In this document: piece by piece, positions 1-26,769 of the stretch
How positions within the stretch are numbered: position 1 is the stretch's first letter
How the letters are laid out: every line of letters starts with the position of its first letter
DNA from: a virus
Reading direction: 5' to 3' (one strand)
Length of the DNA stretch: 26,769 nt
Virus record (IMG/VR): IMGVR_UViG_3300025316_000057
Span: 1 to 26,769 of that record
Translations under genes and position numbers: made by a program
The notes under the pieces: generated by a model
The model's database searches: none
What the model was told of the DNA's origin: nothing
The model's input: the letters and a program-made list of their open reading frames with translations, nothing else

Positions 1-857
1 CCTCTTCCCCTTACGCGGGCATACTGACGCGCCGACGAAGGTATAAAGCCAAGTGTGTGGTGAAGCCTCTTGCCGAATGTGTCCACCGAACAGGTAAGCC
101 ATTTGTCGCTATTCTCCTGTGAATTTATTTCATCGATCTTGGATACCCTGATCTTAAGGGCCTCTAGCCATTCCTGATATTTTACAGGATCTGATAAATC
201 GCTACCCTTTCTTATGGCCGACTCTTCACAGTCTTTAAGATGCTTTTTCAAGAAGGTATCAGAATCGATATCAAAGCAAAGCGTTGAATGCTCCTTGCAT
301 AAAATCTTCCTGTCAATCGAAGAGAACGGCTTTGCTCTTAATTCTACCGCCTTGGCTCTGGAGTTAATGCAGTTACGATTTTTAAGAGTCACCGACTTAA
401 CAGCCGGGTTTTTTAGGATATCAGGATTGATAGCGTAAATCGTGCTGTGCGACAGAGAAGGATTATCCTTATTATGACCGCCATACCTGACAATGGTTAA
501 GATTCCTGCCTCTATGATTTTGGCAAGCAACCCTTTTTCTGTGATTTTACGGTGTTTGCCTTTCCCAATTGTCTTGTTATTCACAAAGCTACCCAGTATC
601 TCTGTAAGAAAATCATAAGGGATAACCCGCTCATTGAACTGTAAATTATGACCGTGATAAGGTTTGCGGTTCCTGTAAGTCCTTTTGTGTTCTAGGATCA
701 CTTGGTTTAAAAATATCCAGAACCTTTCACGCTCTATCCCGTATATGGTTGACCCTAATGATTCTGTCAAAGGTGTCTTAGGCACATCGAAGGTTTTATA
801 GGACTCGGTGTCGATATACTTCTTGATAGCGTCTTCTTCTTCTACTGCGTCATTCAT
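1..857 (-). CDS. DNA polymerase/replication protein, family A-type palm, N-terminal part (gene crosses the window ends)
   Basis: This is the first 285 codons of a replication protein. It starts at ATG 855-857 behind a GAGG box at 867-870 and stays open to position 1. Positions 1-9 are identical to 26761-26769. Joining the ends through this 9-base overlap carries the same frame into the ORF ending at 26157, giving 486 aa. This N-terminal part is basic and charged, with no catalytic motif I recognise. It ends in a stretch with RLHHTLGFIPSSARQY, which in related phage and plasmid proteins sits just before the family A polymerase-like motif A (D-x-x-N-x-Q). The gene heads the early operon, and its leader holds a possible pseudoknot. 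The exact role (polymerase, primer synthesis or repair) is inferred. Confidence 0.75.
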   Translation of the reverse strand, partial: MNDAVEEEDAIKKYIDTESYKTFDVPKTPLTESLGSTIYGIERERFWIFLNQVILEHKRTYRNRKPYHGHNLQFNERVIPYDFLTEILGSFVNNKTIGKGKHRKITEKGLLAKIIEAGILTIVRYGGHNKDNPSLSHSTIYAINPDILKNPAVKSVTLKNRNCINSRAKAVELRAKPFSSIDRKILCKEHSTLCFDIDSDTFLKKHLKDCEESAIRKGSDLSDPVKYQEWLEALKIRVSKIDEINSQENSDKWLTCSVDTFGKRLHHTLGFIPSSARQYARVRGR

Positions 858-866
858 CGTTTTTTA

Positions 867-949
867 CCTCAGTCGTTTAAAGAGTAGTGTGCTGAAACGG
901 AACGACTAACCGCTTGTCCCTCAGAGGATCAATCCGAGGTATCAGCACA
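867..949 (-). promoter_or_regulatory. Possible pseudoknot leader RNA of the polymerase gene
   Basis: Read on the minus strand, two stems interleave. TGTGCTGA (942-949) pairs with TCAGCACA (888-895), 8 bp. AGTCGTT (901-907), inside that loop, pairs with AACGACT (871-877), 7 bp. The second stem abuts the GAGG ribosome-binding site (867-870) of the ATG at 857. A separate hairpin, CCTCGGA-TTGA-TCC-TCT-GAGG (919-939), sits in the first loop. The order A-B-A'-B' defines an H-type pseudoknot. A translational operator, as in T4 gene 32, or a riboswitch-like element would fit. I do not recognise a known riboswitch class. Confidence 0.5.
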
Positions 950-969
950 TCTAATGCATCCACACCCTT

Positions 970-975
970 ATTATA
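970..975 (-). promoter_or_regulatory. -10-like box for the early operon
   Basis: A perfect TATAAT reads on the minus strand at 975-970. Transcription from it would begin near 962, just before the pseudoknot stem at 949, leaving a leader of about 105 nt. No good -35 box is visible at 16-19 bp, so it may need an activator or be fortuitous. Confidence 0.35.
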
Positions 976-1021
976 TCTATCAAAAGAAAAACGGCCTTTT
1001 AACCATTAAACCCGAAAATAA

Positions 1022-1038
1022 TTGAAAATATTTTTCAA
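1022..1038. repeat. AT-rich inverted repeat (7-3-7)
   Basis: TTGAAAA and TTTTCAA flank TAT, forming a perfect hairpin or protein-binding dyad in the non-coding region upstream of the early promoter. Confidence 0.4.
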
Positions 1039-1221
1039 ACCTACAGCAATGAGTATATTTTTCCGCCACTTTGTGGACGGGCGGGATACCGCATAGGAGG
1101 TAAACTTTGCCTTTTTATCATTGTCTGCACTATTTTTCACCCTGTCATTTTACTGTTTTATAGTCATAACTATCTTATTTGCAATACCTTATAACTTTTA
1201 TTTTCTTCTTTTACCATAAAT

Positions 1222-1266
1222 AAGTTAAGTATATATTAGACATCCCCCTCTATATCAACTTAACTT
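1222..1266. repeat. Long-spaced dyad AAGTTAAGT...ACTTAACTT
   Basis: A perfect 9-bp inverted repeat (1222-1230 and 1258-1266) separated by 27 bp, with a weaker inner ATATA/TATAT pair. The total of 45 bp is in the size range of a serine-recombinase attP or a two-subunit operator. Its position far from the recombinase argues for a regulatory or origin role. The TTAAG core resembles the dyad at 21279-21318. Confidence 0.4.
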
Positions 1267-1528
1267 GTATAGCAGAAAAGCAACCTTCTTTTGTTTGTAA
1301 GTTGTTGATAATACGTTACTTATGCCTATTATTAATCTCGTTTTGTCATCAAAAAATAGTGCAAGGATCATATTTCTCCGAAGAATCAGAAAGAAAACTC
1401 CTGTTAATCTCAAAGTGTGGAGGTATCCCGACACAGCCCCGACAGGGGCTTGCCTATCTTACCGCTGTGGGTGTACACTGTTGTTTATGGCTTGGATAAC
1501 CTGAGCCGCAGTAAACGAGGTAATGAGT

Positions 1529-1723
1529 ATGGCCAAAATCAAAATTGGTGATCCTAAACCCGCAACACAGCTTACACAGGAAGAATGGGAAGAAATCCTG
1601 AAAAATGTTTTGTCAGCCAAGAATCCGGGTTACATTGATCCGGAAGAATGGAAGATTTTCGCAAAGCAAGCCAAGAAGGATCTGGGTAAGCTTGCTTCTA
1701 TCCGCAGGACTATTTTAGTTTAA
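1529..1723 (+). CDS. Hypothetical protein, 64 aa
   Basis: A small, lysine- and glutamate-rich, mostly helical protein of unknown function. An upstream ATG at 1523 sits only 2 bases from GAGG, whereas the ATG at 1529 has 8-base spacing, so 1529 is the more likely start. There are no membrane segments, cysteines or recognisable helix-turn-helix. The sequence has TQEEWEEILKNVL and DPEEWKIFAKQAKKDLGKL, two similar Trp-containing helices that could form a small bundle. It is the only plus-strand gene between the polymerase and the packaging operon and lies opposite nrdG. It could be an early regulator, but nothing in the sequence shows that. Confidence 0.6.
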   Translation: MAKIKIGDPKPATQLTQEEWEEILKNVLSAKNPGYIDPEEWKIFAKQAKKDLGKLASIRRTILV

Positions 1724-1730
1724 CCCTATC

Positions 1731-1750
1731 TGCGGGGACTGCCACCCGCA
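1731..1750. terminator. Hairpin between convergent genes
   Basis: TGCGGG (1731-1736) pairs with CCCGCA (1745-1750) across an 8-base loop. It lies between the stop codons of the plus-strand 64-aa gene and the minus-strand nrdG gene, where a bidirectional terminator is expected. The T tract is weak on both sides. Confidence 0.4.
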
Positions 1751-1759
1751 ACCCCTACC

Positions 1760-2209
1760 TTACCTTCTAAACTTCCAAGTCAAATCCTTACCGTCAGGCA
1801 GTGAATAGAAACGCTGATTTGATCCTGCCTCAGTAATGGGTATACCCTGCCATGATCCCGTCTTTATGAAATCTAAGCTTGCAAGGATATCAGTTGAAAC
1901 CTCTTTGATTTCCCTGCCAGTGTAAAGGCACGTCTTATAATCACGTTCCCGAGCCTCTTGCAGATACCTGGGGAAGTCTGCTACCCATTCACCGCCCATA
2001 AAGGTTACGGAACTTGCAAGCCCTCTATGAGCGTCAAGAATGCTTTCGTACTCTTCTAGTCTTAAATCATACCATCCGTATTTCTCCAGACTCTTATAAC
2101 TGCAACCCTTGCACCCCAGCGGACAACCCCTGATAGCCCATGCTAGGCTTATGTGTCCGGGTAACTCTTGCAACACCACGCTTATCTTTGGCCAATACAC
2201 TTCCATCAT
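1760..2209 (-). CDS. nrdG: Anaerobic ribonucleotide reductase activating protein-like radical SAM enzyme
   Basis: A 149-aa radical SAM activase. C29, C33 and C36 form the CxxxCxxC iron-sulfur/SAM motif within RGCPLGCKGC. GGEW at 72-75 is the SAM-binding GGE motif, and SNQR at 130-133 resembles the conserved C-terminal stretch of NrdG. The length is normal for NrdG. In cells NrdG makes the glycyl radical on the class III reductase NrdD, so it supplies dNTPs without oxygen. No nrdD is present in this genome, so the partner would be the host enzyme, or this activase serves another glycyl-radical protein. It is the last gene of the packaging operon, 16 nt after the glycosyltransferase, a typical place for an accessory gene. 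It points to an anaerobic host. Confidence 0.85.
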   Translation of the reverse strand: MMEVYWPKISVVLQELPGHISLAWAIRGCPLGCKGCSYKSLEKYGWYDLRLEEYESILDAHRGLASSVTFMGGEWVADFPRYLQEARERDYKTCLYTGREIKEVSTDILASLDFIKTGSWQGIPITEAGSNQRFYSLPDGKDLTWKFRR

Positions 2210-2225
2210 TTGTCACCAATCATGA

Positions 2226-2927
2226 TTAGTATTTGTGACTCTGGTAGAATTTTTCCTGCTTAGCCCTGATGACAGGGTTATGCCACATGGACACTTTTCT
2301 GTCTGTCGCCTTAAGCAATTTGATATCGGCAAAGCTGGCAACCTTAACCATGTATCTACAAAACCAGTTAAGATAGCTGTCATCAATGCAGTGATCTTCC
2401 TCTTTCCAGTTTAACCAGAAATCTTGATTCGCGAATATTGAAGTCGGCATGATTGAACAACCCGGTGCCGCATAGGTTCCTGTCATACCTGCTTGAACCC
2501 GCTTCATATCGTGAAAGCTCCTTTTGAAGTTGCAGACAACGGCTGATACCAGCTTGTTTGATCCTGCTTCCTTCGTCAGCGTATCGATAGCTGTAGGCCC
2601 TATGGTTAGATCATCGTCAAGGAAGACAACATAGGGATAACCAGCCTGATAAAGCTTGTCGGCAAGCATAAACCGTATCCATGGCCCTAAATTGGACTCT
2701 TGATGGAAAACCCGACAGGGCTGGTTTGAATCAGATACTATTTTGTCAACCAAGGGTTTACATTCCGTGTTGTTATTCAAAATGAACAAGTCAAAATCAG
2801 GGTTAGTCTGGTTGGATAACTGGTTTAAGGTGTCAGGCAGTCTATCCAGCCGCTTGAACACTGTCAAAATGACCGCTAACTGATGATTTTTAACTACATT
2901 ATCAAAGCAAGGCATAGATACCCCCAT
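2226..2927 (-). CDS. Glycosyltransferase family 2-like protein
   Basis: A 233-aa GT-A type glycosyltransferase. The N-terminal strand AVILTVFKRLDRLPDTLNQL (about 18-37) and the DDD at 104-106 in VVFLDDDLTIG are the sugar-nucleotide and metal binding parts of the GT2 fold. There is no membrane segment, so it would act in the cytoplasm. The start at 2927 has a poor ribosome-binding site; the ATG at 2915 (MPCFDNVV) has a purine-rich GGGGG just before it and may be used instead. It sits after the head protease and before nrdG. Possible substrates are virion proteins, modified phage DNA bases or host surface glycans; the sequence does not say which. A hairpin at 2941-2966 lies just upstream. Confidence 0.75.
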   Translation of the reverse strand: MGVSMPCFDNVVKNHQLAVILTVFKRLDRLPDTLNQLSNQTNPDFDLFILNNNTECKPLVDKIVSDSNQPCRVFHQESNLGPWIRFMLADKLYQAGYPYVVFLDDDLTIGPTAIDTLTKEAGSNKLVSAVVCNFKRSFHDMKRVQAGMTGTYAAPGCSIMPTSIFANQDFWLNWKEEDHCIDDSYLNWFCRYMVKVASFADIKLLKATDRKVSMWHNPVIRAKQEKFYQSHKY

Positions 2928-2940
2928 AGGAAGAGCGTGG

Positions 2941-2966
2941 AAGCCCCGTCCTTACGTCAGGGGCTT
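2941..2966 (-). terminator. Intercistronic hairpin before the glycosyltransferase gene
   Basis: AAGCCCC (2941-2947) pairs with GGGGCTT (2960-2966) over a 12-base loop. It follows the protease fusion stop at 2991 and precedes the glycosyltransferase start. Without a T run on the minus strand it is more likely an attenuator or mRNA-stability element than a full terminator. Confidence 0.4.
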
Positions 2967-2990
2967 TAACCTTTGTAATGACAGCGGGGT

Positions 2991-4601
2991 CTAAACGAGA
3001 ACACCCTTACGCATTAAGAGTGCCTTTTTAGCGATGATTGCTTCGTCAACCGTTGCAGGGCCTAAACGCAGGAGCTTAAAGACAGGTTTAACCTCTTTGA
3101 CTTCGGGCACTTCGATAGCTTTAGCCTCTGTCGGCTGATCCTCTGGTTTATCAGGAGCGTCTACAGGGGTAATAAGGCATCTACAACGGGGATGCTGTCC
3201 GCCTGCGTCCTTCCAGTCTTGGACAGACTTGAATTTAGAGTCACCGGGCATTGTTGTCAATATCTCGGAATCCCATTTTGCACACTCTGGGCAAACTGAG
3301 CTATCACCAGCCGTAATAACCTGAACCAAGCCGTTACCAATTTCAGCCTGCATCTTGGCAACAAGATCCTGAGCCGCACCGAAGGTGCCCATAGACGCCA
3401 TATTGAGATTGGAATCAACGATAGCCAAATCAGGCAACGCAGTACCAGCCTCTGAGGCTTTGATGTAATCTTGCTTCCATTGATCCAAGACAGGGCTTTG
3501 ATAATGGCTCTGTCCGTCAGGCTTCAAAGTCGCAAGGTAATCATTCAATTTTTGGTTAAGCATGTCCTGAGTCTTGGCATAGTCCTTGATCGGCTGGCCA
3601 CTGAATCCATTTTCGTAGCCTTTCAACAAAGACGAAGCCTGATTTCTGGCAGACTCTTCAATGATCTTGTCTGCCTGATCCGCGATAGGATCAACCACAC
3701 TGTCTATGTTGGCAGGATCGATGTCTTTCGGAAGCTGTGCCCATACGTCAGCAAGTTTAGTCGCTGTTGATTCCTCTGCTTTGGCAGTAACAGCAATCCA
3801 AGCCCCCGGCTTAAGGCTGGCAGGGTCTACAGCCGCTTTGACGGTCATACCCGCAGTAAGTGCCTTGGCTTCCAAGACTTGCGTCTGTAACGCGTCCTTG
3901 TCGCGCTCTGCGTCAGCTAGTTTGCTCTGCATACCGACAAGAGCCTTGACGGCATAGTCATCTAAGCCGAATTCCTTCTTGGTACGCTCATCTGTGATCT
4001 GGATTTTTTGCTCAGCAAGTCCCGTCACTAAACAGGCTCTATTACACGCAACTGAAACAAGACTTATCTCGATTAGAAACCAGTCCAGAATTACACGCTG
4101 ACACTCGTTAGAGAATCCGTATTTAGCCTGAGCCTCTGCATATGCTCTTTCGCCTTTAACAGCACTGCGTTTCTCGAAAAATCCAACGCTAATGCCACGA
4201 AGATAACCACCTGACGCCAACCGGAAACAGTCCATAGCAAAAGCGTACTCTTCAGCCGCAAAAACCATGTCGCCGAAAACCTTGGTTGAATCAACTTTTA
4301 CCTCTGGCACTCTGAAAATTGGCAACAGCGTTTCTGACTCCAACTTATGCCCATAGATACCGACACCGTTATAGAAACTCGTGTCACAACCCGTAGGAAT
4401 CAACACGTCACCGTCAGCGTCAATGTCCATTGTGCTGAAGATGCCTGAAACCGTGTAAGGCTTCTGTGCGTCTGTGATCGGCTCAAAGGTAGCCGCAGAA
4501 ACGTACTTTCTTTCAAGAATGGAATCATCCTTAATCAGGCCCTTAAGCTCTGCGTATTTTTCAAAGCCCTGTAATTTCGAGAATGGGATTTTCTTAGTCA
4601 T
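2991..4601 (-). CDS. Prohead protease fused to a Mu F-like head protein
   Basis: A 536-aa fusion. Residues about 45-190 match the HK97-type (U35) prohead protease: VSGIFSTMDIDADGD, the catalytic His in YGHK (H85), GISVGF, and the Ser in LIEISLVSVACN (S180). After a charged linker rich in Lys, Ala and Asp, residues about 300-480 resemble the Mu gpF/SPP1 gp7 minor head family, ending in C437-x2-C440 and HPRCRC (H470, C473, C475), the usual metal-binding signature. The protease would mature the capsid and remove its N-terminal scaffold. The F-like part would be a few-copy head protein near the portal. It starts at ATG 4601 behind AAGGAG, just after the portal stop. These functions are usually separate genes; fusion could tether the protease to the portal vertex. 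Confidence 0.85.
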   Translation of the reverse strand: MTKKIPFSKLQGFEKYAELKGLIKDDSILERKYVSAATFEPITDAQKPYTVSGIFSTMDIDADGDVLIPTGCDTSFYNGVGIYGHKLESETLLPIFRVPEVKVDSTKVFGDMVFAAEEYAFAMDCFRLASGGYLRGISVGFFEKRSAVKGERAYAEAQAKYGFSNECQRVILDWFLIEISLVSVACNRACLVTGLAEQKIQITDERTKKEFGLDDYAVKALVGMQSKLADAERDKDALQTQVLEAKALTAGMTVKAAVDPASLKPGAWIAVTAKAEESTATKLADVWAQLPKDIDPANIDSVVDPIADQADKIIEESARNQASSLLKGYENGFSGQPIKDYAKTQDMLNQKLNDYLATLKPDGQSHYQSPVLDQWKQDYIKASEAGTALPDLAIVDSNLNMASMGTFGAAQDLVAKMQAEIGNGLVQVITAGDSSVCPECAKWDSEILTTMPGDSKFKSVQDWKDAGGQHPRCRCLITPVDAPDKPEDQPTEAKAIEVPEVKEVKPVFKLLRLGPATVDEAIIAKKALLMRKGVLV

Positions 4602-4604
4602 TAG

Positions 4605-6020
4605 TTATTCTCCTTGGTTATTCGAAGTTGCCTGATTCTGATTTTGGATTTCAGATGTAGCGTTAGGACGCATGGGTTTCTCATATAAATCGCCGGGTAA
4701 ACTTGGCTTCCCAAGCTCCTGCCTGCCCTCGTTAATTGAAATAAAACCACCGTCACCCAAAGTCTTCAAGACTGCGGCCTGTTCACCCGGATCTGGGTCT
4801 AAGCATTCTGTTTCAGAATACCAAAGCATCAAGTCTTCACCCCAGAAACGGTTTGTTACCTGACTGTTAAACTGATCTAGGATACGCGACATCAAAGGGA
4901 AAATGGTATTCGTCTTAAACTGCTTCATAGCCGCAGAAGCAGAACTTCTGTTAGCTGATTCCTGATCCATAAGAGCTAGGTTGACACCAAAACAGTTAAG
5001 GATATCTTTCTTGGCAAGTTCCACCATTTCAGGGGTACGGCTGTCGGCTAAGTTCTGAGACAGGTTTTTAACGTCAACTTTGGCCCCACCTCCAGAAATG
5101 ACAACGCCACTGCGGTTATCTCTGGTTAGCTGGTTTGTCAGGTTTTCTGCCTGAGCGTCAAATTCATCCTTATTCTTAACTCCGTCGATAGACAGAAGCA
5201 TGGACGCCATACCGCTGTTATTCAGCATGTCCCTGAGATAATCGAAGGCACCGACACTGACGCCAAAGCTATCGATACAGGCTTCCAGACATCCCCTGCC
5301 AACCGATAAGCTTCCACTCGAAAGCCTCTTGAAATGGACGCAGTTATCAGGGGTAAGCTTTGCGCCTGTAAGCCCCTGAATGGGGTAAGGGTTATAGTCA
5401 TAACTTGTGATCCTGCCAATCCCGTCAAGCTTATGGGCCATGTATTCGCTATAGAGCGGACGCAGTTCGACAGGAAGTCCGTTTTCGACAGTCAAAGCAA
5501 AATGAGCGTTGCCGATTAAAGGAAGATATGAGGCAATGATATACCACATGTCATGACCGGTGATCCCTTGGCTAGGGTTACGCAGGAGGTTTAGCAATGG
5601 ATGCCTGTAAATTTCGATCATCGTCTGTTTGGAATACATCTTGCGATTCGTATCCTTCAAGACTTTCTTGGCTACAGACTTTGCAACGACGCTATGAGGG
5701 ATATACAGTTTTTCGCCTGTGATCCCCTTGACTGACATACCGTTTTCATCGGTGTAGTTGCTGATCGGGTTTCCCTGCGCGTCGGTGTCCACAATGGCGT
5801 AAAGCCTGAAATTAGTACTGGCGATTGTAGAGGCAATCTTATCGGTAGCCGCCCAGACAGTGGACTTGCAGTAATGCATCAACTGTTCAGCGTCATCAAC
5901 ATTAACCCTGATCTTCTTCGGGGTGATCAAAGTGGTTGATACTCTTCCGTAGGTGTTTTTCTGCGCTTTAACTGACAGCTTCTTTTTCGGTGCCGTTTTT
6001 ACTGTTTTTGCTTTGGCCAT
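4605..6020 (-). CDS. Phage portal protein (HK97 family)
   Basis: A portal protein of 471 aa that forms the ring through which DNA enters the head. Family features in order are a basic N-terminal tail, the VWAATDKIASTIAS helix, HPLLNLLRNPS with the following YLPLIGNAHF segment, the wing region with LRPLYSEYM, DCxNSxP-type spacing around PDNCVHFK, and the C-terminal helices with LMDQESANRSSASAAMKQF. Length is typical for HK97/SPP1-like portals. I prefer ATG 6020 over 6026: the AGGAG box is 8 bases from the former and only 2 from the latter. It lies directly after the terminase gene and before the protease fusion, the standard packaging order. Confidence 0.9.
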   Translation of the reverse strand: MAKAKTVKTAPKKKLSVKAQKNTYGRVSTTLITPKKIRVNVDDAEQLMHYCKSTVWAATDKIASTIASTNFRLYAIVDTDAQGNPISNYTDENGMSVKGITGEKLYIPHSVVAKSVAKKVLKDTNRKMYSKQTMIEIYRHPLLNLLRNPSQGITGHDMWYIIASYLPLIGNAHFALTVENGLPVELRPLYSEYMAHKLDGIGRITSYDYNPYPIQGLTGAKLTPDNCVHFKRLSSGSLSVGRGCLEACIDSFGVSVGAFDYLRDMLNNSGMASMLLSIDGVKNKDEFDAQAENLTNQLTRDNRSGVVISGGGAKVDVKNLSQNLADSRTPEMVELAKKDILNCFGVNLALMDQESANRSSASAAMKQFKTNTIFPLMSRILDQFNSQVTNRFWGEDLMLWYSETECLDPDPGEQAAVLKTLGDGGFISINEGRQELGKPSLPGDLYEKPMRPNATSEIQNQNQATSNNQGE

Positions 6021-6059
6021 ATTCATTTCTCCTATGCGTCGTTGTTTGTCAACTGACGG

Positions 6060-7433
6060 TTATTTGTCAGGGTTATACACCCAAAAATTGTTCAATTTTG
6101 TTTGAGTTTCCACTAATTCGTCATTTCTGATAGCGGTGCATGCGTACATCCAAGAATCGATTACGTCAAACTCCTTTGCCTTGTAAATTTGGCCTGTATT
6201 ATCCCTGTAGCTTTTCTCTAGCTGTTGGCGTAAAACGAAGCATGAGTTATCTATAACAAGCTGATCCTGAGAAAACAGGTTATTCATCGTCTTAACGTTG
6301 CTTTCGATATTTTTAGGCCTGCACTTAATCACGTTCCAGCCTCTTTGGGAAAAACCATTGGCAAGGGTTGCATTAGCGCTGTCATAAATTACTCTTGCCT
6401 GTGTCAGTTCCCTGTATTGATCCATCCAAGCCAATAAGTCTTCTTCGCTTTGTTTTGCTTTACAAAACTCCTTGAAACACATGATCCTACCGTCTTTATG
6501 GACTCCGACTAAAACCATGCCAGCATAACCACTTCTACCACCTCCGCCCCAGTCAGCACCTATAAACCAGTCATTAATTTCTTCTGACTTATACAGGCTT
6601 GATATGTCCTGAAAGGTGGATTCAGGCTTTAGGGCAAAAAATACCATAGAGCCAACGTCAAGCCATTCCCCGTTAGCCTCTGATCTTTTAACGTCTTCAG
6701 GCAAGCTGTTAAGGTAATCAAGATAATCCTGCCCTAGAAACTTATTGCGATAGCTAGGACTGCATATCATTTTCCTTGTCGGGTTTCTCTGTTCTACAAA
6801 GTAGTCATACAGGAAATGGTTCTTGAATCCCGGATTGGTACAGGCACCAACAAAATTAGGATACTTGTGGGGAAGGCGGCATCTGGTTTCAACGGCTATC
6901 CAATTTTTTAATCCTAAATCAGTGGCTTCATCAATAAAGGCGGCATTGGCAGGAATCGATTTAAGGCGTTCTGTGTCACTGCAACCGATGCAGGTTATGG
7001 TTGTCCCGTTGGTCAAGACAAGCTTACCCTCGACACTGTTATATTTGGCGATTCGATAAGCTGGAAGCATAGGAGGCTGATAAATCATTTCTCCAGTGAA
7101 CCGGTTAAGCAGGTTATGCCCTTCAAGTAGATCGGAAAGCGTTGATTTCTTCAAAGACGAAAAATGGAGTCTTGTTAGAATGATCTTGGAGTTTGGTATA
7201 TCTGCATACCTCAAAAGTTGAAGTAAAAGCACAGTCGATTTGCCAGCGCCTTTTCCGCCACTGTACAGACAGCAACGCCATTTATGGTTAGGCGCGTGCA
7301 TGAATGACCACTGTTCAGGCCATAGACCCATTTCGATGGTATGCGCCTTCTGCTTGGAAGATTCCTTTAGAGCCGCAATGTAATCGGCTTCTGAAATTGC
7401 CTCTTCCCCTAATATTTCCTGCGGTAATACCAT
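6060..7433 (-). CDS. terL: Terminase large subunit
   Basis: A 457-aa packaging ATPase and nuclease. The Walker A motif GGKGAGKS is at 59-66, and the Walker B with catalytic Glu is in AAFIDEAT (D168, E169). The RNase H-like nuclease follows: D294 in IGADWGG, D351 in VIYDSANA and D426 in VIDSWMYA give the three acidic metal ligands. All key residues are present, so the enzyme looks active. It docks on the portal and pumps DNA into the prohead. ATG 7433 directly abuts the TAA of the upstream gene, suggesting translational coupling. The portal follows after about 40 bases. Confidence 0.95.
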   Translation of the reverse strand: MVLPQEILGEEAISEADYIAALKESSKQKAHTIEMGLWPEQWSFMHAPNHKWRCCLYSGGKGAGKSTVLLLQLLRYADIPNSKIILTRLHFSSLKKSTLSDLLEGHNLLNRFTGEMIYQPPMLPAYRIAKYNSVEGKLVLTNGTTITCIGCSDTERLKSIPANAAFIDEATDLGLKNWIAVETRCRLPHKYPNFVGACTNPGFKNHFLYDYFVEQRNPTRKMICSPSYRNKFLGQDYLDYLNSLPEDVKRSEANGEWLDVGSMVFFALKPESTFQDISSLYKSEEINDWFIGADWGGGGRSGYAGMVLVGVHKDGRIMCFKEFCKAKQSEEDLLAWMDQYRELTQARVIYDSANATLANGFSQRGWNVIKCRPKNIESNVKTMNNLFSQDQLVIDNSCFVLRQQLEKSYRDNTGQIYKAKEFDVIDSWMYACTAIRNDELVETQTKLNNFWVYNPDK

Positions 7434-7736
7434 TTACTTTTTCTCGGTTATAACGATAGGCGGGATATCGATTGTCTTTCTGCTTTTGTTGTATTCGTCA
7501 ACGTATTCAGTATCTAGGAAGATGTGAATGCTTTCCTCTTTATGAATCTCTGATCCTTCGATTTCACACATCAATTTAAGAGCATCTAAAATATCTTTTG
7601 GTTTGGCGTCAGGCATATCGAAAGCAATCATTTTTGCTCTGGCAAGTTTCTGAGCCAAAGTAATGCCTGAAATAGTAGCGGCGTCAGCCTGTGATTTATC
7701 AATCTCTTCTGTGGTTTTCTTTGCCCTTGGTGCCAT
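7434..7736 (-). CDS. Probable terminase small subunit
   Basis: A 100-aa protein directly upstream of terL. A GTG at 7760 would add 8 residues, but ATG 7736 follows AAGAG at suitable spacing and fits the overlap with the previous gene (about 38 bases). The N-terminus is basic (MAPRAKK). A helical core with AKPKDILDALKLMCEIEG resembles the small-terminase oligomerisation region, followed by an acidic segment and a hydrophobic tail. I assign it mainly by position, size and this core; I cannot point to a clear DNA-binding helix-turn-helix. Its role would be recognition of the phage packaging site. Confidence 0.6.
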   Translation of the reverse strand: MAPRAKKTTEEIDKSQADAATISGITLAQKLARAKMIAFDMPDAKPKDILDALKLMCEIEGSEIHKEESIHIFLDTEYVDEYNKSRKTIDIPPIVITEKK

Positions 7737-7890
7737 ATTTACTCTTATTTTTGATTTCACAAAGCCTACATAAAATCCAATTCGTTAAAATTCCTTCAGT
7801 GTCTGACTCTATACCCTGAAGCAACAGGCGGTAAGCCTTCCTACTTTTGGCCATCCTTTGAATGTACTCCATCGCCTGAATGAGATTCAT
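7699..7890 (-). CDS. Hypothetical protein, 63 aa, first gene of the packaging operon
   Basis: An unknown small basic protein. A longer reading from 7974 lacks a good initiation site and would run into the promoter element. ATG 7890 has TAGGAG at 8-base spacing and is chosen. The protein has a helical N-terminus (MNLIQAMEYIQRMAKSRKAYRLLLQG) and an unusual middle containing ILTNWILCRLCEIKN with two cysteines, then a charged tail. It overlaps the probable TerS gene and is led by the 7976-8004 late-promoter element. It could assist packaging or be part of a two-protein small terminase; this is inference from position. Confidence 0.65.
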   Translation of the reverse strand: MNLIQAMEYIQRMAKSRKAYRLLLQGIESDTEGILTNWILCRLCEIKNKSKYGTKGKENHRRD

Positions 7891-7975
7891 TTTGTGACTC
7901 CTATAAACAAAAAGGGTGTGCGTAGAAGGGTAAGGAAAAATCAAAACAAAGGAGTCCCATCTACAGCACACCACC

Positions 7976-8004
7976 GATTAAGAGTCTGATTTCTAAGGCA
8001 GTTA
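7976..8004 (-). promoter_or_regulatory. Putative late promoter for the packaging operon
   Basis: On the minus strand it reads TAACT, 17 bases, then CTTAATC, with AGAAATCAGACTCTTAATC identical to the element at 21121. It lies 85 nt upstream of the 63-aa gene. The spacing is that of a -35/-10 pair, but the boxes are not host sigma70 consensus. Confidence 0.6.
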
Positions 8005-8067
8005 ATATTTAATTTGATACTGAGGATAAAATATAGAGACACCCTTAGCTGTCCTTAACGAGTAAAA

Positions 8068-8571
8068 ATGACAAGGAAAAACAAAGCCGTAACCGACACA
8101 GAATTAATTCAAGCTTATCAAGGCATCATTCACACCCTAGCCTTTGGATTATGCAAGAGTAAAAACCACTATTGTTATGATGATCTGGTTCAACAGGGTT
8201 TGATTTCAATTCTCAGACTAAAGGATAGATTCACCTGTAGTGACGCCTATCTATTGCAGTGTTGTAAGCGCGATATGCTGACGATGTACAAACGGCTTAC
8301 CTGTCCAGTTTGTTTAACCAGAGATCATAACCTTCCAAAGTCGATTCCTACCGCAGTAGAGCTTGACGAAAGCTTGCCTGATAAGGAAGAAATAGATGAT
8401 CAAAGCGAACTTATGACGGTCATAAAAGACAGGGTATCTAGGCTTCCAGCCGATGAAAGAAAACAAGTTGAAAGCTATATGGCCAATATCCTGTCTGCCA
8501 AAGGTGGAAGAACATCTGATAGAGCCAAAGAGATTTTACGGAGAATCACACAGGATCTTAATTCTTTTTGA
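8068..8571 (+). CDS. Sigma-70 family-like protein, possible late transcription factor
   Basis: A 167-aa protein like a small (ECF-type) sigma factor. Residues about 10-75 follow region 2: a helix with QAYQGIIHTLAF, the signature-like DDLVQQGLISILRLKDRF, and DAYLLQCCKRDMLTMYKRL, which aligns with the core-binding and -10-reading helices. After an acidic linker, residues about 118-160 (RLPADERKQVESY...GRTSDRAKEILRRI) look like a degenerate region 4. The ribosome-binding site is weak (GAG at 8060-8062). It is the only plus-strand gene within the late half, divergent from the packaging operon and convergent with the capsid-tail operon. I infer that it directs host RNA polymerase to the conserved late element. 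An anti-sigma or unrelated regulator remains possible. Confidence 0.65.
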   Translation: MTRKNKAVTDTELIQAYQGIIHTLAFGLCKSKNHYCYDDLVQQGLISILRLKDRFTCSDAYLLQCCKRDMLTMYKRLTCPVCLTRDHNLPKSIPTAVELDESLPDKEEIDDQSELMTVIKDRVSRLPADERKQVESYMANILSAKGGRTSDRAKEILRRITQDLNSF

Positions 8572-8971
8572 AATCTTTGATCGTTTCAGCCGTAGATTGC
8601 ACGAATCCTGACGCCTGACTGATCTGGCGTGTATAAGTCACGGCACAACCTAAAATTGTAATTACTACGCCTATGGTGATTATAGCTGTCCGCATATCCT
8701 GAATAATGGCTTTAGCAAACAAGTTCCAAAGGCTATCTTTGGTGACAGGATCTTGTTTTTCTACGTCATGTGTTTCGTCTGCATAATCCATAGCCCTTAG
8801 CATTAACAGCGTGTCAAGCCCGTTGGATAAAGCCACAGATAGTGCGAACATACCCTGATGCGATTGGCAGGCCTCTACCGGCTTCTGCGTCGATGCCGCA
8901 CTATCTGTGGCAGTTTTTAATGCTGTCCTTGATTTATTGATGATATCGATTAATGCTTCGTTATTGCTCAT
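8558..8971 (-). CDS. Single-span membrane protein, 137 aa
   Basis: A protein of unknown function with one transmembrane helix at about 94-113 (AIITIGVVITILGCAVTY), a mainly helical soluble N-terminal part and a short charged tail. There is no signal peptide. It starts behind AGAGG at 5-base spacing. It is the last gene of the capsid-tail operon and its final 14 bases overlap the end of the plus-strand sigma-like gene. Phage genes in this place are often holins or spanin partners, but the long N-terminal domain and single span fit neither well. A lysis or superinfection role is a guess. Confidence 0.7.
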   Translation of the reverse strand: MSNNEALIDIINKSRTALKTATDSAASTQKPVEACQSHQGMFALSVALSNGLDTLLMLRAMDYADETHDVEKQDPVTKDSLWNLFAKAIIQDMRTAIITIGVVITILGCAVTYTRQISQASGFVQSTAETIKDFKKN

Positions 8972-8990
8972 GATTTGCCTCTATTAAATA

Positions 8991-11180
8991 TTATTCGCCC
9001 CAAGCCGGTGTATATATTGTCGGTTGCGTTTCACCGCTACCGTAGAAATTAAATTTGAAATCAGTCACAACGATAAACTGTTTGATTTTGATAGTGTCCA
9101 CCAAAGTCATGTACCAGTTTTCATAAGAAATTCCGTAGACATTATCAACAGACTTCGGACACTGATAATTCCAATATAAATAATCGCTTTTGTCTGTCGG
9201 AATCACAGGAGCACTAGAACCAAGGGTAAAAACTGGAATAGACGTAGGATTTTCGATCTCAAACACCTTGCTTATTCTTATCTTGTTTAAACCCTGTCCT
9301 TGGTAATTATCGATTCTGCTTTCAGTATAAGATGTTATAAAACTTGGAACAGTACACAGATAATTAATCAGCCCGAATTTAAGAGACTCGTAATCACTTG
9401 GCTGTTTGACTGTAAAGTCTGTTTCGAACGTGTAAGGGAAATCAGGATTCCACCTGTCAAAATAGTTGTGATAATCAACCTGTGCCGGAATGTCAGCATA
9501 AGCAACGACATAGACAGTCACCTTGCTAACATACCCACTTGCGCAAGCCATTGCACTGGGGTAAGGCAATGAGCCCATAACCACCTTGCTGTTAAAGTGT
9601 CCCTCGAATGATTTGTACCAATCCCAATAAGGACTGCCATAATAGTAATCCGTCAGTGTCTTTGTCGCGTAAGCTGTGGCATTGATCGAAAACAAAGAGC
9701 CGTCCCAAGCGCAAGAGTTACTTGCCGTGACTGACATACCAGATATGCCAGCCGTGTTATAAGCCGACATTTGGATATCAGGGTTACTGAGGACTCTTAC
9801 ACCGTTTGCAAACGTGCTGTTATCACCGTAGTAGTTGACGCAATTAGACACGGACAACGCAGAGTAATCATAGATAGAGATTGTGGACTGTAGGTTTTCC
9901 AGCATCGTTTTTGCCTGATTAAGATCGTTGGTTTTAATGCTCTGGTTTGTGCGTACTATCAACTGTGATTCGACACAGGAAATGGTTTCATTGACGGAGT
10001 TACCGTCGTTGGCACTGACGTTGACAGTTGAAAAGAAGTTGGAAGAAACTACAGGGATAGGAAAGCTATGGGTTTTACCCTGCCAGTCAATCGTATAGAG
10101 TCCGCTGAAATGATCAACCGCACTGATCTTAAAAGATAATTCGCCCGTGACTCCGTTGGTGTAAACCAACTTATCAGGACTGATCGAAATCCCGCCATAA
10201 GCCTTAAGCGTCATGGTGCCTACGTCACCGGAAACACCCCATGCTGTAGTCGGGTAGACATATACCGTGTTTGATTGACCGTAATTCATAGTCGGCCTGA
10301 ATGCGCCGTCAAAACCAATCGGCTTGCCGGTAAAACTACTGGGGTTAGCCAAAGCTGTAAAATAGCCTCTGTCTGATCTAAGGTTACTGTCGATTTCATA
10401 TAGGGCACCCATAAAGATGCTTGTGTTTGTGGCAGTGCAATACAACGGTGTGGTTACTGATACAGTCCCTATAAGGTAAGGCATAGTGACTGTGTTTGTA
10501 ACGGTAAATCCGCCACCACCTAAGAGCTTAATACTAAGGATTTCAGGCTGTAGTAATTCACAGCCCAACTTGTAAACGTTGGTGCCTAGTCCTGCCCTTG
10601 TCCATATGTTGCCGTGTTCCCAAGCTGTTGAAAGGTTGGTCGCTTGGATTCCATAGCAGATAGGACTGATAGGGTAATTGTTGCTAGAAACGTAGTTGGT
10701 TCCAAGAGGCATGTAAGTCAATCCTGCTGTCGGCACCCTCGTTGCCGTCACTGGTAGAATATCGAAAGCGTTATTCGTAGGTGTTGATAACTGCCATTGA
10801 ATGACCGTCTGGTTTATACCGTTTGAGAAGTGGTAATAATTGGTACTGGTTGATATCCAAGTTTGATTCTGTCCGCAGAGATAATTACCGTCTGTGATTG
10901 GGGTAATGGACTTATCCAGCCAAAGGATAGGGGCGTTATTCGTCAGCATATTTCTGCCTTGGCAAAGGATTTTACCATACATTAAATCCCAACTGGCGTA
11001 TGGCATAACGGTATTGGAAGAAGCCTGATTAAGAGCCATGATTTGACGCTCTGCTACTCCTGCCACAAGGTAAGCCGCATCCTCTGCATGGATAGTTTTA
11101 CCCGGTCTATCAGGCCATAAGACGCCAGTGACATAGACGCCACAAGCTATAAAAACGCCTAATGCATAACGCCTAAACAT
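8991..11180 (-). CDS. Large exported or surface fiber-like protein, about 729 aa
   Basis: A long protein rich in Asn, Thr, Ser and Tyr with an extracellular beta-structure feel and many aromatic residues. It begins with a basic stretch and a hydrophobic segment (FRRYALGVFIACGVYVTGVLW, about residues 2-22), i.e. a signal peptide or membrane anchor. ATG 11180 sits 8 bases after AGG and is preferred over 11186. It overlaps the previous gene. I see no lysozyme, protease or lectin motif. Position at the distal end of the tail module, after the tape measure and two tail genes, suggests a tail fiber or receptor-binding protein, yet a Sec-type N-terminus is unusual for a virion part. It may instead be an exported accessory adhesin. 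Confidence 0.7.
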   Translation of the reverse strand: MFRRYALGVFIACGVYVTGVLWPDRPGKTIHAEDAAYLVAGVAERQIMALNQASSNTVMPYASWDLMYGKILCQGRNMLTNNAPILWLDKSITPITDGNYLCGQNQTWISTSTNYYHFSNGINQTVIQWQLSTPTNNAFDILPVTATRVPTAGLTYMPLGTNYVSSNNYPISPICYGIQATNLSTAWEHGNIWTRAGLGTNVYKLGCELLQPEILSIKLLGGGGFTVTNTVTMPYLIGTVSVTTPLYCTATNTSIFMGALYEIDSNLRSDRGYFTALANPSSFTGKPIGFDGAFRPTMNYGQSNTVYVYPTTAWGVSGDVGTMTLKAYGGISISPDKLVYTNGVTGELSFKISAVDHFSGLYTIDWQGKTHSFPIPVVSSNFFSTVNVSANDGNSVNETISCVESQLIVRTNQSIKTNDLNQAKTMLENLQSTISIYDYSALSVSNCVNYYGDNSTFANGVRVLSNPDIQMSAYNTAGISGMSVTASNSCAWDGSLFSINATAYATKTLTDYYYGSPYWDWYKSFEGHFNSKVVMGSLPYPSAMACASGYVSKVTVYVVAYADIPAQVDYHNYFDRWNPDFPYTFETDFTVKQPSDYESLKFGLINYLCTVPSFITSYTESRIDNYQGQGLNKIRISKVFEIENPTSIPVFTLGSSAPVIPTDKSDYLYWNYQCPKSVDNVYGISYENWYMTLVDTIKIKQFIVVTDFKFNFYGSGETQPTIYTPAWGE

Positions 11181-11685
11181 ATTCATTACCTGTAATTAAG
11201 TCCCTATAATCATCAACGACAAACCAGATACCACCGTTACTCATAAGCTTGTAAATCGGGATTTTGACGTACACCGATGCCTGTGGTGTCTGATCTGAAA
11301 CATCGGGAAGACTGCCACCTTTGATTAGTTCCAAGGTGTTGTCATTGGTGTTAAGTTTGATACCTATAAATTGTTCTGTGCCTGTGTCTGGAAGGGTAAC
11401 AGATAGATCATCACTTATGATCGTGATAGGTCCTCTTGGCAAATAACATCTTGTACAGGTAAAGGCTTTGGTTGATGTGTTGTAGGAGCTATCGAAGATC
11501 CTGTTAAAGCTTGGAATCACAGGAAGACTACACGCAAGATGGACACCGTTGGAAGACACGCTTCCAGTCAGGCATCCGCCAAAGCTAAAACAAGAGACTG
11601 CGTTTAACCTACGGATGATCGCGTTAACGACATCCCTTGTGGCTATAGCCCCTGAAAACATTGGCATCTGTGGCAGACTGTTCAT
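11173..11685 (-). CDS. Probable tail or fiber-associated protein, 170 aa
   Basis: Unrecognised, but it looks structural: a short helical start (TRDVVNAIIRRLNAV), a cysteine-containing turn-rich segment, then beta-strand-like sequence ending in a hydrophobic KIPIYKLMSNGGIWFVVDDY stretch. It has no signal peptide. The ribosome-binding site is poor, and the start is close behind the previous stop, so translational coupling is likely. The last 14 bases overlap the large fiber-like gene. The order tape measure, 274-aa protein, this protein, fiber suggests a tail-tip or fiber-adaptor role. Confidence 0.65.
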   Translation of the reverse strand: MNSLPQMPMFSGAIATRDVVNAIIRRLNAVSCFSFGGCLTGSVSSNGVHLACSLPVIPSFNRIFDSSYNTSTKAFTCTRCYLPRGPITIISDDLSVTLPDTGTEQFIGIKLNTNDNTLELIKGGSLPDVSDQTPQASVYVKIPIYKLMSNGGIWFVVDDYRDLITGNEYV

Positions 11686-11688
11686 AGG

Positions 11689-12513
11689 TTATAGAGCGTT
11701 AGGAAGCGTTGCATACTGATAAGGGTTGATGTAATCACTAGCCGTTGTCGGATGTTCAATTTTAGATATTCTCTGATAGCATCCATCGATAAAGACGTAC
11801 TGCCAGCTATCTTCTTTTACAGCCGAACCAGAGTCTAAAAGTGTCTTGATCTGATAAGAGTAAGTTCTATTCCAGCTTTCTGTATCATAGGCATTGGTAA
11901 CGGATTCAACCACTGGCGTTGCGTTTCCACTGGCCAAAAGCACTGATCCTTTAGGCAGTCCCCAAAGGGTAGCGTTATTTAGTTTACCGACAACAGTTTT
12001 AAGCTGGTCAATCAAAGTGGTCATAGAACCTCTATAACGATCTGTGACGTTAACTCCAATCGTACAGTTCTGAACAGGTACAGTCACATCAACGTTAAGC
12101 GCAACGAAGGTGCCGCTTGTCGCGTCAGGACTGATGTACCAACTTCCACCTTTGCTCTTTTCCTTGGTGAACACGTCAAACGAAGCACCGCCTTGAATGG
12201 ACACTTGGACTGTTCCGTATTTAGCACCGCCTAAAATATCACTGCCAGCATTGACGGTAAAATTATCGTACTTGCAGATATACTTGGTTCCTGCGTTCTT
12301 GTTTTCGTCAACGTAATAACTCTGGGCTATATCGATGCATTGCAAATGAACGTCAGAGGGATAGGTGTCACCTAGAGCCGGGATATTATGCAGTGTTCCG
12401 CTTCTCCAAGTGCATACCAGATAAGTGGATGTAGCGGTTTTATATCCGCCGTAGCTTTCTTCTATGACATGTCCCGTGTCCAAAAGCAATCCCTGTATAG
12501 GTGTAGTAGGCAT
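11689..12513 (-). CDS. Probable distal tail protein, 274 aa
   Basis: A beta-rich protein directly after the tape measure gene, where siphophages encode distal tail or tail-tip proteins. No family motif is certain. The sequence is Thr/Gly/Asn-rich, with TWRSGTLHNIPALGDTY near the start, a middle segment with GTFVALNVDVTVPVQNCTIGVNV, and a C-terminal SWQYVFIDGCYQRISKIEH stretch. It starts at ATG 12513 behind AAGGAG. I assign it by gene order, size and composition; a baseplate hub or receptor adaptor are alternatives. Confidence 0.65.
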   Translation of the reverse strand: MPTTPIQGLLLDTGHVIEESYGGYKTATSTYLVCTWRSGTLHNIPALGDTYPSDVHLQCIDIAQSYYVDENKNAGTKYICKYDNFTVNAGSDILGGAKYGTVQVSIQGGASFDVFTKEKSKGGSWYISPDATSGTFVALNVDVTVPVQNCTIGVNVTDRYRGSMTTLIDQLKTVVGKLNNATLWGLPKGSVLLASGNATPVVESVTNAYDTESWNRTYSYQIKTLLDSGSAVKEDSWQYVFIDGCYQRISKIEHPTTASDYINPYQYATLPNAL

Positions 12514-12522
12514 AAATTCTCC

Positions 12523-14286
12523 TTATGGTGTCGGAACGGTGTAACAGCTATTGGCCTTACCGCTTAAAACGTCTGCAACCGTCTGCTGTGCGATTAATGA
12601 TTGACGCTGAAACTCTGCGTCAGCGTCCTTCTTCTCTTTTTGAAGATCCTTGATTTCCTTCTGAAGATCCAAAAGCTCTTTTTCGCGCTGTTTCTGATCG
12701 TTCTGATCCTTGTTGATAGCCTGAGCTAAAGCATTTCCAATTTCAGTTACCCCGATGCCGGTAGAAATGCTTGTAGGATGTGCTTCAGGTTTATCGATCT
12801 TTTCTTGAACCTTTTTAATCCGCTTATCAAAATCGTTTTGTCCCATACCAAATTGATATTTGCGTTCATTCTCAGACATGATGGAACCGGCTATGGATTT
12901 ACGCTGACCGTTTAAAATGTCTTGGTTAGCCTCTAGTCCTTTCTGCATTTCTTTTAGCTTAGGATTATCAGGGAATTGGGACAGTTTGTCCTTAACCTCG
13001 GCCATAGACGTTATGTTATTTGTTCTTATCTCATCGATTCTGCCTAGCCAAGATTTCTGGATATTAGCAGGAGTGCCACCAGCATAAGTGTCACCCTGCC
13101 TTGCAATCTGGCGTTGAAAATCAGTAACCATTTCAGGCATACGTAGGGAAGTGAAAAGGCCCTTGTTATCCAAGCCTTTCTTGAAAGTGTCTTCCTGCAT
13201 GAAATTAGCAGAGAAAGCTGATTCCCCTGTGCGATATGTAAGCTTGTTTTTTATTCCTGATCCGATAGCCCCTGCATATTCACCCCAACCCAATCCCTTG
13301 GTTTCAGGTATAACCATTTTAAGGCCTGCCAGCACAGCGGCGGCTACAGCGGCGGCAATGGCAATAATAGGAATAGCACTTAGCAAACCGGCACCGAAAG
13401 CACCAGCGGCCTGAGTCATACGCGATAGCCCCATGGAAGCACCAGCGGCTAAATCAGCGGCCTTACCCGCTACAGCACCGGCACCGATAGAGGTAGCTAT
13501 AGAACCGGCCCTTGTACCCCACAAAGAAGCTCTTTGGATAATCGGCTGTGCGTTGTACTGTGCCGCAGTCAATCCGCCTTGCAAGCGTCCATAGATATCT
13601 CTGGCGTTATTGCCTATTAAGTGGGTTGCTCCATGCCCGACACCTATATCGTAACCTGTGCCTAATGCACCTCCAAGCAAATCACCACCGGCCGTAGAGG
13701 CACCGCCAATTAAACCTGCTTTACGGATATCCTGTGCCAGCTTGCTTCCGGATGCAACCAATTGACCGCCAATCGTTATACCCTTCATACCGACAAACAC
13801 AGCCGCGAATTCTTTGCCGTAATCAACCAGCTTTTGAAGCTTGGCTGTGTCTAAGCTGTTAAGCTTGTCGGCTAGGATCTCTGCCCATTGATAAAGCGTC
13901 TTGCCACGGAAAACGTTTACCTCAGTCGCCAGCTTCTTACCTACTCCAGCGGTAGCACTTTCGATATTACCTAAAGCTACCTGAAATTTCTGAGCTTCTA
14001 CTGATCCTGATTTAAGGAAAGCCGCTATAGCCAAACCGGCACCGACTCCACCAGTCTTAAGCACACGTTCTAAGGGCTTGGATAGCTTGTCTGACAGTTC
14101 CGCTATGCCACGGGACAGAGTGGCAACGTGTTCAAGCATGGCACCCTTGACGGCTTTACCGCTTTGTTCGCCAGCCTTCTTTAACCCCTTTTCGAGTTTG
14201 TCTGATGCCGCAGTAATAGCTTTATCAGCCTGTACTGCGTCAGCTTTTACCTCTACAAAGGCTTCTAAAATTGCTTGATCTGCCAT
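12523..14286 (-). CDS. Tail tape measure protein
   Basis: A 587-aa protein with the hallmarks of a tape measure. The N-terminal part is Ala-rich and helical (VEVKADAVQADKAITAASDK), there is a hydrophobic stretch at about 292-326 (AIPIIAIAAAVAAAVLAGL), Gly/Ala-rich segments occur around 190-280, and the C-terminus has a charged coiled coil at about 525-570 (repeated LQKEIKDLQKEKKD-type heptads). It sets tail length and is expelled during infection. The size is modest for this family, so the tail should be short for a siphovirus. It follows the tail chaperone genes by 5 bases, the standard order. Confidence 0.9.
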   Translation of the reverse strand: MADQAILEAFVEVKADAVQADKAITAASDKLEKGLKKAGEQSGKAVKGAMLEHVATLSRGIAELSDKLSKPLERVLKTGGVGAGLAIAAFLKSGSVEAQKFQVALGNIESATAGVGKKLATEVNVFRGKTLYQWAEILADKLNSLDTAKLQKLVDYGKEFAAVFVGMKGITIGGQLVASGSKLAQDIRKAGLIGGASTAGGDLLGGALGTGYDIGVGHGATHLIGNNARDIYGRLQGGLTAAQYNAQPIIQRASLWGTRAGSIATSIGAGAVAGKAADLAAGASMGLSRMTQAAGAFGAGLLSAIPIIAIAAAVAAAVLAGLKMVIPETKGLGWGEYAGAIGSGIKNKLTYRTGESAFSANFMQEDTFKKGLDNKGLFTSLRMPEMVTDFQRQIARQGDTYAGGTPANIQKSWLGRIDEIRTNNITSMAEVKDKLSQFPDNPKLKEMQKGLEANQDILNGQRKSIAGSIMSENERKYQFGMGQNDFDKRIKKVQEKIDKPEAHPTSISTGIGVTEIGNALAQAINKDQNDQKQREKELLDLQKEIKDLQKEKKDADAEFQRQSLIAQQTVADVLSGKANSCYTVPTP

Positions 14287-14291
14287 AAAAA

Positions 14292-14525
14292 TTACCCCGC
14301 AAACTCGAAAATGTTGACCGGCTTACCCTCGGCTTTCAGCTTCTTAATCTTATCCGCTATCGCCTGTTTCTTTATCTCTGCTTGTGTCTGATCTTTATAA
14401 TCAGGATCTATGTACTTTGCCACTTTAGCTAACACGCTAGGACACTGATCTAAAACGTAATCCAGCGTCCAATGCATGCGTTCACAGATACTAATGATAA
14501 ACCTATCTATTCCGTCGTTATTGTG
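14292..14525 (-). CDS. Tail assembly chaperone, second frame (gpT-like), likely reached by +1 frameshift
   Basis: The frame encoding MHWTLDYVLDQCPSVLAKVA is open upstream of its ATG (14477), without a stop, back into the preceding gene; 14525-14478 would encode 16 more residues starting HNNDGIDRF. That frame is +1 to the upstream chaperone gene. A +1 slip at TTT-C (14529-14526), just before the upstream stop at 14518, would give a 220-aa fusion (143 + 77 residues). The ATG at 14477 has no good ribosome-binding site. Tail chaperone pairs made by programmed frameshift are well known (lambda G/GT); +1 is rarer than -1. The product would hold the tape measure protein during tail assembly. Confidence 0.7.
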   Translation of the reverse strand, partial: HNNDGIDRFIISICERMHWTLDYVLDQCPSVLAKVAKYIDPDYKDQTQAEIKKQAIADKIKKLKAEGKPVNIFEFAG

Positions 14526-14955
14526 GAAACGTAGAGTCCTGCTTACCCTCAGCCTTCTTATCTTCTACGTCATCTTCAACAACACCCAACGAAAACAGAT
14601 AAGCCTTTAAGATTTCCTCTGCGTTATCCTGCCATAGATCCTCTGCAATCATAGGAGTACAGGAATAAACCAAAGTCTCTTTAACGGCTTCGTCAGTCAT
14701 CCTGTAAGCCTTCATGTCTTCGTCACTGACAATATTCTGCTTTGAAGCTTCAACGAGAAACTTGATCCTGTCAGCATCGGGCAGAATCTTGGCCAATGCC
14801 AAGGTTTCCTGTCTTGATTTAGCCTTAAGGTTTTCAACAAGTTTATCGTTCAACTGTTTACGCTGACGAATGGTTAATTCTTTGCAGACAATCGCAACAT
14901 AGCCGTCTTTTTGGGCTAGGTTAAATGTTTTCGTTGGTGTGGTAAGTTCTGTCAT
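14518..14955 (-). CDS. Tail assembly chaperone (gpG-like)
   Basis: A 145-aa acidic, helical, soluble protein located between the tail tube and the tape measure gene, as expected for the first tail assembly chaperone. Characteristic features are a short N-terminal beta part, then a helix-rich body with RQRKQLNDKLVENLKAK and an acidic C-terminus (GVVEDDVEDKKAEGKQ). It starts at ATG 14955 after AAGGAAAAAT. It stops 40 bases before the second chaperone ATG, but the second frame is open across the gap. It would recruit the tape measure protein and not enter the virion. Confidence 0.75.
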   Translation of the reverse strand: MTELTTPTKTFNLAQKDGYVAIVCKELTIRQRKQLNDKLVENLKAKSRQETLALAKILPDADRIKFLVEASKQNIVSDEDMKAYRMTDEAVKETLVYSCTPMIAEDLWQDNAEEILKAYLFSLGVVEDDVEDKKAEGKQDSTFPQ

Positions 14956-14986
14956 ATTTTTCCTTGTCCTTTGTTTTATGATAAAC

Positions 14987-15010
14987 GGGGTAGCCGGAAA
15001 GGCCTACCCC
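14987..15010 (-). terminator. Hairpin after the tail tube gene
   Basis: On the minus strand GGGGTAG pairs with CTACCCC, with an inner CC/GG and a small bulge. It is a strong stem between the tail tube stop and the chaperone gene, followed only by a weak GTTTATC. It is best read as a partial terminator or attenuator that lets the tail tube mRNA outnumber the downstream message. Confidence 0.6.
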
Positions 15011-15018
15011 TGCACATC

Positions 15019-15378
15019 TTATGCGCTGACAGTAGGCACAACCGTAGCCGAAATGCTGAAGTCTGCGATTCCGTCCTTGGCTCCGTTACCCTTAACGTTA
15101 GTTACCTTGACGTTATAGGAAGTCGAAACAGTGGCAATAACGATAGTCACAGTAACCACATCATCAACATCGAAAACACCAAGGATGTTATCCCTGAAAT
15201 TGACAGTAAGATTCGTTGACTTATCAATCATCACGATAGCCTTTTCGCCAGCCGCATCTTCGAATGCTCTAGCCCCAACCTCATTACCAACCTTATCAAC
15301 CGACATAGAATAAGCGCGATAGGTGCCACTGCCAGCCGTAACGCTGATGTCATCACCCAAAATAGCGAATGAACTCAT
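15019..15378 (-). CDS. Major tail tube protein
   Basis: A 119-aa beta-rich protein with the compact sandwich pattern of small phage tail tube proteins: alternating hydrophobic strands (NLTVNFRDNILGVFDV, VVTVTIVIATVSTSYNVKV) and a C-terminal KDGIADFSISATVVPTVSA strand, where these proteins typically end. Length is short but within the family range. It starts behind GAGGG. It is bracketed by its own late-promoter element (15456-15484) and a hairpin (14987-15010), which fits a protein needed in hundreds of copies. The tail chaperones and tape measure follow. Confidence 0.75.
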   Translation of the reverse strand: MSSFAILGDDISVTAGSGTYRAYSMSVDKVGNEVGARAFEDAAGEKAIVMIDKSTNLTVNFRDNILGVFDVDDVVTVTIVIATVSTSYNVKVTNVKGNGAKDGIADFSISATVVPTVSA

Positions 15379-15455
15379 ATTTAATCCCTCTTTTTATCAA
15401 CACCTCAAAGCGTCCACCATAGACACAATAAGGATGTGAAAAGTGTTGTTATACT

Positions 15456-15484
15456 GATTAAGAGCCTGAAAACGGGGTAGCTTA
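15456..15484 (-). promoter_or_regulatory. Putative late promoter for the tail tube gene
   Basis: On the minus strand TCAGGCTCTTAATC matches the other two elements with one G/A difference. It lies in a 103-bp gap, 77 nt upstream of the tail tube start. The upstream half (TAAGC) is less conserved and coincides with the stop codon of the gp10-like gene. Confidence 0.5.
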
Positions 15485-15778
15485 CTTCTTAGCGAACTCT
15501 GTTAACGTATCGATTAGGGCAGTCCTAAGCCAAGCCTGCGGCCTTTGGGCATGAGGACCACTGGTGCCAAACTCAGTGTAAGCCGCCTTCGGTAATGAAG
15601 ATCCTACACGCTTATTACCGTTCTCCATGTCTTCTGTGTGGATGTCGGCTTTCAATTCGCCAGTGTCCACAGGGCAGTAATACCTAGCCCTTTCTTCCAG
15701 AAATGCGGCTCTGACTTCAACTTGCTTGGCTGTCCAACGGGCAACCACTTCATCGAAATTGGATTTCTTCTTGATCAT
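15482..15778 (-). CDS. HK97 gp10-like head-tail/tail completion protein
   Basis: A 98-aa protein matching the HK97 gp10-like family: the conserved core CPVDTGELKADI, then GSSLPKAAYTEFGT and a final QAWLRTALIDTLTEF helix. The N-terminal third is a charged helix. Such proteins complete the head-tail interface in siphophages. It starts at ATG 15778 two bases after the DUF1353 stop. Its usual neighbours (connector, head closure, tail terminator) lie about 3 kb upstream, so accessory genes have been inserted into this part of the operon. Confidence 0.85.
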   Translation of the reverse strand: MIKKKSNFDEVVARWTAKQVEVRAAFLEERARYYCPVDTGELKADIHTEDMENGNKRVGSSLPKAAYTEFGTSGPHAQRPQAWLRTALIDTLTEFAKK

Positions 15779-15780
15779 AT

Positions 15781-16251
15781 TTAAGCCTGTTCTATCTTAA
15801 TCAGGTTTCTATATTTGGCTATGTCTTCTGGTGTCTGTGTCCAGTGGTTATTTCCGAATAACCTGACAGCGTTATAGACCGCTGTTTGTTTGGCTTTGTC
15901 TGCGTAATAAACACCCATTAGGTACTTTAATAATCCGTCAGTTTCACACCTTGGGAATTCTGGCAAATGAACGCAGTACAGCAAATCGTGGAACATAGAT
16001 CCTACGATAATATCATGATCCATAGGGCTTCCGATTAACGTCCAGAATATTCGGTTTATACTAGCCCCGTCATAATCAAAGCCTTTTAACGCTGTCAGTT
16101 TATAGCCATTATAGGTAATCGAAAAGTCTTCCAGTAATAACCAGCCCTCTGCTTTGTCTGGATAATAAAAGGGTTGAAGTTTAGGGAACAGAATCTTATC
16201 TGACTTACTACCGTCCGGATTACAGCAGAAAAATGTTTCTCCGTAGATCAT
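15781..16251 (-). CDS. DUF1353 family protein
   Basis: A 156-aa protein with the DUF1353 core: LKGFDYDGASINRIFWTLIGSP followed by HDIIVGSMFHDLLYCV. The family is common in tailed phages near tail or lysis genes; its function is not established, though the His/Asp pattern suggests metal binding. It is cytoplasmic with no signal peptide. Its start overlaps the lipoprotein stop (TAATG), indicating coupling. In this genome it sits with the small accessory genes between the LamG protein and the gp10-like gene. Confidence 0.8.
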   Translation of the reverse strand: MIYGETFFCCNPDGSKSDKILFPKLQPFYYPDKAEGWLLLEDFSITYNGYKLTALKGFDYDGASINRIFWTLIGSPMDHDIIVGSMFHDLLYCVHLPEFPRCETDGLLKYLMGVYYADKAKQTAVYNAVRLFGNNHWTQTPEDIAKYRNLIKIEQA

Positions 16252-16514
16252 TATTTCTTACCCATAGCGTCTATCACTCCTTTGGTGATCCCCTCAGACA
16301 CTTGACTCATAGCCGCAGACCCCCCATCAGTTTTATATCCATCGACTTTAAGCACACCATTAGTAGATACTTCAAACCCGCCGGTTTCTGTAGGCCATAA
16401 AATAGCTAATCTATAAGCACTAAAACCTGTTGGTGATTTGATGACTGTTCCTACACAGCCCGTTAAAACGGCCAATGTTGCTATCAGAATCTGGATCATC
16501 ATTAGTTTTTTCAT
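16251..16514 (-). CDS. Small phage lipoprotein, 87 aa
   Basis: ATG 16514 overlaps the previous stop in an ATGA and follows GGAGAAGAA. The N-terminus is a lipoprotein signal: MKKLMMIQILIATLAVLTGC, with LTGC as lipobox and Cys20 as the lipidated residue. The mature part is about 67 residues, Gly/Ser-rich, of unknown fold, without the proline-rich character of Rz1-type outer spanins. It would be anchored in a membrane, probably the outer one. Possible roles are superinfection exclusion or a lysis component. A longer reading from 16598 is not supported, since it hides the signal. Confidence 0.75.
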   Translation of the reverse strand: MKKLMMIQILIATLAVLTGCVGTVIKSPTGFSAYRLAILWPTETGGFEVSTNGVLKVDGYKTDGGSAAMSQVSEGITKGVIDAMGKK

Positions 16515-16732
16515 TTCTTCTCCTTGTATTCTGTATTTGTAAATATATCGATACTTTTTAGGCTGTGTTCCTGCCACTGTTCGAATGTCCAATTGCATGA
16601 TGGGCCTTCGATTGGGCCTTCACAGGATTTAAGCGTATCCAAGGCCTCTAAGAGGCTGTCAGCGGCTACGGCCTTCGTGTCTTGTGATCCGAAGACTCCT
16701 ACTGCGTTAAACTTATAGAAAAATTTTTTCAT
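16511..16732 (-). CDS. Hypothetical protein, 73 aa
   Basis: An unknown small protein with an excellent start site (AGGAGAAACACATGAA). A basic, aromatic start (MKKFFYKFNAVGVFGSQDTK) is followed by a helix (AVAADSLLEALDTL) and a segment with two cysteines and two tryptophans near CNWTFEQW. There is no membrane span. It overlaps the lipoprotein gene by 4 bases, so the two are probably co-translated. The start region is identical over 16 bases to the internal start in the capsid gene at 20777. Confidence 0.7.
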   Translation of the reverse strand: MKKFFYKFNAVGVFGSQDTKAVAADSLLEALDTLKSCEGPIEGPSCNWTFEQWQEHSLKSIDIFTNTEYKEKK

Positions 16733-16778
16733 GTGTTTCTCCTGTTTGTAAGATTATTTATTAAATGATTATGGCATC

Positions 16779-17519
16779 TTATTTTGAAGCAATAACGGAT
16801 ATTTCATTTTGAGAAAGCGGTCTGTCATAAATTCGCACATCGCGAATAATACATTTTGTGAAGCTTGATACTCCATAGTAGTATACTGCACCTAATGTCA
16901 TTTTTCGATTTTGTGAACGTGGATGCCATGATGATGTCACAAGTGGTGAACCATCTAAATAAAGTATAGAAGAAGTCGCTGATGCACTTACTGCAAAATG
17001 ATGCCAACCTAAAATTGAGGTTGTATAGCCAATATTTCCACCATTCCCGTCTCCAGCATACAAAAAATGCGGTATAGAATTATCAAAATAGAACAAGATT
17101 CCAGCGCCTGCACCACCACCACCACAATCGTCAAGGAAAAGGGCATTACTATTTAGTACCTCAGTATAAACCCATAATGATATTGTGGCTGAAGACAGAG
17201 ACTGTGAATAAAGAACACTTGTACCTAAATCTATATAAGCATCAATTCCATTAAAATAATATCCATTTTTCCCAGCGGCATTGTTTGTTGGAGTAGCTCC
17301 TATGGCATTTCCGTTATTCGATCCAATAGAATCTAATGCATTTCCATCCAATTTCCACCAAGCAACCAAACCGTTAAGCACATCTTGTGAACCCCATGTC
17401 GCAACTTTATTAACATAGTGTTTATCGCTTCTGTTTCCGAGTAGGTGATAAGTAATAGGAATATCCGCCATTCCAAACAGCGCAGATAAACAAAGCATTA
17501 TAGCTAGTAAAGTTTTCAT
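16779..17519 (-). CDS. Exported LamG/concanavalin-type lectin domain protein
   Basis: A 246-aa protein read from ATG 17519, whose A is the last base of the upstream stop; the ATG at 17537 would spoil the signal peptide. Residues 1-18 (MKTLLAIMLCLSALFGMA) are a Sec signal. From about 50 on it follows a LamG/laminin-like jelly roll: GLVAWWKLDGNALDSIGSNN, YYFNGIDAYIDLG, SATISLWVYTE, WHHFAVS, ILYLDGS and a final IIRDVRIYDRPLSQNEI, all hallmarks of this fold. It probably binds glycans at the cell surface or on the virion. The gene is distinctly AT-rich compared with capsid and connector genes, so it may be a later acquisition. LamG genes of this style are common in PVC bacteria. Confidence 0.85.
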   Translation of the reverse strand: MKTLLAIMLCLSALFGMADIPITYHLLGNRSDKHYVNKVATWGSQDVLNGLVAWWKLDGNALDSIGSNNGNAIGATPTNNAAGKNGYYFNGIDAYIDLGTSVLYSQSLSSATISLWVYTEVLNSNALFLDDCGGGGAGAGILFYFDNSIPHFLYAGDGNGGNIGYTTSILGWHHFAVSASATSSILYLDGSPLVTSSWHPRSQNRKMTLGAVYYYGVSSFTKCIIRDVRIYDRPLSQNEISVIASK

Positions 17520-18547
17520 TATTGAAAAAGTTCCCAATACTGATTTGTTCCGCCGTCATAAGATACCCATTGGCCATGATCAATATCATTTGTCCAAATA
17601 CCTACACCCTTACAATAAGCAGTATATCCCGGCATAGGTGAATTCGTACCGAAGTCAGTGACATTTCCGAAAATTACAATGTTCTGTCCATTCGTAATTA
17701 CTCCATCAGCAGTAGTAAGAATTCTGTTTGTATTTTGGTAAATATTACCTGTCACGTTTAAGTTATTGCTTACCACAAGAGAATTCAGCGTTGCGTTTGA
17801 ATTGTTGGTGATAATACCATGAGTCAGGGGCTGGTAATTTGTAAGATCATAGGTATAGGCCAGTGTGTCAAAGCCGTTTGTTATCACAGTATAAATAGGA
17901 ACTTGAACTTCAATAAAAGAAACAATTCCATCCAAGCTATCAGTCATATTAAAAGAGGTATTAGTGTAAGAAGTAGTAGGACTCTGATAAGTAAATGTAA
18001 TACTTTCACCACCAACTATTGGAGAAGTAAAAGTAGTATCCCATTTAGAATATGTTGGCCTAAAACTTAAGTTAGCATGTCCCGTACAAACATATTTCCA
18101 ATAATTAGTTGTAACAACGTGTGTATGTATATTAGTAGCAAGAACTATAGAATCAAACTTCCAAGTTTCACCTATTGTCATAATTAGATTTGTAGCATTT
18201 CCAGAAAATGAAGTAAGTTCAAAACCTCTAATAAAGTTTGTTGTTACCGAAATAATTGGCACATATTGGATTGCGTTTAAATCGTTAGATACTGATGCTT
18301 TAGTAGCAAGGCTTGGCTTATCAGCACTGTAAATAGGATCGGTTTCAATAAAGGCAGGGATAACCGAGATAGCGTAATCCACGATTCCCGTCACTGCCTG
18401 ATATGTCGGCTTTGAAGATGCTTGATTAGACACAACGCTAATCTGATTTTGTAGGTTTGTCTTAACTGTGTTTAGATCGTTGAAATTCGGGAAGCTTCCA
18501 GCCAAAACACCAGACGCCACAAACAGAAATGCTATAATTTTTCTCAT
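17519..18547 (-). CDS. Exported tail fiber-like protein, 342 aa
   Basis: It begins with a Sec signal (MRKIIAFLFVASGVLAGSF). The next part has fiber-type sequence: a coiled stretch with LNTVKTNLQNQISVVSNQ, then FIETDPIYSADKPSLATK, a motif frequent in phage and PVC-bacterial fibers, a long Thr/Ser/Asn-rich beta region, and NNSNATLNSLVVSNNLNVTG, a beta-helix-like repeat typical of fiber shafts. It starts after AGGAG. The gene is AT-rich like the LamG gene it overlaps, and together they interrupt the usual connector-to-tail order. A side fiber or surface adhesin working with the LamG lectin is likely; the signal peptide on a virion protein would be odd. Confidence 0.7.
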   Translation of the reverse strand: MRKIIAFLFVASGVLAGSFPNFNDLNTVKTNLQNQISVVSNQASSKPTYQAVTGIVDYAISVIPAFIETDPIYSADKPSLATKASVSNDLNAIQYVPIISVTTNFIRGFELTSFSGNATNLIMTIGETWKFDSIVLATNIHTHVVTTNYWKYVCTGHANLSFRPTYSKWDTTFTSPIVGGESITFTYQSPTTSYTNTSFNMTDSLDGIVSFIEVQVPIYTVITNGFDTLAYTYDLTNYQPLTHGIITNNSNATLNSLVVSNNLNVTGNIYQNTNRILTTADGVITNGQNIVIFGNVTDFGTNSPMPGYTAYCKGVGIWTNDIDHGQWVSYDGGTNQYWELFQ

Positions 18548-18549
18548 AT

Positions 18550-18972
18550 TTAAACTCCTAAAGTGACCATGAAAGTTTTATCACACTGCCAGTACCCCTG
18601 CGTGTCACTAGGCACCGGCCCCTGACCGCCTAAGTATTTTACCTGTACGTAAGAACTACCCCACAAAACCTTATTCTTCATCGCGTCTTCTATCTCTGCT
18701 TGTAGATCGATCAAATCACCCCAGCCGTCACCCTTAGAGTAACAAGAGACTTGCACCATGAAGGTTTCCGTTTTACAGTCAAAGCTGAATGCCTGAGTGT
18801 TGGATGTAGAACTTGCGAACATCCAATAAACCATATGGGGATAACCGGCTATCGAAGGTGCCTGTTCTGGATAAGCTGGCACGTCAGAGATAGAGTTAAG
18901 AACAGTGCCTATCTGTGTAAGCAGAATCTTGGTTAAATTCGTTTCTTCTGATCCATATTCGCTATCTGACAT
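18550..18972 (-). CDS. Tail terminator/tail completion protein
   Basis: A 140-aa protein with the layout of gpU-like (DUF3168-type) tail terminators: an N-terminal helix (NLTKILLTQIGTVL), a beta strand with YPHMVYWMF, then ETFMVQVSCYSKGDGWGDLIDLQAEIEDAM and a final strand near QCDKTFMVTL. It follows the head-closure gene, where the family is normally encoded. It would cap the tail tube and join it to the head. It starts at ATG 18972 behind AAGGA. Confidence 0.7.
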   Translation of the reverse strand: MSDSEYGSEETNLTKILLTQIGTVLNSISDVPAYPEQAPSIAGYPHMVYWMFASSTSNTQAFSFDCKTETFMVQVSCYSKGDGWGDLIDLQAEIEDAMKNKVLWGSSYVQVKYLGGQGPVPSDTQGYWQCDKTFMVTLGV

Positions 18973-18975
18973 AGT

Positions 18976-19308
18976 TTAATCCTTGGCACTAATGCCTAAA
19001 ATGATGTGATGCTTGCCTGCTGGCACATAGGCTGGCTCTACGTTTACCACCGTGTAAGTGGTTTCATTTATCTCTACAGTCCAGCCGATATCTATATCAA
19101 CGTCTATGCCTTTGGGTGCTATAAACGAAAGCTCATAGTCATATCGGCTTTCCTGCTGTTTCTGCGACACTTGGCTTGACGCCTGAGTCAGCCATGCATT
19201 TACAGGATTAGGATATACGGCTTGATAGGTAGGAATAAGCTGGTTAAGGCTATTTCTTTCTGTGCCAAAGACAGCCTGCTTTATGACCGCTTTACAATTA
19301 GACAACAT
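18976..19308 (-). CDS. Head closure (head-tail joining) protein
   Basis: A 110-aa beta-barrel type protein read from ATG 19308, which shares one base with the upstream stop; a TTG at 19314 is less likely. Features typical of SPP1 gp16/HK97-like head closure proteins are the strand YDYELSFIAPKGIDVDIDIGWTVEI with the following TTYTVVNVEPAYVPAGKHHIILGI. It would seal the connector after packaging. It lies between the connector and the tail terminator. Confidence 0.7.
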   Translation of the reverse strand: MLSNCKAVIKQAVFGTERNSLNQLIPTYQAVYPNPVNAWLTQASSQVSQKQQESRYDYELSFIAPKGIDVDIDIGWTVEINETTYTVVNVEPAYVPAGKHHIILGISAKD

Positions 19309-19799
19309 TAGCAACCTCTGACATAGATTTTCGATTTGGCATAGAAACTAAGCTCTTCGTCATAGAGGCTAGAAGCAGAAGTTGCTGTATCGGCATTGGT
19401 GTAGCTGTAGTTGCGGATTGACTCTGATTTCTTAGTCAAATCCCTTGATCCGTCGTTATGCTCCAAGCGTGCTTTGATCATGTTGGCTATCACAGTGTCC
19501 AATCCCTCTGGAAGTGCGATAGCGTCAGCACGGAATTTATAGCCGGTGAATCCTTCAACGTATTTGCTTACAACCTGAGCCGCTTTAAACCAGCAGATAT
19601 CTGAGCATGGTAAATCATCGATGTCAAAAATCTGCTTATAGACACTGATTGAAATCAAAGGCTCATTGCCTGTCGGCAAACTCTGCGGCTCTAAGTCATA
19701 TTCGGTTTCACCGTACTCTATATGTAGCCCGTTGGCATCAGTGCTGAATAGGATTTCACGCCATTTATGGGTTACTGCGTCTTGTAGATATGTAGCCAT
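19308..19799 (-). CDS. Head-tail connector (adaptor) protein
   Basis: A 163-aa protein immediately after the capsid gene, where gp6/gp15-like adaptors are encoded. It has helical segments CSDICWFKAAQVVSKYVEGF and LPEGLDTVIANMIKARLEHN and a C-terminal tail rich in Ser and Thr. It would bind beneath the portal ring. It starts at ATG 19799 after AAGAGGT. The fit to the family is by position, size and helical pattern rather than by a strict motif. Confidence 0.65.
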   Translation of the reverse strand: MATYLQDAVTHKWREILFSTDANGLHIEYGETEYDLEPQSLPTGNEPLISISVYKQIFDIDDLPCSDICWFKAAQVVSKYVEGFTGYKFRADAIALPEGLDTVIANMIKARLEHNDGSRDLTKKSESIRNYSYTNADTATSASSLYDEELSFYAKSKIYVRGC

Positions 19800-19811
19800 T
19801 TTTTACCTCTT

Positions 19812-19847
19812 GAAAAACAAAGGGCGGCGGCTTGCGCCTACCGCCCC
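19812..19847 (-). terminator. Strong terminator after the capsid gene
   Basis: On the minus strand GGGCGG-TA-GGC-GCAA-GCC-G-CCGCCC is followed by TTTGTTTTT. The stem has a GNRA tetraloop. It stands between the capsid stop and the connector start, so part of the transcripts would end here, favouring capsid mRNA. Confidence 0.85.
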
Positions 19848-19874
19848 AAATGTTATTGCTACCTTTATCTTATC

Positions 19875-21023
19875 TTACACGCCGTACTCAGACTCGGAAG
19901 CGTACACCATGCCCGCATACTCTGCACCGGCATAGGTTTGGATACCGCAGGCAAGGCCACCGGCAAAACGACCGCTGATCTTAACCGCAACTTCATCCGT
20001 CAGGAAAGAAGCCGAAGGATCGACTTCAACGCGGATGTCACGGGCAACGCCAGAAACGTACTGTCCGAAGTCACCGAACACCATCGGGGTAGCCGCAGGC
20101 ACCGCCATGGAAATCACAACGTCAAAGCCCAGAAGCATAGGCGTCTTGCCTGCTTGGATAAGCTGGTTGCCGATATTCTCAGCCGTCAACAGTTCGCCGC
20201 AGATAGCACTCCAGCCTTTAGGAGAAACCACCCACTTGCAGTTAGGCAAAAGAGCCGGGTTAATCTTGGCAGTCATCGCCAACAGTTCATCAGCCTTCGG
20301 CGCGTCAAGATCCGCGATAACCGCAATCGCCGTGTTAGCGTCATTCACAATTCCGTTAAAGCCCTTGTTCTGAGTGAAGGGGCCATTAAGAACCGAGTTA
20401 TCCAGCACGAGGTTAAGCTTATTGCCAAGCTCCTTGGTAACGAAAGCCTCCATATTTTCCACGTCGTCAACCATCTCTGACGGGATATTGACAGTCGCGA
20501 TCCACTTAGCCGGGATAGCGTCATACTCAGCAAGCGTGCAAGCCGTGCCAGCCCCAGTGGATTCACCGACGATTCCGATAACAGGAGCGTCAGCGTTGGA
20601 ATTCACGTTGCTGTAAACGATCTTAAGGTTGCCCTTCACAGTGCGCTTGGAAGTCAAGCCGTAAACCTGCGCGTCCTGACCGACGATGCCTAGAATCTCA
20701 GTACTCGTGGTAGCAGAGTAGTCAGTCGCCGCCTTAGTGGAAATAGTGTTCGAAATTGCTTTAATCAGTCCCTTCATGTGTTTCTCCTTGGCAACCGCTT
20801 TGGGTGCCGAAATTGTTTTCTGTTCGATATCTTTGACCGCCTTGGCAGTCATTTCATCAGTCTTACAAGCGCATTCCTGTTCAATCACATCGTCAGGCAC
20901 TAGAACCGCAGTTCCATCAGCGGTAAGGGTGTCAACAAGTGCTTGATCCTCAATCTCTATGACGGAATCGACAGGCAATACCTGACCGTCAAGCGTGTAC
21001 TCTTTGATAAATTTGATCTTCAT
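19875..21023 (-). CDS. Major capsid protein (HK97 fold) with N-terminal scaffold-like domain
   Basis: A 382-aa capsid protein. Residues about 85-382 follow the HK97 pattern: an N-arm, the E-loop region with TVKGNLKIVYSN, the long spine helix (VDDVENMEAFVTKELGNKLN), and the A-domain with LPNCKWVVSPKGW and PMVFGDFGQY. Residues 1-82 are a small acidic domain (IKFIKEYTLDGQVLPVDSVI) followed by a charged, Lys-rich linker; it would act as the delta/scaffold domain removed by the protease. An internal ATG at 20777 (Met83) has a perfect AAGGAG site, so a 300-aa form may also be made. The gene has its own late-promoter element and terminator. It is separated from the protease and portal by most of the genome. 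Confidence 0.9.
   Translation of the reverse strand: MKIKFIKEYTLDGQVLPVDSVIEIEDQALVDTLTADGTAVLVPDDVIEQECACKTDEMTAKAVKDIEQKTISAPKAVAKEKHMKGLIKAISNTISTKAATDYSATTSTEILGIVGQDAQVYGLTSKRTVKGNLKIVYSNVNSNADAPVIGIVGESTGAGTACTLAEYDAIPAKWIATVNIPSEMVDDVENMEAFVTKELGNKLNLVLDNSVLNGPFTQNKGFNGIVNDANTAIAVIADLDAPKADELLAMTAKINPALLPNCKWVVSPKGWSAICGELLTAENIGNQLIQAGKTPMLLGFDVVISMAVPAATPMVFGDFGQYVSGVARDIRVEVDPSASFLTDEVAVKISGRFAGGLACGIQTYAGAEYAGMVYASESEYGV
20775..20790 (-). promoter_or_regulatory. Internal ribosome-binding site and start in the capsid gene
   Basis: AAGGAGAAACACATG reads in frame at Met83. The same 16 bases (AGGAGAAACACATGAA) start the 73-aa gene at 16732, where no upstream frame competes. The position coincides with the junction between scaffold-like domain and capsid core. 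Confidence 0.55.
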
Positions 21024-21120
21024 TTTGTCCTTTGACTGCCTTATATCTACTGCGCTTTTTTTCCGTCTTAGGGTGTGTGGCTAAAACAAGAAGCGGGCAC
21101 AATATTTTTGTGGCGTCAGT

Positions 21121-21149
21121 GATTAAGAGTCTGATTTCTGTAGAAGTTA
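21121..21149 (-). promoter_or_regulatory. Putative late promoter for the capsid gene
   Basis: On the minus strand TAACT, 17 bases, CTTAATC, sharing AGAAATCAGACTCTTAATC with the packaging-operon element. It is 97 nt upstream of the capsid start, downstream of the insulating terminator. Confidence 0.6.
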
Positions 21150-21187
21150 GTTTGAGGCTTACATTGTTAGCCTTGGCTAAGTTGATA

Positions 21188-21220
21188 GATAAAAGAAAAA
21201 GCACCTAGGTTAAAGGTGCC
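21188..21220 (-). terminator. Insulating terminator upstream of the capsid promoter
   Basis: On the minus strand GGCACCT-TTAACCT-AGGTGC is followed by TTTTTCTTTT, a textbook intrinsic terminator. No minus-strand gene lies directly upstream, so it would stop antisense transcription through the recombinase gene from reaching the late operon. Confidence 0.8.
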
Positions 21221-21278
21221 TTGTAAGTCTTTGCTTATTAGATATTTACGATTATTCGGTGCTTGGTTATTCTGTATC

Positions 21279-21318
21279 GTGTTTAAGATTCGAATTAGGT
21301 TGTCTAAAACTTAAACAC
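21279..21318. repeat. Dyad over the recombinase promoter
   Basis: GTGTTTAAG (21279-21287) and CTTAAACAC (21310-21318) form a perfect 9-bp inverted repeat with 22 bases between. It spans the -35 box and the spacer of the promoter, so a bound protein would repress it. At 40 bp it is also the right size for an attP. Confidence 0.55.
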
Positions 21319-21328
21319 TAACTATAAT
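21300..21328 (+). promoter_or_regulatory. Sigma70-type promoter of the recombinase gene
   Basis: TTGTCT (21300-21305), 17 bases, then a perfect TATAAT (21323-21328). Transcription would start near 21335, about 50 nt before the ATG. It differs clearly from the late elements. Confidence 0.75.
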
Positions 21329-21353
21329 ACAGGCCATAAACCATTTTTTCACT

Positions 21354-21378
21354 CAAACCAAACCAAACCAAACCAAAG
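21354..21378 (+). repeat. CAAAC tandem repeat in the recombinase leader
   Basis: Four CAAAC units plus CAAAG run directly into the AAAGGA ribosome-binding site. Unit gain or loss would alter the leader by 5 nt but not the coding frame. Confidence 0.8.
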
Positions 21379-21386
21379 GATACGCC

Positions 21387-23084
21387 ATGAATAACGAAAC
21401 AGCAACAGTTAAGACAATCGGCTATTTCAGGACATCTGGTGATGACGATCAAAAAGTGTCCATCGAATCGCAGGAATCTGCCTATCTGGAAGCCGTCAAG
21501 AAACTCGGCTGGCAGTCATGCGGCATGTTTCAAGACAAAGGAGTCAGCGGTAGAGCCTATGAGTCTGACGCTGGCGCTATAATCGATCTGGACAAGACGG
21601 TTGAAGCTTATCTGTGTAAGAAGTCTTCCACCAAGAAGACTAGAAAGGGCCTAACCCAAGCGTTCGAAACTGCCAAGCTTTCCGGTGCCAATTATATCTG
21701 GTGCCGGGATATCACTAGGTTCTGTAGGAATCTGGATAACAGCTTCTTGGAGAATCACCTTAAAACCAGACTTCATGATTTAGGGCTTCAACTATTCTGT
21801 GAAGACCAAGGTTTGATTGACTGGAGTCTTTTATCAACTAAAATCACACAGAGCGTAAAGGGAATCGTGGAGAATGATTCTGTAATCGGCAAAGCCAAAG
21901 ACTCTATGACAAGCAGGAATGACAACAGGAACCAAGGACTCTTATATTCAGCGGCTATAGGCTTAGGTATGAAGTCAATCGGGAAAGGACAAATCATTCC
22001 TATTCCGGAAGAACTGGCAACGGTAAAACAAATGTTCGATTTGTTCCTAGCCGGTAACACCATAACCTCCATCAGGAACACTCTGGAACAAAAGGGTATC
22101 AAGCCAAGAACAGCCAAGAAATGGCTAAGGTGTGTCATCCTGCAATGCCTTAAACGGGAATGGTATGCTGGCATGATGGAGAACACTAAGGGCGAACTGA
22201 TAGAATCCCTTGTCTTTCAGTCGGTTAAGGTTGTCAGCCTTAAGGATTGGCAGAAGGTACAGGACAAATTAGCCAATAACCATAGCAGGGACCAAACAAA
22301 GATCCATCCATTGACGGGCTTAGTCATCTGTAAACCCTGCCAGAAGGCCATGCACATCTATCTAACACGCGGCTGGAATAAATCCCGGATACAATATTAC
22401 TACCGTTGCCCTGACTGCGGGCAAATCATCAGGGAAACCATGGGCACCCCAAGCTTGGTAGGGCAGGCTAAAGGGTATCTGTCGGTTAATGGCAACGAGA
22501 CTAGAGGCACAGGCCTGTTAGAGTGCTTGGCACCCTATGTCCTGCCAGCACGTCTGGAAGCACTGAGACTTAGCCAAGGGACAGCCAAGACGCAAGAGGA
22601 TATAACAGCGGCTATGGACATACTGGCGAAACTGCAAGAGCGTAGGAAGCAGGATTATCAGGCCTTACAGGCAGGGGACATAGACAAGGATATCTTTGAC
22701 AGCCTTAAGAAAGACTGGATCAAAGTTAAGGAGTCAACCGAGAAAAGGCTTAATGCTTTAAGGGAATCACTGAGCCTGTCCAATAGCTTTGATTTTGACA
22801 AGGCTATAAAGGATATCGAAGAAGTGTCAGGCCCTGAGTACAGACAGCTTATCAATTTGGTAATCCAAAAGATAGAGATAGACAGGACTGTGATAGTAAT
22901 CAGTTTCACCAAGTCGGACATACCCCTTACCCTTCCAAGGTTAGCCATCAAGAACAGCCGCCTGTGTCCAATTCCTGTTATGGGTGTATATGACAGGGAA
23001 CTTAGCCATAGCTACAGAGTCAGGGGTGAAGTAATACAGTCTATACCGACTGGGTTAGAGGGAAGGGTGATAGAACTGGTTTAG
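21387..23084 (+). CDS. Large serine recombinase (phage integrase)
   Basis: A 565-aa large serine recombinase that would integrate and excise the phage at attP/attB. The catalytic domain opens with IGYFRTSGDDDQKVSIESQE; S17 is the nucleophile and R15 is adjacent. VSGR at 53-56 and CRDITRFCRN at 106-115 supply the other active-site residues (R111, R114). The recombinase domain is followed by a zinc ribbon of paired CxxC (CKPC near 314, CPDC near 340) and a coiled coil around 400-460 (LAKLQERRKQDYQAL). All domains are present, so it looks active. Start: AAAGGA, 6 bases, ATG. It is transcribed against the late genes from its own promoter. A catalytic-domain insertion near 60-90 (SDAGAIIDLDKTVEAYL) is longer than in many relatives. 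Confidence 0.95.
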   Translation: MNNETATVKTIGYFRTSGDDDQKVSIESQESAYLEAVKKLGWQSCGMFQDKGVSGRAYESDAGAIIDLDKTVEAYLCKKSSTKKTRKGLTQAFETAKLSGANYIWCRDITRFCRNLDNSFLENHLKTRLHDLGLQLFCEDQGLIDWSLLSTKITQSVKGIVENDSVIGKAKDSMTSRNDNRNQGLLYSAAIGLGMKSIGKGQIIPIPEELATVKQMFDLFLAGNTITSIRNTLEQKGIKPRTAKKWLRCVILQCLKREWYAGMMENTKGELIESLVFQSVKVVSLKDWQKVQDKLANNHSRDQTKIHPLTGLVICKPCQKAMHIYLTRGWNKSRIQYYYRCPDCGQIIRETMGTPSLVGQAKGYLSVNGNETRGTGLLECLAPYVLPARLEALRLSQGTAKTQEDITAAMDILAKLQERRKQDYQALQAGDIDKDIFDSLKKDWIKVKESTEKRLNALRESLSLSNSFDFDKAIKDIEEVSGPEYRQLINLVIQKIEIDRTVIVISFTKSDIPLTLPRLAIKNSRLCPIPVMGVYDRELSHSYRVRGEVIQSIPTGLEGRVIELV

Positions 23085-23410
23085 GGGTAGCGATTATAGA
23101 AGAAGTAGGTAGTTTATCTATAGCGGCTATGACCGCAAGGTTTCTGTCTGGTTTCAATCGGTTGGTTTATCCTGTATGGTTTCTATTATCGAAGATTAGA
23201 GTTATCATATCAATAGTTATAAGTGTCTGTGATTGAATATTTTAAGTTCGATATTTTGGACTGTATTATTAATGGTGATCATCCCTAATCACCGAGTCAA
23301 ATAGTCCCATGTAATTATCACAGGGGGCTTATACCGTCAGGATAAACAGGCTGATTGACCAAGAACGGCTATAAACACCAGTGTTATACTAGGTTCGCAA
23401 TAATCAAAGG

Positions 23411-23529
23411 GTTTAAACTAGCATCGGTTATGATCTGTCTGTTTAACCTGTTCTAATTCAATAAGTTATGATTAAACAATCACCTGTTTAAAAGATCAAT
23501 AATATGACGTGTTTCATCGGCTTGTTTAA
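23411..23529. repeat. Cluster of GTTTAA motifs
   Basis: Five GTTTAA motifs in either orientation begin at 23411 (within the palindrome GTTTAAAC), 23441, 23472 (inverted), 23486 and 23524. A further inverted copy is at about 23753. The core also occurs in the arms of the recombinase promoter dyad (GTGTTTAAG). Spacing is irregular. Confidence 0.45.
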
Positions 23530-23639
23530 CATGCTTGATTTGCAAGCACTTATGACTTATTAGTTGACATAATAAATATTTCGCGAAGCTGAGTAAATCA
23601 TTGTCTAGTTAAGATATAGTGTTTATAATCGGCTGGCTT

Positions 23640-23735
23640 AGGTGTGACATTATGTCTCAGTTTGGTTAATCAGGTGTGACATTTTGACACACCTCAGCGT
23701 CTAAAGACAAACATTATGTTACCAGCATACAACCC
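23640..23735. repeat. Three operator-like units with 32-bp periodicity
   Basis: ACATTATGT starts at 23647, a variant ACATTTTGA at 23679, and ACATTATGT at 23711: exactly 32 bp, about three helical turns, each. Units 1 and 2 share AGGTGTGACATT. Unit 2 is an imperfect palindrome with arms AGGTGTG (23672-23678) and CACACCT (23688-23694). Confidence 0.6.
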
Positions 23736-23783
23736 ATAGTATAAAAAACCAGATTAAACAAGAATGACACAACCTATAGTATA
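23729..23783. repeat. Direct repeat ACAACCYATAGTATA, two copies
   Basis: Copies at 23729-23743 and 23769-23783 match at 14 of 15 bases and start exactly 40 bp apart. They lie between the 32-bp units and the early terminator. Confidence 0.5.
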
Positions 23784-23790
23784 TAGACAC

Positions 23791-23820
23791 AAAAAGAGGC
23801 AAGGCTGTTAAACCTTACCC
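23791..23820 (-). terminator. Terminator of the early operon
   Basis: On the minus strand GGTAAGG and CCTTGCC pair (with one G-U) around TTTAACAG-type loop bases, followed by TCTTTTT. It follows the PC4-like gene by about 30 bases. Confidence 0.8.
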
Positions 23821-23847
23821 CTTTCATCGGTGTGTATGATTAAGCTA

Positions 23848-24150
23848 TTACTGTTGCAGTGCCGCAATGATCTCCTGTTGGTTGTCTGCTATGAGTTTAA
23901 GGATCTCCATCGATATGCCTACCGTCTTATACCAGCGTACAGCGCCCGCCTTCGTCAGGTAATAGCGCCTTACCTCTAGCTGTACCTTACCCCTACTCCA
24001 CTGGCAGACATGGACACAGATTCGATTCTTCTGGTTATCCTCTGACACCGGCTTGTCTGACAGGATTAGTATCTGCCGACAGGTGATAGACTCCGGCGTA
24101 TCTGTCTGGCGTGGGTGTTTGGATCTTGCCCTTTTTACTTTAGGATTCAT
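23848..24150 (-). CDS. PC4/p15-like ssDNA-binding protein
   Basis: A 100-aa protein whose C-terminal half resembles the PC4/p15 fold: strands CVHVCQWSRGKVQLEVRRYYLTKAGAVRWY, then the KTVGISMEILKLI helix start, the counterpart of the KGI(S/T)L motif before the dimer helix. The N-terminus is basic and probably disordered (MNPKVKRARSKHPRQ). PC4-like proteins bind single-stranded DNA as dimers and occur in phages as replication or transcription factors. It is the last gene of the early operon, after a 24-codon gene, with GGGGTAA as ribosome-binding site. An auxiliary role in replication is likely. Confidence 0.65.
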   Translation of the reverse strand: MNPKVKRARSKHPRQTDTPESITCRQILILSDKPVSEDNQKNRICVHVCQWSRGKVQLEVRRYYLTKAGAVRWYKTVGISMEILKLIADNQQEIIAALQQ

Positions 24151-24151
24151 G

Positions 24152-24226
24152 TTACTTACCCCTGATTGCTTTTACAAAGCCGTAACCCGCAAAGAAACAG
24201 ACCAATAATGTAAAAAAGTTATCCAT
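24152..24226 (-). CDS. 24-aa hydrophobic peptide
   Basis: A tiny gene: ATG 24226 is preceded by AGGAGGTGA at good spacing, one of the best ribosome-binding sites in the window. The peptide, MDNFFTLLVCFFAGYGFVKA plus IRGK, is a single membrane helix with a positively charged end. It fills the gap between the 99-aa and PC4-like genes, with its stop next to the following ATG. Small membrane peptides of this type can act on membranes or regulate partner proteins. It could also serve only to couple translation. Confidence 0.6.
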   Translation of the reverse strand: MDNFFTLLVCFFAGYGFVKAIRGK

Positions 24227-24228
24227 GA

Positions 24229-24528
24229 TTAATTCACCTCCTGCTTGATGTCGGCTATCTTGCCGTTAGTGACCCTTATTCCTAAGCAAGTAGAATCATA
24301 AGTAGCGTCCAAGAATACATTTTCCCCAGTATACTCTATACTTGTCACTTCGACACCCTTCTTAGCCAAACCCATAACCACGTCATAGACACCAGCGTCT
24401 AAAACCCTTAACCAAAAATGGCCCTGTGACCTGAAATCTGCCAAAGCGTTTTCCTCTTTGCATTTCTGATCCTTAGCCGCTTTTATTTCCTCATTTGTAT
24501 AAACCTTGAATCCCTCAATCTCTTTCAT
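24229..24528 (-). CDS. Hypothetical protein, 99 aa
   Basis: Unknown soluble protein read from ATG 24528, behind GGAGGTAAGTAAC; a longer reading from 24561 lacks such a site. A helical first half (NEEIKAAKDQKCKEENALADF) is followed by a beta-rich second half (GVEVTSIEYTGENVFLDATY...CLGIRVTNGKIADIKQ). The pattern is of a small alpha/beta domain with no visible catalytic residues. It lies in the early operon and its end provides the ribosome-binding site for the 24-aa peptide. Confidence 0.65.
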   Translation of the reverse strand: MKEIEGFKVYTNEEIKAAKDQKCKEENALADFRSQGHFWLRVLDAGVYDVVMGLAKKGVEVTSIEYTGENVFLDATYDSTCLGIRVTNGKIADIKQEVN

Positions 24529-24529
24529 G

Positions 24530-24796
24530 TTACTTACCTCCATTGTTAGCCATGTATACATGGTTGCCTGTGCAATCGGGTATACCCGACCAAATATCGA
24601 TTACCTTAACCCCAAGGCTTTCCGTTTCAGTAGCCGTCCTACCATGATCCGGTGCAAGATCCCTGATATACCCGATTACCGCCAATAGACAGTTGGCCTT
24701 AAAACTGTAGGTTGACCCGTCATCCTTGTGATTATTAACCAGATACTTATAGCCGTTCCCAACCGAGCGACTTAACTCTTTCGTCTGATAGTTCAT
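24530..24796 (-). CDS. Hypothetical protein, 88 aa, paralogous tail with the 60-aa protein
   Basis: Unknown protein with an AAGGAGG site and ATGA overlap with the previous gene. The N-terminal part has KELSRSVGNGYKYLVNNH; the C-terminal part has SGIPDCTGNHVY, nearly identical to SGIPDCKGNPVY at the end of the 60-aa protein two genes upstream. From TYS to VY the two are almost equal in length (53 and 52 residues), which suggests duplication and divergence. The single conserved Cys may bind a metal or a partner. Confidence 0.65.
   Translation of the reverse strand: MNYQTKELSRSVGNGYKYLVNNHKDDGSTYSFKANCLLAVIGYIRDLAPDHGRTATETESLGVKVIDIWSGIPDCTGNHVYMANNGGK
24554..24590. repeat. 37-bp direct repeat, copy 1
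   Basis: Matches 25008-25044 at 34 of 37 positions, in the same orientation. It contains the perfect 14-bp palindrome TCGGGTATACCCGA and, 5' of it, GTATAC. It encodes the shared SGIPDC peptide in both genes. Confidence 0.75.
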
Positions 24797-24990
24797 ATAC
24801 CCCTCCTTTTTTTGCTTAATTCAATCCTCTGTTTAATCCTCAATTCTCTTTCCTCAGCTTCTATTTCTGCCACCTTAGACAGAAGGCTCTTAGCCATTTC
24901 CTGCATCTGCATATGATCACAAGGCCTTGTCTTACATTCATCGCGGATTAAGCGCCGGAAAGCCTCTGCGTAAATCTCTACAGGTGTCAT
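24793..24990 (-). CDS. Hypothetical protein, 65 aa
   Basis: A small helical, charged protein: an N-terminal helix (VEIYAEAFRRLIRDECK), a short Cys-containing linker (TRPCDHMQMQ) and a long Glu/Lys/Arg-rich helix (LLSKVAEIEAEERELRIKQR) that may form a coiled coil. AAGGAGG precedes its ATG, which overlaps the previous stop as ATGA; its own stop overlaps the next start in the same way. Function is unknown. It is translationally linked to the two paralogous proteins on either side. Confidence 0.65.
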   Translation of the reverse strand: MTPVEIYAEAFRRLIRDECKTRPCDHMQMQEMAKSLLSKVAEIEAEERELRIKQRIELSKKRRGI

Positions 24991-25169
24991 AGTGCCTCCT
25001 TAGCCCCGTATACGGGGTTGCCTTTGCAATCGGGTATACCCGACTTATCTATTTTATCCCTGATCGATTTAAGATCCTTGATTACGTCCTTAAGGCTGAC
25101 CGCAGAGAAACCTGCCATCCAAGCCAGACTAAGACCAAGGTTGAACATCCTTAAACTGTAAGTCTTCAT
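24987..25169 (-). CDS. Hypothetical protein, 60 aa, paralogous to the 88-aa protein
   Basis: It opens with a basic and then hydrophobic segment (RMFNLGLSLAWMAGFSAVSL), perhaps membrane-associated, followed by a charged helix (KDVIKDLKSIRDKIDK) and the tail SGIPDCKGNPVY shared with the 88-aa protein. The ribosome-binding site is AGGTGAAGAA, and the stop overlaps the next start as ATGA. The shared tail is encoded by a 37-bp DNA repeat. Function is unknown. Confidence 0.6.
   Translation of the reverse strand: MKTYSLRMFNLGLSLAWMAGFSAVSLKDVIKDLKSIRDKIDKSGIPDCKGNPVYGAKEAL
25008..25044. repeat. 37-bp direct repeat, copy 2
   Basis: Partner of 24554-24590, with the same 14-bp palindrome TCGGGTATACCCGA. 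The two copies begin 454 bp apart. Confidence 0.75.
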
Positions 25170-25232
25170 TTCTTCACCTCGACAGCTTTAATAAGCCAAG
25201 TATCCCGCTGATTTTGATTTCTTGCATTTCCT

Positions 25233-25766
25233 TTACTCCATGATTACGAATTCTTTGACCACTGTTTTAGGCACCCTGATAAACGATGATTCCCAATCGT
25301 CACCATACAACCCATGAGTCATCTTGTTTTGATTCCTGCGGTATTCCTTATTCCAGACTTCTACCATAGGCTTCATTTTCTTCCAGTCAAAAATAACAAG
25401 CTTCTGATTCTCGATATCCACCATGACCAACCAGTCGGCTTGGCAAGTAAACCCCCATCCGTCTTTATCCTTAAAACTACCGGTTTCGATTACGACCGTA
25501 TCAGAGTAGGTGTTATAATTGGCCTTCACCTCTGCTTTGATTTCATTTCCAACGACGAAATCATGATCAAGATTCTCTTCGGAAACTGAATCGTATTCCA
25601 AACCTGCATCCTCTAAAAATAAACCGAAGATCAATTCGCCGCAGAAGCCTTTGTCGTTATCACCGCCGAAATCTGTATCAGACTTATTGGCTTTGGCTGT
25701 TTTGATATCCAGTTTCAGGGATACGATACCCTGTTCTATTTTTGCTCTATCCTCTTTTGTCATCAT
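25233..25766 (-). CDS. PD-(D/E)XK nuclease-like protein
   Basis: A 177-aa protein with a likely PD-(D/E)XK nuclease core: E44 in GFCGELIFGLFLEDAG at the first helix, D69 in NLDHDFVVG and E79-x-K81 in EIKAEVKAN, the arrangement seen in restriction-type and resolvase-type enzymes. The aromatic C-terminal half includes GWGFTCQADWLVMVDIE, where this superfamily has its conserved later strand. It starts at ATG 25766 after AAGGAG. Place in the early operon next to the polymerase suggests recombination, end processing or DNA repair. An antirestriction or host-DNA degrading role is also possible. Confidence 0.6.
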   Translation of the reverse strand: MMTKEDRAKIEQGIVSLKLDIKTAKANKSDTDFGGDNDKGFCGELIFGLFLEDAGLEYDSVSEENLDHDFVVGNEIKAEVKANYNTYSDTVVIETGSFKDKDGWGFTCQADWLVMVDIENQKLVIFDWKKMKPMVEVWNKEYRRNQNKMTHGLYGDDWESSFIRVPKTVVKEFVIME

Positions 25767-25869
25767 TTGATTTACTCCTTTTTAAGCGACTTCGAATTAA
25801 TTTCTTAATTCAGTGTTTAATCGCGTTAATCTTGTTAAAATTATCGAATAAAATATTTTTGCCATGATT

Positions 25870-26148
25870 TCATTGGGCTTTTTCTTTAAATCTTATATTG
25901 AAACCCGGCAAGAATGGCATGCTATACTCCTTAATTGAGTCACCGAAGACACAGAAAGCCTTATCCTGATCGATATACCAGCCTTGCGGTAGGTGCCAAA
26001 CACAGAACAGGATTACACCCTCTATGGTGTGCTCCATTTCCATTTTGGAAGGAGTAACCACCCCGTTTAAATCGTATATGTCATAGTCGGCTATCTGATC
26101 TTCGAGAAAGACATTAGGGTTAAGCGGAATGGTTTTACAGATAGTCAT
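25870..26148 (-). CDS. Hypothetical protein, 92 aa
   Basis: Unknown small soluble protein. ATG 26148 is chosen because the stop of the polymerase gene (26157) and a GGGG-type site lie just upstream; a longer reading from 26184 would overlap the polymerase. The protein is beta-rich, with EHTIEGVILFCVWHLPQGWY in the centre and several acidic and aromatic residues. There is no signal or membrane segment. Immediate linkage to the polymerase suggests a replication accessory role, which is inference only. Confidence 0.65.
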   Translation of the reverse strand: MTICKTIPLNPNVFLEDQIADYDIYDLNGVVTPSKMEMEHTIEGVILFCVWHLPQGWYIDQDKAFCVFGDSIKEYSMPFLPGFNIRFKEKAQ

Positions 26149-26156
26149 TAATTTTA

Positions 26157-26769
26157 TCACCCCTCTACGAAATCCATAAACCAAGTTGTCTTAAAATTAG
26201 GTTTTAGCCCTGAATATTTAATCTCTTCCGTCCATTGGCTTGCCATTGTTTCAACCATGATATTTTCTACATCTTGCGATGCGTCTAAGGCATATGACTG
26301 CTTCTTTGGACCAAAAACGATTACCGAGTCATGCACCGGGATAAAGCGAATTCTCTTTTGTGCCAGCTTATTCCATACCTGCCTTGCCCATTTGGTTTCA
26401 GCCCTCTGTGCCTTGATGCTGTTGTTTTTGTAAGGAGCGTACTTGTCCCCCATTTCTTTTTTGAAAAATTCGATCTGCTTTGTTTTCTCAGCCGTCAGAT
26501 ATTTAGCCATGTCGGGATAGAATTCACTCATAGCTTTAAGCTCAGAGGAATCTGATTGACCGAAGAGGGCTTTAAACACTGCTTCCTTGGCTATAGCCCT
26601 AGAACCAAATCCCCTATGCTGTGCGTACTGCTTATAAAGATCGTTTTTCAAGTCTCTATTAAAGTCATCGTCTTCCACACCGTCACGGATAGCGCAAAGG
26701 GCTTGTAGATAGGCCTGACAGTTACGCAAATCGATCTCGAACAAAGGCACAAGCTTTGATCCTCTTCCC
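26157..26769 (-). CDS. DNA polymerase/replication protein, C-terminal catalytic part (continues from position 1)
   Basis: Codons 287-486 of the polymerase that begins at 857. In joined numbering it has motif A-like EIDLRNCQ at 294-301 (D296), an O-helix-like KEAVFKALFGQ at 344-354 and motif C-like PVHDSVIV with H429 and D430. This trio is the signature of a divergent family A polymerase palm found in phages and plasmids, smaller than PolA and without the exonuclease domain. A GTG at 26750 could be taken as a start, but the motif region would then lack its N-terminal half, and the frame is open to the window end. It ends 8 bases before the 92-aa gene. Confidence 0.8.
   Translation of the reverse strand, partial: GRGSKLVPLFEIDLRNCQAYLQALCAIRDGVEDDDFNRDLKNDLYKQYAQHRGFGSRAIAKEAVFKALFGQSDSSELKAMSEFYPDMAKYLTAEKTKQIEFFKKEMGDKYAPYKNNSIKAQRAETKWARQVWNKLAQKRIRFIPVHDSVIVFGPKKQSYALDASQDVENIMVETMASQWTEEIKYSGLKPNFKTTWFMDFVEG
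26761..26769. repeat. Terminal 9-base overlap with positions 1-9
   Basis: CCTCTTCCC is present at both ends. It joins the two halves of the polymerase in frame, so it marks a circular or circularly permuted molecule of 26,760 bp. Confidence 0.8.

Follow-up and report, generated by a model that had tools for sequence, protein, structure and literature searches.

A predicted three-way junction with a Shine–Dalgarno-abutting pseudoknot in the leader of a family A-like phage DNA polymerase gene, a plausible translational control element

The window, i.e. the whole stretch of DNA that was analysed, comprises a single virus record (26,769 bases), and its other genes are those of a tailed phage, including terminase, portal, capsid and a large serine recombinase. 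The leader considered here precedes a polymerase gene that lies in two parts at the ends of the record.

Positions 3 to 857, minus strand: 5′ part of the polymerase gene, ATG at 857-855, 285 residues, running off the record end.
Positions 26157 to 26768, minus strand: 3′ part of the polymerase gene, reached across the joined ends, coding for a family A-like palm/fingers region with motifs A, B and C.

Both record ends (window positions 1-9 and 26761-26769) carry the same 9 nt, CCTCTTCCC, and the minus-strand frame that leaves at position 3 resumes in frame at 26768-26157; thus the phage genome in this record is probably circular or permuted, and the joined gene product has about 486 residues. 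The next gene upstream of the leader (1760-2209, minus strand) resembles anaerobic ribonucleotide reductase activating proteins, with up to 38% identity to Vibrio phage proteins, and hints at an anaerobic host. Elsewhere in the window, a small protein encoded at 8068-8571 on the plus strand, opposite to its neighbours, matches sigma-70 region 2 weakly (E 0.0013, short of the cut-off).

The polymerase leader sits in an intergenic region of roughly 900 bp with other dyads and repeats. These include an imperfect 14-nt direct repeat, GCCTTTTAACCATT (86%), at 994-1007 and 1109-1122, 115 nt apart, and an AT-rich dyad at 1208-1280 with 29-nt arms that are 72% complementary, a candidate terminator, attachment site or origin, which gives the strongest folding signal of the intergenic region (scan 1200-1299, z -4.4 on the minus and -4.1 on the plus strand).

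The first-pass annotation had called the transcript a polymerase mRNA. In Pfam neither part of the gene product attained the cut-off, and PHROGs gave weak matches for the C-terminal part only. As the mark of family A we used motifs A, B (RxxxKxxxFxxx[FY]G) and C (HD) in this order, and the window protein carries FEIDLRN.Q, R...K...F...FG and VHDS in that order, blocks which we take to be its motifs A, B and C. FEID..N.Q, K...F/Y...FG and VHDS are shared with its homologues, and E11, D13, N16, Q18, K61, F69, G70, H146, D147 and S148 are invariant across 33 aligned sequences. Motif C of family A polymerases usually reads HDE; in the window polymerase it reads HDS. When the C-terminal 203 residues were modelled with homologous stretches, AF2 gave a mean pLDDT of 79.7, and the predicted domain has the palm/fingers fold of family A DNA polymerases. 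Ranks 1-10 of Foldseek with this model were all T7 DNA polymerase (E 5.1e-3 to 2.0e-2), and a second structure aligner matched Bst, Taq and T7 DNA polymerases with Z up to 11.6, the top two rows being Bst polymerase I (rmsd 3.0-3.4 over 168-173 residues). The model of the N-terminal domain was discarded as too poor (mean pLDDT 45.4), and a PDB profile search with the C-terminal alignment, which gave 3 matches with a best E of 0.099, was set aside. Among viral matches the best (E 1.7e-5) was to a putative DNA polymerase I from an uncultured marine phage. The word polymerase is thus supported by the motifs together with the matches from both aligners, and the modelled domain supports a divergent family A-type DNA polymerase, whose activity is predicted.

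No relative came out of searches in which the query was the terminase, the capsid, the joined polymerase or one of its two parts. An alignment-based search returned three distant loci in viral contigs and no locus in genome contigs, and three motif patterns returned 7, 48 and 15 stretches in viral contigs, with six distant homologues among the seven stretches of the first. The alignments combined the window protein with three of these six homologues (A1), with 32 of 34 homologue stretches, L007 and L032 being omitted as near duplicates (A2), or with 14 homologues (A4). Identity to the window protein was 21-25% for three aligned homologues and 23-30% in the C-terminal part for 32 stretches, and in tblastn of the joined polymerase on the motif stretches no long match exceeded about 28% identity. 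Neither polymerase part matched the phage collection in tblastn, the C-terminal part, which alone was searched against the plasmid collection, had no match there, and blastn of 840-1760 against phages and plasmids gave short matches only (E 0.07 to 0.9). Pfam on the 33 members of A2 gave scattered weak matches to unrelated families and none to a polymerase family. The loci L002-L058, on AT-rich phage contigs of which many are large, encode a family of proteins of roughly 400 residues that combine a family A-like palm (motifs FEID..NSQ, YKVLFG and VHDSII) with a conserved N-terminal region.

The leader structure is coded on the minus strand. Two perfect interleaved stems of 8 and 7 bp, the second directly adjoining the Shine–Dalgarno (SD) box, and an extra hairpin within the first loop had been described in the first-pass annotation, and they were found again at exactly its positions, as follows.

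Positions 970 to 975, minus strand: TATAAT, a perfect hexamer and possible -10 box, without a -35.
Positions 942 to 949, minus strand: 5′ strand of P1 (stem A), 8 Watson–Crick pairs with 895-888.
Positions 919 to 939, minus strand: P2 hairpin, 939-933/925-919, 7 bp including one G.U, 7-nt loop 932-926.
Positions 896 to 914, minus strand: P3 hairpin, 914-910/900-896, 5 bp including one G.U, 9-nt loop 909-901.
Positions 901 to 907, minus strand: 5′ strand of the pseudoknot helix (stem B), inside the P3 loop.
Positions 888 to 895, minus strand: 3′ strand of P1, partner of 949-942.
Positions 882 to 884, minus strand: CUC, predicted to form a weak pairing with the SD bases GAG 870-868 as long as the pseudoknot is open.
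Positions 871 to 877, minus strand: 3′ strand of the pseudoknot helix, abutting the SD, 7 Watson–Crick pairs with 907-901.
Positions 866 to 870, minus strand: SD box GAGGU, read in the sequence.

Along the minus strand from 5′ to 3′, P1 is followed by two unpaired bases, P2, four unpaired bases, P3 and then, without a spacer, P1 again, and P1 closes a three-way junction holding the two hairpins P2 and P3. P1 could be extended by pairing of 953-951 with 887-885, with one unpaired A between. P1, P2 and the pseudoknot helix had all been seen before, but the third hairpin, P3, had been overlooked, hence the earlier description as a plain A-B-A′-B′ layout. The P2 loop reads UUGAUCC and the P3 loop UUAGUCGUU; seven of the nine P3 loop bases (907-901) are complementary to 877-871, and stem B ends 0 nt before the SD and 13 nt before the ATG. 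Modelled in this way, the leader is predicted to be a canonical H-type pseudoknot with P3 as stem 1 (5 bp), a loop 1 of 2 nt, a stem 2 of 7 bp and a loop 2 of 0 nt, and helices of 5 and 7 bp with such loops would, in our reading, allow coaxial stacking.

Taken as separate duplexes, the 8-bp helix contributes about -11.3 kcal/mol and the 7-bp helix about -7.1 kcal/mol. The nested junction (P1-P3) is the minimum free energy (MFE) structure and the centroid alike; its 65-nt domain has z -2.54, with 3/200 shuffles as good, and the entire 105-nt leader has z -1.49, with 19/200 as good. In an 80-nt scan along 820-1859, the segment 880-959 reached z -2.75 on the minus vs -1.21 on the plus strand, and the two G.U pairs in P2 and P3 are possible on the minus strand only, as expected for the polymerase mRNA. 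Across 40 transcripts that differed in their ends (5′ end 1760 to 955, 3′ end 700 to 858), mean pair probabilities were in most cases about 0.95 for P1, 0.87 for P2 and 0.73 for P3, and the lowest case, transcript 1000-858, gave 0.52, 0.48 and 0.41. Because these probabilities are stable across transcript ends, the predicted junction is independent of the promoter proposed earlier, a -10 box that would start the transcript just before the structure. The TATAAT of that proposal is there, but no -35 hexamer lies 16-18 nt upstream of it, and with 14 copies over both strands of the window TATAAT is, by our estimate, about as frequent as expected by chance; the proposed promoter has no support above that level. 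A 28-codon open frame (877-963, minus strand, GTG 963-961 to TAA 879-877) runs across the entire junction and ends at the pseudoknot strand, leaving 19 nt to the ATG of the polymerase; by eye it has no SD at a suitable distance, and it is a possible leader peptide.

The bare stem pair is unremarkable at the scale of the window, since 62 of 100 whole-window shuffles contain at least one interleaved 8+7 pair (mean 1.14). Among 4000 dinucleotide shuffles of the leader (105 nt), 6 gave interleaved perfect stems of 8 and 7 bp; of 3556 sliding windows covering both strands of the window, 4 held such a pair, all at the leader locus. The observed fold energy was reached by 15 of 2000 leader shuffles and a loop pseudoknot of at least seven pairs by 11 of 2000, both together by none (0/2000). 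We also collected SD-bearing leaders from the window and the collected loci (frames of at least 100 aa with an SD-like word, identical leaders counted once; 145 leaders, 17 of them from the window), and a loop pseudoknot of at least seven pairs was present in five of the 145, with gaps to the SD of 0, 9, 6, 2 and 9 nt, the polymerase leader being the sole 0-nt case. What is unusual is the combination of location, fold strength and geometry. We take this as moderate evidence for a leader function, weakened in that the chance tests were framed after the structure had been seen. Elsewhere among the collected loci, L041 (plus strand, start near 1097) has a leader with a perfect hairpin-loop match of 10 nt, which stops 2 nt short of an SD-like word.

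For the distant homologues, start codons were picked by eye, and 31 of the 32 chosen starts were examined, L030 lying too near its end. The 31 leaders have 10-32% GC and are mostly without a strong fold; a loop match of at least seven bases is present in four of them, in sequence of 11-30% GC, and no shared structure could be read across the 31. A covariance model of the junction, run over 73 sources (737,245 bases), matched the window itself only. Rfam covariance models gave 0 matches at gathering score over the whole window, and Rfam 15 gave 0 matches at E <= 10 in 780-1760, which agrees with the earlier statement that the leader fits no named class.

We propose, with roughly even confidence, that the leader is a cis-acting translational control element in which the junction P1-P3 is closed by the SD-flank pseudoknot. 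On the polymerase mRNA, P1, P2 and P3 would form a three-way junction closed by an H-type pseudoknot, in which the P3 loop would pair with the seven bases directly upstream of the SD. The pseudoknot helix would then border the ribosome-binding site on its 5′ side, and its forming or breaking may alter access of the 30S subunit to the SD. With the pseudoknot open, CUC 884-882 could pair weakly with the SD, and in the leader MFE it is paired with GAG 870-868; with the pseudoknot closed, this CUC–SD hairpin should be excluded. When the pseudoknot was modelled closed and the CUC hairpin excluded, the unpaired probability of the first SD base rose from 0.01-0.11 to 0.54-0.98 in 3/3 contexts, and the remaining SD bases and the AUG had no consistent shift. 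Due to this lack of a consistent shift, the modelling favours neither on (as in repZ) nor off as the direction of control. A fully nested fold sequestering the SD (939-935/870-866 plus stem B) was rejected, at -8.3 vs -28.4 kcal/mol. A translational switch, as suggested in the first-pass annotation, is plausible from the predicted position of the pseudoknot against the SD.

If such a switch operates, its likeliest triggers would be, in this order, the polymerase binding to the leader of its mRNA, an RNA (antisense or otherwise) that competes for the P3 loop, and a metabolite. The T4 replication proteins gp32 and gp43 repress their own mRNAs, gp32 via a pseudoknot and gp43 via a hairpin, as described in a 2010 review (PMC3014915), and by this analogy the polymerase may be taken as the first candidate ligand of the leader. 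We consider it unlikely, as a complete picture, that the leader is a new phage translational operator, i.e. a three-way-junction RNA with a P3-loop/SD-flank pseudoknot that would be bound by its own family A-type polymerase, free polymerase thereby switching its own synthesis. A function of the leader as such is plausible, with the balance close to even.

The main rival is a fold that arose by chance, where a GC-richer stretch folds well and has a 7-base complement beside the SD without selected function, and we give it a substantial probability, somewhat short of an even chance. It would agree with the 8+7 pairs in 62/100 shuffled windows, the z of merely -1.49 for the whole leader, the 5/145 leaders with a loop pseudoknot of at least seven pairs, the lack of conservation evidence from the covariance model (73 sources) and the 31 distant leaders, and the choice of tests after the fact; however, it sits poorly with the 0/2000 shuffles that combine energy and loop pseudoknot, with folding that is stronger on the minus than on the plus strand, and with a pseudoknot that adjoins the SD of a replication gene with 0 nt between. 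The strand preference (z -2.75 vs -1.21) also bears on the reading in which the arms serve not as RNA structure but as inverted repeats that a DNA-binding replication protein would recognise, as in an operator or origin. The replication gene next to it and the further dyads and repeats in the intergenic region (roughly 900 bp) would suit this reading, but the stronger fold on the mRNA strand and two G.U pairs, which suit an RNA of one strand only, speak against it; moreover, neither stem arm recurs elsewhere beyond chance, so operator or origin repeats are not favoured, and we hold a DNA-level element to be very unlikely.

Leaders of the repZ type have a leader peptide with coupled translation and the loop motif 5′-rUUGGCG-3′. 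A control of this kind, in which the pseudoknot would be the active state needed for translation and an antisense RNA or a coupled leader peptide would prevent or permit it, is distinctly unlikely in our judgement. The layout of a hairpin loop pairing with the SD flank of a replication gene is the same (PMC9977716, PMC8383071), the first SD base is freed when the pseudoknot is modelled closed, and the 28-codon frame at 963-877 overlaps the junction and ends at the pseudoknot strand. However, this frame is without a properly spaced SD, the search for antisense promoters gave only TATACT at 815 (plus strand), without a -35, and 5′-rUUGGCG-3′ is absent from the P3 loop. A ligand-sensing riboswitch of an undescribed class would account for a three-way junction with an SD-linked pseudoknot, which is a typical riboswitch layout; but Rfam has no match at E <= 10, the covariance model found no second copy among the collected loci (73 sources), and the gene codes for a replication enzyme, not a metabolic one, and we regard this as highly improbable, the least probable of the readings.

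The reading that we prefer, a translational control element closed by the SD-flank pseudoknot, can be compared with several known systems. In the preQ1 and SAM-II riboswitches an SD-adjacent pseudoknot serves as a translational switch. The phage leader is like them in the predicted pseudoknot beside the SD, and unlike them in that at E <= 10 no Rfam class matches it. A literature search recognised no such leader on a family A polymerase gene, and we know of no studied leader for the small family A-like polymerases.

The gene 32 operator of T4, T2 and RB69 has an H-type pseudoknot in the leader on the 5′ side of the SD, and 3′ of this pseudoknot come >40 nt of less structured RNA carrying UUAAA/UAAA repeats (PMC3014915, PMC535899); the 2010 review considers T4-type gene 32 to be perhaps still the sole viral pseudoknot in translational autoregulation (PMC3014915). 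As with gene 32, the window has a phage replication gene and a predicted H-type pseudoknot in the leader 5′ of the SD. Unlike gene 32, which encodes a single-strand binding protein, the window gene is polymerase-like, and its leader has a pseudoknot that abuts the SD, a three-way junction and a single UUAAA (880-876); a less structured repeat region of >40 nt was not found, the pseudoknot ending 13 nt before the ATG. The gene 43 operator of T4 and RB69 likewise belongs to a polymerase gene, but one of another family than the family A-like polymerase of the window, and it is a hairpin with a UAAC loop, for which the same review reports no evidence of a pseudoknot (PMC3014915). No UAAC-loop hairpin was found in our leader, whose loops read UUGAUCC and UUAGUCGUU.

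In plasmid repZ, translation depends on a pseudoknot upstream of the ribosome-binding site, which the antisense Inc RNA blocks (PMC9977716, PMC8383071). The phage leader is like it in being a replication-gene leader with a predicted pseudoknot upstream of the ribosome-binding site, and the repZ-type pairing of loop and SD flank is predicted here at 907-901/877-871, 0 nt from the SD; the protein family, the host and the three-way junction of the phage leader differ. Since the defining features of the gene 32, gene 43 and repZ classes fail here, the leader is outside these classes, and the likeness is one of layout. Should the element prove real, a phage would here use the shape of a compact RNA to set the amount of its replication enzyme, and this would be a second phage case beside the gene 32 paradigm, tied to the pseudoknot control of plasmid replication.
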